In this document: piece by piece, positions 1 to 64,000 of the stretch | Position numbering within the stretch: position 1 is the stretch's first letter | Layout: every line of letters begins with the position of its first letter | Origin: Actinomycetota bacterium | GTDB lineage: Bacteria > Actinomycetota > CADDZG01 > JAHWKV01 > JAOPZY01 | DNA length: 64,000 nt | Reading direction: 5' to 3' | Assembly (NCBI GenBank): GCA_035765775.1 | Contig: DASTWV010000021.1 | Location: 1-64,000 of the forward strand | Program-made: the position numbers and the translations under genes | The notes under the pieces: model-generated | The model's input: only the letters and a program-made list of their open reading frames with translations | Told to the model about the DNA's origin: nothing | Database searches by the model: none

Positions 1-223
1 TGTACCACGCCACCAGGTATGCGGCGGCAGGCCAGTCCCGGCCCGCTCCACCCCGGTCGGGCCATAGTTGGCGGAGCAGTACATCCCCTGGCTGTACCAC
101 GCCACCAGGTATGCGGCGGCAGGCCAGTCCCGGCCCGCCGCAGGCCCGCTCCACGCCGGTCCGGCCATAGTTGGCGGAGCAGTACATCCCCTGGCTGTAC
201 CAAGCCACCAGGTATGCGGCGGC
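1..223. repeat. Tandem repeat array, ~92-103 bp unit
   Basis: A 28-nt core (TGTACCACGCCACCAGGTAT followed by GCGGCGGC) occurs at 1, 93 and 196. The last copy has one mismatch. The cores are separated by near-identical spacers containing CCATAGTTGGCGGAGCAGTA. The periods of 92 and 103 bp are not both multiples of three, so no single frame reads through all copies in register. The array is cut by the left end and may be longer. On the minus strand each core could read as AAYLVAWYSQGMYC, which suggests a duplicated gene end, but no start codon or continuous gene is visible here. Confidence 0.85.
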
Positions 224-352
224 CGCTCCGCTCCACGGCCGGCCGCGAAGTCCGGCGGCCGGCCGCAAGCAGTCCGGCAAGCGTCGTAATCCACTCGGCA
301 CGAGATCGTGGTGCAGCCCCGGGGCTCGGCCCGGTGTCTATGCTTCCCCACC

Positions 353-1297
353 GTGACCGCCGCTGACGATGCGCCCGCCGCCCCCGACCTCGATGCCGTC
401 CTCGAGGAGCTGCGGGCGCGGGCTTACCGGCGCCGGGCCTCGGGGGCCTATCCGCCGGGCCTGGAGCACGACCTCGACGTGCACTTCCGCCACATCGTCG
501 AGCACCGCCCGGTGCGGGACCTCGACTCCCTGCACGAGGCGATGGCCACCTTCGAGCAGCACCTGACCTTCGACGCGGCCGGCATCCCGACCGGGTCCCA
601 GGTCCCGGGCGGCGAGCTCCTCCACCGCAGCGTGTCGAAGGTGGTGACCCGCCAGACCGGCTGGCTGGCCCGGGAGCTGCAGGACTTCGCCGAGTCGGTG
701 CGGGTGATCCTCTGGAAGATGATCGAGACCCTGGACAGCCCGACCCATGTCCACAGCGAGCTGACCGCCGAGCTCGACGCCGTCCTCGACCGCCTGGCCT
801 ACTACGAGCGGGCGCCGGCGGACGCCGCCATGCTGGGCTCGATCCTGCAGCGCCTTGAAGCCCTCGAGGCCGGCGGTGCAGGTCCGGCGGCGCCCGGCGG
901 CCCCGACATCGCCGAGCTGACCGCCGCCCTGAAGGGGTGCTCGCCGCTGCTGGCGCTGGGGGCCGCGCCGTGGATCCCGGTGCTGCTGGGCGCCCTGGCG
1001 CCCGACGGCGCCGACGCCCGGGCGGCTGCCGCCGCCGAGTTGGCGGCGGCCGGGGAGGGCTCCCTGGGTGCGGTGGTCCTGGCCGATCCCGTGCCCGGAG
1101 CCCCGGAAGCCCAGCTGCGCATCACCGCCGCCGCCCTCCGGCCCGGGGGGAAGCTGGTGGTGGACGGTGCCCCGCCCCTGCACCCCGCCGAACTGGCTTT
1201 CGAGGCCCGCCAGGCCGGCTTCACCGAGGTCGCGGTCACCTGGCGGCCGGCGGCCCCGGCGCCGCCGGTGGCGTGGCTGCTGGTCGCCACCCGCTGA
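353..1297 (+). CDS. Methyltransferase-like protein with N-terminal helical region
   Basis: A 314-residue protein starting at GTG 353. An in-frame start at 308 would only add low-complexity residues. Residues 1-150 are helical and charged, with an amphipathic stretch around 90-125 (VSKVVTRQTGWLARELQDF). This layout recurs in actinobacterial methyltransferases and glycosyltransferases. The C-terminal half resembles a class I SAM methyltransferase that has decayed: where motif I would be, the protein reads LLALGAAPWIPVLL without the usual GxGxG, while a typical LRPGGKLVVDG strand remains. It is probably catalytically inactive or structural. It lies 9 nt upstream of a GT4 glycosyltransferase, probably in one transcript. 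Related helical regions occur in the proteins at 18395, 23526 and 28706. Confidence 0.75.
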   Translation: MTAADDAPAAPDLDAVLEELRARAYRRRASGAYPPGLEHDLDVHFRHIVEHRPVRDLDSLHEAMATFEQHLTFDAAGIPTGSQVPGGELLHRSVSKVVTRQTGWLARELQDFAESVRVILWKMIETLDSPTHVHSELTAELDAVLDRLAYYERAPADAAMLGSILQRLEALEAGGAGPAAPGGPDIAELTAALKGCSPLLALGAAPWIPVLLGALAPDGADARAAAAAELAAAGEGSLGAVVLADPVPGAPEAQLRITAAALRPGGKLVVDGAPPLHPAELAFEARQAGFTEVAVTWRPAAPAPPVAWLLVATR

Positions 1298-1306
1298 CCC
1301 AGGCCC

Positions 1307-2518
1307 GTGCGGCTCCTCTTCGTCGTCCAGCGCTACGGCGCCGAAGTCCCGGGTGGGGCCGAGCTGGCCAGCCGGGAGTTCGCCACCCGCCTCGCCGCCC
1401 GGGGCCATCGGGTGGAGGTCCTGACCAGCCGGGCGCTCAGCTACGTGGACTGGGCCGACTCCTACCCGGCCGGCACGACCGAGATCGACGGGGTCACCGT
1501 CCACCGCCTGGGGGTTTCGGCGCCCCGGGCCGACCGGATCTTCGGGCCGATGCACGCCCGGGTGCCCTTCGGGGCCCACCGGGTCCCGCCCTTCTTCCAG
1601 CGAGAGTGGATGCGGGTCCAGGGGCCGCACCTCCCGGATCTGGCCCCCTGGCTGCGGGCGCACGCCGGGGGTTTCGACCGGGCCATCTTCTTCACCTACC
1701 TGTACTACACGACCACCGCCGGGCTCCCGGCAGCCGCCGGGCTGACCCGCACCGTCCTGCATCCGACGGCGCACGACGAGCCCCCGCTCTACCTATCCAC
1801 CTTCGACCTCGTGATGCGCCTGCCCGCCGCCCTGGCCTACCTGACCGAGGAGGAGGGCGATCTGGTGGAGCGGCGCTTCCACGTGACCCAGCCCTCGACG
1901 GTGACCGGATTGGGCGTGGACCTCGCCGCCACCGGCGATCCGGCGGTGTTCCGGCAGGCGGTCCCGGGCCTGGGGGACCGCCCGTACCTGCTGTTCGTGG
2001 GCCGGGTGGACCCGGGGAAGGGCTCAGTGGAGATGTTCGACTACTTCCGCGAGTTCCAGCGCCGCCACCCCTCCGACCTCGCCCTCGTCGTGGTCGGTGA
2101 CCCGGTGGAGCCGCCCGAGCCACACCCGGACATCTTCATGTGCGGCTTCGTGGCCGACGCGGTCAAGCAGGGCGCGGTGGCCGGCGCCCGGGCGCTCCTG
2201 CAGCCTTCCTACTTCGAGAGCTTCTCACTGGTGCTCATCGAGGCCTGGGCGCAGGGCCGCCCCGCCCTGGTGCAGGGCAGGTGCGAGGTGCTGGACGGTC
2301 ACGCCCGGCGCAGCGGGGGCGGCATCCCGTACCGGGGGTTCGCCGAGTTCGAGGCCGCCCTGGAGTGGCTCCTGGAGGACGAGGGCCGGGCGGCGGCAAT
2401 GGGGGAGGCGGGCCGGCGCTACGCCCAGAGCCGTTACGGTTGGGACGGCATCCTGACCCGCTATGAGGTGTTTCTCGAGGGCCTGGGCGCGCCTGCTCGA
2501 GTTCACCTCTCGGGCTGA
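1307..2518 (+). CDS. GT4-family glycosyltransferase
   Basis: A 403-residue GT-B fold enzyme, probably cytoplasmic and acting on a lipid-linked glycan. The N-terminal acceptor domain opens with MRLLFVVQRYGAEVPGGAEL, including the GGAE loop of GT4 enzymes. The C-terminal donor domain has the glycine-rich LLFVGRVDPGKG strand near residue 228 and an ESFSLVLIEAW motif, the EX7E-type nucleotide-sugar site. The start is GTG 1307, the first codon before the first beta-strand. It is clearly paralogous to the enzyme at 25000-26172, which shares the VVQRYG, ATRLAARGH and YTYLYY segments. Donor and acceptor cannot be read from the sequence. Confidence 0.92.
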   Translation: MRLLFVVQRYGAEVPGGAELASREFATRLAARGHRVEVLTSRALSYVDWADSYPAGTTEIDGVTVHRLGVSAPRADRIFGPMHARVPFGAHRVPPFFQREWMRVQGPHLPDLAPWLRAHAGGFDRAIFFTYLYYTTTAGLPAAAGLTRTVLHPTAHDEPPLYLSTFDLVMRLPAALAYLTEEEGDLVERRFHVTQPSTVTGLGVDLAATGDPAVFRQAVPGLGDRPYLLFVGRVDPGKGSVEMFDYFREFQRRHPSDLALVVVGDPVEPPEPHPDIFMCGFVADAVKQGAVAGARALLQPSYFESFSLVLIEAWAQGRPALVQGRCEVLDGHARRSGGGIPYRGFAEFEAALEWLLEDEGRAAAMGEAGRRYAQSRYGWDGILTRYEVFLEGLGAPARVHLSG

Positions 2519-2543
2519 AAGGGTTGCGGCGAGCCCCGCGCCT

Positions 2544-2566
2544 CCGGCCCCGCAAGGCGGGGCCGG
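2544..2566. terminator. Perfect 10-bp hairpin, bidirectional terminator candidate
   Basis: CCGGCCCCGC, the 3-nt loop AAG, then GCGGGGCCGG form a perfect hairpin between the convergent glycosyltransferase (ends 2518) and the yceI-type gene (ends 2591). No U-tract follows, which is common in high-GC genomes. Confidence 0.65.
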
Positions 2567-2590
2567 CAGGAGAGGCAGCGTCAAGGGGAA

Positions 2591-3169
2591 TTAGTGCTGG
2601 GCGGTGGCCTGCACCTCAAGCTCCAGGCGGATGGTCTTGGAGACCATGAAGCCGCCGGTCTCCAGGGCGGCGTTGAAGCTCACGCCCCAGTCGTCCCGGG
2701 CAACCTCGGTGGTGGCGGACAGCCCGATGCGGGTCCCCATCTGCGGGTGCTCGGTCACGCCGTTGAACTCGGCGTGCAGGGTCACCGGGTGGGTGATGCC
2801 CCGGATGGTGAGCAGGCCCGGGAGGTCGAAGGTGGTGCCCCCGGTGCGCACCAGGCCGGTGCTCTCGAAGGTGATGGTGGGGTAGTGCTCGGCATCCAGG
2901 AAGTCGGCGGAGCGGATGTGGTTGTCCCGGTTCGGCTCGTTGGTGTCCACGCTGGCGGCGTCGATGGTGGCGGTGACCCGGGACTCCTCGGGGACCTCTG
3001 CCACCTCGATGGTGCCCTCGAAGCTGCGAAAATGGCCGCGGACCTTGGCCACCATCAGGTGGCGGGCAACGAAGCTCAGGTCACTGTGGACCTTGTCGAT
3101 GGCGTAGGTGCCTACCGGGGGCAGGGTGACGCCCTCGACGGTGCGGGATGCAGTCTGGGTCTCGCTCAT
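2591..3169 (-). CDS. YceI family (lipocalin-like) protein
   Basis: A 192-residue protein with the full YceI pattern: GTYAIDKVHSDLSFVARHLM at the start, HIRSADFLDAEHYPTITFES in the middle and a C-terminal DDWGVSFNAALETGGFMVS segment. The family forms a beta-barrel that binds polyisoprenoid or amphiphilic ligands. Many members are periplasmic, but no signal peptide is visible here, so this one is probably cytosolic, as in many actinobacteria. The ATG at 3169 is chosen because GGAGA lies 7 nt upstream and the family domain starts soon after; a longer in-frame start at 3265 would run through the promoter. It is a single gene with its own promoter and no functional link to its neighbours. Confidence 0.93.
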   Translation of the reverse strand: MSETQTASRTVEGVTLPPVGTYAIDKVHSDLSFVARHLMVAKVRGHFRSFEGTIEVAEVPEESRVTATIDAASVDTNEPNRDNHIRSADFLDAEHYPTITFESTGLVRTGGTTFDLPGLLTIRGITHPVTLHAEFNGVTEHPQMGTRIGLSATTEVARDDWGVSFNAALETGGFMVSKTIRLELEVQATAQH

Positions 3170-3214
3170 GGCATGTCTCCTGTCGGTCTCGGCCGGATGG
3201 CCGCTGTCCCAGAC

Positions 3215-3243
3215 AGCATACGGCAAAATAGTAAGGGTGTCAA
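3215..3243 (-). promoter_or_regulatory. Sigma70-like promoter of the YceI gene
   Basis: On the minus strand a perfect TTGACA (3238-3243) is followed, after exactly 17 nt, by TATGCT (3215-3220). It lies about 45 nt upstream of the ATG at 3169. This is the best canonical promoter in the window. Confidence 0.75.
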
Positions 3244-3360
3244 CCATAAGCGTGGCAACGGGCAAGGATCGATCGTTTCGATCGGTTCTCTTCCGTCCCC
3301 CGTGCGACCATCATGGACTAGGAAACCTGGATTTGTGCAGAGAATTGCACCCGAGATCCG

Positions 3361-3388
3361 TTGCAGGCTGCGCGATAGCCCGTAGAAT
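3361..3388 (+). promoter_or_regulatory. Promoter of the small Cys-containing protein
   Basis: TTGCAG (3361-3366), a 16-nt spacer and TAGAAT (3383-3388, five of six to TATAAT) lie 36 nt before the GTG at 3425. Confidence 0.5.
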
Positions 3389-3424
3389 GCGGACTGGAGT
3401 TCGGCACCGTTAAGGAGGCTACCT

Positions 3425-3712
3425 GTGGGAGTCATCGTGAAGGAAGAGTATGTCTGCGATTTCTGCGCCAAGCCGATTACCGACACCAACATCCTTATCG
3501 GTAAGCTGGCCCTCCGCAAGCAGGGCGCGCGGGGCCTTGGCCGCGAGGTTGTGCTCACGTTGCACCCGTCATGCTCGGAGGACCTGACCAAGAACGCGCC
3601 CAGCGCGACGCGCACCCGGCGGCGCCGGGAAACCACCCCCGAGGCCGAGCCGGAGGCCACTCCCGAGGAGGAGGCTCCCAAGGCCCGGGGTCGCCGCCGC
3701 AAGAGCAGCTAG
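3425..3712 (+). CDS. Small putative zinc-binding protein with basic tail
   Basis: A 95-residue protein with GTG start 3425, fixed by a perfect AAGGAGG at 3412-3418, 6 nt upstream. The N-terminal part has a CDFC pair (residues 11 and 14), followed by LHPSCSEDL, which supplies one His and one more Cys. That could make a small treble-clef-like zinc site, but with only three cysteines this is not certain. The C-terminal 40 residues are a low-complexity tail of Arg/Lys clusters around a Glu-Pro-Thr stretch, likely disordered and possibly nucleic-acid binding. I do not recognise a named family. It is transcribed alone between two convergent or divergent neighbours and has a strong ribosome binding site, which suggests good expression. 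Confidence 0.8.
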   Translation: MGVIVKEEYVCDFCAKPITDTNILIGKLALRKQGARGLGREVVLTLHPSCSEDLTKNAPSATRTRRRRETTPEAEPEATPEEEAPKARGRRRKSS

Positions 3713-3730
3713 CCGTCCCCAGAACCACCG

Positions 3731-3761
3731 CGGCGCCCGGCGGCAGGATGGCCGGGCGCCG
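3731..3761. terminator. 11-bp stem hairpin between convergent genes
   Basis: CGGCGCCCGGC at 3731-3741 pairs with GCCGGGCGCCG at 3751-3761 around a 9-nt loop. It sits between the convergent genes ending at 3712 and 3769 and probably ends transcription from both sides. Confidence 0.65.
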
Positions 3762-3768
3762 GTGCGCG

Positions 3769-4674
3769 TCAGGAGGGCGATCCGGCGGGCTTCTCGAGGA
3801 CCAGGCAGATCGAGGTGAACACCGACCGGGAGACCCGCAGGAGCACGTGCGGGTGCACCGAGCCGCTGGCCGGCTCCAGGCGCCCCCCGGCGTGCACCGT
3901 GGTCACGTTCTCCCAGGACGCGGGCGAGATGGTCCGGTCCACCCGCTGTGCCAGGCGCAGCCCGGACGGGGCCACGACGCGCTCGACCAGCTCGTGGAGG
4001 GTGAACGCCTCGCCCAGAGCGACCCGCTGGCGGGGGTGGGCGCCCGCCCGCCGGCGCCCGAAGGTGGCCAGCCGGATGGCGGTCTCGGCCGCCGCTGAGT
4101 CCAGCGGGTGGCGCCGGACGAGGCATTCGGTCACCACCACCGCCAGGCCGCCCGGGGCGAGGACCCGGCCCATCTCGGCCGCCGAGCGGGCGATCTCGGC
4201 GGCGGCACCGAAGTGCTCGATGGACGAGAGCGAGTACACCACGTCGAAGGTGGCCTCGGCGAAGTCCAGCGTGCGGGCATCCATTCGGCGCACGAGCAGG
4301 CGCTCGTGGGGGTACGCCACCGGTGCGAAGGCGGAAGGGTTGTGCAGCATCGATTCTGCCGCCTCAAGGCCGGAGAACTTGCCTTCGCCGTAGATGTCGG
4401 TGGCGACTACCCTTCCAGCCCGATTCGCAAGCCAAAACAGCACCGGCTCGCTGCCCGCTCCGATGGCGAGGACGGAGCAGTTGGGCCCCAGCCGCCCACT
4501 CTCGGTGAGCACGCCGGCGAGCATTGCGCGCTCCCACTGCTTGCGCTCCACGAGCGCTTGGGGCGGCGAGTCTCGGCCGTCCCGGCCCTCGATCTCGGCG
4601 GCGAGGCGGCAGAGCACAGGGTCGGCGAAGTCGGCGACGTCGCACAGCTTCACCCATTGCCGGGACCAGCTCAC
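3769..4674 (-). CDS. SAM-dependent class I methyltransferase
   Basis: A 301-residue protein. Motif I reads CSVLAIGAGSEPVLFWLAN near residues 62-80, followed by VVATDIYGEG (acidic end of beta2), FDVVYSLSSIEHFG (motif for beta4) and LAPGGLAVVVTE. These are hallmarks of Methyltransf_11-type enzymes. The start GTG (4672-4674) overlaps the stop of the upstream membrane glycosyltransferase as GTGA, so translation is likely coupled. It is the last gene of the wzm-wzt-GT-C unit, which suggests it methylates the exported glycan or an intermediate. The substrate cannot be inferred further. Confidence 0.88.
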   Translation of the reverse strand: MSWSRQWVKLCDVADFADPVLCRLAAEIEGRDGRDSPPQALVERKQWERAMLAGVLTESGRLGPNCSVLAIGAGSEPVLFWLANRAGRVVATDIYGEGKFSGLEAAESMLHNPSAFAPVAYPHERLLVRRMDARTLDFAEATFDVVYSLSSIEHFGAAAEIARSAAEMGRVLAPGGLAVVVTECLVRRHPLDSAAAETAIRLATFGRRRAGAHPRQRVALGEAFTLHELVERVVAPSGLRLAQRVDRTISPASWENVTTVHAGGRLEPASGSVHPHVLLRVSRSVFTSICLVLEKPAGSPS

Positions 4675-6293
4675 GGCGTCCAGTCGAACCCCACCGACCC
4701 GGGCAGGATCCGCCCGGCGGGGAGGACCACCGTGTAGGGACCCCGGCTGTGCACCGCGATGGGCATCCCGAGCCGGGCCGCCGCCTGCTCGAAGCTCCGC
4801 AGGGTGGCCGACTTCGTGACGAACAGGTACGCCGGATGCGGGCTGGCGGCCACCGCGGCGTCCAGGCTGGGGCTGCGCGACGCCCACGTGGGGGCGACCA
4901 GCACCGACTCCCCGGTCTCGAAGGTGGTGCGGTAGGCCAGCCAGTAGTCGGCGTAGGCGTCCTGCACCCGGTAGTCGGTGAGCATCTGGCGCAGCGGGGC
5001 GATGCTGGCCGTGACGTGGACGTCCGGGCTGTTGGGCGCCGACAGGCCCGAGGAGGCCATCGCCACCAGGCCCCCGGCGGTGAGGGCGGCGGCGAGCACC
5101 ATCCCGGGGAGCCCGAACCGGCGCCGGGCAAGGCCGGCGGCGGCCACCACCGCCACGACGGGCGACAGGAAGAGCAGGTACCGGGGGTGGTCCACGTACC
5201 ACGACAGCGGCGACGTGGCGAACAGGAAGGGGTAGGCCACCGCCGCCAGCCCGAGCAAGAGCAGGCGCCGCTGCCCCCGCCGGGCGGCGCCCAGCCCGAG
5301 GCAGGCGCCCAGCCCGGCCAGCGTGGCGCCGTAGCCGCACACCCCCACGGGGCCGAGCACCCAGGCCTTGGTGTAGGGCACCCTCCACCCGAGCGCCATC
5401 GGGAGGGCGGTGGTGAAGAAGGCGCCCAGCCGGCGGCCGTAGGTGCCCGCCACCCTCGGCTGGTGCGGGAAGCGCAGCGACGCCCAGTGGTGCACCAGGT
5501 TGAAGCCGATCCAGGGTGCGGCGCCCACACACGCCGTGGTCCCGAGGAGCGGCAGGTAGCCCGCCCGCCGGCCGAGGGCGGGCGCGAACCAGATATAGGC
5601 CGGGAGGAGCAGGTACAGCGACTGGGGGTTCGCCCACCAGGCGAGCCCGGTGGCCAGGCCGAGGGCCGCGAACTCCAGGGTCTCCCGGGTGTCGTCCAGC
5701 GGCGCTTCCTCCCGGACCCGGTCGGCCAGCCGGCAGAGCAGGAGCACGGCCGCCAGGGTGCAGCACAGCGCCGCCCAGTACACGCCTGCCTTGGTGGACC
5801 ACCACACGAAGGCGGGGGGCCAGGCCCAGAACAGAGCCCCGGCGTAGCGCCCGGCGGCCGGGCCGACCAGGCGCCGCCCGATCCGCCAGGTCAGCACCGC
5901 GGCGAGGCCCGAGAGGGCCAGGGGCACCGCCTTCAGGACCAGCGGCGAGCTGTGCACGAAAAGGAACAGCCCGGCGGCGCCGATCGCCTCCACGATCCCG
6001 CCGTAGTTCTGGCCCCAGAACAGCACCGGGAAGCGTGCCGCCCCGTGCCAGGCGGTGCCGTGGGCGAGGTGGCGGGCGATGAGGCCCACCACCGCCTCAT
6101 CGGAGTCGAGCGCCCCGAGCGAGGAGTGCAGGACCGCGACCCGGGTGACGGCACCGAACAGGACCGCCGCCAGCACCACTGCCCGGTCGCCGACCCGGAG
6201 GCGGGACCGGAAATGCTCGGGGCGGGACGGGCCCGCGGGGCGGGCGGGGCTCGCCGTCTGGGGTGTGGCCAGGTCGGGCGGCGAGAGGCTCAG
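4671..6293 (-). CDS. GT-C fold membrane glycosyltransferase (ArnT/PMT-like)
   Basis: A protein of about 540 residues with many hydrophobic helices. The first external loop carries the acidic motif LGALDSDEAVVGLIARHL, typical of polyprenyl-phosphate-sugar dependent GT-C enzymes, which add sugars on the outer face of the membrane. FWGQNYGGIVEA follows, as in actinobacterial members. The start is unusual: CTG at 6291-6293 overlaps the wzt stop as CTGA. The next standard in-frame start, GTG 6177-6179, lies inside the first membrane helix and would give 502 residues. Upstream standard starts would have to lie well inside wzt. The gene is coupled to wzt and the methyltransferase, so it probably modifies the same exported polymer. 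Confidence 0.85.
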   Translation of the reverse strand: MSLSPPDLATPQTASPARPAGPSRPEHFRSRLRVGDRAVVLAAVLFGAVTRVAVLHSSLGALDSDEAVVGLIARHLAHGTAWHGAARFPVLFWGQNYGGIVEAIGAAGLFLFVHSSPLVLKAVPLALSGLAAVLTWRIGRRLVGPAAGRYAGALFWAWPPAFVWWSTKAGVYWAALCCTLAAVLLLCRLADRVREEAPLDDTRETLEFAALGLATGLAWWANPQSLYLLLPAYIWFAPALGRRAGYLPLLGTTACVGAAPWIGFNLVHHWASLRFPHQPRVAGTYGRRLGAFFTTALPMALGWRVPYTKAWVLGPVGVCGYGATLAGLGACLGLGAARRGQRRLLLLGLAAVAYPFLFATSPLSWYVDHPRYLLFLSPVVAVVAAAGLARRRFGLPGMVLAAALTAGGLVAMASSGLSAPNSPDVHVTASIAPLRQMLTDYRVQDAYADYWLAYRTTFETGESVLVAPTWASRSPSLDAAVAASPHPAYLFVTKSATLRSFEQAAARLGMPIAVHSRGPYTVVLPAGRILPGSVGFDWTP

Positions 6294-7504
6294 CCGGTCG
6301 CCCGCCTTGCCTGCTCCGCGGGGGCCTCCATCGAGAAGCGGCAGGCCATGGTCAGGCGCCCGGGTTCGTGGCCGGGGCTGCGCATCTCGAAGCGGACGCT
6401 GCCGTCCACCGCGGCGTAGACCGTCTTGCCGTCGGGCGAGTGGATGCCGATCAGCAGGCTGAAGTAGCCCTCCCGCATGGGCACGTTGTCGAAGTCGATG
6501 CGGAGCCGGGACCGCCCGGTCGCCAGGTCCATGCTGGTGCGCAGCGGGGGGCGGAGCTGGGTGTTGGTCCCGAAGACGTGCTGGCCGGCGCTGTCGTAAA
6601 TGTTCACGCTGAACACCGGCTCTTTGACCGCGGTGTTGACCTCCAGGTCGGCGTGCACCGCCATCGGCTCGCCGGCCACGAAGTACTCCTGGCGCTGGCC
6701 CCGGGGATCGGTGACGGTCACCTCGCCGATCTCGACCGCGCTCAGGTGGTCGATCTTGGTGCCGTCGTGGCCCACCGAGACCTTGTTGCGGTAGGCCCGG
6801 ATGACCTCGGAGGGATCCCCGAAGGCCGCCACCGTGCCCTTGGACAGCAGGCACGCCTGCGAGCACAGGTCCCGGACGCCGTCCACCGCGTGGGTGACCA
6901 GCAGGATGGTCTTGCCCTCGTCCTGGAACTGGCGCATGCGGGTCATGCACTTCTTCTGGAAGGCCTCGTCGCCGACCGCGATCACCTCGTCGATCAGGAG
7001 GATGTCGGGGTCCATGTGCACCGCCACGGCGAAGCCCAGTCGGATGTACATGCCGGAGGAGTAGTTGCGCACCGGGTTGTCGATGAAGGCTTCCATCTCG
7101 GCGAAGGACACGATGTCGTCGAACTTGGCGTCGATCTCCCGCTTGGAGAAGCCCAGGATGGAGCCGTTGAGGTAGACGTTCTGCCGGCCGGTGAGGTCGG
7201 GGTGGAACCCGGCGCCGACCTCGAGCAGGGCGCCGATGCGGCCCCGCACCCGGAGCTCGCCGGTGGTGGGGCGCAGGATGCCCGCCATCAGCTTCAGCAT
7301 CGTGGACTTGCCCGACCCGTTGGCCCCGATGAGGCCGAAGGTGGTGCCCTCCTCGATCTCGAAGCTCACGTTGCGGAGGGCGTGGAACTCCTCGAAGCGC
7401 TTGGCCCGCCGCAGGAAGATCATCCGCTCTTTCAGCGTGTGGTACTGCTCGTGGTAGAGCTTGAAGACCTTGGAGACGTCCTGGACCTCGATGGCGGCGC
7501 CCAT
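6290..7504 (-). CDS. wzt: Polysaccharide ABC exporter, ATP-binding subunit (Wzt)
   Basis: A 404-residue ATPase of the polysaccharide exporter family (ABCA/TagH/Wzt type). Walker A GANGSGKST is at 60-68, the signature YSSGM at 148-152, and Walker B ILLIDE at 168-173, followed by a D-loop and the switch His in LLVTHAVDG. Residues ~260-404 form an extra beta-sandwich domain of Wzt C-terminal type; in O9a-like systems this domain recognises the modified non-reducing end of the polymer. That suggests the exported glycan carries a terminal modification, fitting the neighbouring methyltransferases. The ATG directly follows the wzm stop (TAGATG), so the two subunits are co-translated. Confidence 0.95.
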   Translation of the reverse strand: MGAAIEVQDVSKVFKLYHEQYHTLKERMIFLRRAKRFEEFHALRNVSFEIEEGTTFGLIGANGSGKSTMLKLMAGILRPTTGELRVRGRIGALLEVGAGFHPDLTGRQNVYLNGSILGFSKREIDAKFDDIVSFAEMEAFIDNPVRNYSSGMYIRLGFAVAVHMDPDILLIDEVIAVGDEAFQKKCMTRMRQFQDEGKTILLVTHAVDGVRDLCSQACLLSKGTVAAFGDPSEVIRAYRNKVSVGHDGTKIDHLSAVEIGEVTVTDPRGQRQEYFVAGEPMAVHADLEVNTAVKEPVFSVNIYDSAGQHVFGTNTQLRPPLRTSMDLATGRSRLRIDFDNVPMREGYFSLLIGIHSPDGKTVYAAVDGSVRFEMRSPGHEPGRLTMACRFSMEAPAEQARRATG

Positions 7505-8434
7505 CTACAGCTCCTCGGCGAAGTTGCCTTCGGCTTTGCCGAAGATGATGAAGCCGAGCCAGATCAGCACGAGGGAAACCACGAAAAGGATGCCGAGCTG
7601 GCGGAAGTACCAGCCCAGATGGAAGGTCACGAGAATGGGCTGGGTGCACTTGGTGCCCGGCGGGGCGGTGGCGGGGCAGCCGACCGGCTGGAGCGCATTG
7701 CGGTAGAAGGCCCGCTGAAAGGTGAGGATGGGGACGATCATTGGGTTCAACAACGCCCAGTTGAAGGAGATGTGGTGGGCGGCGAGCTTCGTGTAGACCT
7801 GTTGGATCGGGTACACCACCGGCGTCACCCAGAACCAGAACAGCAGGGCCAGTTCCATGAAATGCGTGAGATCCCGCAGGTACACCGTCAGCGAGGAGAG
7901 GATCAGGCTGAAGCCGACCAGCATCAGGCACTCGACGACGAATGCCGGCACCACCGCCAGCATGTAGGGGCTGAGGAAGTTGTAGCGGAAGATCACCAGC
8001 ACGCCCACCAGGACCAGCATCTGCAGGGCGAAGGTGAAGATGTTGGCCCCGATGAGCGCCAGCGGGAGGACCTCCCGGGGGAATGCCACCCGCTTCAACA
8101 GGGGAGCGCCGCCCACCACCGAGTTGGTGGCGCCGAACATCGAGTTCTGGAACAGGGTCCAGGGCACCAGGCCGGCCAGGAAGAAGAAGGTGAAGTGCGG
8201 GATGCCCGCCGGCACGATCTTGACGAAGACGATGTAGAAGATCACCAGGTACATCAGCGGGTTCAGCAATGACCACAGGAACCCGAGGGCCGACTCCTTG
8301 TACTTGATGCGCAGGTCGCGCTTGGTGAGGTTCAGGAGCAGGCCGCGGTAGACCCAGAGGCGGCGGAGACGTTCTCCGAGCTTCGGGGCGGTGGCCGTCG
8401 AGACGGCGACGTTTGTCTGTTCGATGGTACTCAC
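7505..8434 (-). CDS. wzm: Polysaccharide ABC exporter, permease subunit (Wzm)
   Basis: A 309-residue ABC-2 type permease with six predicted membrane helices. The family sequence LTKRDLRIKYKESALGFLWS precedes helix 1, and the central RDLTHFMELALLFWFWVTPVVYP segment is diagnostic of Wzm/TagG proteins. It forms the channel through which Wzt drives a lipid-linked polysaccharide across the plasma membrane. GTG 8434 is preferred over TTG 8446 because a TATCAT box lies at 8446-8451, leaving a leader of only a few nucleotides before the GTG. It is divergent from hypF, and wzm-wzt are followed by a GT-C enzyme and a methyltransferase. Confidence 0.94.
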   Translation of the reverse strand: MSTIEQTNVAVSTATAPKLGERLRRLWVYRGLLLNLTKRDLRIKYKESALGFLWSLLNPLMYLVIFYIVFVKIVPAGIPHFTFFFLAGLVPWTLFQNSMFGATNSVVGGAPLLKRVAFPREVLPLALIGANIFTFALQMLVLVGVLVIFRYNFLSPYMLAVVPAFVVECLMLVGFSLILSSLTVYLRDLTHFMELALLFWFWVTPVVYPIQQVYTKLAAHHISFNWALLNPMIVPILTFQRAFYRNALQPVGCPATAPPGTKCTQPILVTFHLGWYFRQLGILFVVSLVLIWLGFIIFGKAEGNFAEEL

Positions 8435-8445
8435 GAGATCGCCCA

Positions 8446-8451
8446 ATGATA
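8446..8451 (-). promoter_or_regulatory. -10 box of the wzm-wzt operon
   Basis: TATCAT on the minus strand ends 11 nt before GTG 8434, so the transcript would be nearly leaderless. No -35 element is obvious. Confidence 0.4.
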
Positions 8452-8502
8452 TCGGGCGGGGCCGGTTGCACCCCGGCGCCTCTCCGGGCGGGCGCGCCGC
8501 TC

Positions 8503-8508
8503 TACGCT
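8503..8508 (+). promoter_or_regulatory. -10 box of leaderless hypF transcript
   Basis: TACGCT ends 6 nt before the ATG at 8515, so transcription would start at or next to the start codon. No Shine-Dalgarno sequence is present, in agreement with a leaderless mRNA. Confidence 0.45.
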
Positions 8509-8514
8509 ACAGCC

Positions 8515-10866
8515 ATGGGTTCGTGTCGCTCGCGGCGGGTGCATGTCGAGGTGGCCGGCATCGTCCAGGGGGTGGGCTTCCGGCCCTTCGTCCACGCGCT
8601 CGCCACCGGGCTCGGCCTGGGCGGCTTCGTGCGCAACGACCCCGAGGGGGTGACCGTCGAGGTCGAGGGCCCCCCGGGTGCGGTGGCCGCGTTCCTCACC
8701 GCGCTGGGGGAGCGGCCGCCGCCGCTGGCCCGGATCGAGTCGGTGTCCCAGGCCGAGGTGGATCCGGTGGGCGACGGGTCCTTCGCCATCGTGGCCAGCG
8801 AGGCCGCCGGGCGGCACCTGGCCCTCGTCTCCCCCGACGTCGCCACCTGCCCCGAGTGCCTGGCCGAGATCCGGGACCCGTCTGCCCGGCGGCACGGCTA
8901 CGCCTTCACCAACTGCACCAACTGCGGGCCCCGCTTCACCATCACCCTCGACATCCCCTACGACCGGCCCAACACCACGATGGCCGCCTTCCCCATGTGC
9001 GGCCCGTGCCGGGCCGAGTACGAGGACCCGGCCGACCGGCGCTTCCATGCCCAGCCGGTGGCGTGCCCGGTGTGCGGGCCGGCGGTATCGATGGGCTCGC
9101 TCTCCGGGCAGGAGGCCATCAAGGCGTGCGCCGCCGCGCTGGGCGGCGGCTCCGTGGTCGCCCTGAAGGGCCTGGGCGGCTACCACCTGGCGTGCGACGC
9201 CACCAACGAGGAGGCGGTGCGCACCCTGCGCTCCCGCAAGGTGCGGGAGGAGAAGCCGTTCGCGCTCATGGTGGGGAACCTCGGCGTGGCCCGGGAGTTC
9301 TGCGAGGTGGGGGAGCACGAGGCGGGCCTGCTGGAGCACTACCGGCGCCCGATCGTGCTGCTCCGGCGGTCCCCTTCGCCCTCGGTCGGGATCGCCCCGT
9401 CGGTGGCCCCGGGCAACCGCTTCCTGGGGGTCATGCTGGCCTACACGCCGTTGCACCACCTGGTGCTGGACGCCTGCGCCTCGGTGGCGGGGCGGGCGGC
9501 GGTGCTGGTCATGACCAGCGGGAACCGCTCCGACGAGCCGATCGCCTACCGGGACGCCGACGCCCGAGAGCAGTTGGGGCCGATCGCCGACGTCATCGTG
9601 GCCCACAACCGGCCCATCCACATCCGCTGCGACGACTCGGTGACCCGCTCGTTCCGGGGGGCCGAGTACCTCCTGCGCCGGTCCCGGGGCTATGCCCCGG
9701 AGCCGCTGCTGGTCCCCGATGCGTCCGGGGAGCCCGCGTTCGGCGAGCCGGTGCTGGCGGTGGGTGCCGAGCTCAAGCACACGTTCTGCCTGGGCTCCGG
9801 CCGCCGGGCGTTCGTGTCCCACCACATCGGCGACCTGGAGAACTGGGAGACCATGGCCTCGTTCATCGAGGGTGTGGAGCACTACTGCCGCATCTTCCAG
9901 ATCGCCCCGTCGGTGGTGGCCTACGACCTGCACCCCGAGTACCTGTCGACCAAGTGGGCGATGGACCAGGTCTCGGGCGAGGGCGTGCCGGTACCCGGGG
10001 TGGACCTGGAGGGTTGCGACCTGGTGGGGGTGCAGCACCACCACGCCCACATCGCCTCGTGCCTGGTGGACAACGGGGTGGCCGGGCCGGTGATCGGCCT
10101 GGCCCTGGACGGCACCGGATGGGGCACCGACGGCACCCTGTGGGGCTGCGAGGTCCTGGTGGCCGACCTGGCGTCGTTCCGCCGGGCCGGGCACCTCCGG
10201 GTGCTCCCCCTGGCGGGTGGGGCGGCGGCGATCCGAGAGCCCTGGCGGATGGCGGCGGTCTACCTGCAGGCGGCCTTCGGCTCGTCGGCCCCGGACCTGG
10301 CGTTGCCGGTCGTCCAGGAGACCGGGAAGCGCTGGGGGCCGGTGCTCGAGGCGGCGGCCAAGGGGATCAACGCCCCCCCGACGTCATCGGCGGGGCGGCT
10401 CTTCGACACCGCCGCCGCAGTCGCCGGGCTGCGCAGCCGGGTGGTCTACGAGGGCCAGGCGGCCATCGAGCTGGAGCAGGCCGCCGACCCCTCGGAGCGC
10501 TCCGCCTACCCGTGCCCGGTGGCTGCCGGGCCGGACGGGGTCCTGGTGCTGGACGGCGTGGCGCTCATCGGGGCGCTGGCGGAGGAGGTGCTCGGGGGCG
10601 TCCCTCTGGAGACGGCAGCCGCCCGCTTCCACAACGGGCTGGCGGCGGCGCTCGTGGCCTCGTGCGAGGCGGTGGCGGGCTCCAGCGGGCTCTCGGTGGT
10701 GGCGCTGTCCGGCGGGACGTTCCAGAACCTGCTGCTGGCCGAGCGGGTGAGTGCGGGCCTGGAGGCGGCGGGCTTCACGGTCTACCGCCACCGGCGGGTG
10801 CCGGCCAACGACGGCGGCATCTCGCTCGGCCAGGCGGCGATCGCCGGGGCGCACCGCTCTCCATGA
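8515..10866 (+). CDS. hypF: Carbamoyltransferase HypF ([NiFe]-hydrogenase maturation)
   Basis: A full-length 783-residue HypF, which converts carbamoyl phosphate into the carbamoyl-adenylate used to make the CN ligands of the [NiFe] centre. Residues 5-90 are an acylphosphatase domain with GFRPFV (Arg23) and RNDPEG (Asn41). Two zinc fingers follow, with Cys112/115/134/137 and Cys162/165/184/187. A YrdC-like domain spans ~200-385 and a Kae1-like domain ~400-783, with HHHAH and VALSGGTFQN motifs. All parts are intact. No other hyp gene or hydrogenase gene is in the window, and both neighbours concern glycan synthesis, so its partners must be elsewhere. Confidence 0.96.
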   Translation: MGSCRSRRVHVEVAGIVQGVGFRPFVHALATGLGLGGFVRNDPEGVTVEVEGPPGAVAAFLTALGERPPPLARIESVSQAEVDPVGDGSFAIVASEAAGRHLALVSPDVATCPECLAEIRDPSARRHGYAFTNCTNCGPRFTITLDIPYDRPNTTMAAFPMCGPCRAEYEDPADRRFHAQPVACPVCGPAVSMGSLSGQEAIKACAAALGGGSVVALKGLGGYHLACDATNEEAVRTLRSRKVREEKPFALMVGNLGVAREFCEVGEHEAGLLEHYRRPIVLLRRSPSPSVGIAPSVAPGNRFLGVMLAYTPLHHLVLDACASVAGRAAVLVMTSGNRSDEPIAYRDADAREQLGPIADVIVAHNRPIHIRCDDSVTRSFRGAEYLLRRSRGYAPEPLLVPDASGEPAFGEPVLAVGAELKHTFCLGSGRRAFVSHHIGDLENWETMASFIEGVEHYCRIFQIAPSVVAYDLHPEYLSTKWAMDQVSGEGVPVPGVDLEGCDLVGVQHHHAHIASCLVDNGVAGPVIGLALDGTGWGTDGTLWGCEVLVADLASFRRAGHLRVLPLAGGAAAIREPWRMAAVYLQAAFGSSAPDLALPVVQETGKRWGPVLEAAAKGINAPPTSSAGRLFDTAAAVAGLRSRVVYEGQAAIELEQAADPSERSAYPCPVAAGPDGVLVLDGVALIGALAEEVLGGVPLETAAARFHNGLAAALVASCEAVAGSSGLSVVALSGGTFQNLLLAERVSAGLEAAGFTVYRHRRVPANDGGISLGQAAIAGAHRSP

Positions 10867-10867
10867 G

Positions 10868-10958
10868 CCCACATCATTCGGGGGACTTTTGTCCCACTGG
10901 CCGGGACAAATGTCCCCGACCTCAGCGGACCCGGAGCGCCCCCATCATCGCAGGTCAC
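10868..10958 (+). repeat. Dispersed two-hairpin intergenic repeat, copy 1
   Basis: An approximately 90-nt element: CACATCATTCGGGGGAC opens it, then two palindromes GGGACTTTTGTCCC and GGGACAAATGTCCC separated by 7 nt, then CCCGACCTCAGC and finally CATCATCGCAGG. The reverse complement of 21928-22015 matches it closely along its length. It begins right after the hypF stop and lies in a convergent intergenic region. Confidence 0.85.
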
Positions 10959-10982
10959 TTTGCCCGCTGCGGCCGGACAGGA

Positions 10983-10999
10983 CTGTAGGCGGCCTACAG
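10983..10999. terminator. Perfect inverted repeat, terminator candidate
   Basis: CTGTAGGC and GCCTACAG are perfectly complementary around a single G. The sequence lies just before the convergent methyltransferase stop at 11008. The minimal loop means the outer pairs may form a shorter hairpin or a cruciform. Confidence 0.45.
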
Positions 11000-11007
11000 C
11001 CGTCCCG

Positions 11008-11811
11008 TCACTTGACGCACAGGGCCAGCATGTTCGTCCCGTCCTTGACCTCGACGGAGCTGAAGCCGGCCGCCTGCACGATGCGCTCCACCTCGGGCGG
11101 CGTGTAGAAATGCGGGCGGGCGGAATTGTCGATGGCTTTGCGGCCCTTTTCGGCGCACTGGATGAAGGACTGCAGGTAGTCGTCCGACAAGATGTTGGGG
11201 AACATCAGCAGGGCCCGCCCCCCGGGCACCAGCATGCGGAGCACGTCGCGCATGAGCAGGAAGGCATCCTCCTTCTCCAGGTGCTGCAGGACCAGGATCG
11301 AGTAGACCAGATCCACCGACGCCGCCTGCACGCTCGGCACCCGGGTGTCCAGGCTCAGGGCGTAGCGCACGTTCTCCTGGTCCTTCAGGCGCTCCCGGGC
11401 CATGCTCAACATCCCCGACGATGCATCGACGACCCAGAGGGTGCGGCACAGCGGCGCCACGTACAGGGCGATGCGGCCCACCCCGCACCCCAGGTCCAGC
11501 ACGGTCAGGTCCGGGGTCAGCAGCGGCGCGATCAGCTCCGCGCAGTCCGCTTTCCCGGAGGATTCGAAGAACTCGGCGTCGGCCACGTCCAGGATCACCG
11601 AGCGCGCCGCGGCGAGGTCGCCCGGGAACCAATGGTCGCCGTATTTCAACTCGCTGCCGGCACCGGAATCACCGGGGGCGCAGTCTGTACCGGTGTCCCC
11701 GGCCCCGGCCAGCCGGCCGGCCAGGCGGGCGAGGCCGCGGGCCGCGGCCCGCGAGGCCTGGGCGGCCATCCGCCGCCCCGCCACCACTTCGTTCCGCTCC
11801 CGCCAGGCCAT
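11008..11811 (-). CDS. SAM-dependent class I methyltransferase
   Basis: A 267-residue enzyme. Motif I is TVLDLGCGVGRIALYVAP near residue 103, followed by VVDASSGML (acidic residue binding the ribose), VDLVYSILVLQHL (motif for beta4) and LVPGGRALLMFPN. This is an intact Methyltransf_11/25-type core. The 55-residue N-terminal part is Ala/Arg/Gly-rich with no recognisable domain. The gene follows the FkbM-type methyltransferase by 23 nt on the same strand, and a TAAGAT box in that gap may give it its own start of transcription. The substrate is unknown; the location in a glycan locus suggests sugar methylation. Confidence 0.87.
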   Translation of the reverse strand: MAWRERNEVVAGRRMAAQASRAAARGLARLAGRLAGAGDTGTDCAPGDSGAGSELKYGDHWFPGDLAAARSVILDVADAEFFESSGKADCAELIAPLLTPDLTVLDLGCGVGRIALYVAPLCRTLWVVDASSGMLSMARERLKDQENVRYALSLDTRVPSVQAASVDLVYSILVLQHLEKEDAFLLMRDVLRMLVPGGRALLMFPNILSDDYLQSFIQCAEKGRKAIDNSARPHFYTPPEVERIVQAAGFSSVEVKDGTNMLALCVK

Positions 11812-11820
11812 AGGAACGCA

Positions 11821-11826
11821 ATCTTA
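11821..11826 (-). promoter_or_regulatory. Possible -10 box before methyltransferase
   Basis: TAAGAT on the minus strand ends 9 nt before ATG 11811, inside the short gap after the upstream gene. This is the TANNNT short-leader pattern seen at other genes here. The evidence is weak by itself. Confidence 0.25.
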
Positions 11827-11834
11827 GGGAATCG

Positions 11835-13124
11835 CTACTGCGGCGCCACGACCTCCGCCGGGAGGGTGAAGCGCAGGGAGGGGTCCAGGTCGTCGAACCA
11901 GGAGAAGCCCTCCTGCAGCATCGTCAGGGCCAGGGTGTAGAAGCCCACCTCGGGCGGCGTGCGCACGATCACCCGCACGGTCGCCGAGGCGCCCGGGGCG
12001 AGCGGGGCGGGGAAGCGGGCCCGGTGGGCGAGGACCTCGACCGGGGCACCGGCCTCGTCCAACCACCGGTAGGACACGTGGACCGGGTGGTAGACGAAAT
12101 CGCTCGACAGCCAGTACGGCCCGGTGTTGTGCACCGTGGTGGCCACGTCGATATCCATGTCCGGGAGCCCCCAGACCGATGCCATCGGGGCCGAGAGCGA
12201 GAACGAGGGCTCCGCCACAAAGTTGTTCTCCGGGGGGGCTCCGCCGCTGAAGGCGGCCTCCAGCTGGGCAACCTGGCGGGCTCCCCGGGCCCACGCCTGC
12301 AGGCCCCCCGGGCGGGCGAGATGGCGGGCGGGGTGGCCCCGGGGGAGGCAGAGCAGGTCCACGAGGCCCTCCCGGCGCAGCAGCAGCTCGACGTGGCGCT
12401 CCGAGACCACCCGGGCGAGGTGGCCGCCCGCCGTGATGGCGTACACCGCCCGCTCTTGGGCGATCTCGCCGACGAGGTCCCGGAAGGAGGCCCCGCCGAC
12501 CCGGCGCAGGGACACGGGGTTGACCTCCACCAGCAGCGCCGGCTGGAAGACGGCCAGCGTGGTGCGGGCTCCCCGGAGCACGGCGAACTCCGCTCCCTCG
12601 GCGTCGATCATCACCAGGTCGATCCGGCGCACGCCCCGGGCGGCCACGTAGTCGTCCAGGCGCACCGCCTCGACCGGGTTGCCGACCTGCTGCGCCGATC
12701 CGTTGGTGCCGGGCGCAGGGGAGACGAAGGACGCCGAGAGCCGCTCCGGCACGGAGACGAAGGCGACCTCGCCGGCACGGTCGTAGACGGCCAGGGGCTC
12801 CGCCACCACATTGGCGGCCCGGTTGCGGGCGATGTTGGCCCGGAGGTAGGCATAGTTCTGCGGGTCGGGCTCGAAGGCGAACACCGTCCCACCGGGCACC
12901 AGGCGGCCCAGCACGAGGGCGAAGACGCCGATGTTGGCACCCACATCGACCACCACCGAGCGGGGGTCGAGGACCCGGCGCAGCGCGGCCATCACCTGCG
13001 GCTGGTAGGCGCCGCCCGAGCGCTGGATCTCGCCGATCACGCCCTGGTCGCTGGCCGGCCCGGTGAGGTGGTAGGGGACCAGGTCGTGGGGTGCGCTGAG
13101 GCGGACCTCGACGGTCTCGTTCAT
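11835..13124 (-). CDS. FkbM-family methyltransferase with C-terminal beta-sandwich
   Basis: A 429-residue protein. Residues ~40-230 are an FkbM-type SAM methyltransferase: VVVDVGANIGVFALVLG (motif I), VFAFEPDPQNYAYLRANI, VRLDDYVAARG and DLVMIDAEGAEFAVLRG match the family closely. Such enzymes O-methylate sugars and other small substrates. Residues ~310-429 form a separate immunoglobulin-like domain (HNTGPYWLSSDFVYHPVHVS, RFPAPLAPGASATV, GFYTLALTMLQEGFSWFDD), a type often attached to glycan-active enzymes and similar in character to sugar-binding Wzt C-terminal domains. The fusion suggests methylation of a bound polysaccharide end. ATG 13124 is the first start of the family region and is divergent from the next gene. 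Confidence 0.87.
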   Translation of the reverse strand: MNETVEVRLSAPHDLVPYHLTGPASDQGVIGEIQRSGGAYQPQVMAALRRVLDPRSVVVDVGANIGVFALVLGRLVPGGTVFAFEPDPQNYAYLRANIARNRAANVVAEPLAVYDRAGEVAFVSVPERLSASFVSPAPGTNGSAQQVGNPVEAVRLDDYVAARGVRRIDLVMIDAEGAEFAVLRGARTTLAVFQPALLVEVNPVSLRRVGGASFRDLVGEIAQERAVYAITAGGHLARVVSERHVELLLRREGLVDLLCLPRGHPARHLARPGGLQAWARGARQVAQLEAAFSGGAPPENNFVAEPSFSLSAPMASVWGLPDMDIDVATTVHNTGPYWLSSDFVYHPVHVSYRWLDEAGAPVEVLAHRARFPAPLAPGASATVRVIVRTPPEVGFYTLALTMLQEGFSWFDDLDPSLRFTLPAEVVAPQ

Positions 13125-13167
13125 GGGTGGGTGTGGCCGCGAGGGCGGGGGGGTCGGATGGCGTCCC

Positions 13168-13173
13168 TATAAT
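13168..13173 (+). promoter_or_regulatory. Consensus -10 box TATAAT
   Basis: A perfect TATAAT lies 32 nt before ATG 13206. No convincing -35 hexamer is present at the right distance. It probably drives the long glycosyltransferase operon that starts at 13206. Confidence 0.55.
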
Positions 13174-13205
13174 CGCGCACGCAGCTTGTCGAGGGAGGGC
13201 ACGCT

Positions 13206-13535
13206 ATGACCGCAAAACAGCGCCTGGCGACCGCCGCCCGGCCCGCCCGCACCGTCTTCCGCAAGGAGGTGGGTCTTGCGGTCAATGAAGCGGTCGGGGA
13301 GGCCCAGAGCACCGTCGCGTCGGAGCTGGCCGACCTCCGGCGCATCCTCTCCGACGACATGGACGCCGCCAACGAGACCACCGCAGTCTTCGGGCGGCTG
13401 CTGGCCCGGCTGGGCGACCGCCTGGACGCCATCGATGCCCGCCTCGCCACCATCGACGCCCGCCTGGACGCACGGGACGCACGGGACGCGCGGGATTCAG
13501 GGGACGCGCGCGGGCCATCCACCGCTGACCGCTGA
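13206..13535 (+). CDS. Small coiled-coil protein, first gene of GT operon
   Basis: A 109-residue protein with ATG 13206 and the ribosome binding site GAGGGAGGG 6-7 nt upstream. It is almost entirely helical. A heptad pattern runs through residues ~45-85 (LADLRRILSDDMDAANETTA, then LLARLGDRLDAIDARLATID), and the tail has short DAR/DARDS repeats. There is no membrane segment or signal peptide. The stop overlaps the start of the next glycosyltransferase, suggesting translational coupling and perhaps a physical partnership. I recognise no named family. It fits a set of small helical proteins encoded immediately before glycosyltransferases in this window (also 18395, 23526). Confidence 0.75.
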   Translation: MTAKQRLATAARPARTVFRKEVGLAVNEAVGEAQSTVASELADLRRILSDDMDAANETTAVFGRLLARLGDRLDAIDARLATIDARLDARDARDARDSGDARGPSTADR

Positions 13536-15973
13536 GGCCGCTCCTGGCCGCTGACCGGCCCGTCCTGATCGATATCCAGGCGGTCCAGAACCCGGAGTAC
13601 GCCGAGCGCGGCGTCGCCCGGCACACCGCCGAGTTCGCCCGGGCTTTGTGCCGGGTCCGGCCCGACCTGGTGGGCGGGCTGCTGCTCAACCCGGACCTGC
13701 CGGCACCGCAGGGCGTCGACGACCTGGTGGCCGCCGGCCGGGTGCGGGTGGCCACCGGCGCCGACTGGGCGGCGTGCCGGGTCTACCACGTCATCGCCCC
13801 CTTCGAGCTGGAGCAGCCCCTCGAGCGGATCTGGCCGGGAGCCGCCTCCCGGGGACGGGCCCGCCTGGTGGTCACGCTGCACGACCTGATCCCCCGGGTG
13901 TTCCCGGAGCACTACCACTCGAACCCGGGCCTGCGGCGCCGCTACCTGGCCCGGGAGGAGCTGGTGCGGGCAGCGGACCGGGTGCTGTCGGTGTCCCGGA
14001 CGACACGCTCGGAGGCCATCGACCGCCTCGGGATCGAACCGGACCGGATCACGGTGATCGGGGCCGGGGTCGGGGAAACGTTCCGCCCGCCCGCCTCCAC
14101 CGAGGCCGCCTGGGCCCGCGCCCGGGGGGGTGTCGGCCGCCTGCAGCCCGGCTTCCTCCTGTCGGTGGGAGGGCCGGACCACCGCAAGAACCTCGAGGGG
14201 CTACTGGCCGCCTACGCCCTGCTCCCCCAGGAGCTGCGCAGCGCCCACCAGCTGGTGATCGCGTGCCGCCTGAGCGACGAGGGCCGCGCCCGGTTGCAGC
14301 GCCTGGCGGCCCACATGGGCATCGGCCCCCGGGTGCTGCTCACCGGCTACGTGGACGACGACGCCCTGGTGGCGCTCTACCAGGCCGCCGCGCTGTTCGT
14401 GTTCCCCTCGCTCTACGAGGGCTACGGACTGCCGGTGGCCGAGGCGATGGCATGCGGCACGCCGGTGGTGGCCTCGTCCACCTCGGGCCTCGGGGAGATC
14501 ACCCCGGAGGCCGGGCAGTTCGACCCCTCGACGCCGACGGCGATCGCCGCCGCCATCCGCCGGGCGCTCACCGAACCCGGGACCGCCCGGGCCCTGGCGG
14601 CCGCGGTTGCCGCCCCAAGGCCCACGTGGGATGCGGCGGCACTCGCTGCGGTCGGGGTCTACGAGGAGCTTCTCGCCGGCCCGGCGCCCGCCCGCCGGCG
14701 CACGCTGCGGGTGGGGTTCGTCACCCCGCTGCCCCCGCAGCGCAGCGGTGTGGCCGTGTACAACGGGCGCCTGCTGGAAGCCCTGGCGGCGGTGCCCGCG
14801 CCCCCGGCCGAGCCCATCCTCGAGGTCGACCTGTTCCTGGACAACCTGGAGGGCCACACCCCCACCGCGGCGGTGGCGGCGCCCCCCGCCATGGCGGTCC
14901 ACCCGGTCGCCCAGCGGGTGCCGGTCGAGGCCGCCCGCGGGGGCTACGACGTCTGGGTCTACACCGTGGGCAACTCCGAGTACCACACCGGCGCCCTGGG
15001 GGCCGCCCGGGAACGCCCCGGCGTGGTGCTGGCCCACGACGTCGCCGCCGCCCAGCTCTACGCCTTCGCCGCCCACCACGGCGTGCTCGGGCCCGGGGCG
15101 GCCTTTGCCGAGGTCCTGCGGACCTGGTACCCGGAACGGGCCGAGCTCTCCGTCTGGCCCGACCCGCTCCTCGTTGCCCCGCAACGCTTCGCGGCCTTCC
15201 CGGTGCCCATGGCCCGGGAACTGATCGCCGGTTCCATCGCCTACCTGGCGACTTCGAAGTTCGCCGCCGACCTGGCCCGGCTCGATGCCGCGGCCGGGGG
15301 CATCGACGCGGACCGCATCGGGGTCCTGGTCCACGCCTGCCGGGTGCTGGCGCCCCACCCGCCCGCACGCGGTGGGCCCCTGATCGTCAGCTTCGGGGTG
15401 GTGAACGACGCCAAGGACACCGCCACCCTGATCGAGGCCTTCGCCCTGCTGGCCCCCGACCAGCCCGATGCCCGCCTGGTGTTCGTCGGTCACGGGTCGG
15501 CGACCGACCTCGAGGGCGTCACCCGCCGGGCGGCTGCCGCCGGCGTGGGCGGGCGGGTCACCGCCACCGGGGGCGTGGACGCGGCCACCTGGGACGGCTA
15601 CCTCGCCCGGGCCACCGTCGCGGTCCAGCTCCGGCGGGCGACCCAGGGCGAGTTCTCCGGCGCAGTGGCAGAGGCGCTTGCGGCGGGAGTCCCGACCGTG
15701 GTCACCGGCGTGGGGGCGGCGGGCGACCTCCCCGACGCCGCCGTGGTCAAGGTGCCGGCCCACGCCGCACCCGCCGCGGTGGCCGTCGCCCTGGGGAACC
15801 TGCTCGACGATCCGGCGGCGCTCGAGGCCCGCAGCGCCGCCGCCCGGGCGTGGGCCCTCACCCGGACCTTCCCCATGGTGGCGGCCGAGCTGGCCACCGG
15901 GATCCGCCGGGCGGCGGCGCCCGCCGGGGAGCCGTGGCACCATTTCCCTACCCTGGCGGGACGGACGACATGA
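13532..15973 (+). CDS. Bifunctional glycosyltransferase, two GT4 units
   Basis: About 813 residues with two complete GT-B units. Unit 1 (~1-385) opens with PVLIDIQAVQNPEYAERGVA and carries the donor motif LYEGYGLPVAEAMACG; it is a close paralogue of the enzyme at 17175. Unit 2 (~388-813) starts with LRVGFVTPLPPQRSGVAVYN and ends with another donor domain (LIVSFGVVNDAKD, EALAAGVPTVVTG). One chain could therefore add two successive sugars. The start must be upstream of TTG 13646, which would delete the conserved first strand. An in-frame TGA at 13526 leaves only CTG 13532 (CTGA overlap with the previous stop) or CTG 13544. The end overlaps the next gene as ATGA. Confidence 0.88.
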   Translation: MRPLLAADRPVLIDIQAVQNPEYAERGVARHTAEFARALCRVRPDLVGGLLLNPDLPAPQGVDDLVAAGRVRVATGADWAACRVYHVIAPFELEQPLERIWPGAASRGRARLVVTLHDLIPRVFPEHYHSNPGLRRRYLAREELVRAADRVLSVSRTTRSEAIDRLGIEPDRITVIGAGVGETFRPPASTEAAWARARGGVGRLQPGFLLSVGGPDHRKNLEGLLAAYALLPQELRSAHQLVIACRLSDEGRARLQRLAAHMGIGPRVLLTGYVDDDALVALYQAAALFVFPSLYEGYGLPVAEAMACGTPVVASSTSGLGEITPEAGQFDPSTPTAIAAAIRRALTEPGTARALAAAVAAPRPTWDAAALAAVGVYEELLAGPAPARRRTLRVGFVTPLPPQRSGVAVYNGRLLEALAAVPAPPAEPILEVDLFLDNLEGHTPTAAVAAPPAMAVHPVAQRVPVEAARGGYDVWVYTVGNSEYHTGALGAARERPGVVLAHDVAAAQLYAFAAHHGVLGPGAAFAEVLRTWYPERAELSVWPDPLLVAPQRFAAFPVPMARELIAGSIAYLATSKFAADLARLDAAAGGIDADRIGVLVHACRVLAPHPPARGGPLIVSFGVVNDAKDTATLIEAFALLAPDQPDARLVFVGHGSATDLEGVTRRAAAAGVGGRVTATGGVDAATWDGYLARATVAVQLRRATQGEFSGAVAEALAAGVPTVVTGVGAAGDLPDAAVVKVPAHAAPAAVAVALGNLLDDPAALEARSAAARAWALTRTFPMVAAELATGIRRAAAPAGEPWHHFPTLAGRTT

Positions 15974-17178
15974 GCGACCCCGAGGCCAACCCCTACCTCC
16001 CGCGCGGTGACTGGTACTCGCTCCCGGCGGTCACCGCCCAGGGTGCAGGCCGCCGCGGCCCCTCCCACCGGGAGGGCGACGGCCTGGTGCGCCGGACCGA
16101 GCGCCTGGGTATCCCCCTCGGGATCTTCGCTGCCTCCCGGGCGGCGGTCTTCGCCGCCCTCTTCCTCATCCTGCGCCTGCCCGGGGTGGGGAAGGCGGGC
16201 CGGTTCCTGAGCGCCGGGCAGGGCACGTCGTTCCTGGGTGTCGCCGCCCATGGCTACCCCCATGCCCTCGCCAAACCTCCCGCCCCCAGCGGGCTGGCCT
16301 TCTTCCCCCTGTACCCCATGCTGGTGCGGGCCCTGCACAAGGCCACCGGGATCTCGTTCCTCCGGTCGGGGCTCGCCATCGGGCTGGTGGCCTCGGCGCT
16401 CGCCATGGTGGTGCTGTGGCTCATTGTCGAGCGGGTCACCGACCAGCACACCGCATCGCGCACCATCGTGCTGCTGTCGTTCTTCCCGTGGGGCTTCGTC
16501 TTCTCGATGACCTACGCCGACGGGCTCGTGCTCCTGCTGTGCGCCATCTGCCTGCTGGCCCTGCTGGACGAGCAGTGGATCACCGCCGGGCTCGCCGCCC
16601 TGCTGGCGGGGATGGCGGGCTTCCTCGGGGCGATGCTGGTGCTGCCCTGCGCCTGGGCGGCCGCCCGCAGGTTCCGGCGCTACGGATCCGAGGCCCTCTT
16701 CGCCCCCTTCCTGGCGCCGCTGGGCGCCGTGGGCTTCTTCTTCTACCTGCGTCTGCGCACGGGCAACCCGCTGGCCGCCTTCAAGGCGCAACGTGCCGGA
16801 CTCACCTACGGCGGCATCGGCCTGCACCCCGGGGCCGCCTGGCACACGCTGTGGGCGACGATCACGCACCCCACCGTCCACCTCAACGCCCTCACGAGCA
16901 TCCTGGCCCTGCTGCTGGTGGCCGGGGCGGTCGTGCTGATGGTGCAGTGGCGCCCGCCGCTGATCCTGTGGCTGTACGCCGCGCCGATCCTGCTGGTCGC
17001 CGTGTGGTTCAACACCTTCCTCGCCCTGCCCCGCCTGGCGCTGGCGGCCTTCCCGCTCTTCATCGCGGCAGCCCGGCGGCTGCGGGGGCCGGCGTTCTGG
17101 GCGGTCGCCGCCGCCTCGGCCTCGCTCATGACCGGGCTGCTCCTGGTGGCAGGCGGCACGACGCTACTGGTCCCGTGA
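15970..17178 (+). CDS. PIG-V/Gpi18-like membrane mannosyltransferase
   Basis: A 402-residue membrane protein with about eight or more hydrophobic helices. Diagnostic PIG-V-family signs are the PSGLAFFPLYPMLVRALHK segment after the first helix and the SMTYADGLVLLLCAI loop further on. The family (GT76, COG5542-like) transfers mannose from polyprenyl-phosphate-mannose at the outer membrane face; bacterial members act on lipoglycans and other glycans. The ATG at 15970 overlaps the previous stop as ATGA, and the 3' end overlaps the next glycosyltransferase as GTGA, so the three genes are one coupled unit. Mannose as the donor sugar is inferred from the family only. Confidence 0.85.
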   Translation: MSDPEANPYLPRGDWYSLPAVTAQGAGRRGPSHREGDGLVRRTERLGIPLGIFAASRAAVFAALFLILRLPGVGKAGRFLSAGQGTSFLGVAAHGYPHALAKPPAPSGLAFFPLYPMLVRALHKATGISFLRSGLAIGLVASALAMVVLWLIVERVTDQHTASRTIVLLSFFPWGFVFSMTYADGLVLLLCAICLLALLDEQWITAGLAALLAGMAGFLGAMLVLPCAWAAARRFRRYGSEALFAPFLAPLGAVGFFFYLRLRTGNPLAAFKAQRAGLTYGGIGLHPGAAWHTLWATITHPTVHLNALTSILALLLVAGAVVLMVQWRPPLILWLYAAPILLVAVWFNTFLALPRLALAAFPLFIAAARRLRGPAFWAVAAASASLMTGLLLVAGGTTLLVP

Positions 17179-18320
17179 CCTCCTCCGATGTCTCGCGGGG
17201 TCCGGTCGTCCTTGACGTCCAGGCAGTCCAGAGCCCCGACCACCGTGGCCGGGGCATCGGGCGGTGGGTCACCGAGTTTGCAGTAACGCTGTGGTCGGCC
17301 GCGCCGCAGCTGGTGGGGGGCCTGCTGTTGAACCCGGCGCTCCCCGTGCCCGTGGGGGAAGACATCGCATCCCTCCGGGCGACCGGGCACCTCCGCTTCC
17401 CGGACCCGGCCATCGACCGGGACGCCCGCGTGTACCACGTGCTGTCGCCCTTCGAGCTCCGCCAAGGCCTGGACGCGGTGTGGCCCGGCTTCGCCCGCCG
17501 GATGGCCCTGGCGGTCACCCTGTACGACCTGATCCCGGATGTGCTGGCCGGCCGGTACCTCGCCGACCCCGGCCACCGGCGCCGCTACCGCGCCCGCCAG
17601 GAGCTGGTCCGGGCGGCCGATGCCGTGCTGGCGATCTCCGAGGCGACCCGCCGCGACGGCATCGAGCGGCTCGGCCTCGAACCGGGTCGGGTGACGGCGG
17701 TCGGGTGCGGGATCTCACCCGCATTCGTCCCGGCCGCCTCCCGGGAGGAAGCATTCGAACCGGCCCGCCGGGGCGTGCCCGGCCTGCGGCCCGGGTTCCT
17801 GCTCGGCGTGGGCGGCGAGGACGACCGCAAGAACCTCGAGGGCCTGGTCGCGGCGTACGCCGGCCTCCCTCCGGCGCTCCGGGAGGCCCACCAGCTGGTG
17901 ATCGCCTGCCAGCTGACCGACGGCTACCGGGACCACCTGGTGCATCACGCCCGGGCAGCCGGGGTCGCAGGGCGGGTGGTGCTGACCGGATACGTCGACG
18001 ACGCCACCCTTATCGCCCTCTACCAGTCCACCGCCCTCTTCGTGTTCCCCTCGCTCTATGAGGGCTTCGGCCTCCCGGTGGCCGAAGCAATGGCATGCGG
18101 GGCGCCGGTGGTCGCCTCGTCCACCTCGGCCCTCGGGGAGATCACGCCGCCCGAGGGGCAGTTCGACCCCGCCGACCCGACGGCGATCGCCGCCGTCATC
18201 GGCCGGGCGCTCACCGACCCGCCCACCGCCCAGGCGCTGGCGCAGGCCGCCGGCCGGCAACCGCCCACCTGGGAGGCGACCGTCGCCCGGGCCCTGCCGG
18301 TCTACGAACGGCTGCTGTGA
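17175..18320 (+). CDS. GT4-family glycosyltransferase
   Basis: A 381-residue GT-B enzyme. It starts with GTG 17175 (GTGA overlap) and reads PVVLDVQAVQSPDHRGRGIG, matching the first unit of the double enzyme at 13532. The mid-region has AVTLYDLIPDVL and LGVGGEDDRKNLEGLVAAY. The donor domain has SLYEGFGLPVAEAMACGAPV with the EX7E-type glutamates. The two paralogues are similar along their whole length, so a duplication is likely. They may recognise the same acceptor type, for instance successive residues of one repeat unit. The adjacent 74 bp up to 18394 contain no gene that I can support. Confidence 0.92.
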   Translation: MTSSDVSRGPVVLDVQAVQSPDHRGRGIGRWVTEFAVTLWSAAPQLVGGLLLNPALPVPVGEDIASLRATGHLRFPDPAIDRDARVYHVLSPFELRQGLDAVWPGFARRMALAVTLYDLIPDVLAGRYLADPGHRRRYRARQELVRAADAVLAISEATRRDGIERLGLEPGRVTAVGCGISPAFVPAASREEAFEPARRGVPGLRPGFLLGVGGEDDRKNLEGLVAAYAGLPPALREAHQLVIACQLTDGYRDHLVHHARAAGVAGRVVLTGYVDDATLIALYQSTALFVFPSLYEGFGLPVAEAMACGAPVVASSTSALGEITPPEGQFDPADPTAIAAVIGRALTDPPTAQALAQAAGRQPPTWEATVARALPVYERLL

Positions 18321-18394
18321 GGCGGACCGGGAGGGTGTCGTCCCTGCCGGATGCGGTGGTCACCTGGTACAACTTCGGGCATGAGGCGTAGCCG

Positions 18395-18877
18395 GTGAGC
18401 GAGGCGCCCGCGGTCGTCCTGGCGGCCGGGCTGGAGGACGAGGCGGAGGCCCTGGCGGCCCAGCCCAGCTTCCCGGCTGCCTATGTGGCGCGGGTGCGGG
18501 CGGCTGTGCGCCGCCTGGACCCTTTCCCGCCCATGCCGATGGACATCCCGCAGGCCCTGGCGCTGGTGACCCAGGAGGCCCGCATCGACGTCGATGTCCC
18601 GCTGCGTACCCGCCGCCGGGGCGCCCGGGTGGCCAAGCTGGCCGTGAAGCGGCTGACCGCCTTCTATCTGGCCTACGTGGCCGAGCAGGTGGGCGACCTG
18701 GGCCAGGCCCTCGTCCACCTGGGCTCGGCGCTTGCCGACCGGGTGGACGGTGTGGAGGCCGACCTGGGGTCCACGCAGGCGGAACTCGCCGACCTCCGCC
18801 GCCGGCTGGCGGCCCTGGAGGGCTCCGCGAAGGCGGGGCCACCTGCCGATGGCGGGCCGCCGGAGGAGCCGGCGTGA
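18395..18877 (+). CDS. Small helical protein preceding a GT4 gene
   Basis: A 160-residue protein starting at GTG 18395. Residues 60-75 are strongly basic (PLRTRRRGARVAKLAVKRL), followed by TAFYLAYVAEQVGDLGQALV and then a coiled coil (LADRVDGVEADL, AELADLRRRLAALEG). This basic-aromatic-coil layout is one I associate with N-terminal regions of actinobacterial glycan methyltransferases, but here it stands alone without a catalytic domain. There is no signal peptide. The stop overlaps the next glycosyltransferase start as GTGA, implying coupled synthesis. A role as membrane-associating or scaffold partner of that enzyme is an inference only. Confidence 0.75.
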   Translation: MSEAPAVVLAAGLEDEAEALAAQPSFPAAYVARVRAAVRRLDPFPPMPMDIPQALALVTQEARIDVDVPLRTRRRGARVAKLAVKRLTAFYLAYVAEQVGDLGQALVHLGSALADRVDGVEADLGSTQAELADLRRRLAALEGSAKAGPPADGGPPEEPA

Positions 18878-20034
18878 CCGCGGGTCGTCACCGCCCCCGG
18901 GCGGTCCACCAGTTCCTGCCGACGTTCGCCGACCGGGACGCCATCGGCGGCCATGTGCTGGAGGTGCAGAAGCTCCTGCGCGGGCTGGGCTTCGAATCCG
19001 GGATCTACTCGGAGGACATCCACCCCGAGATGCGCTCGGTGGGGCAACCGTTCGCCGCCCTGGCCGATGCCGCCCGGGACCCGTCGGTGGCGCTCCTCTA
19101 TCACGCCTCCACCGGGTGCCGGAACTTCGACGCCCTCCTGGGCTGGAGCGGACCGCTGTTCGTGGACTACCACAACATCACCGAGCCGGCCTTTTTCGAG
19201 CGCTGGTCGCCGGGCGCCGCCGACAACATGCGCCTCGCCCGCAAGCAGCTCGCCGAGCTGGCCGCCCGGTGCGACGTCGCCCTGGCCCACTCCCACTTCA
19301 GCGCCGCCGAGCTGGCGCACCTGGGCTTCCCCGAGCCGCACGTGGCGCCGATCATCGTGGACTTCACCCGCTACGACGGCCCGACCGACCGGCGCACCGC
19401 CGCCCGCCTGGACCGGGCCAAGGCCGCCGGGGGTGCCCAGTGGCTGTACGTCGGCCGGGTGGCCCCGAACAAGTGCCACCACGACCTCATCGCCGCCTTC
19501 GCCGTCTACCGGGCGGTCTTCGACCCCGCCGCCCGGCTGGCTCTGGTGGGCGGGGCGACCTCAGAGTCGTACTGGGGCGCCCTCGAGGCGCTCTGCCGGG
19601 AGTTGGAGCTGCGGGCCTCGGTGGAATTCGCCGACACGGTGTCACCCGCCATCCTCCGGGCGCACTACCGGGCGGCGGACCTGTTCGTGTCGATGTCGGA
19701 GCACGAGGGCTTCGGCGTACCCCTCCTGGAGGCCATGCACTACGGCATCCCGGTGGTGGCCTATGCGGCAGCCGCCGTGCCCGAGACGGTGGCCGGCGCC
19801 GGGCTTCTGCTGAACACCAAGGACCCCGCCGCCGTGGCGGTGGCGTGCCGCCGGGTGACCGCCGACGCCGCGCTGCGCGGGCGCCTGCTCACCGCCGGGC
19901 GGGCCCGGGTGGCCGAGCTGGCGCTCGACAACACCCGCAAGACCCTCAGGGGCGCGCTCGGCGCCTTCCTGGACGCCCCACCGCCTGCGAACGCAACGAA
20001 TGTCCAGTCGGGCGGGACGGCGGCCCGTGGCTGA
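18874..20034 (+). CDS. GT4-family glycosyltransferase
   Basis: A 386-residue enzyme starting at GTG 18874. Residues 10-40 (AVHQFLPTFADRDAIGGHVL) form the first strand and loop of the acceptor domain, and VDYHNITEP follows near residue 95. The donor domain has WLYVGRVAPNKCHHDLIAAF and SEHEGFGVPLLEAMHYGIPV, the usual GT4 glycine and glutamate sites. It is related to the enzymes at 22368 and 23936, which share YHASxG, DYHN/YHNMSP and SEHEGF motifs, so these three form one subfamily. It overlaps the next gene by 8 bp. Acceptor and donor are unknown. Confidence 0.92.
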   Translation: MTAGRHRPRAVHQFLPTFADRDAIGGHVLEVQKLLRGLGFESGIYSEDIHPEMRSVGQPFAALADAARDPSVALLYHASTGCRNFDALLGWSGPLFVDYHNITEPAFFERWSPGAADNMRLARKQLAELAARCDVALAHSHFSAAELAHLGFPEPHVAPIIVDFTRYDGPTDRRTAARLDRAKAAGGAQWLYVGRVAPNKCHHDLIAAFAVYRAVFDPAARLALVGGATSESYWGALEALCRELELRASVEFADTVSPAILRAHYRAADLFVSMSEHEGFGVPLLEAMHYGIPVVAYAAAAVPETVAGAGLLLNTKDPAAVAVACRRVTADAALRGRLLTAGRARVAELALDNTRKTLRGALGAFLDAPPPANATNVQSGGTAARG

Positions 20035-21217
20035 GGGAAGCTCCCGCCTGGGCCGGCTGGCCTTCGTCACGCCCCGCTTCGGCGACGACGTCGTCGGCGG
20101 CTCGGAGGCAGTCCTGCGGGAGGCGGCCGAGGGCCTGGCCGCCCGGGGGTGGGAGGTGGACGTGCTCACCACCTGCGCCCGGGACCACTACACCTGGCGC
20201 AACGTGTACCCCGAGGGGGTGAGCCGCACCGCCGGCCTCACGCTGCGCCGCTTCCCGGCGGCGGCCCCGGCGGTGGCGGAGCGGGACGCCCTCGGGCGGC
20301 GGATCCTGCTCGGGCTCCCGCTCTCCTACGTCGACCAGTGTGCCTGGATCAACGCCACCCTCCGGGTGCCCGCTCTGTTCCGGTACCTGCTGGAGCGGGC
20401 GGGGGACTACCGGGCGGTGGTGGTGTCGCCCTACCTCTCCTGGCTGACCGTGGCGTGCGTGGAGATCGTCCCGGAGCGCACGGTGCTGGTCCCCTGCGTC
20501 CACGACGAGTCCTATGCCTACCTGGACCTCTTCCGCCACGCCCTGGCCCGGCCGGCCGCCCTGTGGTTCCTCTCCGAGCCCGAGCACGACCTCGCCCACC
20601 GGCTGGCGACCCTGCCCCGGCACACGGTGACCGGGGCGGGCGTCGAGGTGCCGGGCTCCTACGACCCTGCGGGGTTCCGCCAGAAGTACGGGATCACCCG
20701 CCCCTTCGTGCTCTACGCCGGCCGCCGGGAGCCCGAGAAGGGATGGGACCGGCTGCTGGCCGGCTTCGAGCAGGCGGTCGAGCGCCATGGCGTGCCCTTC
20801 GACCTGGTCACCATCGGGGCGGGCGAGCCGATCATCCCGGCGTCGATCGCCCCCCGGGTCCGGGACCTCGGCTTCCTGGACGAGGCCGACCGCAACGACG
20901 CCTTCGCCGCCGCCGCCGCCTACCTGCAGCCGAGCGCCAACGAGAGCTTCTCGCGCACGGTCATGGAGGCGTGGCTGGCGGGGACGCCGGTGATCGCCAC
21001 CGCTTCCGGGGCGGTCGTCCGCTGGCACTGCGAACGCTCCCAGGGCGGCCTGGTCTACGCCGATGACGCCGAGCTGGCCCAGTGCCTGCTGCTGGTGGCC
21101 GAGGCCCCACGGGCTGCCCGGGCGCTCGCCGAACGGGGCCGGGCGTACGTCCTGGAGGAGTATCCCTGGAGCCGGGTGCTGGACCGCATGGAGGCGGCGC
21201 TGGAGACGATGGCGTGA
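20027..21217 (+). CDS. GT4-family glycosyltransferase
   Basis: A 396-residue enzyme (from GTG 20027; an ATG at 20000 would add nine residues and overlap the previous gene by 35 bp, with no better ribosome binding site). The first strand is GRLAFVTPRFGDDVVGGSEA, with the GGSE loop of GT4 enzymes. The donor domain has FVLYAGRREPEKGWDRLLAG and a PSANESFSRTVMEAWLAGTP glutamate motif. LSYVDQCAW and LVPCVHDESYAYLDLF resemble the enzymes at 1307 and 25000 in their middle part. The stop overlaps the next start as GTGA. Confidence 0.91.
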   Translation: MAEGSSRLGRLAFVTPRFGDDVVGGSEAVLREAAEGLAARGWEVDVLTTCARDHYTWRNVYPEGVSRTAGLTLRRFPAAAPAVAERDALGRRILLGLPLSYVDQCAWINATLRVPALFRYLLERAGDYRAVVVSPYLSWLTVACVEIVPERTVLVPCVHDESYAYLDLFRHALARPAALWFLSEPEHDLAHRLATLPRHTVTGAGVEVPGSYDPAGFRQKYGITRPFVLYAGRREPEKGWDRLLAGFEQAVERHGVPFDLVTIGAGEPIIPASIAPRVRDLGFLDEADRNDAFAAAAAYLQPSANESFSRTVMEAWLAGTPVIATASGAVVRWHCERSQGGLVYADDAELAQCLLLVAEAPRAARALAERGRAYVLEEYPWSRVLDRMEAALETMA

Positions 21218-21861
21218 GGGTGCTGGTGGCCGGCCCCTACCCGCCCTCAGCCGATGTCGCCGCCCCGGTGACCGTCCGGACGGTCCGCCGCCTGCTGGCC
21301 GAGGGCCATGACGTGACCGTGGTCTCCCCGCTGCCCAGCGCCGCCGAGTTGGTGGCCCCGCTGGCCGGGGGGCCGGGAGCAGCCTGGCTGGGCCGGGCCG
21401 CCCGGCGCTACGACGCCCTGCACCTGGTGGTGAGTACCGGCATCCTGTTCCGGCCCGAGCTGCCCAAGGCCCGGCGGGTGGCCGAGGGCGGCCTGATGGC
21501 GGCGGCCCTGCGGGCCTGGAAGCGCACCAGCGTGGACCTGGGCGACCTGAGCGAGGTGCCCGGCGGGGGCGGCGGCGTTTCGGGACGCCTGGTGTGGCAG
21601 GCGGTGGGGACGGTGCTGGTGTCGGCCGAGCCGGTGCGCAACCACGTGGTGACGGTGCTGGGCGTGGCGGCGAGCAAGGTGGTTGTGTCGCCGGATGCCG
21701 AGGCGCCGGCCCAGGCACCGGCCGGGCCGCTTCGGCGGCAGGGGGGTGAGGGCCCGGCCCCCGCCCTCGACCCATGGGACCCCGAGACGGTCCCGGACTG
21801 GGCGACGCTGCAGGAGCAGATCCGCACCCGGGCGGCGGCGGACCGGGGCGACGCTCCTTAG
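21214..21861 (+). CDS. Isolated glycosyltransferase N-terminal-like domain
   Basis: A 215-residue protein starting at GTG 21214 (GTGA overlap). It begins like the acceptor domain of a GT4 enzyme (RVLVAGPYPPSADVAAPVTV, then LLAEGHDVTVVSP) and contains YDALHLVVSTG, but it ends after about 170 residues in a Pro/Ala-rich tail. There is no donor domain: the glycine-rich GR.xxxKG strand and the EX7E motif are both missing. No frameshifted donor domain follows in the next 500 bp. It is either a truncated enzyme or a regulatory or acceptor-binding subunit. Clean codon use and intact coupling to the previous gene argue against recent decay. Confidence 0.7.
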   Translation: MRVLVAGPYPPSADVAAPVTVRTVRRLLAEGHDVTVVSPLPSAAELVAPLAGGPGAAWLGRAARRYDALHLVVSTGILFRPELPKARRVAEGGLMAAALRAWKRTSVDLGDLSEVPGGGGGVSGRLVWQAVGTVLVSAEPVRNHVVTVLGVAASKVVVSPDAEAPAQAPAGPLRRQGGEGPAPALDPWDPETVPDWATLQEQIRTRAAADRGDAP

Positions 21862-21927
21862 CCGGATACGTGCGTTGGGTACGGACCGTTCTGGGGCTTT
21901 CTGCCGTCAATTTGGCGGAAAACCGCC

Positions 21928-22015
21928 CTGCGATGATGTGGGCGGCGGCCCCTCGGCTGAAGTCGGGGACTTTCGTCCCGCCCAGTGGGACAAATGTCCC
22001 CCGAATGATGTAGGC
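21928..22015 (-). repeat. Dispersed two-hairpin intergenic repeat, copy 2
   Basis: The inverted second copy of the element at 10868-10958. On the plus strand it contains GGGACTTTCGTCCC and GGGACAAATGTCCC, again 7 nt apart, flanked by CTGCGATGATGTG and CCGAATGATGTAGGC. As with copy 1, it lies between the ends of two convergent genes (21861 and 22368). A further small hairpin, GGCGGAAAACCGCC, lies just before it near 21914-21927. Confidence 0.85.
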
Positions 22016-22367
22016 GGCGGCCCGGTTGGCGCCTGACCCGAAAATTCCTGGACCGGCAGGCCAACGCAGCGCTGCTCCCCAAGTCCCCCAACCGGTCGCC
22101 GCCGCGGCTTGACTATCTATAGGAGCATCCCAGAACTCGTCCGACTTGGGCAGACGAGGGGTCGTATGGGCTGAGGGCTGAGGATTCGGACAAGCCCGAC
22201 CTGGGTACGGCGATACGGCTGCTGCGGGAGGACCAATCATGGCGGAGGTCGTTGGAGATGCCGTTGCGGAGGCCACCCGGCCGCGGCGCCGCCGGGCGCG
22301 ATCGGGGGTCACCGCACTGGTAGGGCTGGCCGCGGTTGCGGTCACCATCCGTCGTAGATCCCCTCGC
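22016..22367. other. Intergenic stretch without a supported gene
   Basis: This 350-bp region lies between convergent genes. It contains a TTGACTATCTATAGGAG stretch near 22109-22125 that looks promoter-like but lacks a properly spaced partner. ATG 22239 has a fair ribosome binding site (GGGAGGACC) and opens a frame whose first 43 residues include a short hydrophobic stretch (VTALVGLAAVAVTI). That frame then runs antisense through the downstream glycosyltransferase without stopping, so I do not call it a gene. Confidence 0.4.
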
Positions 22368-23450
22368 CTAGGGCCCGGCCTCCAGCCGGGCGAGGTGCTG
22401 CACGAGGGTCGCCCGGGCGGCCTCAGGCCGGAACGCCGCCAGCCGATCCCGGCCCCGGGCCACCAGCGACGCCCGCAGCGCCCGGTTCGTGAGGACCTCC
22501 AGCATCGCCTCGGCGGCCACGCCCGCCCCGTCGTCGGGGCCGATGAGCAGGCCGGCGCCGGCGAGCGTCTCGGGGATCGCCCCCGCCGCCCGGGCCAGGA
22601 CGGGCTTGCCGAACGACATCGCCTCCAGCAGGGGCACGCAGAAGCCCTCATGCCCGCTCAGGGTCACCACGGCATCGGCCCGCCGGTAGTAGGCGGCCAG
22701 CTCGGCGTCGCTCACCGGGCTCCGGATGATGCCGCAGCGGGTGAGGTTCATCTCCTCGATGAAGCACTGCAGGCACTCCTTGTAACGGGGCAGGCGGGCG
22801 GCTCCCACCAGGAACAGGTTCGATTCCGGCAGCAGGTAGGTGACGAGGATGTGGTAGGCCTGCAGCAGGACATGGGCCTGCTTGTGGGGCAGCAGTTGCC
22901 CCACGAACAGGAGCGTCGATCCCGGGACCTCGGCCTGCCAGCGCACGGTTTCCTCGTGCGGCGCCACTGCCAGGAGCCGATCGGGGTCGACGATCAGGGG
23001 GGCGACCCCGATCCCGGTGTAGCCCAGGCCGGCGAGGTCGGCGGCGTTGAACGCCGAGACGGCCAGGGCGAGGCGTACCCGGGGACGGAGGGCGGCGAGT
23101 TCCCGCCTGCCGTCCACCAACCGGTCGGCGAAGCCCGGGTCGTAGGGGGCGAAGGGTTCCGCGGGCGACATGTTGTGGTACACGATCGCCAGGGGCTCTG
23201 GGCGCTCGTGCAGGAATGCGGTGACCACCGGCTCCCCGATCGAGGCGTGGTAGAGCAGGGCGTCGGCCGGCCCGGCAGGCGGCGGGTAGCGGTCCAGGGG
23301 GAGGACGTCGCCGGCGAGCTGGGGGTCGATGTAGCGGGCGAAGATCCACGACGGCTGGCCCCGGGCCCGCACCAGGCGGGCGATCTCCAGAGCCTGCGTG
23401 GTAATGGCGTCGCCCGGAGCGGCGGCCACGATGACCTGGTCGATGCGCAT
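22368..23450 (-). CDS. GT4-family glycosyltransferase
   Basis: A 360-residue enzyme beginning at ATG 23450 with MRIDQVIVAAAPGDAITTQA. The acceptor domain contains ALLYHASIGEP and IVYHNMSPAEPF. The donor domain has TLLFVGQLLPHKQAHVLLQA and SGHEGFCVPLLEAMSFGKPV. This is the same subfamily as the enzymes at 18874 and 23936. The gene stands alone on the minus strand, divergent from the operon starting at 23526. A TAGGCT box 8 nt before the ATG suggests a nearly leaderless transcript. The extended in-frame region upstream of the ATG is antisense to 23526-23939 and is not part of the gene. Confidence 0.9.
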   Translation of the reverse strand: MRIDQVIVAAAPGDAITTQALEIARLVRARGQPSWIFARYIDPQLAGDVLPLDRYPPPAGPADALLYHASIGEPVVTAFLHERPEPLAIVYHNMSPAEPFAPYDPGFADRLVDGRRELAALRPRVRLALAVSAFNAADLAGLGYTGIGVAPLIVDPDRLLAVAPHEETVRWQAEVPGSTLLFVGQLLPHKQAHVLLQAYHILVTYLLPESNLFLVGAARLPRYKECLQCFIEEMNLTRCGIIRSPVSDAELAAYYRRADAVVTLSGHEGFCVPLLEAMSFGKPVLARAAGAIPETLAGAGLLIGPDDGAGVAAEAMLEVLTNRALRASLVARGRDRLAAFRPEAARATLVQHLARLEAGP

Positions 23451-23458
23451 GACGGCGA

Positions 23459-23464
23459 AGCCTA
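23459..23464 (-). promoter_or_regulatory. -10 box of short-leader GT transcript
   Basis: TAGGCT on the minus strand ends 8 nt before ATG 23450. No Shine-Dalgarno sequence fits in the interval. Confidence 0.35.
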
Positions 23465-23495
23465 GACGGCAAATCGCAACCCGGGCGGGCACGCA

Positions 23496-23501
23496 TAGAC
23501 T
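23496..23501 (+). promoter_or_regulatory. -10 box of the 23526 operon
   Basis: TAGACT lies 24 nt before ATG 23526, leaving room for the ribosome binding site GAGGAGGG at 23509-23516. No clear -35 was seen. Confidence 0.35.
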
Positions 23502-23525
23502 TTCCCCCGAGGAGGGCAGCGAGAG

Positions 23526-23939
23526 ATGGCGAGCCCCGAGGGCGGTGCAATTGATTATGAGGCGGTGGTGGAGCGCGCCCGGCGGGCGGCGGCGGCCAAA
23601 CGGGCGAGCGGGGAGGTGCCCGACGGCACCGGGGCGGCCCTGGACCGCCTCTTCGGCGAGGTGGCTCCCGGCGGCGCCCGGATGTCGGGCGACGGGCTGG
23701 AGGCGGTGGTCGAGATGCTCGGCCGGTACCACTTCGACCCGGCCATCCCGGTGCAGTCCCCGCCCGGCTGGCGGGGCCGGCTGACCGGGCTGGTGAAGCA
23801 GGCCCTGCAGCCCATCACCGCCTGGCAGCTCCGCCACCTCACCGACCAGCTCAACGCCTACCACCTGGCCGAGATCGAGCTGCTCCGGCGCCTGGTCGAC
23901 GAGCGGGAGGGCGCAGGGCCGGCCTCGCCGGAGTCCTGA
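23526..23939 (+). CDS. Small helical protein preceding a GT4 gene
   Basis: A 137-residue protein, ATG 23526 with GAGGAGGG nearby. Residues 85-130 (GWRGRLTGLVKQALQPITAW, then QLRHLTDQLNAYHLAEIELL) form a basic-aromatic amphipathic helix followed by a helical end. This corresponds to the layout in the proteins at 353 and 18395 and to N-terminal parts of some actinobacterial glycan methyltransferases. The N-terminal half is charged and helical (VVERARRAAAAKRASGE). There is no catalytic domain. The stop codon overlaps the CTG from which the next glycosyltransferase appears to start. A role as partner of that enzyme is inferred from the arrangement only. Confidence 0.75.
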   Translation: MASPEGGAIDYEAVVERARRAAAAKRASGEVPDGTGAALDRLFGEVAPGGARMSGDGLEAVVEMLGRYHFDPAIPVQSPPGWRGRLTGLVKQALQPITAWQLRHLTDQLNAYHLAEIELLRRLVDEREGAGPASPES

Positions 23940-25003
23940 GCACCTCGCCGCGGCGGGTCTTCCAGCTCGTCGCCTTCCTGGAGGCCGACGACGCCATCGG
24001 CGAGCACGCCCGCCAGCTGGCGCGGGCACTCGGCGATGGCCACGCCGGGTACCTCGTGGAGCGGGCGGCCCCGGTTTTCGCCGGCGAGGCCCGGCACTAC
24101 ACCGAGGCTGCCGTGCGTCCGGACGACGTCCTCGTCTATCACGCCGCCCACGCCTCGGCGCTGGGGGAGTGGCTGGCCGGGGTGGAGGCGGTCAAGGTCA
24201 TCGACTACCACGGCATCACGCCGCCCGAGTTCCTGCGGGCCTGGCAGCCGGGCCTGGCGGTGGCGCTGGCGCGGGGGCGGGCCGAGCTGGCGGCACTCGG
24301 GCCCGGTACCGCCCTGGGGGTCGCCCACTCCGAGTTCACCCGGCGGGAGCTGGTGGCGATGGGGTTCCGGGACACCGCCGCCCTGCCGATCCTCATGGAT
24401 GCCCACCGGCTCGCCGCTGCCCCGGACCCGGTCCTGCTCGACACCCTGGCCGCCGGGAACCGGGGCCACGACTGGCTCTTCGTCTCCCGCCTGGCGCCCA
24501 ACAAGCGGGTGGAGGACCTCATCAAGGCGTTCTGTGTCTACCGCCGGGCCTGGTGCCCGGCTGCCCGCCTGTTCGTGGTCGGGCGTCCGGACATCCCGCG
24601 CTACGCCCGGGCGCTCGAGCTGTTCGTCGAGCGGCTCGGGATCGAGGAGGTACACCTGATGGGGTCGGTGCCCGTCGACGACCTGGCGGCGTACTACGCC
24701 ACCGCCGACGTGTTCGTCTGCCTGAGCGAGCACGAGGGCTTCGGCGTGCCATGCCTGGAGGCGATGTCGTGCGGCGTGCCGGTCGTGGCGTTCGCCGCCG
24801 GCGGGCTCCCGGAAACGGTGGGCGACGGGGCGGTCGTGATCGCCGACAAGGCCCCCGAGCAGGTGGCCGCGGTGGTGGGCGAGGTTCTGGGCGACCCCGA
24901 CCTGCGCGCCCGGCTGGCGGCTGCCGGCCGGGGCCGGCTCGCCGTGTTCGCCCCGGACATCGTGGGCAGGGCCTGGGTCGAGCTCCTGGGGGGCCTCGGG
25001 TGA
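23936..25003 (+). CDS. GT4-family glycosyltransferase, apparent CTG start
   Basis: About 355 residues. The conserved start of this subfamily (VFQLVAFLEADDAIGEHARQ, compare AVHQFLPTFADRDAIGGHVL at 18874) lies before the first standard start codon, GTG 24056. Between 23936 and 24056 there is no ATG, GTG or TTG. CTG 23936-23938 overlaps the previous TGA as CTGA and gives a natural N-terminus of seven residues before the first strand. The donor domain is intact: WLFVSRLAPNKRVEDLIKAF and SEHEGFGVPCLEAMSCGVPV. The 3' end overlaps the next gene as GTGA. If only GTG 24056 is used, the enzyme would lack its first strand. Confidence 0.88.
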   Translation: MSTSPRRVFQLVAFLEADDAIGEHARQLARALGDGHAGYLVERAAPVFAGEARHYTEAAVRPDDVLVYHAAHASALGEWLAGVEAVKVIDYHGITPPEFLRAWQPGLAVALARGRAELAALGPGTALGVAHSEFTRRELVAMGFRDTAALPILMDAHRLAAAPDPVLLDTLAAGNRGHDWLFVSRLAPNKRVEDLIKAFCVYRRAWCPAARLFVVGRPDIPRYARALELFVERLGIEEVHLMGSVPVDDLAAYYATADVFVCLSEHEGFGVPCLEAMSCGVPVVAFAAGGLPETVGDGAVVIADKAPEQVAAVVGEVLGDPDLRARLAAAGRGRLAVFAPDIVGRAWVELLGGLG

Positions 25004-26172
25004 AGGTGACCTATGTGGTGCAACGCTACGGCCCGCAGATCGTGGGCGGAGCGGAGGCCGCCTGCCGCCAGTTCGCCACACGGCTCGCCGCCCGCGGCCA
25101 TGAGGTCACCGTGCTCACGTCGTGTGCGACCGATGCCGTCACGTGGGCCAATGCCCTGCCCCCTGGGGAGTCGATGGACGAAGGGGTACGCGTCGTACGC
25201 TACGCGACCACCCGGCCCCGGGATCCGGGCTTCGAGCGCCTGTCCCACCGGCTGTTCTCCCAGGCCCAGCCCGACCCCGACCTCGAGGACCGCTGGATCG
25301 AGGCCCAGGGGCCGCTGGTGCCCGACCTCATCGCGGCCATGGCCAGGATGGACCCCGACCTGTGGGTCTTCTACACCTACCTGTACTACCCGACCCTGGT
25401 GGGGCTGCCGAAGGTCGCCCGCCGGGCCGTCCTGCATCCCGCCCTGCACGACGAGCCCCCCGCCCGGCTCGCCCGGGTGCGGGAGGTCCTGCGGTGCGCC
25501 GCAGGGATCTACCTGCACTCGCCCGAGGAGTGGGAGCTGGTGGTGGCCCGGGCGGGGTGGCCCCCGGCCCAGCTCGGCCTGGTGGGGCTGGGGGTCGAAG
25601 AGGGCTCCGGGGATGTCGCCGCCTTCCGGGCCCGGGCGGGCATCGGCGATGCCCCCTACCTGCTCTACCTCGGCCGGGTGGAGGACGGCAAGGGAACGGG
25701 CGATCTCGGCCGGATGTTCTCCGCCTACGCCCGGTCGCATCCCGGCCCGCTCAAGCTCGTCGTGGCCGGGCCGGTGGTGCAGGCCCCGCCGCCCGACGAG
25801 GCCATCGTGGTCACCGGCACGCTCACCGACAACGAGCGCTGGGGGGCCATGGAAGGGGCCCGCGCATTCGTCCACCCTTCGCCGCTGGAGAGCTTCGCCA
25901 TCGTGCTCTTCGAGGCCTGGACCAAGGCCCTCCCGGTGCTGGTGAACGGCGCCTGCCCCGTGACCGCCGGGCACGCCGCCCGGGCCCGGGGGGGCCTCGC
26001 CTACCGGGACTTCGCCGAGTTCAGCGCGGCCCTGGAGTTGCTCCTGGGCGATCCCGGCGTCGCCCGGGGTCTGGGGGCCAACGGGAAGGCCTACGCCGCC
26101 TCCTTTGCCTGGGACGCGGTGATGGACCGCTACACGGCGTTCCTCGAACGGGTCCGGGCGAGCGGTTCATGA
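25000..26172 (+). CDS. GT4-family glycosyltransferase
   Basis: A 390-residue enzyme, GTG 25000. It begins VKVTYVVQRYGPQIVGGAEA, closely like the enzyme at 1307, with FATRLAARGHEVTVLTS and FYTYLYYPTLVGLPK also shared. The donor domain has YLLYLGRVEDGKGTGDLGRM and PSPLESFAIVLFEAWTKALP. Duplication between the two operons is likely, and they may use the same type of acceptor. It is the last gene of the 23526 operon; its end overlaps the convergent neighbour by 6 bp (TCATGA), so no separate terminator fits between them. Confidence 0.92.
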   Translation: MKVTYVVQRYGPQIVGGAEAACRQFATRLAARGHEVTVLTSCATDAVTWANALPPGESMDEGVRVVRYATTRPRDPGFERLSHRLFSQAQPDPDLEDRWIEAQGPLVPDLIAAMARMDPDLWVFYTYLYYPTLVGLPKVARRAVLHPALHDEPPARLARVREVLRCAAGIYLHSPEEWELVVARAGWPPAQLGLVGLGVEEGSGDVAAFRARAGIGDAPYLLYLGRVEDGKGTGDLGRMFSAYARSHPGPLKLVVAGPVVQAPPPDEAIVVTGTLTDNERWGAMEGARAFVHPSPLESFAIVLFEAWTKALPVLVNGACPVTAGHAARARGGLAYRDFAEFSAALELLLGDPGVARGLGANGKAYAASFAWDAVMDRYTAFLERVRASGS

Positions 26173-27924
26173 GGGCAGGCCGGTCTTCCGGGCCGCCACC
26201 ACCGCCCGGGTCGGCCGGGCGGCGTCCTCGGCGTGGGGGATGGGCGCCATGCCGGCGCCTTCCAGCAGTTCCGCCAGCTCGGACTCGGTGAAGTCGGCGG
26301 TGGTCAGCATCAGCAGGCCCCCGGGCTCCAGGACGCGGTTGATCTCGCCCAGCATGCGGCCGGCGGCCGCTCCCTCGGGGGGCAGGCGGTCCCAGCAGGC
26401 CACCACGTCGAACGCCGCGCACGCGTAGGGGAGCGGGCCGCCGTTGCCGGGCGGTGCCCACTGGCCGGCCACGTTGTAGCCCCACACGCACTCCAGGACC
26501 CCGAGCAGCGACGGCGCCGCCCCGAGGCTGAGCAACCGGGCCCGCGGGCCACCCGCCGGGAGCCGGGCCAGTGCCGGGAGGTGGGCCTCCAGGGCCTCGA
26601 CGTCGGTGCGCCGGGGGCCGGGGAGCGTCGCCTCGGACCAGGCGTTGGCCAGGAGGGACCCCGTGGTCAACCGGGACTGGCTGGCGGCCAGGAAGTCGGC
26701 CACCGCGGCCCGCCGCTCGGCCAGCATGCGGGCGGGCGGCACCCGGGGGCCGAGGGCGAGCGCCTGGGCGGCGGCCACGATCCCGCCGGCGTAGCGGCCG
26801 CTCCCCAGCGCCTCGGCGGCATAGCTGCGGGCGGACTCGCCCAGCCGGGCCCGGGCGCCCGGGTCGCGGGCGAGGCCCTCCAGGGCGTCCGCCAGTGCCC
26901 CCGCCTCGTTGCCGGTGGCCGGGACCCGCAGCACGGCGCTCTCCGGCAGCTCCGCCCAGCTCCCGGTCTCCTGTACCACCACGGGGCGGCCGGCGGCCAG
27001 GGCGGCGCCCAGGGTGGCCGAGGTCTCGCCGACGTGGGGGAACCGCAGGCTGACCACGATGTCCACCGTGCTGATCAGGGCGTCCATCTCCTCCCGGGCC
27101 AGGTAGCCGGTGACGGTGACCGCGTCCTCCAGGCCCCGGGCGGCGATGGCCTGGAGCAGCTCGCCCTCGGTGTCATCCTCGCCGGCGAACAGCAGGTGGC
27201 AGCCCCCCACCCGCGCCTGCAGATCGGCGAAGGCATCCAGGAGCAGGAAGGGCCGCTTCGGGCGGGTGACGAAGCCGAAGTGGGCCACCAGCAGGGTGCC
27301 GGCCGGCAGCCCGAGGGCCGCCCGGGGGGCGGCGGGGACGGGCGCCGGGGCGGAGAGGGGCACCACCCAGGTGGGCATCGCCGGCGCCCGCAGGGCGATC
27401 AGGTCGGCGGCGTACCGGTTGTGGACCACGACGCCCAGGTGGCGATCCAGGAGGTCACCGAGGGCGTCGAGAAGGAACAGCTCCACCCCCGGCGGCTGGC
27501 CGCCCAGCCGCAGCCGGGCCAGCCGGTCGCCCGCCGGGCCGTGGGTGCGGGCGAGAAGGTGGCGGTACGTGTCCACGTCGTCCGAGGCCAGCAACCGGGT
27601 GGCCAGCATGTGATGCAGCGACCCGTCATGGATCTCGAGGAGTCCCGGCGGCCCTTCCATCGCGGCGTCGTAGATCGCCACTTGATGGAGGTTGTTGGCG
27701 ATGTGGTAGACGAGCAGGTCCACCGACGGGTCGCCCCGCTCGGACAGCGGACGCATGGCGAAACGCTCGGCCAGGGCCGGTTCCACCGCCTCCGGGTCGC
27801 TGACGAAGCAGGTGATGCGCGCCGCCGCGGCGAGGGCGGGCAGTGCCCCGGCGACGAACTCGGCGGGGCCGGTGGGCGCCGGGGGCAGGGTGGTCGCCAG
27901 GCCGACGTGGAAGCCGGCGGTCAC
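26167..27924 (-). CDS. Glycosyltransferase-methyltransferase fusion
   Basis: A 585-residue protein starting at GTG 27924 (GTGA overlap with the upstream gene). Residues ~1-400 are a GT4-type enzyme: FHVGLATTLPPAPTGPAEFV, YHIANNLHQ, LLVAHFGFVTRPKRPFLLLD, VDIVVSLRFPHVGETSATLG. Residues ~440-585 resemble the second half of a class I methyltransferase (ARLLSLGAAPSLLGVLECVW, FDVVACWDRLPPEG, LEPGGLLMLTTADF), with a poor SAM motif I. The methyltransferase half may be inactive. Such fusions could couple chain extension with capping. Confidence 0.83.
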   Translation of the reverse strand: MTAGFHVGLATTLPPAPTGPAEFVAGALPALAAAARITCFVSDPEAVEPALAERFAMRPLSERGDPSVDLLVYHIANNLHQVAIYDAAMEGPPGLLEIHDGSLHHMLATRLLASDDVDTYRHLLARTHGPAGDRLARLRLGGQPPGVELFLLDALGDLLDRHLGVVVHNRYAADLIALRAPAMPTWVVPLSAPAPVPAAPRAALGLPAGTLLVAHFGFVTRPKRPFLLLDAFADLQARVGGCHLLFAGEDDTEGELLQAIAARGLEDAVTVTGYLAREEMDALISTVDIVVSLRFPHVGETSATLGAALAAGRPVVVQETGSWAELPESAVLRVPATGNEAGALADALEGLARDPGARARLGESARSYAAEALGSGRYAGGIVAAAQALALGPRVPPARMLAERRAAVADFLAASQSRLTTGSLLANAWSEATLPGPRRTDVEALEAHLPALARLPAGGPRARLLSLGAAPSLLGVLECVWGYNVAGQWAPPGNGGPLPYACAAFDVVACWDRLPPEGAAAGRMLGEINRVLEPGGLLMLTTADFTESELAELLEGAGMAPIPHAEDAARPTRAVVAARKTGLPS

Positions 27925-28706
27925 GCGAGCCGCACCACCACGCCGGGTTCCCGGGGCGCGTGCAGGGTGTCGTTGAGCTGGGCCACGAGGCCGTTGATGG
28001 CGGTGGCGATCCGGAGGATCGCGGGGTCGCTCAGCTCGGTCGTCACGCCGGCCAGGGGGGGCTGTTCGGGGCTCGGCGTAAGCCATTCGACGATCTCCAG
28101 ACCCGCACCGGAGATGCCGGATGCCAGTGACTCCCGGGAGGCAGCGCCGGCGTAGTGGATCACCGCGGTCGCGCCCGGCGCCAACTGGGAGGCCACCCCG
28201 GCGAGCAGCGGCTCCAGGTCGCCCTGGCCGTTGAGCGAGACGACCATCTGCCCGCCCGCCCGGAGTGCACCCACCTCGCCCGCCAGGCGGTGGACCTCGG
28301 CCATCTGCCGGGCCAGGCGCTCCAGCTCGGGGGCTTGGGCGCTGCCCTGCGCCTCCAGTTCCGCCACCCGGGCGGCGAGCCGCTGCAGCTCCGTGGCCTG
28401 GCGGGCGCCGACGCCCTCGGTGCGCCGCCAGAGCTCTTCCAGGACGATGTCGACCCGCATGATGACCCGCTCCTCCAACGCCCGGACCTCGTCCCGCAGG
28501 CGACCGGCCTCGGCGGCGAGAGCACCGTAGAGGGCGCCGACGGCCAGCTCCCGGAAATGCCGTTCCTCGTAGACCAGCACCGCCCGGGACAGGAGGCGGC
28601 GAGCGGGGAGGAGGGCGTCGCGCACCCGCTGCGACAGCAGGGAGGTCATGGTCCCGCCCGGTAGGCGGGCAGGCACGCGGGCCGATGCCGGCTCGGGCTC
28701 AGTCAC
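27921..28706 (-). CDS. Coiled-coil protein with degenerate methyltransferase-like end
   Basis: A 261-residue protein (GTG 28706; an ATG at 28649 is possible and would skip 19 poorly structured residues). Residues ~25-60 are a basic amphipathic region (SQRVRDALLPARRLLSRAVL, then VYEERHFREL), and residues ~65-140 are a coiled coil rich in Arg/Glu/Ala. The last 110 residues look like a methyltransferase remnant (LRAGGQMVVSLNG, ATAVIHYAG, ISGAGLEIVEW) without a SAM motif. The domain order is that of the protein at 353. Its end overlaps the glycosyltransferase-methyltransferase fusion, so the two are co-translated. Confidence 0.72.
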   Translation of the reverse strand: MTEPEPASARVPARLPGGTMTSLLSQRVRDALLPARRLLSRAVLVYEERHFRELAVGALYGALAAEAGRLRDEVRALEERVIMRVDIVLEELWRRTEGVGARQATELQRLAARVAELEAQGSAQAPELERLARQMAEVHRLAGEVGALRAGGQMVVSLNGQGDLEPLLAGVASQLAPGATAVIHYAGAASRESLASGISGAGLEIVEWLTPSPEQPPLAGVTTELSDPAILRIATAINGLVAQLNDTLHAPREPGVVVRLA

Positions 28707-28724
28707 GAAGTTCGGTCACGCGGG

Positions 28725-28745
28725 TCAGTCACTGGGGGTCCTCAC
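28725..28745 (-). other. Six-codon leader reading frame with strong ribosome site
   Basis: On the minus strand AGGAGG, an 8-nt spacer and GTG AGG ACC CCC AGT GAC TGA form a complete small frame (MRTPSD). It ends 18 nt before GTG 28706. It is the only good Shine-Dalgarno sequence in this gap. It may be an upstream regulatory frame or a fortuitous match. Confidence 0.3.
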
Positions 28746-28778
28746 CGCTTGCGCCTCCTGGCTGCCGGCGACCGGGCG

Positions 28779-28784
28779 ATTCTA
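28779..28784 (-). promoter_or_regulatory. Possible -10 box TAGAAT
   Basis: TAGAAT on the minus strand lies in the 102-bp gap between the two minus-strand glycan genes, about 30 nt upstream of the leader frame. No -35 match was seen. Confidence 0.3.
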
Positions 28785-28808
28785 CCGGGACACCGGGCCG
28801 GCCCCCGG

Positions 28809-30707
28809 CTACCGGGGAGGGCCGGGCAGCACCGCTTCTGGCCGCCCGAAGCCGCCGGGGGCGAGGGCGGCCCACAGCGCCATGCGCTCCCCACCCCGGT
28901 CGAGCGGGTGGGCCCGGGCGAGGAGCTGGCGGTGGGTCTCGTCCCAGAGGCCCGGGTCCTCCAGCAGGTCTTCGAGGAGCCGGGCGGCGCCGGGGGCATC
29001 AGTGGCGACCAGCCGGGACTCCAGCCCCCCAAGGTCGAGACCGGCAGCCCCACCCGCCCACGTCACCACCGGGATGCCGCTCGCCAGGGCGGCCGCCGCG
29101 CCGCCCCCGGTGAGGGGTGGAGGGAGCAGCCAGACCCGCCCCTGCTCTCCCGGCGGGAGCCAGGGGGCCAGCCGGGCGGCGTCGCCCCCGGGCGGCGTCC
29201 GCGCGGTTGCCCGCAGGGGGCCCGGCAGTGCGTCGAGGATGGTCCGGACCGGACCGGACAGCGCCCGGGCGCCGGGGTCGAGCCCGCCGAAGCGGGGGCC
29301 CGGGGGGAGCGCCCCGGCGACGAGCACGCCGGTTCCGGCGGTCACCCGGGGCGCCGGATCGGGGACGAGGAAGGCCGGCGCGGCGGTGGCCCGGGCGGCA
29401 TCAGCCAAGCCTGCCTCGGTGGCGCACAGCACGATGTCGGCGGTGGACATCGCCCACCGCTCCAGGGATGCGAGGCGTTCGGCCAGACGGGCGGTGGGCC
29501 CGCTCGCCAGGGAGGGCCACCAGCTGGTGAGCGCTGCCGCCCACGTCGGGGAGACGCCGGTGGTGTCGTACACCCGGGTGGCCTGGGGCTGGCTGGCGGC
29601 GATCAGCGGGTCGAAGCGCTCGAAGGCGGCCGGGCCGGAGACCAGGGCCATCGAGTAGTGGTAGCGGCGCCCTTCGAACCAGGTGTCCCAATCGGTTTCG
29701 GCGGCGACCTCGACCCCGGCGCGCAGCAGCGCCCCGACCTGGGCTGAGCCGGCGTGGCCGGACCCGACCAGGAAGGTGACCCGGCAGCCCGGCCAAGCCT
29801 GGACGATGGCCCGAGCCAGCTCCCGCGTACGGCCTGAGGGCGGGGACGGCCAGCCCCAGGCGGAGTCGGAGACCACGACGATGCGGTCGGTCGCCTCGGC
29901 GTCGCGTGCCTGCAGGACGTCGTAGGGCTCGAAGGGGGGTTCGGCGAAGGAGGGCCGGCCGGCGAGGCGTTCCTGCCACCGGGCCAGGAGGATGGGCTGG
30001 TTGGCGAAGACCCGGCGCTCTGCCTCGATGCGGCTGCTGGACCCCCACCGCACGTGGCGGACGCTCGAGCGGGGTTCGTAGACGGTGCGCAGGCCCCGCT
30101 CGTGGAGCGCGAAGCACAGGTCGACGTCCTCGCAGTACCCCATGGGGTAGGCGGGATCGAAGCCGCCCACCTCGTTGAAGACCGACCGGCGCATCACCAG
30201 GCACGCCGCCGAGCCGTAGTCCACGTAGCGCCGGAACCGGTAGGGCAGTGCTTCGGGGTCGTCGCCGTCACCCACCGCCCGGGTGGACCCGTCCCGGCCC
30301 ACCACGCCGCCCGCTTCCTGCAGGTGCCCGTCCAGATGGAGCAACCGGGGGACCGCGGCGCCGGCGGAGGGGTCCAGCTCCAGCGCCTCGATGAGCGGCG
30401 GGAGCCAGCCCGGTCCCACGAATGCGTCGCTGTTCAGGATGCAGACGTAGGGGGCTCGGGCGTGCAGGACCCCCTGGTTGGCGCCCGGCCCGAAGCCGAC
30501 GTTGGCCTGGTTGAACAGCACCGTCACCGCAGGCGACTCCTGGGAGACCTCCCGCAGCAGGGACACGGTCTCGTCGTCCGAGGCGTTGTCCACGATGATG
30601 AGCTCGTAGGGCGCCTCGGTGTTCGCCGCCAGGGCCTCGATGGCGGGCCGGATCCACTGCTTGCCGCCGTAGGTGACCATGACGACGGAGACCAGTGGGG
30701 AGCTCAT
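28809..30707 (-). CDS. GT2 glycosyltransferase with GT4-like C-terminal region
   Basis: A 632-residue protein. Residues 1-~250 are a GT-A enzyme of GT2 rhamnosyltransferase type: PLVSVVMVTYGGKQWIRPAI, ELIIVDNASDDET, LNSDAFVG (the DXD position reads NSDA), YVDYGSAACLVMRR and PMGYCEDVDLCFALHERGL. Residues ~300-632 are a weaker GT-B-like region (IVVVSDSAWGWPSPPSGRTR, ADIVLCATEAGLADAA, GGGAAAALASGIPVVTWAGG). Two sugars could be added by one chain, but the second half has weak active-site motifs. The ATG at 30707 overlaps the upstream stop as ATGA. Confidence 0.85.
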   Translation of the reverse strand: MSSPLVSVVMVTYGGKQWIRPAIEALAANTEAPYELIIVDNASDDETVSLLREVSQESPAVTVLFNQANVGFGPGANQGVLHARAPYVCILNSDAFVGPGWLPPLIEALELDPSAGAAVPRLLHLDGHLQEAGGVVGRDGSTRAVGDGDDPEALPYRFRRYVDYGSAACLVMRRSVFNEVGGFDPAYPMGYCEDVDLCFALHERGLRTVYEPRSSVRHVRWGSSSRIEAERRVFANQPILLARWQERLAGRPSFAEPPFEPYDVLQARDAEATDRIVVVSDSAWGWPSPPSGRTRELARAIVQAWPGCRVTFLVGSGHAGSAQVGALLRAGVEVAAETDWDTWFEGRRYHYSMALVSGPAAFERFDPLIAASQPQATRVYDTTGVSPTWAAALTSWWPSLASGPTARLAERLASLERWAMSTADIVLCATEAGLADAARATAAPAFLVPDPAPRVTAGTGVLVAGALPPGPRFGGLDPGARALSGPVRTILDALPGPLRATARTPPGGDAARLAPWLPPGEQGRVWLLPPPLTGGGAAAALASGIPVVTWAGGAAGLDLGGLESRLVATDAPGAARLLEDLLEDPGLWDETHRQLLARAHPLDRGGERMALWAALAPGGFGRPEAVLPGPPR

Positions 30708-32236
30708 CGGGTGATCGGGTGCTCCGGCGACTCCGCGATGCGGCGCAGGCGCCCGTAGACCGACCGCAGCTCGGCGGTGTAGCGGAAGGTCCGGGTGGCC
30801 CGCAGGGCGAGCAGCTCCGCCTCGGTGGCGGCCCGGCCGCCGGCTTCGGCGTGCAGGGAGCGCTCGGCCTGCGCCAGCTTGGCCAGGGCCGAGGAGACCT
30901 CCTCCCGCAGGCGGGCGGCCTCGGCCTTCAGGGCGGCGATCTCCTGCTCGGCCTTGTGGAGCTGGTTGGCGAACACCATGCGCTCGGTGGCCAGGCGCCG
31001 GCTGCGGGCATCGTGCGCCACCTCCAGCGTGGCGAGCTGCTCCTCCAGGGCCTGGAGGCGGTCCTCGTCCGAGATCGCGGGGGCCTGGCGGTGCCGGGCC
31101 GCCGACACGGCGATGAAGGCCGCTCCATCCAGGGCCTCATCGAGCCGGTCCAGCTCGGTGGCCAGGTGCCCGGCCCACACCGGGCCGGCAACAGCCCGGC
31201 GCAAGGCCAGGCCGAGGGCCAGGCCCGGGCCGCCGTCGCCGGGCGGGCGGTCCGACTCGCTGCCGTCCCCGTCGTTGATCAGCACCGCGGGGCGACCGAA
31301 CGAGCGGGCCACCACCGCGCTGCGCAACGCGCCGCCGGCGAAGGCGCCACACGCCGCCAGGGCGGCACCCAGGTCTTCAAGGCTGGCGCACGCCGGCAGG
31401 TGGTGCCAACCGCCCTCGGGCACCCCGGCCTCGATCAGCGCCGCGGCCAGCGAGCGCACGAAGGCGGCGTCGCCCCCCGGCAGGCCGGTCTCCGCCAGGA
31501 CCGCACCCATGCCCGGGTGGTCGCCCAGGAAGGCGGCGATCCCGGCGGCGAGTGCCGGCAATCCGCCCGCGGGCACCACGCCGCACTCGACGACCAGGGG
31601 GGCCCCGTCGCGGGGGTACCAGCCCATGAGCCGCAGGTAGTCCAGGCGCTTCGCCAGGGTCTCGGGCACCCAGAGGCGGGATGCCAGCAGGCAGCAGTCG
31701 GCCACCACGCCCACCTCGGTGACCCCGGCCTCGAGCAGGTGCAGGGATGCGGCCGGGTCGGTGGCGGTCGCCCGGTGGCGGGACCCGGCCACCGCAGCCA
31801 GGCGGGCGCGCTGCTCGGCTGTGAGGACAGCGGGGAGGCCGACGGCGAGCCACACCACCGGGCACGGTGCCCCGCCCGGCCCGGGAACCGGCCCCTCGAC
31901 AAAGAAGCGCCCGGCGTCGGGGTCGGCGAACAGGTCGGCCCCGGCGACGATCACGCAGTCGAATTCGGCGGCCAGCTCCCGGGAGCGCTGCTCGCTCCAC
32001 GGGCCGAGTGCGGTGACGGTGTCGCCGTGGTCCCGGCCGGACAGGGGTTCTGCCGAGGGCGCCGCCACCCGGATGTCAACTGCAGGGAGGCGGGCGCGCA
32101 ACTCCCGTCGCAGGATCTGGGGGATCAGGGCGTCGCCGAACTGGCCCGAGCCGAAACTGCCCCAGACGCCGACACGGCACGGGACCTCGCCCGACGGTAC
32201 CAGGCGCCGGCTCTGGATGGAACGGATCTCACTCAA
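30704..32236 (-). CDS. Polysaccharide pyruvyltransferase-like protein with coiled coil
   Basis: A 510-residue protein from TTG 32236. Residues ~22-330 fit the polysaccharide pyruvyl transferase family (CsaB-like): VGVWGSFGSGQFGDALIPQI is the typical first strand and GD motif, and FDCVIVAGADLFADPD and VWLAVGLPA follow. Active members transfer pyruvate from PEP onto a sugar as a ketal. Several family histidines are hard to place, so activity is unsure. Residues ~395-490 are a coiled coil (LEEQLATLEVAHDARSRRLA), ending with LLALRATRTFRYTAELRSVY, a tail common in actinobacterial GT2 proteins. Its end overlaps the GT2 gene. Confidence 0.7.
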   Translation of the reverse strand: MSEIRSIQSRRLVPSGEVPCRVGVWGSFGSGQFGDALIPQILRRELRARLPAVDIRVAAPSAEPLSGRDHGDTVTALGPWSEQRSRELAAEFDCVIVAGADLFADPDAGRFFVEGPVPGPGGAPCPVVWLAVGLPAVLTAEQRARLAAVAGSRHRATATDPAASLHLLEAGVTEVGVVADCCLLASRLWVPETLAKRLDYLRLMGWYPRDGAPLVVECGVVPAGGLPALAAGIAAFLGDHPGMGAVLAETGLPGGDAAFVRSLAAALIEAGVPEGGWHHLPACASLEDLGAALAACGAFAGGALRSAVVARSFGRPAVLINDGDGSESDRPPGDGGPGLALGLALRRAVAGPVWAGHLATELDRLDEALDGAAFIAVSAARHRQAPAISDEDRLQALEEQLATLEVAHDARSRRLATERMVFANQLHKAEQEIAALKAEAARLREEVSSALAKLAQAERSLHAEAGGRAATEAELLALRATRTFRYTAELRSVYGRLRRIAESPEHPITR

Positions 32237-32306
32237 GACTTGCCCTACTCCCGACCCAGCCAGTTGGTGCAGCTACGCCAGAAACGTGGAGTGCCAGCAT
32301 AATCCG

Positions 32307-32312
32307 TATCCT
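32307..32312 (+). promoter_or_regulatory. -10 box of the heptose operon
   Basis: TATCCT ends 9 nt before GTG 32322, the same arrangement as at 39614-39629. A CATAAT at 32299-32304 is an alternative -10. Confidence 0.4.
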
Positions 32313-32321
32313 GTGGACCCC

Positions 32322-32876
32322 GTGGCACGCCCAGCCGTTTTTCTCGACCGCGATGGGGTCCTCAATGAGGTCTGCTTCCATGGCGGCGTGGCGAGCACCC
32401 CCCGGTCAGCGGAAGACCTCGTCATCGACCAGTCGACGGCGTACCAACTGGGCCGGCTCAGGGAGTCGGGGTTTGCCCTGATCGTTGTAAGCAACCAACC
32501 GGACGTCGCCCGCGGCGGGTTGCTCCCCCAGGATCTTGCTGCCATCAACGAGGCTCTGCGCGAGGCCTTGCCCGTCGACGCCATCTACGTCTGTCCTCAC
32601 GACCGGTCCGACGGTTGCGGGTGCCGGAAGCCGAAGCCTGGTCTTATCCATCAGGCAGCGGCGGAGTGGGGGATCGACCTGTCGCGGAGCTGGCTGATCG
32701 GGGACCGCTGGGTGGATCTGGCCGCGGCGGAAGCCGCCGGGGTGGCCGGCGTCCTGCTGGAGTGCGCCTGGAGCTGGGCACCCACCAGCGAAGGCGCACC
32801 GCCGAGGGGGCTTGCCCCCGTCTTCAGCGATGTCAGGCTCGCTGGCTGCATCACCCAGATCCTGGACTCGTCTTGA
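32322..32876 (+). CDS. gmhB: Heptose 1,7-bisphosphate phosphatase, HAD family (GmhB)
   Basis: A 184-residue HAD phosphatase. Motif I is FLDRDGVLNEV with Asp9 and Asp11, motif II VVSNQPDVARG, and motif IV WLIGDRWVDL with Asp128. A zinc loop CPHDRSDGCGCRKPKPG (Cys91, His93, Cys99, Cys101) is specific to GmhB/HisB-type phosphatases. It would remove the 7-phosphate from D-glycero-D-manno-heptose 1,7-bisphosphate. GTG 32322 is favoured because VARPAVFLDRDG is the normal family N-terminus; GTG 32313 is the alternative. It is the first gene of a plus-strand run that also holds a kinase and nucleotidyltransferase of the same pathway, with GmhA nearby, which supports this specificity over histidinol phosphatase. 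Confidence 0.9.
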   Translation: MARPAVFLDRDGVLNEVCFHGGVASTPRSAEDLVIDQSTAYQLGRLRESGFALIVVSNQPDVARGGLLPQDLAAINEALREALPVDAIYVCPHDRSDGCGCRKPKPGLIHQAAAEWGIDLSRSWLIGDRWVDLAAAEAAGVAGVLLECAWSWAPTSEGAPPRGLAPVFSDVRLAGCITQILDSS

Positions 32877-32925
32877 AGTCTTGCTGTAAGGTCTCGGGGT
32901 TCTCGCACACACCCGGGGTGGACTA

Positions 32926-33597
32926 TTGAAGATTTTCGTGGATTCGGCCAATCTTGCCGACATCGAGGCCGCACTCGCCCGCGGGTTCGCCTCGGGCGTG
33001 ACCACGAACCCGTCCATCCTCGCCAAGGAAGAGAAGCGGGATTACCGTGAGCACATCCGCGACATCATCGACCTGATCCGCAAATGGGGTCCCCCGCTGC
33101 CCCTGTCGGTGGAGGTGTTCACCACTGATCCGGACGAGATGATCCGGCAGGCCGAGGAGCTGGTGTCCCAGTTCGGCGACTATCCCGGTCTTACCATTAA
33201 GGTGCCTGTGGGGTGGGACGAGCTGCGGCTCATTGCCCGCCTTACCGACGAGAACATCGCAGTCAACGCCACTGCGTGCATGTCTTTCAATCAAGCAGTG
33301 ATGGCATTGAACGCCGGGGCGCGGTATGTGAGCTTGTTCTGGGGCCGGATCCGGGACACGGGCTACGACGCCGGCCGGATCGTCGCCGACGTGCGCGCCG
33401 GTATGGACCGCATCGGCACGTCGGCAGAGATCATCGTGGGTTCTATCCGCCACATCATGGATGTCAACGAGGCCATGCAGGCGGGTGCCCACATCGTGAC
33501 CGTGCCCAGCGCCTTTCTCGTCAAGATGTGTCAGCACCCCAAGACCGACGAGGTGGTGGCGCAGTTCTGCACCGACTTCGCCCGCTGGATGACCTAA
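32926..33597 (+). CDS. Transaldolase/fructose-6-phosphate aldolase family (TalC-like)
   Basis: A 223-residue class I aldolase, the short TalC size. It starts at TTG 32926. IFVDSANL (Asp6) and GVTTNPSIL are the classic family motifs, and the Schiff-base lysine is Lys92 in GLTIKVPVGWDEL. The C-terminal segment AHIVTVPSAFLVKM is also typical. Most short members are either transaldolases or sugar-phosphate aldolases. In this operon a transaldolase could produce sedoheptulose 7-phosphate, the substrate of GmhA, so the gene may feed the heptose pathway; this is inference. It stands 49 nt after gmhB and 1 nt before the next coding frame. Confidence 0.88.
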   Translation: MKIFVDSANLADIEAALARGFASGVTTNPSILAKEEKRDYREHIRDIIDLIRKWGPPLPLSVEVFTTDPDEMIRQAEELVSQFGDYPGLTIKVPVGWDELRLIARLTDENIAVNATACMSFNQAVMALNAGARYVSLFWGRIRDTGYDAGRIVADVRAGMDRIGTSAEIIVGSIRHIMDVNEAMQAGAHIVTVPSAFLVKMCQHPKTDEVVAQFCTDFARWMT

Positions 33598-33598
33598 G

Positions 33599-34471
33599 CT
33601 GCCTGCGCCCAACCTTGAGGGTCGGGTCTGCGTTGTCACCGGCGCCGGCCGGGGGATCGGTCGGTTCACGGCCGAAACCTTCGCTCGACACGGTGCCGAT
33701 GTGGCCATCTGCGCCCGCACGCGGTCCGAACTCTCCTCAGTTGCGGATGCCCTTGGCGCCGAAGTGGGCCGCCCGGTGCTGTCCCGGGTGGTCGATGTCG
33801 CCGACGAGGGCTCGGTACAGGAATTCGGCGCCGCGGTGACGGCTGAGTTCGGGCCGGCCGACGTGCTGGTGACCAGCGCCGGAGTGCAGGGGCCCGTCGG
33901 CAGCGTGGTCGACATCGACATGGCGGCGTGGACGGGAACTCTCGCGGTCAACCTGCTCGGCGTGGTGCATGCCATCCGCGCATTCGTGCCCGGGATGCGT
34001 ACGGCCGGCGGCGGGCGCATTGTCACCCTGTCCGGTGGAGGCGTGGGTGGCCCGGGGGTGGCCCCCCGGCTCAGCGCATACACCGCATCGAAAGCTGCGG
34101 TCGTCGGTCTGACCGAGACGCTGGCGCGGGAGCTTGCCCCGGACCGCATCTGGATCAATGCCCTGGCTCCAGGAGCGATCAATACCAGCTTTGTGGACCC
34201 GGTCCTTGCCGCCGGGCCAGAAGTGGCCGGGGAAGCGCTCTACCAGTCGACCATGCGCCAGCGTCAGGGAGGCGACTCCCTTGAGAAGGTGGGTGCTGCG
34301 ATGCTGTTCCTGGCCTCAGAGGCGTCGGATGGCCTGACCGGCAAGCTCATCAGCGCCAAGTGGGATCCTCTCGACGTCATGTCTGCCCAGGCCGAGCAAC
34401 TCAACACGGGATCCCGCTACACCCTTCGCCGGATCGACGGCGAGCTCTTCGCTGAAGGGCCCGGTTCGTGA
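33599..34471 (+). CDS. SDR-family oxidoreductase, apparent CTG start
   Basis: A 290-residue short-chain dehydrogenase. The cofactor motif TGAGRGIG is at 14-21, NLLGVV near 115-120, a Ser on the strand with TLSGGG, and Tyr161-x3-Lys165 in SAYTASKAAVVG. The first standard start in frame, GTG 33701, lies after the cofactor motif and would destroy the Rossmann fold. An in-frame TGA at 33590 closes the frame upstream. The only sensible start is CTG 33599, giving MPAPNLEGRVCVVTGAGRGI. It probably oxidises or reduces a sugar or sugar nucleotide in this operon. The 3' end overlaps the epimerase start as GTGA. Confidence 0.87.
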   Translation: MPAPNLEGRVCVVTGAGRGIGRFTAETFARHGADVAICARTRSELSSVADALGAEVGRPVLSRVVDVADEGSVQEFGAAVTAEFGPADVLVTSAGVQGPVGSVVDIDMAAWTGTLAVNLLGVVHAIRAFVPGMRTAGGGRIVTLSGGGVGGPGVAPRLSAYTASKAAVVGLTETLARELAPDRIWINALAPGAINTSFVDPVLAAGPEVAGEALYQSTMRQRQGGDSLEKVGAAMLFLASEASDGLTGKLISAKWDPLDVMSAQAEQLNTGSRYTLRRIDGELFAEGPGS

Positions 34472-35430
34472 GAGTGGTCGTGACCGGGGCCGCGGGGTTC
34501 ATCGGTTCCAACTTGACCGATGCTCTCTTGGCCGCGGGCCATACGGTGCTCGGGATCGACAACCTCTCCACCGGCGACGAGCGGTTCCTCGAGGACGCCA
34601 CCCGGAATGCCGCATTCGAACTCCGGAAGCTCGACCTGCTCGAGGACGGCGCGGCGCTCCCCGACGCCTTCGCCGGGGCCGACGCCGTGGTCCACCTCGC
34701 CGCCAACGCCGATGTGCGCTTCGGCTGGCACATGCCGGACCAGGACTTGAAGCAGAACACCATCGTCACCCATCAAGTCCTGGAGGGCGTCCGCCGGGGC
34801 GGCGTCCCTCGGTTCCTGTTTTCATCGACCGGATCCGTCTACGGCGAGGCGGCCGTCGTGCCGACCCCAGAGGACTGCCCCTTCCCTGTGCAGACCTCGC
34901 TGTACGGAGCGTCGAAGCTCGCCGGGGAGGGTCTGGCGGCGGCATATGTTGAAGGGTGCGGGATCACGGCGACTGTCTTCCGCTTTGTATCGATCCTCGG
35001 CCCCCGCTACACCCATGGGCATGTGGTCGACTTCGTGCGCCAGCTACGGGCCGATCCCACCTCGCTCACGATCCTGGGGGACGGGCGGCAGCGGAAGAGC
35101 TACCTCGACGTGTCGGACTGCGCCCGCGCGGTCACCAGCATGCTGGGCCGCATCGGTGCCTTCGAGGTCTACAACCTCGGGGTACCAGAGTCCTGCACCG
35201 TCGACCAATCTGCGGGCTGGATCTGCGAGCGAATGGGGGTCAAGCCCACAGTCATCCACACGGGCGGGGATCGGGGCTGGATCGGCGACAATCCCCACAT
35301 CCACCTGGCCATTGAGAAGATGCGGGCGACGGGTTGGCAACCGCACTACGGCATCCGGGCGGCCGTGGAGCGGACTGTCGACTACCTCGCCGAGCACACC
35401 TGGATCGTCGAACGCGAGGTTCGGCGGTGA
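34468..35430 (+). CDS. NAD-dependent epimerase/dehydratase
   Basis: A 320-residue extended SDR. GTG 34468 begins VRVVVTGAAGFIGSN with the GxxGxxG motif at 7-13. VVHLAANADVRFGWHMPDQD, FSSTGSVYGE and Tyr146-x3-Lys150 (SLYGASK) complete the active site. YLDVSDCARAV is the usual C-terminal family motif. The family acts on nucleotide sugars (4-epimerases, 4,6-dehydratases, 3,5-epimerases). Next to GDP-heptose genes the likely substrate is GDP-D-glycero-D-manno-heptose, but the specific reaction cannot be read from sequence. Both ends overlap neighbouring genes by 4 bp. Confidence 0.9.
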   Translation: MRVVVTGAAGFIGSNLTDALLAAGHTVLGIDNLSTGDERFLEDATRNAAFELRKLDLLEDGAALPDAFAGADAVVHLAANADVRFGWHMPDQDLKQNTIVTHQVLEGVRRGGVPRFLFSSTGSVYGEAAVVPTPEDCPFPVQTSLYGASKLAGEGLAAAYVEGCGITATVFRFVSILGPRYTHGHVVDFVRQLRADPTSLTILGDGRQRKSYLDVSDCARAVTSMLGRIGAFEVYNLGVPESCTVDQSAGWICERMGVKPTVIHTGGDRGWIGDNPHIHLAIEKMRATGWQPHYGIRAAVERTVDYLAEHTWIVEREVRR

Positions 35431-36422
35431 CCCGGTTCCCGGACAGCATCGGGGTAGCGGTGATCGGATGCGGCCTCATCGGCCGCAAACGGGTGGCCGC
35501 CCTACCCCCGGGTTGCCGCGTCGTGGCCCTCGCCGACTCCGACCGGGCGCGTGCCGAGGCGCTGGCCGCCACCCTCCCCTATCCGGCACGCGTCGGCGCG
35601 TCGGCCTCGGAGGTGTTGGGAGGCGGTGATGTCGGGCTCGCCATTGTGGCGACCATTCACGCCGCTCTTGCCCCGATCACCTTGGAGGCGCTGTCGGCTG
35701 GCTGCGACGTCCTTGTCGAGAAACCCGGCGCCCGGTGCGCGGCCGAGGCCGCCGACCTCGTGGCCGCGGCCTCGGCGGCCGGCCACCAGGTACGGGTGGG
35801 CTTCAACCACCGGTTCCACCCAGCCCTCCTGCGCGCCCACGAACTGGTGGGCGATGGGGGCCACGGCAAGCTCCTGTCGGTCCGTGCCCGCTACGGGCAC
35901 GGGGGCCGCCCGGGCTACGAGCGGGAGTGGCGGGCCGAGCGGGCGCTCTCGGGAGGCGGGGAGCTGGTGGATCAGGGGATGCACCTCATCGATCTCACGC
36001 GGTTTCTCGTGGGGGATGTCGATCTCGTCTTCTCGGAGGTGCGCACCGACTTCTGGCCCATGGAGGTGGAGGACAACGCCTACCTCGCCCTCCGCCCCCG
36101 CGCAGGTGGGTTTGCCTGGCTCCACGCCTCGTGGACGGAGTGGAAGAACCTGTTCTCCCTGGAGGTTGCTCTCGAGCGAGCGAAAATCGAGGTGAGCGGG
36201 CTCGGGGGCAGCTACGGGACAGAGCGCCTCGCGCTGTATGAGATGCTGCCCGAGATGGGACCTCCCCGCACCACCATCTGGGAGTGGCCGCAGGCGGACC
36301 GTTCCTGGGAGCTGGAGACTGCCGACGTCCTGGCGACACTCGGAGGATCGGCATCGCTGGGGGCTGATGTTCAGGACTGCCTGGCTGCTTGGACCGTTGT
36401 CGAGGAGGCGTACCGCCGATGA
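35427..36422 (+). CDS. Gfo/Idh/MocA-family oxidoreductase
   Basis: A 331-residue NAD(P)-dependent sugar oxidoreductase, GTG 35427. The N-terminal Rossmann motif is VAVIGCGLIGRKRVAAL, and the signature Lys is in DVLVEKPGA (EKP). RVGFNHRFHPAL and GGELVDQGMHLIDLTRFLVG are the second-domain motifs with the usual active-site Asp and His. The family oxidises or reduces a sugar ring carbon, often at C3 of a nucleotide sugar. It lies between the epimerase and the heptose kinase with 4-bp overlaps on both sides, so it belongs to the same pathway, presumably tailoring the GDP-heptose product. Confidence 0.9.
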   Translation: MTRFPDSIGVAVIGCGLIGRKRVAALPPGCRVVALADSDRARAEALAATLPYPARVGASASEVLGGGDVGLAIVATIHAALAPITLEALSAGCDVLVEKPGARCAAEAADLVAAASAAGHQVRVGFNHRFHPALLRAHELVGDGGHGKLLSVRARYGHGGRPGYEREWRAERALSGGGELVDQGMHLIDLTRFLVGDVDLVFSEVRTDFWPMEVEDNAYLALRPRAGGFAWLHASWTEWKNLFSLEVALERAKIEVSGLGGSYGTERLALYEMLPEMGPPRTTIWEWPQADRSWELETADVLATLGGSASLGADVQDCLAAWTVVEEAYRR

Positions 36423-37396
36423 TCATCTCCCGCACCCCGCTTCGCATCTCGCTCGGAGGGGGCGGCACCGACCTGCCGTCGCACTACCGGGAATCGGGTG
36501 GGTTCTTGGTCGCGGCTGCGATCAGCCGCCACGTCTACATCGCGGTCAATCGCAACTTCGATGATGGCATCCTGCTCAAATACTCGCAGATCGAACGGTC
36601 TTCGAGGGTCGCAGACGTGCGGCATCCTCTGCTCCGGGAGGCTCTGCTGGTCGCGGGCGTCGATCGCCACGTCGAGGTGTCGTCGATGGCGGACATCCCC
36701 GCCAATACCGGACTCGGCTCCTCCGGGAGTTTCACCGTGGGTGTGCTCAAGGCCCTCTACGCTCATCAGCACCAGGCGGTCTCCAACCTCCACCTTGCCG
36801 AGCAGGCCTGCCATATCGAGATCGAGCGCCTCGGGGAGCCGGTAGGCAAGCAGGACCAGTACATCGCCGCCCTGGGAGGGGTGACCGCCTTCCGCTTCGC
36901 GCCCGATGACTCGGTCGAGGTCATCCCGGTCCCGATGGACGACGACACCCGGTGGCGGTTCGAAGAGAACCTCACGCTCTTCTACACCGGGATGCGCCGC
37001 TCAGCGTCCGAAGTGCTCGCCGACCAGGACGCCAAGTCCAAAGCTAAGGACAGCGGCACGTCCAGCAACCTCCGGAGGGTGAGCGAGATTGGCGAGGAAA
37101 GCTTCGACGCCCTGGTGTCGGGCGACCTGCATAGCTTCGCCAAGCTCATGACCATGCAGTGGGAGCTCAAGCGGCAGCGCTCGCCCGGGGCCACGACGCA
37201 GGAGATTGATCGCTGGATCGAAGCCGGACTCGATGCCGGTGCCTCGGGCGGCAAGCTTGTGGGCGCCGGGGGCGGCGGCTTCCTGCTCTTCTACTCGGAG
37301 ACCAAGGCCGACCTGCGCTCAGCCATGGCCCGCTTGGGATTGCCCGAAGTGCGCTTCGGTTTCGATTACGAGGGTTCGACGCTGGTCGTTTCGTAA
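36419..37396 (+). CDS. hddA: GHMP kinase, D-glycero-D-manno-heptose 7-phosphate kinase-like (HddA)
   Basis: A 325-residue GHMP kinase. ATG 36419 (ATGA overlap) starts MIISRTPLRISLGGGGTDLP, the exact N-terminus of HddA/GDP-fucose-type sugar 1-kinases. The ATP loop is PANTGLGSSGSF at 94-105, followed by GKQDQYIAALGG with the catalytic Asp region and GGKLVGAGGGGFLLF near the end. HddA adds phosphate to C1 of heptose 7-phosphate in the alpha configuration, which is the GDP branch of heptose synthesis. Neighbouring GmhB, HddC-like and GmhA proteins support this assignment. All motifs are present. Confidence 0.9.
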   Translation: MIISRTPLRISLGGGGTDLPSHYRESGGFLVAAAISRHVYIAVNRNFDDGILLKYSQIERSSRVADVRHPLLREALLVAGVDRHVEVSSMADIPANTGLGSSGSFTVGVLKALYAHQHQAVSNLHLAEQACHIEIERLGEPVGKQDQYIAALGGVTAFRFAPDDSVEVIPVPMDDDTRWRFEENLTLFYTGMRRSASEVLADQDAKSKAKDSGTSSNLRRVSEIGEESFDALVSGDLHSFAKLMTMQWELKRQRSPGATTQEIDRWIEAGLDAGASGGKLVGAGGGGFLLFYSETKADLRSAMARLGLPEVRFGFDYEGSTLVVS

Positions 37397-38107
37397 ATGG
37401 ACTTGCGTTACCCGGTCGCCGTCCTGTCGGGTGGTCTGGGGACCCGGATGGCCCAGCGCACCGGACCGCACCTTCCGAAGGCCCTGCTGCCGGTGGCGGG
37501 TCGACCATTCATCGACCACAAGCTGATCGAGCTCCGGCGCGCGGGGGCCCAGCGGGTGATTCTCCTGACCGGCCATGGCAGCGACGAACTCGCGGCCCAC
37601 GTCGGTGATGGAGCGGCCTTCGGGCTCACCGCCGAGCTCGTCCCCGACGGGGACCGCCTGCTCGGGACCGGCGGCGCCATCCGGCGAGCGCTGGCGCATC
37701 TCGGCGAGGTGTTCTGGGTGACCTTCGGCGACACCCTGCTGGCGGTGCCGATGCTGGAGATTGAGGCCACCTTCGACGCCGCCGGCCTGGACGGCGTCAT
37801 GACGGTGTTGGAGAACCACGACCGATGGGACGTAAGCAACGTCGCGGTGGCCGAGGGCAAGGTGGTGGAGTACCGAAAGGGAGCCCCGCCATCGAGCTTC
37901 GCCTTCATCGACTACGGGATGAGCCTGCTCAGGGCCGACGCCTTCCTTGCCTATCCGGAGGGTGAGGCCTTCGATCTCAGTAGCGTTCTGCAGGGGCTCA
38001 TCGCGGCGGGTCGGCTGGGCGCAGCTCCGGTTGGGCGCCGGTTCTTCGAGATTGGATCGGAGTCCGGGTTCGCCGACACCGAAGCGTTCCTTCGAGGGGC
38101 GTCTTAA
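37397..38107 (+). CDS. hddC: Sugar-1-phosphate nucleotidyltransferase (HddC-like)
   Basis: A 236-residue nucleotidyltransferase. The N-terminal signature VAVLSGGLGTRM and PKALLPVAGRPFIDHKL bind the nucleotide, and FWVTFGDTLL carries the metal Asp. The length is that of HddC/MobA-like short enzymes rather than long glucose-1-phosphate uridylyltransferases. In context it would make GDP-D-glycero-alpha-D-manno-heptose from heptose 1-phosphate and GTP; nucleotide choice is not readable with certainty. The ATG directly follows the kinase stop (TAAATG). The stop overlaps the convergent GT2 gene within TTAA. Confidence 0.87.
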   Translation: MDLRYPVAVLSGGLGTRMAQRTGPHLPKALLPVAGRPFIDHKLIELRRAGAQRVILLTGHGSDELAAHVGDGAAFGLTAELVPDGDRLLGTGGAIRRALAHLGEVFWVTFGDTLLAVPMLEIEATFDAAGLDGVMTVLENHDRWDVSNVAVAEGKVVEYRKGAPPSSFAFIDYGMSLLRADAFLAYPEGEAFDLSSVLQGLIAAGRLGAAPVGRRFFEIGSESGFADTEAFLRGAS

Positions 38108-38874
38108 GCGCTTTCGGCATCCATCGCGTCAGTCGCCGGGGCGGCCGCAGGCGACTTCAAGGGTGCGAATCGGTAGCGCACCAGCGCGACCATCCACGTC
38201 ATCGGGTCCTTGAAAAACCGGACTTTTTTGCCGCTCGCAAAGCCCCGGGACTCGTACGTGATCGGCACTTCCACAGGCCGGTGACCCAAGCGCACGAGCT
38301 TCGCTACAAGCTCCCAATCGAAGTCGAAGCGGTTGGCCGTGAACTCGACTCCGTCGATGCACGACCGCCGGAAGACCTTGTACATAGTGAACGGGTCACG
38401 GAGCTTGGTGCCGTACACGACGTTGAACATCCCGGTGAAGGCCCAATGGGCGCCGTTCATGAGGGTGCTCTTCAGGTGCGATTCGGGGAGCGCCCGCATG
38501 GCCTTGCCTGGCGTGTGGCGGCACCCGAGGACGAAGGATGCCTCGCCCGCCAGGAGGGGGGCCAGGACGATCGGGTATTCGTCGATGCGGTACTCGAGGT
38601 CGCCGTCTTGGATCAGGATCAGGTCCCCACTGGCCCGCTGCAACCCCAAGCGGACAGCCCGCCCCTTGCCTCCGGGGGCGTCTTCGAACACGAGTTGTAC
38701 CTGGGGGTGGTCGGCGTACTGCGAGACGATGTCTCGGGTTCCATCGGTCGAGTGGCTCTCCACGATGATGAGTTCCGTCTCCAATGGGCTCAGGTCCTGC
38801 GCCAGGACCTGGTCAATGACGGACCCGACTGTTGCGGCCTCGTTGTAGGCCGGCAGGATGACACTCAGCCGCAT
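38104..38874 (-). CDS. GT2 glycosyltransferase (DPM1/polyprenol-phosphate type)
   Basis: A 256-residue GT-A enzyme starting MRLSVILPAYNEAATVGSVI. ELIIVESHSTDGTRDIV and DLILIQDGDLEYRIDEYP (DXD-like DGD) are canonical. The short length, without C-terminal membrane helices, fits dolichyl-phosphate mannose synthase-like enzymes, which make polyprenyl-phosphate sugars used by GT-C transferases such as those at 4671 and 15970. RFDFDWELVAKLVRLGHRPV is also typical of this group. The gene ends against the nucleotidyltransferase gene with a 4-bp convergent overlap. Confidence 0.9.
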   Translation of the reverse strand: MRLSVILPAYNEAATVGSVIDQVLAQDLSPLETELIIVESHSTDGTRDIVSQYADHPQVQLVFEDAPGGKGRAVRLGLQRASGDLILIQDGDLEYRIDEYPIVLAPLLAGEASFVLGCRHTPGKAMRALPESHLKSTLMNGAHWAFTGMFNVVYGTKLRDPFTMYKVFRRSCIDGVEFTANRFDFDWELVAKLVRLGHRPVEVPITYESRGFASGKKVRFFKDPMTWMVALVRYRFAPLKSPAAAPATDAMDAESA

Positions 38875-38938
38875 GAGCGCATACCCGGGAACTTGGCGGG
38901 CTGAGTGGGAGGGAAGATCTCGGTGGGTCGTTGGGGTG

Positions 38939-39577
38939 TCACTGCGGAGCGGTCTCCCCGCTCGGAGCTGCCGGGACCAGAGACTCCCACTTCGGCGTAC
39001 CGCGCAGCAGGGCGGGGTGGGTGACCATCAGGTGCCAGAGCAGAGCCTGCATCGACTCGGTCTGGGCAGTGATGTTGTTGGGATCGCCCACGGGCACGAG
39101 AATATGGGCATCGGCCCACCGGGCCACGGCGCCGCCGTCCCGCCCGACGATCCCCGCAACGTGGGCCCCCGCAGCCTGGGCCACCCGCATGGCATTCACC
39201 AGGTTGGGGCTGACCGCGCGGGTCTCGTCGCCACCGCCGACCGAGAAGACCAGCAGGCAGTCGCCCTCCCGCACCCGGGAGGCCGTCAGCCAGTCGGCGT
39301 ATGCCCGCCCCCACCCCTCATCATTCACCCGGGCAGTCAGTTCAGAGACGTTGTCGGAGACGCAGTAGGCCTCGAAGCCGGCCAGTTTGCGGAAGTCACA
39401 GGCAGCATGCGAGGCATGGCCAGCACCGCCCCCTGATCCGGCCAGGAACAGGCGACCGCCGCGCTCGCGTGTGTCAGCCAAGAGGTCGATCACAGCATCG
39501 ATCTGCGCCCTGGACAAACCCTGAAGTATTTCAACCGATTCAGCTAGAAATGCCGATGTGAAGGAGCTGTCAGACAT
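38939..39577 (-). CDS. gmhA: Phosphoheptose isomerase, SIS domain (GmhA)
   Basis: A 212-residue SIS-domain isomerase. The sugar-phosphate loop GSGGGAGHASHAA is at 47-59; CLLVFSVGGGDE and QTESMQALLWHLM follow, matching GmhA-type proteins, including the helix with Gln and the His used in proton transfer. It converts sedoheptulose 7-phosphate to D-glycero-D-manno-heptose 7-phosphate, the first step of the pathway whose other enzymes lie at 32322-38107. ATG 39577 has a TACAAT box 8 nt upstream, suggesting a nearly leaderless mRNA. It is divergent from a membrane protein gene. Confidence 0.9.
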   Translation of the reverse strand: MSDSSFTSAFLAESVEILQGLSRAQIDAVIDLLADTRERGGRLFLAGSGGGAGHASHAACDFRKLAGFEAYCVSDNVSELTARVNDEGWGRAYADWLTASRVREGDCLLVFSVGGGDETRAVSPNLVNAMRVAQAAGAHVAGIVGRDGGAVARWADAHILVPVGDPNNITAQTESMQALLWHLMVTHPALLRGTPKWESLVPAAPSGETAPQ

Positions 39578-39585
39578 TGAGCCGC

Positions 39586-39591
39586 ATTGTA
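39586..39591 (-). promoter_or_regulatory. -10 box of gmhA
   Basis: TACAAT on the minus strand ends 8 nt before ATG 39577. Five of six bases match TATAAT. Confidence 0.5.
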
Positions 39592-39613
39592 TCCGCAGGC
39601 GACCCGCCCCGCA

Positions 39614-39619
39614 TATCCT
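39614..39619 (+). promoter_or_regulatory. -10 box of the 39629 gene
   Basis: TATCCT ends 9 nt before GTG 39629, identical in sequence and spacing to the box in front of gmhB. Confidence 0.4.
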
Positions 39620-39628
39620 GACCCACTC

Positions 39629-40954
39629 GTGGACGCCCCGGCCGACGCATCGCTCACCGTCTCCCGGGCCGCTCGATCCCGGGACGCGGCCCGACTCCCA
39701 TGGAGACGATTGCCCCCGTGGGCCGTGCCCCTTATCGTCGCATCGGTCTCCGCCCTTGTGATCATCGCTCGCCGGCCGGATGCCGTGACCAACCCGCAGT
39801 TCTGGGCGGAGGACGGCGCGACGTGGTTTGCGCAGGCCTACCAGAAGGGGGGACTGCACGTACTGACGGCGCCCTATGGGGGCTACGTGATCGCCTGGGC
39901 TCGGCTGGTGGCCTGGGGAGCTCAGGCGTTCCCGGTGGGCCGCGCCCCACTTCTCTACAATCTGGCAGGCTTCGCCTTGCAACTTGCGCCGCCTGTCTAC
40001 ATTGCCACCCGACGCTTCGACCATCTCATCCCGGACTGGCGGGTGCGGGCGTTGTTGATCGCGCTCTACCTGGCGATTCCAGCGTCGGCCGAGATCGACG
40101 TCAACCTCACGAATGCCCAATGGCACGCGGCGGTCATGCTCCCGCTCCTGGCGTTTGCCCTTCCTCCCGTGCGCCTTTGGGGCCGGATTGTCGAGGGGGC
40201 ACTGTTTTTGCTTCTCGCGCTCACTGGTCCCTTCTGCCTGCTCATGCTCCCGCTCCTGGTCTGGTACGCCTGGGCGCGGAGGTGGCCACTCTGGTTGCGA
40301 GTGGTCTGCGGGCTGGACATGGTTGCGGTCGTGATCCAACTCCACGCCATCGCCCAATCCGCAGGGCAGCGACGCCTCGTGTTCGGGGGCCAGATCCCAC
40401 TGCTTGTCCGGGCGGCGGCTGGTCGGACGATCGTGAGTCTGGCCGTAGGCCAGCGGGGCTATGCTGCCCTGGTTTCGTCGGTCAGAGGCTGGCCGCTGAC
40501 CCTGATCCTGACTAGCGCGCTGGTCGTTGGCATCGTCATTCTCGCCCTGGCGTGGCTCCATGGCTCACTCGAGCTCCGGGTGTTCCTCGTGTACGGCGTT
40601 CTGATGCTGGGCTCCGCATTCCTGGTGGTTCCCGTCGGATCATCGGTCAAGAACCAGTGGGGAGCGCTTGCGATGCCCGGCCTGGGCGGGCGCTATTTCT
40701 TCGTTCCCATGTTGGCCGTGGTCGCAGCGCTGGGCTCCCTGCTAGGTGCCCGGCGGAGAGCTGTGCGCCGAGCCGCCCTCATTGTCGTCGCTGTGATCGT
40801 GTGTGTAGGGGTGCCCCTCGACTGGGTCGAGCCGCACTACGTCGATTACCACTTCTCCACGCAGGTTGCCCGCTGCTTCGCTGAGCCACGCGGCAGCCCG
40901 TGCCGGATTCCCATCAATCCGCCCGGGTGGTCGATCGAGTTCACGCGCCAGTAA
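39629..40954 (+). CDS. Polytopic membrane protein, GT-C-like
   Basis: A 441-residue protein with about ten hydrophobic helices. After the first helix (VPLIVASVSALVII) comes NPQFWAEDGATWFAQAY, an acidic 'ED' loop resembling those of GT-C glycosyltransferases and related uncharacterised actinobacterial membrane proteins. NLTNAQWHAAVMLPLLAF and GPFCLLMLPLLVW recur in that group. I do not recognise a named family. GTG 39629 gives a short basic N-terminus before the first helix; TTG 39587 is an alternative. The gene is divergent from gmhA and convergent with the giant at 40960. A role in glycan assembly is inferred from location. Confidence 0.82.
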   Translation: MDAPADASLTVSRAARSRDAARLPWRRLPPWAVPLIVASVSALVIIARRPDAVTNPQFWAEDGATWFAQAYQKGGLHVLTAPYGGYVIAWARLVAWGAQAFPVGRAPLLYNLAGFALQLAPPVYIATRRFDHLIPDWRVRALLIALYLAIPASAEIDVNLTNAQWHAAVMLPLLAFALPPVRLWGRIVEGALFLLLALTGPFCLLMLPLLVWYAWARRWPLWLRVVCGLDMVAVVIQLHAIAQSAGQRRLVFGGQIPLLVRAAAGRTIVSLAVGQRGYAALVSSVRGWPLTLILTSALVVGIVILALAWLHGSLELRVFLVYGVLMLGSAFLVVPVGSSVKNQWGALAMPGLGGRYFFVPMLAVVAALGSLLGARRRAVRRAALIVVAVIVCVGVPLDWVEPHYVDYHFSTQVARCFAEPRGSPCRIPINPPGWSIEFTRQ

Positions 40955-40959
40955 GGATG

Positions 40960-43929
40960 CTATGCCTCGATGTTGATCCGGAAAGGCCGCATAAGGTCTA
41001 GATTCGGATTATAGTAAGGGTCAATGATCTCCCCCGGATTCCCCCATCGAGCCCGAAAGAAGGTTTCATCCGCTTCGGGATGAAGCCTGCCCCGGCTCGC
41101 GCTCTCGTAATGGAACAGCTCGGCATACGGTGTGTACACGACCCGATAGCCCGCCCTCCATGTCCGAAGGCAGTAGTCAACGTCGTTGAAGGCCACCCGG
41201 AGGCCTTCATCGAAGCCCCTCAATTCCTCGAAGACGCTGGTCCTCGTCATCAGGCACGCTGCCGTCACTGCCGACACGTTGAGGATCGACTGCCCGAGCG
41301 AGAAGTACCCGCCGTGGTCGACGTTGCCTGCGGTACCCCGGCCGAGGCCCATGATGATGCCCTCGTGCTGGGGATGACCCTCGGGATACAGCAGCCGGGC
41401 GCCCACTGCGCCGATCTCAGCCTGGTGCGCATACTCCAGCATCGCCTCGATCCAACCTGGGCTAATTACCTCCGTGTCGTTGTTGAGGAACAGTAGGAAG
41501 TCGGTGCGTGCCTCGGCCGCGGCGACATTCATCATGTGGGCGAAATTGAAGGCGCCGGGGTACTCGATCACTCGGCCTTTGACGGAGGCAAGGTACTCCC
41601 AAGTCTCCTCCTCGGCGGATTCGTTGTCGATGATGATCAGTTCGAAATTCCGGTACGTAGATAACCGTTGGATGCTCTCCACGCATGGGCGGAGGAGGTC
41701 CAGCCGGTCCCGCGTCGGGATGAGAATCGCAACACTGGGTTCGCCCTGGACCCGGTAGCGCACCCGGTGGCTGCCCTTCCACAGTCCATTGGTGACATCG
41801 CCCTCATGGCCTCGCCGGCGGAGGCAGTCCTGCAAGGCCCGCGCTCCCGCTTGATAGGCCCAAGGCTTCGCTTCGGGCGACGCTGCAGCCGATCCAGGCA
41901 CCTTTCGCCATGTGTACAGGGGCAGCGGGATGTGGGCTATGCGATCGGTGGCTTCAGTGACCCGCAGCGCCAAGTCGTGATCCTGACTCCCGTCGTAGCC
42001 GGGCCGCAGCCCACCCACCCGGTTCAAGACAGTCGCCCGGTAAACCGCAAAATGGGTCACATAATTCGTGGTCAAGAGAAGCTCCGGTGACCAGTCCGGC
42101 TTGAAAAATACATCTGTCAGGCGACCGTCTGGATCTCGTTTGTCCTCATCGCTATAGATGAAATCAAGATCCCGCTGTTTGTTCAGGAGGCGCACGACTT
42201 CGAACAGGGCATTGGGCTTCAGTTCGTCGTCGTGGTCGAGGAATCCGATGAACTGACCGCTGGCTGCCTGAACCCCGAGGTCGGTCGCCACGGAGATGCC
42301 CGAGTTCCCTGCCGAGCGGATAATCCGAATGCCCCGACGGCCCCGGTACCGCCGGAGGGTCTTCAGCATCGCGCGGTCTGAGGAGCCGTCGTCGACGATG
42401 CAAAGTTCCCAGTTCGAGTACGTCTGCGCGCGCACCGATTCGACGGCATCGACCAGCCAGCCGGGAGGCGTGTTGAAGGCCGGCATGACGATGCTGATCT
42501 TTGGTCGGTACGCGAAACGAACGGCTTCCTCGGCTTGGGCGGCCAGGTCGGCGGGGGACAACTGATGGTGCTCGAGCCAGATTTGGTACTCGTCGTTGTA
42601 CGAAAGGTTGGATCCGGCGGGCAGGCCGGCGGGTAGCACCCGAGGCGAGCGAGTTGCCGCGCTGAACGATGGCATCCCGGCCCCCAAGCGGGCCATGCGC
42701 TTGAGCACGCCGCGAGGACCCTCGGATCCCGCCACCCGCAGGGCCTGGACGCCGACGAGCAGGGCTTGGCGACGGCGGGTCGGCCACGGTGCCATGCGAT
42801 CCATTTCACGGATGGCACGCTGGACGACCCGGTAGCTCGTCCGGCCGCGAATCAGGTCGAGCTCGGCCCGCAGAGCGGTCGCCTCGGCGCGCACTGCAAC
42901 AAGCTCTTCTTCCCGTTGCGCATATGCCGTGCTAGCGGACAGCGCCTCCTCGAGGAGTCGTTCCTGGGTGGCTACCTCATCGCGGAGATGAGCGATCTGG
43001 CGATCCCGGTCGGCGAGCGCCTCGCGTTGCGATTCCAGGCCCCGGTCTTTCTCCTGGAGCGCAGCCCGCTGGTCTTCCAGGCCCCGGTCCTTTTCCGTCA
43101 GAGCAGCATGTTGCACGGCAATCGCTTCGTCCTTGGCAACAACGGCGTCGTGCTCTCGACGAATGATGGCGTGAAGATTTTCCCGCTCCGCGGCATCGGC
43201 ACGCTCCCGGGCGCCGGCGTGAATGAGGTTCTGCTTCAGGGAGAAACGATGCCCGAGTTCGAAGAAGAGTTGGCGCAACGCTGGGTCGTTGTGGAGCGAT
43301 TCTCGCAATCCTGTAAGTTGCGAGGGCTCATCCGGTCCAACCGACAACACCCCAAGGCCGTGACCATGAAGGAACTCGAAATGAGGATAGTCATTTGAGA
43401 TCTCGGACCAGAAACGCCACACCCCAAAGTCGCCGCCGCGCTCATTGGTGTCATGGAACAACACAGTGGCGCGCGTACTGAGTTTCGGGCGCCAAGTCTC
43501 GAAATCATGGCGGACGGCCTCATAGGTGTGGAAGCCGTCGATGTGGAGCAGGTCGATGGATCCGTCCTCAAACTGCTGGGCTGCCTCATCAAATGTGCTT
43601 TGGATAAGTGACGAGAAGGTGCCATAGGCGTCATCGTGGTGCGCACGTAGGTCGGCCAGGACCTCGGGGCCGTAGCGGCCCGATTGGCTATCTCCCTCCC
43701 AGGTGTCGACTGCGTAGCAGCGGGTGGGCGGGGTGAGTTCTGAGGCAGCTTGGCAGAACGCGCAGTACGAATCGCCGGCATGCGTGCCGAGTTCGACGAG
43801 GAGCCGCGGCTGGGTGAGGTGCACGACCAAGAAGGCGAACGGGATGTGCTCAACCCACGCCGACTCGGTGGTCAGTCGCCGTGGGGCTGCCCACAAGGCG
43901 GGATAGCCTCTGAGATCAAAATCGACCAT
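40960..43929 (-). CDS. Methyltransferase-coiled coil-double GT2 fusion
   Basis: A 989-residue protein. Residues ~35-230 are a Methyltransf_24-type SAM domain (LLVELGTHAGDSYCAFCQAA, RCYAVDTWEGD, IDLLHIDGFHTYEAV, TVLFHDTNERGGDFGVW). Residues ~250-360 are a coiled coil with repeated EKDRGLE(D/S)QR(A/E)AL units. A GT2 domain starts near 476 (KISIVMPAFNTPPGWLVDAV, FIYSDEDKRDPDGRLTDVFF) and a second near 730 (SVAILIPTRDRLDLLRPCVE, LLFLNNDTEVISPGWIEAML). Such proteins build O-antigen-like chains and may cap them. ATG 43929 with GAGGG upstream is chosen; GTG 43968 would add 13 residues. Confidence 0.88.
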   Translation of the reverse strand: MVDFDLRGYPALWAAPRRLTTESAWVEHIPFAFLVVHLTQPRLLVELGTHAGDSYCAFCQAASELTPPTRCYAVDTWEGDSQSGRYGPEVLADLRAHHDDAYGTFSSLIQSTFDEAAQQFEDGSIDLLHIDGFHTYEAVRHDFETWRPKLSTRATVLFHDTNERGGDFGVWRFWSEISNDYPHFEFLHGHGLGVLSVGPDEPSQLTGLRESLHNDPALRQLFFELGHRFSLKQNLIHAGARERADAAERENLHAIIRREHDAVVAKDEAIAVQHAALTEKDRGLEDQRAALQEKDRGLESQREALADRDRQIAHLRDEVATQERLLEEALSASTAYAQREEELVAVRAEATALRAELDLIRGRTSYRVVQRAIREMDRMAPWPTRRRQALLVGVQALRVAGSEGPRGVLKRMARLGAGMPSFSAATRSPRVLPAGLPAGSNLSYNDEYQIWLEHHQLSPADLAAQAEEAVRFAYRPKISIVMPAFNTPPGWLVDAVESVRAQTYSNWELCIVDDGSSDRAMLKTLRRYRGRRGIRIIRSAGNSGISVATDLGVQAASGQFIGFLDHDDELKPNALFEVVRLLNKQRDLDFIYSDEDKRDPDGRLTDVFFKPDWSPELLLTTNYVTHFAVYRATVLNRVGGLRPGYDGSQDHDLALRVTEATDRIAHIPLPLYTWRKVPGSAAASPEAKPWAYQAGARALQDCLRRRGHEGDVTNGLWKGSHRVRYRVQGEPSVAILIPTRDRLDLLRPCVESIQRLSTYRNFELIIIDNESAEEETWEYLASVKGRVIEYPGAFNFAHMMNVAAAEARTDFLLFLNNDTEVISPGWIEAMLEYAHQAEIGAVGARLLYPEGHPQHEGIIMGLGRGTAGNVDHGGYFSLGQSILNVSAVTAACLMTRTSVFEELRGFDEGLRVAFNDVDYCLRTWRAGYRVVYTPYAELFHYESASRGRLHPEADETFFRARWGNPGEIIDPYYNPNLDLMRPFRINIEA

Positions 43930-44020
43930 ACCAATTTTTCCCTCTAACGTTTCTCCAGCATCCCTCACGCTATCAGGCTCGGGGAAGCCGCTCCGGGGGC
44001 TGCGGGTCCACCCGCACCGC

Positions 44021-44026
44021 TATACT
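44021..44026 (+). promoter_or_regulatory. -10 box of the 44037 gene
   Basis: TATACT ends 10 nt before GTG 44037, so the leader would be about four nucleotides. No Shine-Dalgarno sequence is present. Confidence 0.45.
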
Positions 44027-44036
44027 CGCAGTCCTT

Positions 44037-46274
44037 GTGAGCCCCGGGGCAAAATATCGTGCGGTTATCCCGGCACTTGTTATCGCAGCCTTCGTTCTTC
44101 TGGGGAACCTTCTTTTTCTTATTGGAGTGTTCCGCGCGAACCCGGCCCTTTACCGATCGGGATTGTCGCCCAACGTGAAGCAGGGCCCGCTTCCTGGGGA
44201 CTACACCATCGATCCCAACGACGGGTTCACGTCGCAGGCCCTGGGGCGGCTTGCTGCCGAGGACTGGTTGCACGGTCATGTCCCCTACTGGAATCGCTAT
44301 GAGGGCTTGGGAACCCCGTTGGCGGGCGAGATGCAGTCGGCCGCGATGTTTCCTCTGGTGCCCTTACTCGTCTTCCCAGACGGCCTCCTGTACATGCATG
44401 TTGTCCTCGAAATCACCGCAGGAATAGCGACATTTTTCTTCCTCGCCCAGCTAGGCAGGTCGCGCCCCTCGGCGATGCTGGGCGGGTGTCTTTTTGCCTT
44501 GTCCGGCACCTTCGGGTGGCTGACCAACGCAATTTTCAACCCTATCGCGTTCCTCCCTCTCATCATGTTTGCTCTGGAACGCATCCGCTCGCGCGTGCAA
44601 GGCGATCAACGACTCGGCTGGGGTCTGTTGGGCGTGGCCGTTGCGCTGGCCGCCTATGCGGGGTTCCCAGAAGTCGCGTTTCTGGATTTGCTGTTCGTGG
44701 CGGGGTGGGCAGTTCTGCGCTGCTTACAGCTCCCGGGGAACAAGCGGCTTGCCTTCACCCTACGCTTGGGTGCGGGAGGTCTTTTGGGACTGGTGCTGTC
44801 TGCGCCCATCCTCATTCCGTTCGCCGACTACTTGGCCCAGGCCAATAACGCCCATGCGGAGATCAGCGCCGGGATCCTGGTCAACATCTCGCTGTTTGCT
44901 CTCTTCATGCCGTACATCTACGGCCCTATCTTCGGATTCCATTCGTTCGATCATACAAGCCGGTTAGGTCTGTTCTGGGGCAGTATTGGGGGGTATCTCT
45001 CCGCAGGCGTTGTGGCGTTGGGTGTGGTCGGCCTGGCCGGGCGCCGCGATCGAGGCGTCAAGGCCTATCTGGCCCTGTGGTCACTGCTGGTCTGCCTCAA
45101 GATCTACGGCTTCAAGCCTGTCGGGCGTGCCATCGACTTGATTCCGGGGGTCGGGCCGACCGCCTTTTACCGCTATGCCTTGGTGTCTGTGGAATTTGCC
45201 CTCATCGTCCTCGCCATGGCCGGCTTGGACGACCTCAGGGACGGCGTCTTGAGCCGGCTCGGCCTCGCCCTCGGCAGCATCGCAGGCCTGGGTGTCTGTG
45301 CTGGATTTACCGTGGGTGCCCGCGGCGAAGTGCGGGTCCTTATCGGTGCTCCCGATCACCACACCTGGGCAGTGGCCTCAGCGGTCGCTGCCTTGGGTGT
45401 GATGCTTCTCATCTTCGGCGCCGCCCTGACGTTACCCCGCGCCAGCCCCTGGATCGTCTCCGCCGCGGTCGCGATTGAGACCCTTGGCTTGTACATGGTG
45501 CCGCAGTTCTCGACACCCACTGCGGCACCGATCGACCAGGCCCCGGTGAACTTCCTGAGGAGCCACATTGGCTTGAGCCGCGTCTACTCGCTCGGCCCAA
45601 TGGCTCCGGACTACGGGTCTTACTTTGCCGTTCCGCAGATTGACGTCAACGACGCATTGATCCCGAGGTCTTGGTCACATTACATCACCAACGATCTCGA
45701 TCCGAACTCCAATTCCCTGGTGTTCAATGGGATCTATCAGCCCGACCCCAACGGTCCATCACCCGCGGCCATGCTCCTGGCGCGGCTGCCGAAGTACGAG
45801 GCGATCGGGGTCCGCTACATCTTCGGCAACCCCGGCACCCTGCCGGACAATGCGGCGCAGCAGGGCGTGCAGCCTGTCTACCGGGATCCGTTGTTCGAAA
45901 TATGGGAGCTTCCGGCTCCGGATCCGTACTACAAGACGAGCGACCAAGCGGCGTGCCAGGTAACGCCGGAGGGCCCGGACCGCGTAGGCCTCCAGTGCGC
46001 CAGTCCCGGCGTCCTTGTGCGCAACGCCCAGTTTATGCCGGGCTGGAAAGCGACGATTAATGGCCGGCCGGTTGCAATTTCTGCCAAGGACTCCCTGCTG
46101 CAACAGGTGAACGTGCCTGCCGGCGCCAGCCTGGTTTCGTTCGCCTATGTTCCACCTTACATGCGGGAGGCCTGGCTATTATTCGCTGTCGCCATCTGCG
46201 GGTTCATCCTCCTCTGGCTGTTGCCGAGGCTCAGAGCAAGCCATTCTCAACCGCGTGCACGATCCACGGGATGA
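44037..46274 (+). CDS. YfhO-like large membrane protein
   Basis: A 745-residue protein with about twelve membrane helices and a C-terminal extracytoplasmic part. The N-terminal loop after helix 1 (GDYTIDPNDGFTSQALGRLA, then HVPYWNRYEGLGTPL) and PGWKATINGRPV near residue 665 match YfhO-type proteins, which in Gram-positive bacteria help glycosylate surface polymers using lipid-linked sugars (GT-C fold). GTG 44037 has a short-leader promoter. The DNA here is visibly poorer in GC than the flanking glycosyltransferase genes, suggesting separate origin. The end overlaps the convergent epimerase gene by 44 bp, so one of the two 3' ends may be recent. Confidence 0.85.
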   Translation: MSPGAKYRAVIPALVIAAFVLLGNLLFLIGVFRANPALYRSGLSPNVKQGPLPGDYTIDPNDGFTSQALGRLAAEDWLHGHVPYWNRYEGLGTPLAGEMQSAAMFPLVPLLVFPDGLLYMHVVLEITAGIATFFFLAQLGRSRPSAMLGGCLFALSGTFGWLTNAIFNPIAFLPLIMFALERIRSRVQGDQRLGWGLLGVAVALAAYAGFPEVAFLDLLFVAGWAVLRCLQLPGNKRLAFTLRLGAGGLLGLVLSAPILIPFADYLAQANNAHAEISAGILVNISLFALFMPYIYGPIFGFHSFDHTSRLGLFWGSIGGYLSAGVVALGVVGLAGRRDRGVKAYLALWSLLVCLKIYGFKPVGRAIDLIPGVGPTAFYRYALVSVEFALIVLAMAGLDDLRDGVLSRLGLALGSIAGLGVCAGFTVGARGEVRVLIGAPDHHTWAVASAVAALGVMLLIFGAALTLPRASPWIVSAAVAIETLGLYMVPQFSTPTAAPIDQAPVNFLRSHIGLSRVYSLGPMAPDYGSYFAVPQIDVNDALIPRSWSHYITNDLDPNSNSLVFNGIYQPDPNGPSPAAMLLARLPKYEAIGVRYIFGNPGTLPDNAAQQGVQPVYRDPLFEIWELPAPDPYYKTSDQAACQVTPEGPDRVGLQCASPGVLVRNAQFMPGWKATINGRPVAISAKDSLLQQVNVPAGASLVSFAYVPPYMREAWLLFAVAICGFILLWLLPRLRASHSQPRARSTG

Positions 46275-47253
46275 CCTCGTCCAGCATGGTCTCCAGGCTG
46301 GTGGTCGCCTCGAAGCCCAGCACCCGGCGGGCCTTCCCCACATCCGGCACCCTCCGTTGGACGTCGTGCTCGAAGGGGGTGTCGCGCACGTAGCGCATCG
46401 GCTCGTCGCCGCGGATCTTCCGCCAGATGATCTCGGCCAGCTCCAGCACCGTGGTGGACTGCGCCGTGGACAGGTTGAAGTCCTCGTTCATCGCCTCGGG
46501 GTGCTCGAGGGTGCCGACGATGCCCTTGGCCAGGTCGCCGCCGTAGGTGTAGTGGCGGATCTGGCTGCCGTCGCCCAGGATGTGCAGCGGATCCTGGCCC
46601 TTCACCACCTTCTGCACCAGGTCGGGCACGACGTGGCTCATGGCGAGCTTGATGTTGCCGCTGGGGATCTCCACGTCACCCAGGGCCCGGCCCTCGCCGA
46701 CGCCCACGCAGTTGAACGGCCGCACGATCGTATAGGGCAGGGCGTACTGCTGGTGCGCCGCCCGGGCAAAGTACTCCACGGCCAGCTTCTGGAACCCGTA
46801 GGAGGATAGGGGCGGCGGGATCTTGCGCTCGTCACCCTCGGCACTGGGCCAGTGGTCGGTCGCCTCGTAGACCATCGAGGAGCTGACAAAGGTCATCTTC
46901 TTCAGGCGGCCGGCGGGGAGCACGTTGATGGCGGCATCGCACGAGGCAGCAATGATCCGCTCGTTGGCGGCCAGCAGGTCGTAGGCGTAGGTGTGGAAGT
47001 AGGAGATCCCACCGATCATGGCCGCGCCCGCGATGAAATGTTCGCAGTCGGTCAGCAACTCGGTGACCAGCTTCACGTCCCGGGCGTCGCCCTCCACGAA
47101 GTGGTAGCGGGGGTGGTTGTCATAGGACTTCTCCACCTTGCCGTACTTCGAGTAGTTGTCCAGGCCGTTGACGTGGTAGCCCTGCGCCAGAAGCTCCTCG
47201 ACGACGTAGCCGCCGATGAAGCCGGCCGAACCGGTGACGAGAACGGTGGTCAT
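46231..47253 (-). CDS. NAD-dependent nucleotide-sugar epimerase
   Basis: A 340-residue extended SDR, ATG 47253 with GGAG 8 nt upstream. The cofactor motif is VLVTGSAGFIGGYVVEELL; FVSSSMVYEATDHWPSAEGD and SSYGFQKLAVEYFAR carry the Ser and Tyr-x3-Lys. IVRPFNCVGVGE is typical of UDP-sugar 4-epimerases and dehydratases. Its operon partners are a GT2 and a nucleotide-sugar dehydrogenase, so the substrate is probably a UDP- or GDP-uronic acid or a related sugar. The ATG overlaps the GT2 stop as ATGA. Substrate specificity is not readable. Confidence 0.9.
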   Translation of the reverse strand: MTTVLVTGSAGFIGGYVVEELLAQGYHVNGLDNYSKYGKVEKSYDNHPRYHFVEGDARDVKLVTELLTDCEHFIAGAAMIGGISYFHTYAYDLLAANERIIAASCDAAINVLPAGRLKKMTFVSSSMVYEATDHWPSAEGDERKIPPPLSSYGFQKLAVEYFARAAHQQYALPYTIVRPFNCVGVGEGRALGDVEIPSGNIKLAMSHVVPDLVQKVVKGQDPLHILGDGSQIRHYTYGGDLAKGIVGTLEHPEAMNEDFNLSTAQSTTVLELAEIIWRKIRGDEPMRYVRDTPFEHDVQRRVPDVGKARRVLGFEATTSLETMLDEVIPWIVHAVENGLL

Positions 47254-47993
47254 GGCTGTCGCTCCTTCGCTCGGGGGTGGGCAGCGGTCCCTCGGCCCCG
47301 GGGGGCCAGGGCCGCCCAGTACCAGCGCAGGTACCGGGGGATCCATTTCGCAACCTTGAAGTTCGAGGCTCCCTCGGCGCGGTCGGTCCAAGTCGTGGGG
47401 ATCTCCTCCACCCGGAGCCCGAGGCGCTTCGCCTTGCTCACCAGCTCGATGCCGATCTCGAAGCCGGCGTCCGACTCGACGCCCACCGAGCGCACGAACT
47501 CGGTGGAGTAGGCCTTGAACGAGTTGGTGGCATCGTGGGTGCCCACCCGCCCGATCCAGCACAGGCTGAGGCCCGCTGCCCGGGAGATGGTGCGCTTGAG
47601 CGGCGGGCCACCGACTTGGCGGCCGCCCCGCATGTACCGGGAGGCGGCAACCACGGCGGCGCCGTCCAGGACCCGGCCAGCCATCTCATCGATCTGGCTG
47701 GTCTCATCGCTGCCATCGGACATCGTCACGACAATCACCGGCGACGAGGCAGCATCCATCCCGAAGCGGATGGCGTTGGCCGGTCCGCGCCCGTAGGTGT
47801 TGTGGGTGGGCACCACACGGGCGTCGCGGGCGGCGTAACCGAGGAGGGGGGCTACGGTGGTGTCCTCGGGCGTGTCGTACACGACCAGAACTTCACACGG
47901 GGAGGCCACGTCAGCCAAGAGCTGGTCCAGGCAGCCGACGATCGATGCTCCTTCGTTGTAGACAGGGACGACAATCGACAGCTCCGCCGTCAA
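47250..47993 (-). CDS. GT2-family glycosyltransferase
   Basis: A 247-residue GT-A enzyme from TTG 47993, overlapping the upstream dehydrogenase stop as TTGA. The start SIVVPVYNEGASIVGCLDQL and VVTMSDGSDETSQID (DXD-like) are clear. The C-terminal AEGASNFKVAKWIPRYLRWY follows the pattern of polyprenyl-phosphate sugar synthases. It is very similar along its whole length to the enzyme at 63003, including YGRGPA.AIRFG, ASRYMRGGRQ.GGPPLKRT and VGTHDAT.SFKAYST. A TTG start is supported because the first strand begins four residues later and no other start is available. Confidence 0.9.
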   Translation of the reverse strand: MTAELSIVVPVYNEGASIVGCLDQLLADVASPCEVLVVYDTPEDTTVAPLLGYAARDARVVPTHNTYGRGPANAIRFGMDAASSPVIVVTMSDGSDETSQIDEMAGRVLDGAAVVAASRYMRGGRQVGGPPLKRTISRAAGLSLCWIGRVGTHDATNSFKAYSTEFVRSVGVESDAGFEIGIELVSKAKRLGLRVEEIPTTWTDRAEGASNFKVAKWIPRYLRWYWAALAPRGRGTAAHPRAKERQP

Positions 47994-49183
47994 ACCCGGA
48001 CACCCTGACCAAAGCAGTTCCACATGTCGATCACCGGCACCGCGGGCTGCAGTCCGGCGTACTCGCGGTGCGGGGCGCAGACCACCAGGAGGTCGGCCTG
48101 AGCCAGCACCTCGTCCAGGGGCGTGAGGTCGGGGTCGACTGTGACGTGGGGGTCGGTGCACAGCACCTGCCGGGCCTTGATCTTGAGGATCCGCTTGAGC
48201 TTGTAGCTGAGGCTGTCCCGGATGTCGTCCGACCCGGCTTTGAACGCCATGCCCAGCAGGCCGACCGTCATCTGCCCCAGATCGAAGCGGCGCTCCAGCC
48301 GGGTGACCAGGTAGTTGGGGAGGCCCTCGTTGATCATCATGGAGGCGTGGCCGAGGACGAAGTTGTTGTTGTTGAAGGCGGCCAGCTGCATGGTGTCCTT
48401 GAGCAGGCAGGGGCCGGCGGCGAAGCCCGGGCCCGGCATGTCGGCCGCCCTGGGGTAGTCCTGCTTGAGCGCCGTGCGGATCCGCTCGAAATCGACGCCG
48501 AAGTCGTTGGAGATCATGTACAGCTGGTTGGCGATGGCAAAGCGGATGTAGCGCCAGGTGTTGACGAAGAGCTTGGCCAGCTCCGCCTCCTCCGGGCTCA
48601 GGAAGACGATCTTGTCGGTGAGATGGCGGAAGAGCTTGTCCGCCCGCTCTTCGGCCCGCGCTGTCCGCCCGGAGACGATCTGGGGCAGTTCGTAGAGTTC
48701 CGTGAGGGCGTGCCCCTCGGCGATGCGCTCAGGACAGAAGCACACGTCCACATCGACGCCGAGCTTGCCCACCAGCTGTTCGACCAGCGCCGTCACGCCC
48801 GGGTAGAGCGTGCTGCGCAGCACCAGCAACTGGCCGTCGACCAGGGAAGGACCCAGGTCCTCGACTGCGGACAGGACCTTCAGGGGCTCGGGGTTCAGGT
48901 GGTCGTCCACCGGCGTCCCGACCACCAGGATGAGGATCTCGGCGCTGGAGACAACCGTCCCGTCACTGGTCGCCGTGAGCAGCCCCCCGTCGACCACCCG
49001 CCGCAGCATCTCGTCGGCGCCCTCCTCGCGGAAGGGCATGACCCCGGCATTTACCCGGTCCACGGAGGCCTGGTTGATGTCATACAGGCTCACGTTGAGG
49101 TTGCTGTCAGCAAGGGCGATGCCGAGCGGGAGCCCGACGTGCCCGCACCCTCCGATAATGACTACGTCTCGCCCAAAGCTCAT
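47990..49183 (-). CDS. Nucleotide-sugar dehydrogenase (UDP-glucose/GDP-mannose DH family)
   Basis: A 397-residue enzyme, ATG 49183 preceded by GGTGAAGGT. VVIIGGCGHVGLPLGIALAD is the NAD-binding motif; FNNNNFVLGHASMMINEGL and the catalytic Cys259 in GFAAGPCLLKDTM with Lys262 are in place, and LLGMAFKAGSDDIRDS marks the C-terminal domain. The family oxidises C6 of a nucleotide sugar twice to a uronic acid using NAD. With the epimerase and GT2 in the same operon, it probably supplies a uronic acid for the glycan. The exact sugar (glucose, ManNAc, GalNAc or heptose type) cannot be decided. Confidence 0.92.
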   Translation of the reverse strand: MSFGRDVVIIGGCGHVGLPLGIALADSNLNVSLYDINQASVDRVNAGVMPFREEGADEMLRRVVDGGLLTATSDGTVVSSAEILILVVGTPVDDHLNPEPLKVLSAVEDLGPSLVDGQLLVLRSTLYPGVTALVEQLVGKLGVDVDVCFCPERIAEGHALTELYELPQIVSGRTARAEERADKLFRHLTDKIVFLSPEEAELAKLFVNTWRYIRFAIANQLYMISNDFGVDFERIRTALKQDYPRAADMPGPGFAAGPCLLKDTMQLAAFNNNNFVLGHASMMINEGLPNYLVTRLERRFDLGQMTVGLLGMAFKAGSDDIRDSLSYKLKRILKIKARQVLCTDPHVTVDPDLTPLDEVLAQADLLVVCAPHREYAGLQPAVPVIDMWNCFGQGVRV

Positions 49184-49425
49184 ACCTTCACCTTTGTACG
49201 CACCTTTGGGAAGTACCAACCATAACGGAATACCCGGGTCCGGCGGCCCAAACTCTAGTGCAGACGGGGCCGCCATGCAGTCTTTCCGGTCAGCGCCGGG
49301 TGGGTGCGAGCGAGCGTAGCATCCCTGTGATCCCGTCTTGTCAGATGAGGAACTTCCGGATGGGCTGGTGGCGGCCATCAACCACCGGAGGCGGTTGGCC
49401 GATAACTCAACTGAAGGAGATGTGG

Positions 49426-51600
49426 ATGCTGCGTAGGACGATGCTTCGGCCGTTGGCCCTGATTGCCGGGTGGGCTGTGGTGCTGGGCCTCCTGGCCGGG
49501 GCTCCGGCCCGGGCGGCCACGCCGACGGTGCTGACGCAACGCTGGTCCCAGTCCCTGGGCTCGGCGCCGGACCAGTGGTCCTCCCCGGTCATCGCCAACC
49601 TCACCGGGGGCGGGAACGCGGTCGTGGTCGGCAGCGAGAACGGCAACGTGTACGCCTTCGACGGCTCGGGCAACGCCCTGGCCGGGTGGCCGGTGCACAT
49701 TGCCAACGCCGTCGACTCGAGCCCGGCGGTCGGAGACCTCGACGGCAACGGCCAGCAGGAGGTCGTCGTCGGCATGGGGTCGCTCAACGTCTCTGGGCAG
49801 GGTGGCCTGGCGGTCATCAACGCCAACGGTCAGGTGCGCTGCACGTACCTGACCCAGACGGTCGCCGGCACCTCGGCGGTGTTCAACGCCCCGGCCATCG
49901 GCGACGTGGTGGGCAACGGCCGCAACCAGATCGTGTTCGGCTCCTTCGACCACAACGTCTATGTGCTGGACAACAACTGCCACGTGCTGGCGTCCTACAA
50001 CAACGCCGACACCATCTGGTCGGCGCCCGCCCTGTACGACGCCCAGCACTCCGGCCAGGACGACATCTTCATCGGCGGCGACTCCAGCGCCGGGGGCGGG
50101 GGCACGTACCACAACGGCGGCCTCTACCGGGCGCTCGCCTACCGGGGCGGCACGCTGGTGGAGCTGTGGGAGCGTTCCAGCCAGGAGGACTTCCAGGGCG
50201 GTTCCTCCATCGGCGCGATTGACGGCAGCGGCCGCATGGCGGTCGTGACCGGGTCAGGCGCCTACTGGTGCCGGCATTTCAACCAGTGCTCGGACTCGTC
50301 CAAGGTCTGGGCGTTCTACCTCGACAATGGCGCCGACGTCCCCGGTTGGCCGAAGGCGACCACCTACAACACGTTCCTCTCGGCTCCCTCCCTGTCGGAC
50401 CTCGACGGCGACGGGCGGGCCGACGTCGTCATCGGCTCGGTCAACTACGTCAACGACAACCCCACCGGCGGCGCGGTCGACGCCTTCCTGAGCTCGACGG
50501 GCTACACCCGGGAGACCTGGATATCCCCGGTCGAGGTCGAGGGCTCGCCCGTGGAGGGCAACTTCACCGGCGCCGGGCCTCAGGTGGCCGTCGATGGGGA
50601 GATCCTCGACAAGAACCTGAACCCGGTAGCCACCTTCAACGGTGCCAACAAGACGGCGGTCGCCGTGGGCCAGCTGGGGTCCGGTCCCGCCCTGGTGACG
50701 GCGAAACCCGGCTCCCTGATTGCCTACAACCTGCCCGGGCTGTCCGGCGCGTCCTGGCCGATGTTCCAGCAGAATCCGCAACGGAGCGGCACCAGCCAGT
50801 CGGCGGTCTTCACGATCTCGTGCAATGCCGGCTACCGCCTGGGGGCGGCCGACGGCGGCATCTTCAACTACGGCGACGCCAGCTTCGACGGCTCTGCCGG
50901 CGGCATCCACCTGAACTCCCCGGTGGTGGGGATGGCCGGCGCCCCACCAGCAACTGGGGGCAACGGGTACTGGCTGGTGGCCAGGGACGGCGGCATCTTC
51001 AACTACGGCGTCGCCGGCTTTCACGGCTCGGCGGGCGGCATCCACCTGAACCAGCCGGTGGTGGGCATGGCCTCCACCGCGTCGGGTGGCGGCTACTGGC
51101 TGGCGGCCAGTGACGGCGGAATCTTCAACTACGGCGCACCCTTCGACGGTTCGGCCGGCGGCATCCACCTGAACTCGCCGGTGGTGGGCATCGCCTCGAC
51201 CCCCTCGGCCACCGCCACCCCGGGCGGCAACGGCTACTGGATGGTGGCCAAGGACGGCGGCATCTTCAACTACGGCGTGGCGGGCTTCCACGGCTCGGCG
51301 GGCGGCATCCACCTCAACTCGCCGATCGTGGGCATGGCGGCGACGCCGGATGGTGGCGGCTACTGGCTGGTGGCGGCCGACGGGGGCATCTTCAACTACG
51401 GCGATGCCGGCTTCCACGGCTCGGCGGGCGGCATCCACCTGAACTCGCCGATCGTGGGCATGGCGGCGACGCCCGGCGGCGGCGGCTACTGGCTGGTGGC
51501 GGCCGACGGCGGCATCTTCAGCTACGGCGACGCCCAGTTCTGCGGGTCGGCCGGCTCCATCCGGCTCAACTCGCCGATCGTCGGCATGGCGGCCGGCTAG
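49426..51600 (+). CDS. Secreted beta-propeller-like protein with C-terminal repeats
   Basis: A 724-residue exported protein. ATG 49426 has AAGGAG exactly 6 nt upstream (another ATG at 49420 has none). The signal peptide is MLRRTMLRPLALIAGWAVVL followed by GLLAGAPARA, with likely cleavage after ARA. Residues ~35-450 carry FG-GAP/VCBS-like units (SSPVIANLTGGGNAVVVGSE, SSPAVGDLDGNGQQEVVVG, DLDGDGRADVVIGS) typical of a calcium-bound propeller. Residues ~468-724 hold six repeats of the GYWLVA-DGGIFNYG-GSAGGIHLNSP(V/I)VGMA type. No sortase, membrane or lipobox signal is visible, so it may be a secreted or cell-surface associated adhesin or matrix protein. Confidence 0.9.
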   Translation: MLRRTMLRPLALIAGWAVVLGLLAGAPARAATPTVLTQRWSQSLGSAPDQWSSPVIANLTGGGNAVVVGSENGNVYAFDGSGNALAGWPVHIANAVDSSPAVGDLDGNGQQEVVVGMGSLNVSGQGGLAVINANGQVRCTYLTQTVAGTSAVFNAPAIGDVVGNGRNQIVFGSFDHNVYVLDNNCHVLASYNNADTIWSAPALYDAQHSGQDDIFIGGDSSAGGGGTYHNGGLYRALAYRGGTLVELWERSSQEDFQGGSSIGAIDGSGRMAVVTGSGAYWCRHFNQCSDSSKVWAFYLDNGADVPGWPKATTYNTFLSAPSLSDLDGDGRADVVIGSVNYVNDNPTGGAVDAFLSSTGYTRETWISPVEVEGSPVEGNFTGAGPQVAVDGEILDKNLNPVATFNGANKTAVAVGQLGSGPALVTAKPGSLIAYNLPGLSGASWPMFQQNPQRSGTSQSAVFTISCNAGYRLGAADGGIFNYGDASFDGSAGGIHLNSPVVGMAGAPPATGGNGYWLVARDGGIFNYGVAGFHGSAGGIHLNQPVVGMASTASGGGYWLAASDGGIFNYGAPFDGSAGGIHLNSPVVGIASTPSATATPGGNGYWMVAKDGGIFNYGVAGFHGSAGGIHLNSPIVGMAATPDGGGYWLVAADGGIFNYGDAGFHGSAGGIHLNSPIVGMAATPGGGGYWLVAADGGIFSYGDAQFCGSAGSIRLNSPIVGMAAG
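50829..51600 (+). repeat. Coding tandem repeats (six units)
   Basis: Six units of about 120-150 bp encode the DGGIFNYG...GSAGGIHLN...VGMA motif. Adjacent units 4-6 (51225-51600) are nearly identical in DNA, so recent duplication or gene conversion is likely. Spacers between units differ by a few residues (for example SATATPGGN versus TPDGGG). Confidence 0.85.
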
Positions 51601-51608
51601 GCGTCTCG

Positions 51609-51625
51609 GGCGGGCCCTGCCCGCC
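51609..51625 (+). terminator. GC-rich hairpin after the secreted protein gene
   Basis: GGCGGGC, loop CCT, and GCCCGCC form a perfect 7-bp stem 8 nt after the stop at 51600. There is no U-tract. Confidence 0.5.
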
Positions 51626-51797
51626 GTGGCCGGACTGGTGGCGACGCCCCGGCCGCCCCGGCCGACCCCGACCCGGCCCCCTCCATCAAGGCCCCGTCAA
51701 GAACCGGCGTGCGGGCGTTAAGGAAGCGTCCATCCGGCTAGTTCCGCCCCGACCGGCCCCGATAGTGGGGGCGAGAGGTCTCCCGAGGAGGCGGCGG

Positions 51798-51992
51798 ATG
51801 CTGGACGTGCTGAGCGTGGCAATGGTCGTGGCGTTCTTCGCCGTGGCGGCGGCGTTCGTGGCGGGCTGCGACCGCATCATCGGAGCCGACCCCGGCCTCG
51901 AGGAGGAGCCCGTCGCCGAGCTGCCCCTTCCCGCGGACACCTCCTGCGCCGGGGCCGAACCGGCCGGCGGGAAGGCCCCGGCGGCGGTATGA
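51798..51992 (+). CDS. Small membrane protein at the head of the kdp operon
   Basis: A 64-residue protein, ATG 51798 with GAGGAGG at 51785-51791. It has one membrane helix (LSVAMVVAFFAVAAAFVAGC), then CDRIIGADPGLEEEP and a Pro/Ala tail. Similar small proteins precede kdpF in many actinobacteria, so it may be a Kdp accessory subunit, but I know of no assigned function. The stop overlaps the kdpF start as ATGA, indicating coupled translation with the pump genes. Confidence 0.8.
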   Translation: MLDVLSVAMVVAFFAVAAAFVAGCDRIIGADPGLEEEPVAELPLPADTSCAGAEPAGGKAPAAV

Positions 51993-52075
51993 ACGCCGAC
52001 GTCATCGGGCTGATCATCGCGGTGGCGCTGGCGGCCTACCTGGTCTACGCCCTCATCTTCCCGGAGAAGCTGTAG
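51989..52075 (+). CDS. kdpF: K+-transporting ATPase subunit F
   Basis: A 28-residue single-helix peptide (MNADVIGLIIAVALAAYLVY, then ALIFPEKL). Length, position directly before kdpA and the terminal PE.L motif identify KdpF, which stabilises the KdpFABC complex in the membrane. It is coupled by ATGA to the upstream small gene and lies 4 nt before kdpA. Confidence 0.92.
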   Translation: MNADVIGLIIAVALAAYLVYALIFPEKL

Positions 52076-52079
52076 CCCG

Positions 52080-53795
52080 GTGACCGCGACCGCCTGGGCC
52101 CAGTTCGGCGTCCTCGTCGGGGCGCTGGCCGTGGCCGCCCCGCTGCTCGGGCGCTACCTCGCCCGGGTCTACGGGGGCGGGAAGGCGCCCGGGGACCGGA
52201 TCTTCGGCCCCATCGAGCGGGCGGTCTACCGGTTCTGCGGCGTCGACCCCGACCGGGAGCAGGACTGGAAGGTCTACGCCTACTCGCTGCTGGCCTTCAG
52301 CCTGGTGTCGGTCCTCGTCCTGTACGCCCAGCTCCGCCTGCAGGGCCACCTGCCGGGCAACCCGGACCACCTCGCCGGGGTCAGCCCGTTGCTGTCGTTC
52401 AACACCGCGGTCAGCTTCCTCACCAACACCAACTGGCAGAACTACGCCGGCAAGTCGACGATGGCCCAGCTCACCCAGATGGCTGGGCTGGCCTTCCACA
52501 ACTTCGTCTCGGCGGCCGCCGGGGCGGCGGTCGCCATCGCCCTGGTGCGGGGGCTGGTACGGCGGCGCACCCGCCGGCTGGGCAACTTCTGGGTCGACCT
52601 CACCCGGACCTGCACCCGGGTGCTGTTGCCGATGGCCATCGTCGCCGGGCTGTTCCTCGTGAGCCAGGGGGCGGTGCAGAACTTCCGCCAGGACACCCGG
52701 GCCACCACGGTGCAGGGCGCCGCCCAGCAGATCCCCGGCGGTCCGGTGGCCAGCCAGGAGGCCATCAAGGAGATCGGGGAGAACGGCGGCGGGCCGTACA
52801 ACGCCAACTCGGCCCACCCCTTCGAGAACCCCAACGGCCTGACCGACATCGTCGAGATCTTCCTCCTCCTGCTGATCCCGTTCTCGCTGCCGTTCGCCTT
52901 CGGGCGCATGGTGGGCGACCGCAAACAGGGGTGGGTGATCGTCGCCACCATGGTCGCCCTGTGGCTCGGCATGAGCCTTTTGGCGATGCACTTCGAGACC
53001 GGCGGCTCGGTGAAGCTGGCCGCCGCCGGGACCAGCCAGACCGCCACCGCGACCCAGCCGGGCGGGAACATGGAGGGCAAGGAGGTGCGCTTCGGCCCGG
53101 CCTCATGCGGGCTGTTCGCCGCCGCGACCACCGGGACCTCGACCGGGGCGGTCAACTGCTCCCACGACTCGATGACCCCGCTCGGAGGGGGCACCGCCCT
53201 GCTCAACATCATGTTCGGCGAGGTCGATCCCGGCGGCACGGGCTCGGGCCTCTACGGCATGCTGATCTTCGCTCTGCTGGCGGTGTTCATCGCCGGGCTC
53301 ATGGTGGGCCGCACCCCCGAGTACCTGGGCAAGAAGATCCAGGCGGCCGAGATGAAGCTGGTCGTCGTCTACCTCCTGGCCGCGCCGCTGGCCATCCTGG
53401 TCTTCGCCGGCACCGCCATCCTGCTGAAAACCGCGCTGGGCTCGCTGACCAACGCCGGCCCGCACGGCCTGACCGAGATGGTCTACGGCTACACCTCGAT
53501 GGCCAACAACAATGGCTCGGCGTTCGCCGGGCTGAACGGCGCCACCGACTGGTACAACGTCACCGGGGCGTTCGCCATGCTGATCGGGCGTTTCTTCCTC
53601 ATGATCCCGGTCCTGGCCATCGGTGGGTCACTGGCCCGCAAGCAGCCTGTCCCCGCCTCCACCGGCACCTTCCCCACCGGCAGCCCGCAGTTCTTCGGCC
53701 TGATGCTGGGCGTCGTGATCCTGGTGGTGGGCCTCACCTTCTTCCCGGTCATCGCCCTGGGCCCGCTGGTCGAGCACCTGGCGGGCCACTTCTAG
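52080..53795 (+). CDS. kdpA: K+-transporting ATPase subunit A
   Basis: A 571-residue potassium-channel-like subunit with about ten membrane helices, GTG 52080. The strongly conserved [20 protein letters not shown] segment near residue 108 is the first selectivity-filter region; later filter regions occur at [18 protein letters not shown] and [13 protein letters not shown]. KdpA binds and conducts K+ in the high-affinity KdpFABC pump. All four filter segments appear intact. The gene sits in the expected order between kdpF and kdpB. Confidence 0.96.
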
Positions 53796-53799
53796 AGCG

Positions 53800-55953
53800 G
53801 TGACCCTGACGATGGCTACCGAAACCACTGCACCCCACACCGCAGCTGCCCCGACCCCGGCCCAGCCGCCCGGCTCGGGTCACCGCCGCTCCGCCGCTGC
53901 GTCCAGGTCGATGTTCGACCGGGTGATCCTGCGCCGGGCGGTGGGTGGCTCGATCCGCAAGCTCGATCCCCGCTCCGTGCTCCGCAACCCGGTGATGTTC
54001 GTCGTCGAGGTGGGCAGCGTGCTCACCACGCTCCTGTTCTTCTGGTACCTGGGCTCAGCTCCGGCTGCGGACAGCGCCTTCACCGGGCTGGTGTCGGTGT
54101 GGCTGTGGTTCACCGTGGCGTTCGCCAACTTCGCCGAAGCCGTCGCCGAGGGCCGGGGCAAGGCCCAGGCCGACACGTTGCGCAAGACCCGTTCCGAGAC
54201 GGTGGCCTACGTGCGGGACGCCGCCGGCGAGCTGGTGGAGACCCCGTCGTCGAAGCTGGCGGTGGGCGACTTGTGCGTCGTGCGGCCGGGGCAGCTGATC
54301 CCGGGCGACGGCGAGGTGGTCGAGGGCATCGCCTCGGTGGACGAGTCGGCGATCACCGGCGAGTCCGCCCCGGTGATCCGGGAGTCGGGCGGTGACCGCT
54401 CCTCGGTGACCGGCGGCACCCGGGTGCTGTCCGACGAGATCGTCGTGCGCATCAGCGCCAAGCCGGGCGAGAGCTTCCTGGATCGGATGATCTCCCTGGT
54501 GGAGGGCGCCAGCCGGCAGAAGACCCCGAACGAGATCGCCCTCAACATCCTCCTCGCCGGGCTCACGATCATCTTCTTGCTGGCGGTGGTGACCCTGCAG
54601 CCCTTCGCCGTGTACTCGCACGCCGAGCAGTCGGTCACCGTCCTCGTGGCCCTGCTGGTCTGCCTGATCCCGACCACCATCGGCGGGCTGCTGTCCGCCA
54701 TCGGCATCGCCGGGATGGACCGGCTCGTGCAGCGCAACGTGCTGGCGATGAGCGGGCGGGCGGTCGAGGCGGCGGGCGACTGCTCGACCCTCCTGCTGGA
54801 CAAGACCGGGACCATCACCCTGGGCAACCGCCAGGCCGCCGAGTTCCTCCCGGTGGGCGGCGTGTCCGAGGGCGACCTCGCCGAGGCCGCCCAGCTCTCC
54901 AGCCTGGCCGACGAGACCCCCGAGGGCCGCTCCATCGTGGCGCTCGCCCGGGAGCGGTACGGCCTGGCCGGGCGTGACCTGCTCGATGCCACCCTGGTGC
55001 CCTTCACCGCCCAGACCCGCATGAGCGGCGTTGACCTGGGGGCGGCGGACGGCGCCCCGGCCCGCAGCATCCGCAAAGGGGCCACCGACTCGGTCCGGCG
55101 CTGGGTCCGCGAGCAAGGCGGTGACGTGCCCGACGGCCTCGAGCCCGTCGTCGAGCAGATCGCCCGCACCGGGGGCACGCCGCTGGTCGTGGCCGCCTCC
55201 GAGGGGCAAGCCACCCGGGTGCTGGGCGTGATCCACCTGAAGGACATGGTGAAGCCGGGGATCGCCGAGCGCTTCGAGCAGCTCCGCCGGATGGGCATCC
55301 GCACGGTGATGATCACCGGCGACAACCCGCTGACCGCCGCCGCCATCGCCCAGGAGGCGGGGGTGGACGACTTCCTCGCCGAGGCCACGCCCGAGGACAA
55401 GATGGCCCTCATCCGCCAGGAGCAGCAGGGCGGCTTCCTGGTGGCGATGACCGGCGACGGCACCAACGACGCCCCCGCGCTGGCCCAGGCCGACGTCGGC
55501 GTGGCCATGAACACCGGCACCCAGGCGGCCAAGGAGGCGGGCAACATGGTCGACCTCGACTCCAACCCCACGAAGTTGATGGAGATCGTCGAGATCGGCA
55601 AGCAGCTGCTCATCACCCGGGGGTCGCTCACCACCTTCTCGATTGCCAACGACGTGGCGAAGTACTTCGCCATCATCCCGGCGATGTTCCAGGGGGTCTT
55701 CCCCGAGCTGCGGACGCTGAACGTCATGCGGCTGGCCAACCCGCACTCGGCCATCCTGTCGGCGGTCATCTTCAACGCCCTCATCATCGTGGTGCTCATC
55801 CCGCTCGCCCTGAAGGGGGTCAAGTTCCGGCCCCTGGGCGCCGCCGCCGTGCTCCGGCGCAACCTGCTGATCTACGGGCTCGGCGGGGTCCTCGCCCCCT
55901 TCCTCGGCATCAAGGCCATCGACGTAGTCCTGGCCGGACTGGGGGTGCACTGA
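53800..55953 (+). CDS. kdpB: K+-transporting P-type ATPase subunit B
   Basis: A 717-residue P-type ATPase (GTG 53800; ATG 53812 is an alternative start). The phosphorylated Asp is in [13 protein letters not shown] near residue 334; the A-domain loop is [10 protein letters not shown] near 185, and the hinge is [18 protein letters not shown]. Membrane helices are as expected for KdpB, including [20 protein letters not shown]. It hydrolyses ATP to drive K+ uptake through KdpA. The 5' end has an unusually long Ala/Pro/Thr-rich tail of about 35 residues. The stop overlaps kdpC by 1 nt (TGATG). Confidence 0.96.
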
Positions 55954-56534
55954 TGCGCCGCCAGCTGGTCCCCGCGCTCCGGGTGACCATCGTCCTCACG
56001 ATCCTGCTGGGGCTGGGCTACCCGCTGGTAATGACCGGGCTCGCCCAGGCCCTGTTCAGCAGCCAGGCCAACGGTTCGCTCATCACCGTGAACGGGGCGG
56101 TTGTGGGCTCCACGTTGCTCGGCCAGGAGTTCACCGACCCCCGGTACTTCCACCCCCGGCCCTCGGCCGCCGGCGCCAGCGGGTACGACGCTCTCGCCAG
56201 CGGGGCGTCGAACTTGGGGCCGTCGTCCTCGACGCTGCTCGCCGACGTCGATCAGCGGGTGACGGCCTACCGGGCCGAGAACGGCCTGCCGGCGAACGCC
56301 CCGGTGCCCGTCGATGCCGTGACGGCATCGGGCTCGGGGCTGGACCCGGAGATCTCGATCGCCAATGCCGACGACCAGGGGCCCCGGGTGGCCCAGGCCC
56401 GGGGGGTCTCCCTCGAGGCAGTGATGGGGCTGGTCAAAGCAAACACCGAGGGCCGGTCGTTGGGCATCTTCGGCGAGCCGGGGGTCAACGTGCTGACCCT
56501 GAACCTGGCCCTGGACCGTACCTGGCGCGCCTAG
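55953..56534 (+). CDS. kdpC: K+-transporting ATPase subunit C
   Basis: A 193-residue subunit with one N-terminal membrane helix (VTIVLTILLGLGYPLVMTGL) and an outside domain. GQEFTDPRYFHPRPSAAG, SGSGLDPEISIANADDQGPR and NVLTLNLALD are the classic KdpC motifs. KdpC supports assembly and ATP affinity of the pump. The end overlaps the stop of the convergent lipoprotein gene by 4 bp (CTAG), so the kdp structural operon ends without a separate terminator region. Confidence 0.95.
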   Translation: MRRQLVPALRVTIVLTILLGLGYPLVMTGLAQALFSSQANGSLITVNGAVVGSTLLGQEFTDPRYFHPRPSAAGASGYDALASGASNLGPSSSTLLADVDQRVTAYRAENGLPANAPVPVDAVTASGSGLDPEISIANADDQGPRVAQARGVSLEAVMGLVKANTEGRSLGIFGEPGVNVLTLNLALDRTWRA

Positions 56535-58147
56535 TGCTGGCGGCCCGGAAAAACCGGCGACACCACGGGAGGCAACGAACACAGACTGAGCTGTGTCGTG
56601 ACCGACACTGTGGCGGTGGCTCCCGGCGGGAATACGACCAGTCGGGTTGTGGTCGGGCACGAAGTAGCACCCCCCGCCGGGTTGTCGGTGTCGCTGATGT
56701 AGAAGGTCGCTGGGTGCCCGGGGCTGACCACCACCGGGACGTCCGGGTGCGGTTGGACCATGTAGCTCGTTGGGCTCCTGGTCGCCGTGGCGAGGGGCCG
56801 GTTTCCGGAACCCTCGGCGGTCACGCCGGGATACCCGTGCAGGCTGCACGGGGCACCCGTGGTTTCGAAGTACAGGCTGAACGCGGTGTTGCCCAGCCCG
56901 AACATCGTGGAGCCAGGCTTCAGGGTGAGGTTTCCTGCCGAGCATGGGCCGGGGAGCGCGGTTGCGGTGAAATCGACCAAACGCCAAGTCTCGCCGGCGT
57001 CGGCCGTGAGGTAGAGGCCGTCGCCGGGGCCCGTCGCCCCCGACGGGTTGCCCAGGATGAGCAGGCCCTGGAAGTTGTTCGTGAACCCGAAATCGGCTAC
57101 CGGCTGCCCTGCCCCTGCAGGACCGAAGACCTGGTCCCAGGCTTGCCCGTTCAGGAGGAAGACACTGGTCGTTGCCGATGTGACTGCCAGGGTTGTCGGC
57201 CCGCCGGCGTCGATGAACTGCACTGCGCCGGCAGCCGGGGCATTCGATGCCGTACCGTTGGCGGGCCCGAATGCAGCCCCGAACTCGTAGGTAGTCAGCA
57301 CCTCTTTTCGGTACTGGCCCCCCTGGCCTGGACCGGAGCAGGCGACATCCACTGCGCCATTGCTGGCCACAGCGACCTTCTGGGTGGCGTCGAGCCCCGT
57401 CGGGCAGGGGGCGGGCGCCGACGTCCAGGTGCCGGTCACCGCGCCGCCGACAAGTGTCGTGCCGCTCAGCAAGTAGCCGGCGCCACCGTTGATCCCCATA
57501 CTGAGCGAGGAAGGGTTGCCGGGTGCCGGCGCAGAGCCGCCCGGGATGGCGGACCATGCCGGCCGCCCGATGGCGCTCCGGCTGACGGTGGCCGAGCCGC
57601 CCGCACTCGTCAGGGCAACGACGTCCCCTGCGGAAGCGGCCAGCTGCACCAGCGTTGCCCCCGAGCCCTGCCCCGGATAGGGCGCCGCCGCCCAGGTCCG
57701 GCCACCGTCGCTGGTCACGTCGAGGAGGTGGGGCCCGTAGGCGTAGCCGATGGTGCGGCTCGCGAAGCGCACGGCGGTGAGGTCACGCAGGGGGCTGGGC
57801 GGGGGCGCCAGGGCGTGCCAGCTCCATCCGGAGTCATTTGTCGCCGCCAGCGCGGTGCAGGTGCTGGCGCCGCACGGTTCCTCACCCAGGACGAAGGCGT
57901 CCAGTGGGGACACGAACGAGGCCGAGAGCGGGGCGAAGCCGGCAGGGACAGGCGCCGTCGCTGCGGCGGAAGCCGTCGGCGATGTGGTGGATGCCGGGGG
58001 CGTCGAGGTGGCTGAGGGACTGCTCGCCACCGGTGCAGAGGGCGAAGGCGAGTGCGCGGCCGCGGAATGGTGGCCGGAGCTGCACCCAGCGAGCACGAGC
58101 AGGAGCGCCATGCTCGTCGCGGCCGGGATGCTCCCGTGATTCTTCAT
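56531..58147 (-). CDS. Putative secreted lipoprotein
   Basis: A 538-residue protein beginning MKNHGSIPAATSMALLLVLA, then GCSSG: a lipoprotein signal with the lipobox LAGC and acylated Cys22. A Ser/Thr/Pro/Ala linker (residues ~30-70) follows. The body resembles a beta-propeller of the sialidase/BNR type (LLDVTSDGGRTWAAAPYPGQ, DGLYLTADAGETWRLVDF), followed by a C-terminal beta domain near residue 415 onwards (SLYFETTGAPCSLHGYPGVT) similar to DUF4232-type domains of actinobacteria. The protein is probably anchored outside the membrane. It lies antisense between kdpC and kdpD; a link with potassium sensing is possible but unsupported. Confidence 0.85.
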   Translation of the reverse strand: MKNHGSIPAATSMALLLVLAGCSSGHHSAAAHSPSPSAPVASSPSATSTPPASTTSPTASAAATAPVPAGFAPLSASFVSPLDAFVLGEEPCGASTCTALAATNDSGWSWHALAPPPSPLRDLTAVRFASRTIGYAYGPHLLDVTSDGGRTWAAAPYPGQGSGATLVQLAASAGDVVALTSAGGSATVSRSAIGRPAWSAIPGGSAPAPGNPSSLSMGINGGAGYLLSGTTLVGGAVTGTWTSAPAPCPTGLDATQKVAVASNGAVDVACSGPGQGGQYRKEVLTTYEFGAAFGPANGTASNAPAAGAVQFIDAGGPTTLAVTSATTSVFLLNGQAWDQVFGPAGAGQPVADFGFTNNFQGLLILGNPSGATGPGDGLYLTADAGETWRLVDFTATALPGPCSAGNLTLKPGSTMFGLGNTAFSLYFETTGAPCSLHGYPGVTAEGSGNRPLATATRSPTSYMVQPHPDVPVVVSPGHPATFYISDTDNPAGGATSCPTTTRLVVFPPGATATVSVTTQLSLCSLPPVVSPVFPGRQH

Positions 58148-58334
58148 AGTCGCCCTTCGGTCGTACAGCCAAGAGTAGCCGAGCATAAGGTTTGACGTAA
58201 TGGCACAGGCAAGGTTACGCACCGCCATCCATGAACAGGTCGCCCCAGGTTCGAACGTGACCACAGGCGGAAGTCGCACGAAGACCGGGCAGGGTCGTGG
58301 CCCCTTTCTACTGCCTACTCAGCCGGTCCCGCGC

Positions 58335-58397
58335 TCAGCCGGGGAACGGATTTTGCTCGTCCGTGGGAAAGAACAGGAGGCTGGCGGCGACCAGCAT
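58335..58397 (-). pseudogene. Remnant of a PIN-domain (VapC-like) toxin
   Basis: A 20-codon frame, ATG 58395-58397, overlaps the antitoxin stop as TGATG, the typical VapB-VapC junction. It reads MLVAASLLFFPTDEQNPFPG and stops. Intact toxins begin much like MLVDANLLLYAxDxxSPxH. The resemblance suggests a truncated toxin in which the first catalytic Asp is replaced by Ala. No further PIN sequence was recognised in the following 190 bp. Confidence 0.45.
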
Positions 58398-58627
58398 CAG
58401 CGCGCGAACGGTCCTTCCAAATATTCAATGGCGTTCGCAATGCTTGAGACGTCGATCAACAACCCCATGGGGTACGACTTTTGCTTGAACGGGCGCCGAA
58501 CAGGTTTGGCGGCCAGTCCCGCCCGGATCAAGTCGTTGATGGCCTGGCTCATGCCCACCGACCGCTCGCGTCGCACCTGCTCGACGGCTGCGGCGACGTC
58601 CTCGTCCAGGGTGATGGTTGTGCGCAT
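58397..58627 (-). CDS. Ribbon-helix-helix antitoxin (VapB/CopG-like)
   Basis: A 76-residue protein, ATG 58627, starting MRTTITLDEDVAAAVEQVRR: a beta-strand followed by two helices of the CopG/MetJ fold, then SVGMSQAINDLIRAGL, the usual dimerisation segment. The C-terminal VRRPFKQKSYPMGLLIDVSS segment is a toxin-binding tail of VapB proteins. A normal vapC does not follow; only a 20-codon remnant does. The protein may persist as a solitary DNA-binding antitoxin or autoregulator. A TAGCCT box 6 nt before the ATG suggests leaderless transcription. Confidence 0.85.
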   Translation of the reverse strand: MRTTITLDEDVAAAVEQVRRERSVGMSQAINDLIRAGLAAKPVRRPFKQKSYPMGLLIDVSSIANAIEYLEGPFAR

Positions 58628-58633
58628 GGAACA

Positions 58634-58639
58634 AGGCTA
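58634..58639 (-). promoter_or_regulatory. -10 box of the antitoxin gene
   Basis: TAGCCT on the minus strand ends 6 nt before ATG 58627, so transcription should start at the A of the ATG, as proposed for hypF. Confidence 0.4.
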
Positions 58640-58709
58640 GCGTGCAGTGGCACGACTGCGCGCATCATGTTGCACCCCCCGCCCAGCGCGACACTGAGGG
58701 CTGACAACT

Positions 58710-61223
58710 ATGGCTCGGGGAAAACTCCGGATCTACCTCGGCGCCGCCCCGGGGGTGGGCAAGACCTACGCCATGCTCAACGAGGGCTGGCGTGCGCACG
58801 CCCGCGGCAAGGACGTCGTGGTCGCCTACGTCCAGACCTACGACCGCCCCAACACCCGGGGCCAGCTGCGCGACCTGATCGTCGTCCCCCGGGCCAGCAT
58901 CGAGTACCGGGGCCAGCGCTTCGAGGAGATGGATCTCGACGCCGTGCTGGCGGCCCACCCGGAGATTGCCCTGGTGGACGAGCTGGCCCACACCAACGTC
59001 CCGGGCTCCCGCAATGAGAAGCGCTGGCAGGATGTCGAGCAGCTGCTCGAGGCCGGCATCAACGTCATCTCGACGGTCAACATCCAGCACCTCGACTCGC
59101 TGAACGACGTCGTCGAGCGCATCACCGGCGTGCCCCAGCGCGAGACCATCCCCGACGCCGTCGTCCGGGCAGCCGACCAGATCGAGCTGGTGGACATGTC
59201 GGCCGAGGCCCTCCGGCGCCGGATGGCGCACGGCAACATCTACCCGCCGGAGAAGGTGGACGTCGCCCTCGGGAACTACTTCCGGGAGGGCAACCTGGCG
59301 GCTCTCCGGGAGCTGGCGCTGCTGTGGGTGGCCGACCGGGTGGACGAGGCGCTGCACGACTACCGCGCCCGCCATGGCATCGCGCAGCCCTGGGAGACCC
59401 GGGAGCGCGTCATCGTCGCCCTCGACGGCACCACCGACGGCGAGCACCTCATCCGCCGGGGAGCCCGGATGGCGGCCCGTTCCAAAGGCGAACTGCTCGC
59501 CGTCCATGTGCGGGCGGCCGATGGCCTGACCGGCCCGCCGCCCGAGCTCCTCAGCCACCAGCGGGCGCTGGTCGCCGAGCTGGGCGGCCGTTACCTTGAG
59601 ATCACGGGCGGCGACACCGCCGAGGCCCTGGTCAAGTTCGCCCGGGCGGAGAACGCCACCCAGCTGGTCATGGGGGCGCCCCGCAGCCCGCGGTGGTCCG
59701 AGCTGCTGCACGGCTCCACCATCAACCGGGTCATCCGCCTGGCCGGGCCGATCGACGTCCACGTCATCTCGGCCACAGACCCGGAGGGGCGGCCGCTGCC
59801 CCGCCCCCTCAGGCGCCGGCACCTCGCCCCCTTCCCGCACCGGCGCCGCCAGGCGGCATTCGTGCTCGGGGTGATCGGCGCCCCGGGGCTGGCTGCTGTG
59901 CTGGTCCCGTTCCGGGCCAACCTGTCCACCGCCGCCAGCCTGCTGCTGTTCCTCGCCCTCATCGTGGCCGTCGCCATCGTCGGCGGTGCCGTTCCGGCAC
60001 TCACGGGGGCGGTGGTGGCCTTCATCGTGGCCGACTTCTACTTCATGCCGCCGCTGCACACGCTGTCGGTCGCCCACCCGATCGACGCCACATCGCTGAT
60101 CGTGTTCCTGGCGGTCGCGGTGGCGGTCTCGGCGGTGGGGGAGCGGGCCGCCCGTCTCCGGGTGTCCGCCGCCCGCAGCCAGGCGGAGGCCGAGGCCCTG
60201 GCCCGGCTGGCGGCCAGCTCGGTGCTGTCGGCGGGCGAGGAGGCCCTGCCCAACCTCCTGCGCCAGCTGCGCGAGACCTTCGGCCTCACCGCGGTCGCAG
60301 TGCTGGCGCCGGATGGGGCGGAGTGGCGGGTCGAGGGCGCCGCCGGGGCGCCCATCCCGCAGCGCCCCGAGGGCGCCTCCTTCTCGGCGGCGTTGGACGA
60401 GGGGTCGGTGCTGGCCCTGGCCGGGGGCGAGCTGGTGGGGGAGGACCACCGGCTCCTCAATTCCTTCGTCGCCCAGCTCCGGGTGGTCCAGGCCGGGCGC
60501 CGGCTCCAGGCCGAAGCGGCGTCGGCCGGCGAGCTGGCCGAGTCCAACCGCCTGCGGACCGCCCTGCTGGCCGCCGTGTCGCACGACCTGCGCACCCCGC
60601 TGGCATCGATCAAGGCCTCGGCCAGCAGCCTGCGCTCCGACGAGGTCGACTGGTCGCAGGAGGCGGTGCGCAGCTTCGCCGCCACCATCGAGGGGGAGGC
60701 GGACCGGCTCAACAAGGTGGTCTCCAACCTGCTCGACATGAGCCGGCTGCAGACCGGCGCCCTGCACCTGGCGCTCCGGCCGGTGGGGCTCGAGGAGGTG
60801 GTCTCGGCGGCGCTCGGGAGCCTGTCCCGCGACGTGGGCACGGTCGGGGTGGACGTGGCCGATAGTCTCCCGCCCGTGGAGGCCGACCCGGCCCTGCTGG
60901 AGCGGTCGGTGGCCAACGTGATCGACAACGCCCTGTCCTGGTCGCCCTCGGGGCGGCCCGTGCGGGTGGAGGCCGGGGAGGTGGGCGACCGGGTGGACCT
61001 GCGGGTGATCGACCGGGGCCCGGGCATCCCGACCGGCGAGCGGGACCGGGTGTTCCAGCCCTTCCAGCGCCTGGGCGACGGGGGCCGGGTGCACACCAAC
61101 GGCGTCGGCCTCGGGTTGGCGGTCGCCCGGGGCTTCGTCGAGGCGATGGGCGGGGAGGTCCTGTTGGAGGACACCCCGGGGGGCGGCACCACGATGGTGC
61201 TGTCGCTCAGGAAGGCCGACTGA
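58710..61223 (+). CDS. kdpD: Sensor histidine kinase KdpD
   Basis: An 837-residue sensor. The KdpD N-terminal domain carries Walker A GAAPGVGKT at 11-19 and VDELAHTNVPGSRNEKRWQD. A universal-stress-protein-like domain follows near 230-360 (ERVIVALDGTTDGEHLIRRG), then four close membrane helices at ~385-480, a GAF-like region, and the kinase with phosphorylated His625 (AAVSHDLRTPLASIKASASS), N-box VIDNALSW and GVGLGLAVARGF. It senses K+ limitation and phosphorylates KdpE to induce kdpFABC. It is unusually separated from kdpFABC by two minus-strand genes. kdpE follows after 1 nt. Confidence 0.95.
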   Translation: MARGKLRIYLGAAPGVGKTYAMLNEGWRAHARGKDVVVAYVQTYDRPNTRGQLRDLIVVPRASIEYRGQRFEEMDLDAVLAAHPEIALVDELAHTNVPGSRNEKRWQDVEQLLEAGINVISTVNIQHLDSLNDVVERITGVPQRETIPDAVVRAADQIELVDMSAEALRRRMAHGNIYPPEKVDVALGNYFREGNLAALRELALLWVADRVDEALHDYRARHGIAQPWETRERVIVALDGTTDGEHLIRRGARMAARSKGELLAVHVRAADGLTGPPPELLSHQRALVAELGGRYLEITGGDTAEALVKFARAENATQLVMGAPRSPRWSELLHGSTINRVIRLAGPIDVHVISATDPEGRPLPRPLRRRHLAPFPHRRRQAAFVLGVIGAPGLAAVLVPFRANLSTAASLLLFLALIVAVAIVGGAVPALTGAVVAFIVADFYFMPPLHTLSVAHPIDATSLIVFLAVAVAVSAVGERAARLRVSAARSQAEAEALARLAASSVLSAGEEALPNLLRQLRETFGLTAVAVLAPDGAEWRVEGAAGAPIPQRPEGASFSAALDEGSVLALAGGELVGEDHRLLNSFVAQLRVVQAGRRLQAEAASAGELAESNRLRTALLAAVSHDLRTPLASIKASASSLRSDEVDWSQEAVRSFAATIEGEADRLNKVVSNLLDMSRLQTGALHLALRPVGLEEVVSAALGSLSRDVGTVGVDVADSLPPVEADPALLERSVANVIDNALSWSPSGRPVRVEAGEVGDRVDLRVIDRGPGIPTGERDRVFQPFQRLGDGGRVHTNGVGLGLAVARGFVEAMGGEVLLEDTPGGGTTMVLSLRKAD

Positions 61224-61224
61224 A

Positions 61225-61971
61225 ATGTCGACCGGCCGCGTCCTCGTCGTCGACGACGAGCCCCAGATCCGCAAGACCCTGGAGGTCAACCTGCGCGCCC
61301 GGCGCTACGAGGTCGATCTCGCCCGCAGCGGCGAGGAGGCGCTGGAGCTTGCCGCCCGCCACCACCCGGACGTGGTCATCCTCGACCTCGGCCTGCCGGG
61401 CATCGACGGCATCGAGGTGGTGCGGGGCCTGCGGGGCTGGTCCCAGATGCCGATCGTGATCCTGTCGGTGCGCGACCAGGAGGCCGACAAGGTGGCCGCC
61501 CTCGATGCCGGGGCCGACGATTACGTCACGAAGCCCTTCGGCATGGACGAGCTCCTGGCCCGCATCCGGGCCACGCTGCGCCGGTCCTCGATCAGCGACG
61601 AGGCGGCGTCGGTCGCCACCGACGACTTCGAGGTGGACCTGGCCGCCCACCGGGTGAAGCGGGCGGACGGCGTGGAGGTCAGCCTCACCCGCACCGAGTG
61701 GCAGCTGGTGGAGGTGCTGGTGCGCAACCGGGACCGGCTGGTGACCCAGCGCCAGCTCCTGAAGCAGGTCTGGGGGCCGGCCTACGAGAAGGAGACCAAC
61801 TACCTGCGCTCCTACATGGCCACGATCCGCCGCAAGCTGGAGCCGAACCCGTCCCGCCCCCGTTACTTCCGGACCGAGCCGGGGGTCGGTGTGCGCTTTG
61901 TGTCCGGCGTTCCCTCCGAGGATGGGAAAGCGCCCGCCGAGGGGGCCGGGGAACTTCTAGGTGGCGGCTGA
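61225..61971 (+). CDS. kdpE: Response regulator KdpE (OmpR family)
   Basis: A 248-residue response regulator. The receiver has acidic residues Asp10 and Asp11, phospho-acceptor Asp54 (VVILDLGLPGID) and Lys103 (VTKPFG). The C-terminal winged helix (residues ~130-230) contains RTEWQLVEVLVRNRDRLVTQ and NYLRSYMATIRRKLEP, highly characteristic of KdpE. It would activate kdpFABC transcription. The extra C-terminal tail of about 20 residues is Gly/Ala-rich and overlaps the remnant of a minus-strand gene. Confidence 0.95.
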   Translation: MSTGRVLVVDDEPQIRKTLEVNLRARRYEVDLARSGEEALELAARHHPDVVILDLGLPGIDGIEVVRGLRGWSQMPIVILSVRDQEADKVAALDAGADDYVTKPFGMDELLARIRATLRRSSISDEAASVATDDFEVDLAAHRVKRADGVEVSLTRTEWQLVEVLVRNRDRLVTQRQLLKQVWGPAYEKETNYLRSYMATIRRKLEPNPSRPRYFRTEPGVGVRFVSGVPSEDGKAPAEGAGELLGGG

Positions 61972-62303
61972 GCGATCCAGCTCGGCGTAGAGCGGGCCCA
62001 AGGTGATGTCGCCGAAGGGTGTGAGCAGCGCCTGACCAGGCCCCAAGGCCTCCCAGGATCCGATCCCGCCATTCCTGGGCCGGGCGACTTCGAACCGGGG
62101 ACGGTCAGGGAACGACAATAAGGGCTGCGTCGTCTTCGTGAAGAGGGCTTGACGAAGTGCCGCAGCCGACCATCACGTCGGGGTAGTAGGCGTTGCCGCT
62201 GGGGGTGTGGAGCATCCGGTTGATGAGAGCCGTGCACCCGGCCGCCCCGAGCCCCAGTGCCTCATACGGCCTCAAACAAGACTGCCGAGAGCGCTTCGCT
62301 CAT
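61957..62303 (-). pseudogene. Decayed Uma2-family (DUF820) nuclease-like gene
   Basis: Two frames on the minus strand look like parts of a Uma2 protein. The first, near 62250 downwards, reads GCTALINRMLHTPSGNAYYP, then DVMVGCGT and HEDDAALIVVP, followed by a stop; the family normally continues with EVLSPST. The second reads GSWEALGPGQALLTPFGDIT, then LGPLYAEL, and ends at TAG 61957-61959, the usual C-terminus. The central catalytic part is deleted and the reading frame is broken. No other gene is seen in this stretch. It overlaps the end of kdpE by 15 bp. Confidence 0.7.
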
Positions 62304-62312
62304 GCGGCCATG

Positions 62313-62963
62313 CTACGGCTCCGGCCTCTGGCCGATCACGAGGAACTGCTTGCCCAGCACCCGCCAGGCCAGGGGGAACTGCAGGTACCGGCGGACGAGG
62401 TTCGGGGCGGCGGGGAGGCGGCCAGTGAACGAGAAGGGGAGGAACTGCGGGTGCACCGCCACGATGTCGAAGCCGGCGGCGTACAGGTGCTCCTCGACGC
62501 CCCGGTGGGTGAGGACCACGGTGTGGTCGGCGAAGTCGAAATACACGCCCGCGCAGTACCGGAAGTTGGGCCCCATGACGGCGATGCGACCGCCGGGCTT
62601 CGTGCACCGGAACATGCGCTCGAGGAAGGCGGCGACCGCCTCCTGGCTGGGCAGGTGCTCCAGGAAGTTGGAGGCGAAGACGCCGCCGAAATGGGCCTCG
62701 GGCAGGTCCGCCGTCATGATGTCCGACTCCACGAAGCGGACGCCGTCGGCGGCGAAGGCGCGGTAGTCCTGGGCATCGACGGCCCACCGCTCGGCCGCCG
62801 GAGCGCTGTTGATGAACTCGCACCGTCCCGCAGCCGGGTCCAGCAGGGTCTCGGGTGACCCGAGCTGGCCGTACAGGTAGCGCGCGATGACGTCCCAGAT
62901 GTCGGTGCGCCGTTCCTGGGGGACGTTGCGGAACCGGTACTGGTACAGACGCTGGTAGTTCAC
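62313..62963 (-). CDS. SAM-dependent class I methyltransferase
   Basis: A 216-residue enzyme starting with GTG 62963. Motif I is an atypical LLDPAAGRCEFINSAPA; VESDIMTADLPEAHFGGVFA, SNFLEHLPSQEAV and CTKPGGRIAVMGPNFRY follow as beta4/beta5 motifs. The modified SAM loop (DPAAGRCEF in place of DLGCGxG) is seen in some methyltransferases linked to glycan gene clusters. It lies directly after a GT2 gene on the same strand (39 nt). The likely role is modification of a sugar or lipid carrier; the substrate is unknown. Confidence 0.85.
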   Translation of the reverse strand: MNYQRLYQYRFRNVPQERRTDIWDVIARYLYGQLGSPETLLDPAAGRCEFINSAPAAERWAVDAQDYRAFAADGVRFVESDIMTADLPEAHFGGVFASNFLEHLPSQEAVAAFLERMFRCTKPGGRIAVMGPNFRYCAGVYFDFADHTVVLTHRGVEEHLYAAGFDIVAVHPQFLPFSFTGRLPAAPNLVRRYLQFPLAWRVLGKQFLVIGQRPEP

Positions 62964-63002
62964 CGGCCGAACCCTCTCGTCATCACGTCCCCGCTCACCC
63001 GC

Positions 63003-63719
63003 TCACCCGCCGGCCCCCCGGTCCCGGGCGGGCCGCAGGGCTCGCCAGTACCACCGCAGGTAGGTCGGGAGCCATGCCGCCACCCGGAAGTTGGATGCGC
63101 CCTCCGTACGGTCCCGCCAGGTGGTGGGGACCTCGGCCACCCTCCGGCCCATGTGCTTCGCCTTGCCCACCAGCTCGAGGCCGATCTCGAATCCGCGGTC
63201 AGACTCTATACGCGCCTCCCGCACGAAGGCGGTGGAGTATGCCTTGAAGGCGCTGGTGGCGTCGTGGGTCCCCACCCGGCCGAGCCAGTACAGGGAAACC
63301 CCGGCGAGCCGGGACAAGGTGCGCTTCAGCGGAGGCCCGCCGATCTGGCGGCCGCCCCGCATGTAGCGGGAGGCGGCGACCACCGCCGCCCCCTCGGCCA
63401 CCAGTCGGGCCATCTCGTCGATGAGCCGGGCCTCGTCGCTGCCGTCCGCCATCGTCACGACCGCGATCGGCGCCTGGGCATGCTCCAGGCCGAAGCGGAT
63501 GGCCTGGGCCGGCCCCCGCCCGTAGGTGTTCAGGGCCGGCCGCACGCGGGGATCGGCGCGGGCGTAGCTGGCCACGAACGGGGCCGTGGTGTCCTCCGGC
63601 GTGTCGTAGACCACCAGGACCTCGAAGGGTGTCGCTACCGTGGCGACGATCTGATCGAGGCAGGCGACGATGGCGGAGCCTTCGTTGTACGCCGGGACGA
63701 CGATCGAAAGGTCGGGCAC
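63003..63719 (-). CDS. GT2-family glycosyltransferase
   Basis: A 238-residue GT-A enzyme, GTG 63719, beginning PDLSIVVPAYNEGSAIVACL, with VVTMADGSDEARLID at the DXD position. It is very similar to the enzyme at 47250 (shared YGRGPA.AIRFG, ASRYMRGGRQ.GGPPLKRT, VGTHDAT..FKAYST, TEGASNF.VA.W.P.YLRWY). Short enzymes of this type make polyprenyl-phosphate sugars or act on lipid carriers. A methyltransferase follows downstream on the same strand, whereas the other copy is followed by an epimerase. Confidence 0.9.
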   Translation of the reverse strand: MPDLSIVVPAYNEGSAIVACLDQIVATVATPFEVLVVYDTPEDTTAPFVASYARADPRVRPALNTYGRGPAQAIRFGLEHAQAPIAVVTMADGSDEARLIDEMARLVAEGAAVVAASRYMRGGRQIGGPPLKRTLSRLAGVSLYWLGRVGTHDATSAFKAYSTAFVREARIESDRGFEIGLELVGKAKHMGRRVAEVPTTWRDRTEGASNFRVAAWLPTYLRWYWRALRPARDRGAGG

Positions 63720-63740
63720 CGGCCAGAGCCTACGGCGGGA

Positions 63741-64000
63741 TCAGGTGCAGTACCCGTGCTGGGTCAGGAACCCATGCAGGGCGCTGACGTAGGCGGCCCC
63801 GCTGGGCAGCGCCGGCAGGTCGGCGGCGTTGCCCCCCAGGCGGTGCAGCACCTGCAGGCCGTTGACGGTGGCCCAGGCGTGGGTCCCCTGGCCGAGAATG
63901 CACTCGTCCGCCACCCAGGCCGCCAGGATGCCCAGGCCGACCCCCGGCCGCAGCCCCGGTCCTGGATCGGTGACGTCCTCCCACCACGTCGTGGCATCGG
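63741..64000 (-). CDS. Unknown protein, C-terminal part only
   Basis: Cut by the right end; the start lies outside the window. The visible 86 codons end ILAAWVADECILGQGTHAWA, then TVNGLQVLHRLGGNAADLPA, and finally SGAAYVSALHGFLTQHGYCT before the stop TGA at 63741-63743. Codon use is normal for this genome, so it is very likely coding. Two cysteines lie near the ends of this part. I recognise no family. It is followed after 21 nt by the GT2 at 63719 on the same strand, and probably shares its transcript. Confidence 0.7.
   Translation of the reverse strand, partial: DATTWWEDVTDPGPGLRPGVGLGILAAWVADECILGQGTHAWATVNGLQVLHRLGGNAADLPALPSGAAYVSALHGFLTQHGYCT

Follow-up and report, generated by a model that had tools for sequence, protein, structure and literature searches.

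A probable REP-like repeat built of paired palindromes in an actinobacterial genome, and its possible role as a two-way boundary at gene 3′ ends

The window analysed here, a stretch of 64,000 nucleotides from an Actinomycetota bacterium (contig DASTWV010000021.1 of assembly GCA_035765775.1), contains two copies of a short palindromic element, each lying in a gap between converging genes. The core of copy 1, a pair of palindromes with outer arms (10867–10929, forward strand), starts directly past the stop codon of hypF (8539–10866, forward strand; HypF_C_2, Sua5, zf-HYPF and acylphosphatase domains), and a methyltransferase gene (11008–11787, reverse strand) converges on it from the other side. 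Within this core, palindromic box 1, GGGACTTTTGTCCC (10882–10895), and palindromic box 2, GGGACAAATGTCCC (10903–10916), stand 21 bp apart from centre to centre, and further along comes a tail, CATCATCGCAGG (10943–10954, forward strand), that belongs to a young subfamily only. Copy 2 has the opposite orientation, with its core at 21953–22015 (reverse strand), box 1 at 21987–22000 and box 2 at 21966–21979 (both named in element orientation), the CATCATCGCAGG tail at 21927–21938 (reverse strand), and the young subfamily's upstream module, with the outer end GGATGCTCCTATAGATAGTCAAGC, at 22050–22129 (reverse strand). It occupies a gap of 506 bp between an open reading frame (ORF) without a Pfam match (21214–21861, forward strand) and a glycosyltransferase gene (22368–23732, reverse strand), both of which point towards it.

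Aligned with each other, the two cores form an inverted repeat of 63 nt with 89% identity (10867–10929 against 21953–22015), and over a longer stretch of 83 nt the copies are 85% identical. The first-pass annotation of this DNA had described two near-identical inverted copies, each with two GGGAC-N4-GTCCC palindromes 7 nt apart and each set between converging 3′ ends, and the analysis bears this out for both copies. Its further description of a two-hairpin element of ~90 bp holds in part: the length is right for the young subfamily, but the unit common to all copies is ~51 bp, and both palindromes are indeed present, but in RNA the fold favoured by energy is a single long hairpin. Rfam gave no match within the window. 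Tandem or near-tandem repeats, with periods of about 100 bp and 126 bp, occur elsewhere in the window, at 1–241 and 50821–51595.

The genome searched for further copies is a 3.6-Mb draft in 62 contigs, 95.8% complete, in which three WhiB genes point to an actinobacterium. With the 83-nt stretch as query it returned 48 matches, some places being matched on both strands. Intact copies, defined by the pattern GGGAC-N4-GTCCC-N7-GGGAC-N4-GTCCC with at most 2 mismatches, number 42, against 0 for the reversed pattern that served as control, and with ~6 further copies that are interrupted by an insertion sequence (IS) of the IS1111 type the family comes to ~48 copies. The mismatch histogram is 31/10/1/1; a search at 3 mismatches adds a single place, the same as in the control, and up to this limit no tail of decayed copies rises above chance. 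Single boxes number 91, against 6 for their reversed-pattern control, and the counts of single boxes and of pairs are both far above chance. Where two boxes lie within 80 bp of each other in the fetched loci, 41 of 42 such pairs are spaced by 21 bp from centre to centre. A third perfect box, GGGACGTTGGTCCC, lies at C13:33814–33827, separated by 52 bp from the normal pair upstream of it (C13:33728), and is the sole box found near a pair with another spacing (65 bp).

The copies differ in how much they share beyond the boxes. The 28 closer ones have mostly a common spacer, ACTGSCC, and part of their flanks in common; in the remaining 14, divergent copies the spacers are mostly unrelated, and the boxes are kept together with weak outer arms, of which the left reads GAACTGG or GAGGTGG and the right CCACCTCG. 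Pairwise identity among these 14 reaches 95% in the four 5-nt blocks, against 60% in the arms, 53% in N4, 46% in N7 and 30% in the flanks; the copies were drawn with a pattern that fixes the blocks, and the contrast between blocks and spacers is meaningful because the tail is missing at three mismatches. Their N4 segments have about 14% GC in a genome of 71% GC. From this identity profile, the unit common to all copies is an imperfect palindrome of ~51 bp, in which two perfect GGGAC-N4-GTCCC palindromes are set at a distance of exactly 21 bp, and the ~90-bp form with CATCATCGCAGG and an upstream module is a younger, composite subfamily. The upstream module, 100–300 bp long, is present at 10 places in the genome, nearly always next to a core; as regards the traits of a miniature inverted-repeat transposable element (MITE), its outer end recurs and no matching opposite end was identified.

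Genomic contexts were drawn from stretches of ~8 kb annotated by an in-house gene finder that had been trained on this genome, with which single gene boundaries may be wrong. By this annotation 22 of the 42 copies lie between convergent genes, 15 between tandem and 5 between divergent ones, whereas the remaining gaps of 60 bp or more in these stretches, 160 in all, divide into 13 convergent, 94 tandem and 53 divergent ones. Convergent gaps are therefore strongly enriched (22/42 against 13/160, Fisher P 1.2e-9) and divergent gaps depleted (5/42 against 53/160, P 0.007), and the convergent share is alike in divergent (8/14) and close (14/28) copies. In tandem gaps, 13 of the 15 copies are nearer to the 3′ end of the upstream gene (P 0.007). 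Avoidance of promoters alone would predict 26% convergent among the convergent and tandem copies, as against an observed 22/37 (59%, P 1.8e-5), and the convergent excess is thus greater than such avoidance can explain. None of the 42 copies lies convincingly inside a gene, the copy at C9:143182 falling within a weak 1-kb ORF that we take to be spurious. The flanking genes examined (hypF, methyltransferase, aminotransferase, MerR, MoaA-like, dUTPase, AIR-synthase-like and protein kinase genes, among others) have no common theme. The first-pass annotation had named tens of copies at convergent ends as support for its reading and copies inside genes as a refutation; the former were found and the latter were not, and its suggestion of a dispersed element not tied to any gene stands. 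The copies in tandem gaps have no preferred orientation (8/15), and a reading as promoter or sRNA was dropped on this ground.

Beyond this genome, paired boxes were absent from all 60 relatives examined, and in one other genome of the same family, from a sister genus, the single box was not enriched (14 against 12 in the control). A repeat-specific pattern had 0 matches in 84,980 species genomes, a set in which the source genome itself may be masked, and 0 in viral contigs. The family is accordingly lineage-specific.

In form and location the element resembles the repetitive extragenic palindromes (REPs), short, dispersed, intergenic palindromes whose usual place is between convergent or unidirectional ORFs (PMC3733652), and it is very probably a REP-like dispersed repeat, as had been proposed. 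Like the REPs and BIMEs of the GTAG and CGTC families, its copies are short, palindromic, extragenic, dispersed and specific to one genome (PMC3733652), and they share with them a frequently dimeric build, a preference for convergent or unidirectional gaps and a use as IS targets (PMC3733652, PMC1525189). Unlike them, the family consists of two perfect 14-bp palindromes at an invariant spacing of 21 bp and has only about 48 copies. No GTAG or GT(A/G)G head flanks the palindromes in the 42-copy alignment, nor does a CGTC head, which in the CGTC-REP family stands at one end of an 8–9-bp stem (PMC3733652), occur there at the unit ends; the RAYT/IS200-type Y1 transposase (Y1_Tnp, PF01797) has no match in the 96%-complete genome. 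The resemblance to REPs thus lies in form and location and does not extend to head or transposase, for which reason we term the element REP-like and place it outside the GTAG and CGTC families. It extends REP-like repeats to an actinobacterium that has neither tag nor RAYT, and something else must then have spread the family.

A further point of analogy came from the interrupted copies. At five contig ends and one internal place the palindrome passes, always after the same base, into one and the same sequence; the internal copy is an insertion sequence of 1610 bp on contig 35 (L192:2378–3987), the junctions at contig ends are those of C43, C57, C49 (both ends), C35 and C19, with a left junction at the end of contig 19. 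The element sits in the palindrome at 6 or more places, at the target GGGGACATT^TGTCCC and with no duplication. Its internal copy encodes a DEDD transposase of the IS110 superfamily (PF01548, PF02371) and has 13-bp sub-terminal inverted repeats (ATGAGGGTCGGGC and GCCCGACCCTCAT), extensions of 7 bp on the left (TGAGGAT) and 3 bp on the right (AGG), and a non-coding region of 515 nt downstream of the transposase gene. These are the traits of the IS1111 family (DEDD transposase, sub-terminal inverted repeats of 11–13 bp, 7/3-bp extensions and a long downstream non-coding region; PMC11187229), to which the inserted element belongs, and the repeat family is the target of this IS1111-type element. 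Rfam gave no match within the IS. Just past the transposase gene, its non-coding region contains GGGACAT (L192:3518) and then GACATTTGAG (3542), which are suggestive as candidate guide segments and no more than that, since an 8-mer match to the target there has a chance of about 4% in shuffled sequence. The analogy with REPs gains from the insertion, as IS elements that target REPs are on record (PMC1525189): ISPa11, also of the IS1111 family, inserts exactly in the palindrome of Pseudomonas REPs, as the present IS does in its own target (PMC11187229, PMC1525189). ISPa11 and ISPpu9/10 are counterparts of the IS that uses the repeat, not of the repeat itself, and here the host is an actinobacterium and the target a different repeat.

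As to function, the reading we prefer, which we regard as evenly balanced between right and wrong, is that the repeat acts through RNA as a two-way boundary at gene 3′ ends. The element would serve in either orientation: transcription arriving from either side would yield an RNA able to form a single strong hairpin; there the transcript would be ended, or its 3′ end protected after Rho-dependent termination, with the outcome that converging transcription units are kept apart. We infer that the element is transcribed, that the RNA hairpin is its acting form and that transcripts are ended or protected there. In favour of this reading, beside the placement at convergent gaps and at the 3′ ends of upstream genes, 55-nt stretches of the copies are predicted to fold as RNA into one long hairpin of −16 to −42 kcal/mol, and both window copies fold better than shuffled sequences (z −1.7 to −3.1). 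The GC-rich hairpin expected of an intrinsic terminator is thus present, yet a U-tract past the hairpin (at least 5 T in 8 bases) was found on only 2 of 84 sides, and a scan around copy 1 found none. Covariation is likewise absent: pair counts for the long hairpin do not exceed those of shuffles, the box stems have no compensatory change and are never altered on both sides, and in the 14 divergent copies no covariation of N4 was seen (P 0.77 against shuffles). The bidirectional terminator suggested by the first-pass annotation therefore keeps the GC-rich hairpin and the convergent placement in its favour and lacks U-tract and covariation, and we consider it plausible. Should the repeats prove to be such boundaries, a high-GC genome would have in them a compact stop that works in both directions between convergent genes and needs no U-tract.

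Two other accounts have to be weighed against this one. The family might be a purely selfish repeat, REP- or MITE-like and functionless at its sites, in which the boxes are constant as the mobile master copies need them, old copies are quickly lost, and the 3′ ends of genes are simply where insertion harms least. Its restriction to one lineage agrees with this, as do the extra upstream and downstream modules borne by the composite young copies and the role of the palindrome as a hot spot for the IS1111-type element. Against it speak the failure to find a Y1 transposase in the genome, a convergent enrichment greater than promoter avoidance alone would give, and the want of decayed copies beyond chance at 3 mismatches, and we judge a wholly functionless repeat rather unlikely.

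The other account places the function in DNA rather than RNA. Constant sequence, AT-rich box centres and an exact spacing of two helical turns would be expected of a DNA-binding site rather than of an RNA hairpin, and the element may be such a site, bound by two protein dimers that share one face of the helix, since 21 bp make two turns, and that form a roadblock, or a chromosome-organising boundary, between convergent genes; we hold this to be a serious contender but on the whole somewhat improbable. The near-identity of the four 5-nt blocks in the 14 divergent copies beside spacers at 46% and flanks at 30%, the mismatch histogram without its decayed tail, the near-invariant spacing, the low GC of the divergent N4 segments and the missing covariation all fit such a site, although the constancy of the blocks could equally reflect selection for mobility in master copies. 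One candidate binder is a DosR-like protein. The box GGGAC-N4-GTCCC is identical to the core of the DosR/DevR operator consensus, and two DosR-like regulators are present in the genome, with 48% and 47% identity to DosR, both of which keep the recognition helix KTVKNYVS. Their loci, L217 and L218 (C13:6487–7119 and C23:54578–55219), are duplicated and have universal-stress-protein and sensor-kinase neighbours. Neither locus, however, has a perfect box pair, and the box-like sequences beside the L218 regulator are of the type GGGCC-N4-GGCCC, for which the OsdR consensus offers a comparison (PMC5069765). A possibly DosR-like protein that occupied the pairs as two phased dimers and so blocked the way would make of the repeat, dispersed as it is over the genome, a putative two-way transcription boundary at the DNA level between convergent genes, an arrangement that we think unlikely. 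The 42 natural variants, with constant boxes and invariant spacing set against free spacers, offer a means of testing the RNA hairpin against protein-bound DNA.

The same resemblance invites the notion that the pairs serve a DosR/DevR-type hypoxia regulon as operators that activate promoters, in favour of which are the box itself, with its AT-rich centre as in the DosR/DevR operator, and the two regulators with their stress-protein and kinase neighbours; but an ordinary DosR regulon was rejected as very improbable, because the near-perfect pairs, which unlike the operator are always paired, lie at gene ends rather than before genes, depleted between divergent genes and unoriented relative to genes, the flanking genes tested do not make up a hypoxia regulon, and the dosR-like loci carry no pair.

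The RNA-acting boundary, and the REP-like family at large, can finally be set beside a repeat from elsewhere. The general pair pattern was also found in metagenome-assembled genomes (MAGs) of Campylobacterota, among them Sulfurovum and Nitratifractor, where it belongs to a different repeat, TTGGAGCAGGGACTTCAGTCCC-N7-GGGACTGAAGTCCCTGCTCCAA, with up to 44 copies per genome (for example at loci L063–L071 and L077–L082). Like the window family, it consists of paired GGGAC-N4-GTCCC boxes in tens of copies and is enriched in convergent gaps (20/48 against 16/129, P 5e-5); unlike it, it has hosts of lower GC in another phylum, a spacing that varies (7, 8 or longer), and N4 segments that are mostly complementary, which lets the whole be read as a single long hairpin. 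The likeness is one of pattern, and the two repeats may work in the same way. In Trueperaceae, a pair GGGACATTCGTCCC-N7-GGGACGGATGTCCC occurs at L062:1656–1690 and L134:1717–1751 with small differences, inverted in one of them, apparently at matching positions in two species, with ABC-transporter genes on one side and a SulP-like gene on the other, and a universal-stress-protein-like ORF lies further along at the second of these loci.

Follow-up and report, generated by a model that had tools for sequence, protein, structure and literature searches.

The window examined here, a stretch of 64,000 nucleotides that forms the beginning (positions 1 to 64,000) of contig C21 of a 3.6-Mb draft genome of an Actinomycetota bacterium (62 contigs, G+C content about 71%, 96% complete; G000 below), carries a gene for a short-chain dehydrogenase/reductase (SDR) between a transaldolase-family gene and a gene for an NAD-dependent epimerase (Table 1). 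The encoded protein has both a TGxxxGxG cofactor motif and a match to the Pfam profile adh_short, which identifies it as an SDR. The frame reads TGA (33590-92) CCT AAG CTG (33599) CCT GCG CCC AAC CTT GAG GGT CGG GTC TGC GTT GTC ACC (33638) GGC GCC GGC CGG GGG ATC GGT, and it contains no ATG, GTG or TTG ahead of the GTG at 33701, i.e. none before the Rossmann motif. Only one nucleotide separates the stop codon of the transaldolase gene from the CTG, and the Shine-Dalgarno sequence is weak (GGATGA). An earlier, sequence-only reading of the window had proposed CTG 33599 as the sole plausible initiator of this frame, and the positions of the closing TGA, the motif and the first canonical start on which it was based all proved to be right.

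Table 1. Coordinates of the SDR locus and of the other genes in the window for which a CTG start had been proposed
Feature	Position	Strand	Remarks
SDR-family dehydrogenase gene	33599..34471 (stop included)	+	start CTG 33599-33601; frame opens at 33593
In-frame TGA closing the SDR frame upstream	33590..33592	+	read from the sequence
Cofactor motif TGAGRGIG	33638..33661	+	upstream of the first canonical start
First canonical start of the SDR frame, GTG	33701..33703	+	use would remove the cofactor motif
Transaldolase-family gene, upstream of SDR	32926..33597	+	Pfam TAL_FSA, 149 bits; stop TAA 33595-33597
NAD-dependent epimerase gene, downstream of SDR	34468..35430	+	Pfam Epimerase; GTG start in 4-nt overlap (GTGA)
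Family-4 glycosyltransferase gene	13532..15973	+	CTG in CTGA overlap; first canonical start TTG 13646
Gene upstream of 13532	13206..13535	+	stop TGA is part of CTGA; G001 ortholog 67% identical
Family-4 glycosyltransferase gene	23936..25003	+	CTG in CTGA overlap; first canonical start GTG 24056
Open frame upstream of 23936 (stop to stop)	23499..23939	+	stop TGA is part of CTGA; G001 ortholog 70% identical
Putative membrane glycosyltransferase gene	4671..6293	-	CTG 6293 claimed; GTG 6179 usable; not supported as CTG gene

When the SDR is translated from the CTG, the adh_short match begins at residue 10 and at profile position 2 (158 bits); from GTG 33701 it begins at profile position 28 (120 bits), with a loss of 27 positions. 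A protein that starts at this GTG, without the first strand and the cofactor loop, would make use of the first canonical start and would still match most of the domain. Nevertheless, it would lack TGAGRGIG. The family has just one further genome, G001 (read in part), and the ortholog there retains this region and begins ahead of it, with 30 aligned columns (22 identical) upstream of GTG 33701, so that we regard such a shortened protein as highly improbable. The G001 ortholog is 62% identical and opens with ATG TCC CTC GCC GGT AAA GTC TGT GTC GTC ACC (MSLAGKVCVVTG), its ATG aligning three residues inside the CTG start. As the ATG of the ortholog falls so close to the CTG residue, this N-terminal stretch does belong to the SDR; the alignment with a homologue that had been suggested as a check thus places the start of the ortholog before the Rossmann motif and near the CTG residue. 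The CTG itself is not conserved in this column, which is compatible with an exchange of the codon and provides no independent proof. A search of the genome contigs yielded no named close relatives of the SDR. Taken on the sequence data, a start of the SDR gene at CTG 33599, as the only plausible initiator, is well supported.

The position of the gene allows yet another explanation, in which transaldolase and SDR are fused through a +1 frameshift at ACC TAA G. The SDR frame indeed lies +1 to that of the transaldolase and opens just before its stop, and G000 uses a classical +1 shift in prfB. The site offers no slippery sequence, however (re-pairing from ACC to CCT would be poor), and in G001, where the gene directly upstream is a different one, that gene stands between transaldolase and SDR and the SDR has its own ATG. 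We therefore give very little credit to a fusion and retain separate initiation at the CTG.

The SDR gene had been presented as one of four genes in the window with the same arrangement, the other three having their CTG within a CTGA overlap with the upstream frame. For the two family-4 glycosyltransferase genes this interpretation stands. The 13532 frame opens with CCG CTG, and TTG 13646 falls after the conserved stretch VLIDIQAVQNPEYAERGVARHT; the G001 ortholog (64% identity over 377 amino acids) likewise has only CTG, without a canonical start. In the G001 ortholog of the 23936 gene (63% identity) an in-frame TAG is followed by four codons and then by CTG ACC CGG ATC TTC CAG, where the CTG again is part of CTGA. 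For both genes, the CTG is thus kept in an ortholog from another genus and a canonical start is absent in both genomes. ATG-bearing paralogues of the window glycosyltransferases, among them one of the 13532 gene, begin at about the same residue as the CTG-started proteins. The gene at 6293 had to be rejected as a CTG gene: GTG 6179 is usable 38 codons downstream, nothing is conserved before it, and the stretch between the two codons is rich in proline and alanine, matches no Pfam family and has almost no coding score. The statement that there are four cases in 64 kb was consequently too strong, as three hold and one fails, and the window is richer in such genes than the rest of the genome. The CTGA overlaps are present at all three other genes, but they are not special: a C precedes TGA at 153 of 250 background gene ends in G000 (61%). 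We did not accept the overlap as evidence in itself, because a C usually precedes TGA and a CTGA at a junction carries little weight; it is the absence of a canonical start that counts.

How often CTG is used was estimated from 856 kb of G000, in which a self-trained coding model delineated 751 genes. This sample puts the number of CTG-initiated genes at 5 to 8 (about 0.7-1.1%), an estimate made partly by hand. Coding signal or homology clearly extends before any canonical start in trpF, a Tat-signal amidase gene, ftcD, folC, a hydantoinase-like gene and the three window genes. The coding-model scan also recovered two known recodings that served as internal controls, i.e. an in-frame TGA at the selenocysteine position of selD (C32, minus strand, about 8400; SHGAG-U-ACKLGPSD; ARAGORN reports a tRNA-Sec in the genome) and the classical +1 frameshift site CTT TGA C of prfB (C59, minus strand, about 395150). 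A genome-wide reciprocal-best-hit comparison of G000 with G001 gave 160 pairs, among which the clear cases were limited to the three window genes and the rest was noise; the other candidates were missed because they lack an ortholog in the part of G001 that was covered. When the codons at Shine-Dalgarno spacing were counted blindly, CTG was neither enriched nor among the top codons, and in a second count it made up 7 of 80, which its overall frequency would account for. Such an outcome is expected if only about 1% of the genes are concerned, and the case thus rests on individual genes and on their conservation.

Among these individual genes, trpF (C59, minus strand, 44860) has its CTG in a CTGA overlap. 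Its start reads ACG CTG ACC in G000 and ACG CTG AAC in G001, without a canonical start in either genome, and the same column holds ATG, ATG, ATG and GTG in four relatives from the order. With a start at the following canonical codon, the protein would lose the KICG strand, in which this family has its catalytic cysteine. Other genes have a CTG that is led by a Shine-Dalgarno sequence. Those that are CTG-only include the Tat-signal amidase gene of G000 (C21, plus strand, 90788; GGAGG, 7 nt, CTG) and the gene at L114:13670 (GGAGGA, 6 nt, CTG). Related genes of this kind encode, in G001, a LivH permease and a methyltransferase and, in G005, a carbamoyltransferase and a protein kinase. In a Streptomyces-like genome (G044, region e, minus strand, 83957 and 83352; L161) we observed two tandem paralogues with the N-termini STRSVIARPT and STRAVIARPT, both following a CTG without a nearby canonical start. 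G044 belongs to the phylum, and for one of its proteins the sole match among the plasmids searched is in a Streptomyces plasmid.

Several genes appear to start with other non-canonical codons. The infC gene starts with ATC in G000 and G001 and with ATA in G005 and G007 (L216, L217, L222, L224). In folC (G000, C32, minus strand, 49813; L065) no ATG, GTG or TTG precedes the N-terminus and the likely start is an ATA in an ATAG overlap, with AGGAG as Shine-Dalgarno sequence. The hydantoinase-like (hyuA-like) gene (G000, C59, minus strand, 300361, and G001; L195) has no canonical start and a conserved GTA that overlaps the upstream stop (GTAG/GTAA); as a CTG gene it is ambiguous, since the GTA is conserved instead. 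For ftcD, without a canonical start, the candidate codons are CTG CTG or ATC, and dnaA of G005 (C3, plus strand, about 47180; L134) apparently has no ATG, GTG or TTG before the conserved N-terminus, an ATA being the candidate. The overlapping ATA of folC and the overlapping GTA of the hyuA-like gene in two genomes, together with the several CTGA cases in such a phase, could point to a general, mild relaxation in which any NTG or NTA that overlaps a stop is usable and CTG is the commonest only because a C usually precedes TGA. This would leave out the Shine-Dalgarno-led CTG genes as well as the SDR gene (1 nt after TAA), and the assignments of ATA and GTA are based on few genes. Such a relaxation is possible although we think it rather unlikely, and it would refine more than exclude the use of CTG as a start codon proposed here.

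The strongest case was found in rpsR, which encodes the ribosomal protein bS18. In all eight genomes of the order that were examined (two families, five genera; L259, L254-L258, L260 and L261) the gene has an AGGAGG Shine-Dalgarno sequence followed by 6 nt and a CTG, which precedes the N-terminal residues (G/P/A)R(R/K)D that are conserved in bS18. Downstream, no canonical start occurs until 36-63 codons into the frame, which encodes about 92 amino acids. No usable canonical start is found nearby in G000, G001, G005 and G007: G005 has an in-frame TAA directly before the CTG, and the other three lack any canonical start over at least 37 upstream codons. Where an ATG, TTG or GTG does occur 5-10 codons upstream, namely in G002, G003, G004 and G006, it lies before the Shine-Dalgarno sequence. 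The gene thus combines a Shine-Dalgarno sequence at normal spacing, a CTG conserved in the lineage and the absence of usable canonical alternatives, and CTG is the apparent start of this essential ribosomal protein gene in 8/8 genomes. In both G000 and G005 this CTG lies within the preceding frame, presumably that of ssb as judged from gene order, with an overlap of the final 11 nt. A pattern scan of the 16 genomes of the class outside the order yielded none with the CTG arrangement, the lone match (G010) having an ATG two codons on, and the rpsR starts read in seven of these genomes are ATG, GTG or TTG; a search across the phylum with a shorter N-terminal spacing gave 0/397, for a pattern used without a positive control for canonical starts. 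We found no title or abstract in the literature that reports a CTG start of rpsR.

The conservation of CTG also bears on the simplest doubt about the SDR gene, i.e. that a sequencing or assembly error has turned an A, G or T at 33599 into a C or that an indel hides another start. Most of the assemblies are drafts, this genome with its 62 contigs among them; a single wrong base would be enough, and the G001 SDR gene does have an ATG. Such errors would nevertheless have to recur independently, as homologous CTG codons are present in separately assembled genomes for the two glycosyltransferase genes, trpF and rpsR (8/8), and we consider an error improbable. The suggestion that this uncultured lineage uses CTG regularly is well supported, for the most part by evidence beyond the observations from which it was drawn: two window genes and trpF keep their CTG in G001, and rpsR has one in all eight genomes.

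The initiator tRNA and IF3 look normal. The tRNA has a CAT anticodon and the GGG/CCC stem (three G-C pairs), both unchanged, and IF3 is present and normal, which dismisses a loss of IF3 as the cause. Similarly, no initiator-like tRNA with a CAG anticodon was present among the 40 tRNAs read (a family search found 44), and a dedicated initiator tRNA for CTG was discarded on this basis. Base 1 of the initiator tRNA varies (L226-L237): G000 and G001 have a G opposite A72, and some relatives have a C or T there. This variation showed no link with the use of CTG. We propose that translation of the SDR begins at CUG 33599, with fMet brought in by the normal initiator tRNA. A ribosome or 30S subunit that terminates at the stop of the transaldolase gene would probably restart one nucleotide further on, and this translational coupling could offset the weak start codon and the weak Shine-Dalgarno sequence. 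The CTG genes would then fall into two classes. In the first (the SDR gene, the two window glycosyltransferase genes and trpF) termination would be followed by reinitiation at the stop/start junction, with the ribosome already in place; in the second (the amidase gene of G000, the LivH permease gene of G001, the carbamoyltransferase gene of G005 and above all rpsR) a strong Shine-Dalgarno sequence would hold the 30S subunit. We put the probability that the SDR gene is CUG-initiated in this way, as one of a small set in the lineage that divides into these two classes, at roughly 0.8. The use of CTG as a start is strongly supported by the sequence comparisons; the insertion of fMet at this codon, and its efficiency, are what we infer from them. 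A more speculative suggestion, which we hold to be less probable than its contrary by a wide measure, is that the whole order has come to discriminate less against CUG (and against ATA and GTA at overlaps) and that CUG has been retained on rpsR because it functions as a start, perhaps one that senses fidelity or dosage, similar to the weak infC start.

CUG is a minor start codon in bacteria, listed in NCBI translation table 11 and seen in isolated cases. What the present genes share with these is CUG decoded by a normal initiator tRNA, as we suppose it to be here; elsewhere such starts are rare and scattered, whereas here they concern about 1% of the sampled genes, several are kept between genera and one is order-wide. 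In Deinococcus deserti, non-canonical starts were reportedly found by proteomics. A second parallel is infC of E. coli, encoding IF3, which has the non-canonical start AUU. Like infC, rpsR is a universally present gene of the translation apparatus that has retained a weak start, but it differs by its CTG and strong Shine-Dalgarno sequence, and autoregulation is not known for rpsR. Of about 69,000 starts in an evolutionary reconstruction, only 4 had changed to CUG (PMC5622118), and CUG initiation complexes were found to be unstable in E. coli (PMC11497404). In leadered initiation in Mycobacterium smegmatis, likewise a high-GC bacterium, a rare codon (ATT) is accepted, but CTG was not functional in the reporter selection (0.03%) (PMC4633059). 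The junctions described here also resemble those of termination-reinitiation at NTGA overlaps, with a 4-nt overlap or 1-nt gap and a weak or absent Shine-Dalgarno sequence; as far as the portions of the two reports at hand go, these describe ATG or NTG in general, and a CTG or CUG start appears in neither (PMC6728339, PMC12548453). Because CUG is rare, gives unstable complexes and failed in the mycobacterial reporter, the order-wide CTG of rpsR stands out.

Standard gene finders accept only ATG, GTG and TTG. They would shorten or lose about one gene in a hundred in this lineage, and rpsR would be mis-annotated or seem defective in every member of the order. To our knowledge, CUG has been regarded as nearly unusable for initiation in bacteria. 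An essential gene for a ribosomal protein that apparently relies on it throughout an order, with a maximal Shine-Dalgarno sequence, would be a natural system in which to study how the ribosome discriminates against a C at the first position, and it would allow one to ask whether weak starts are retained for regulation.
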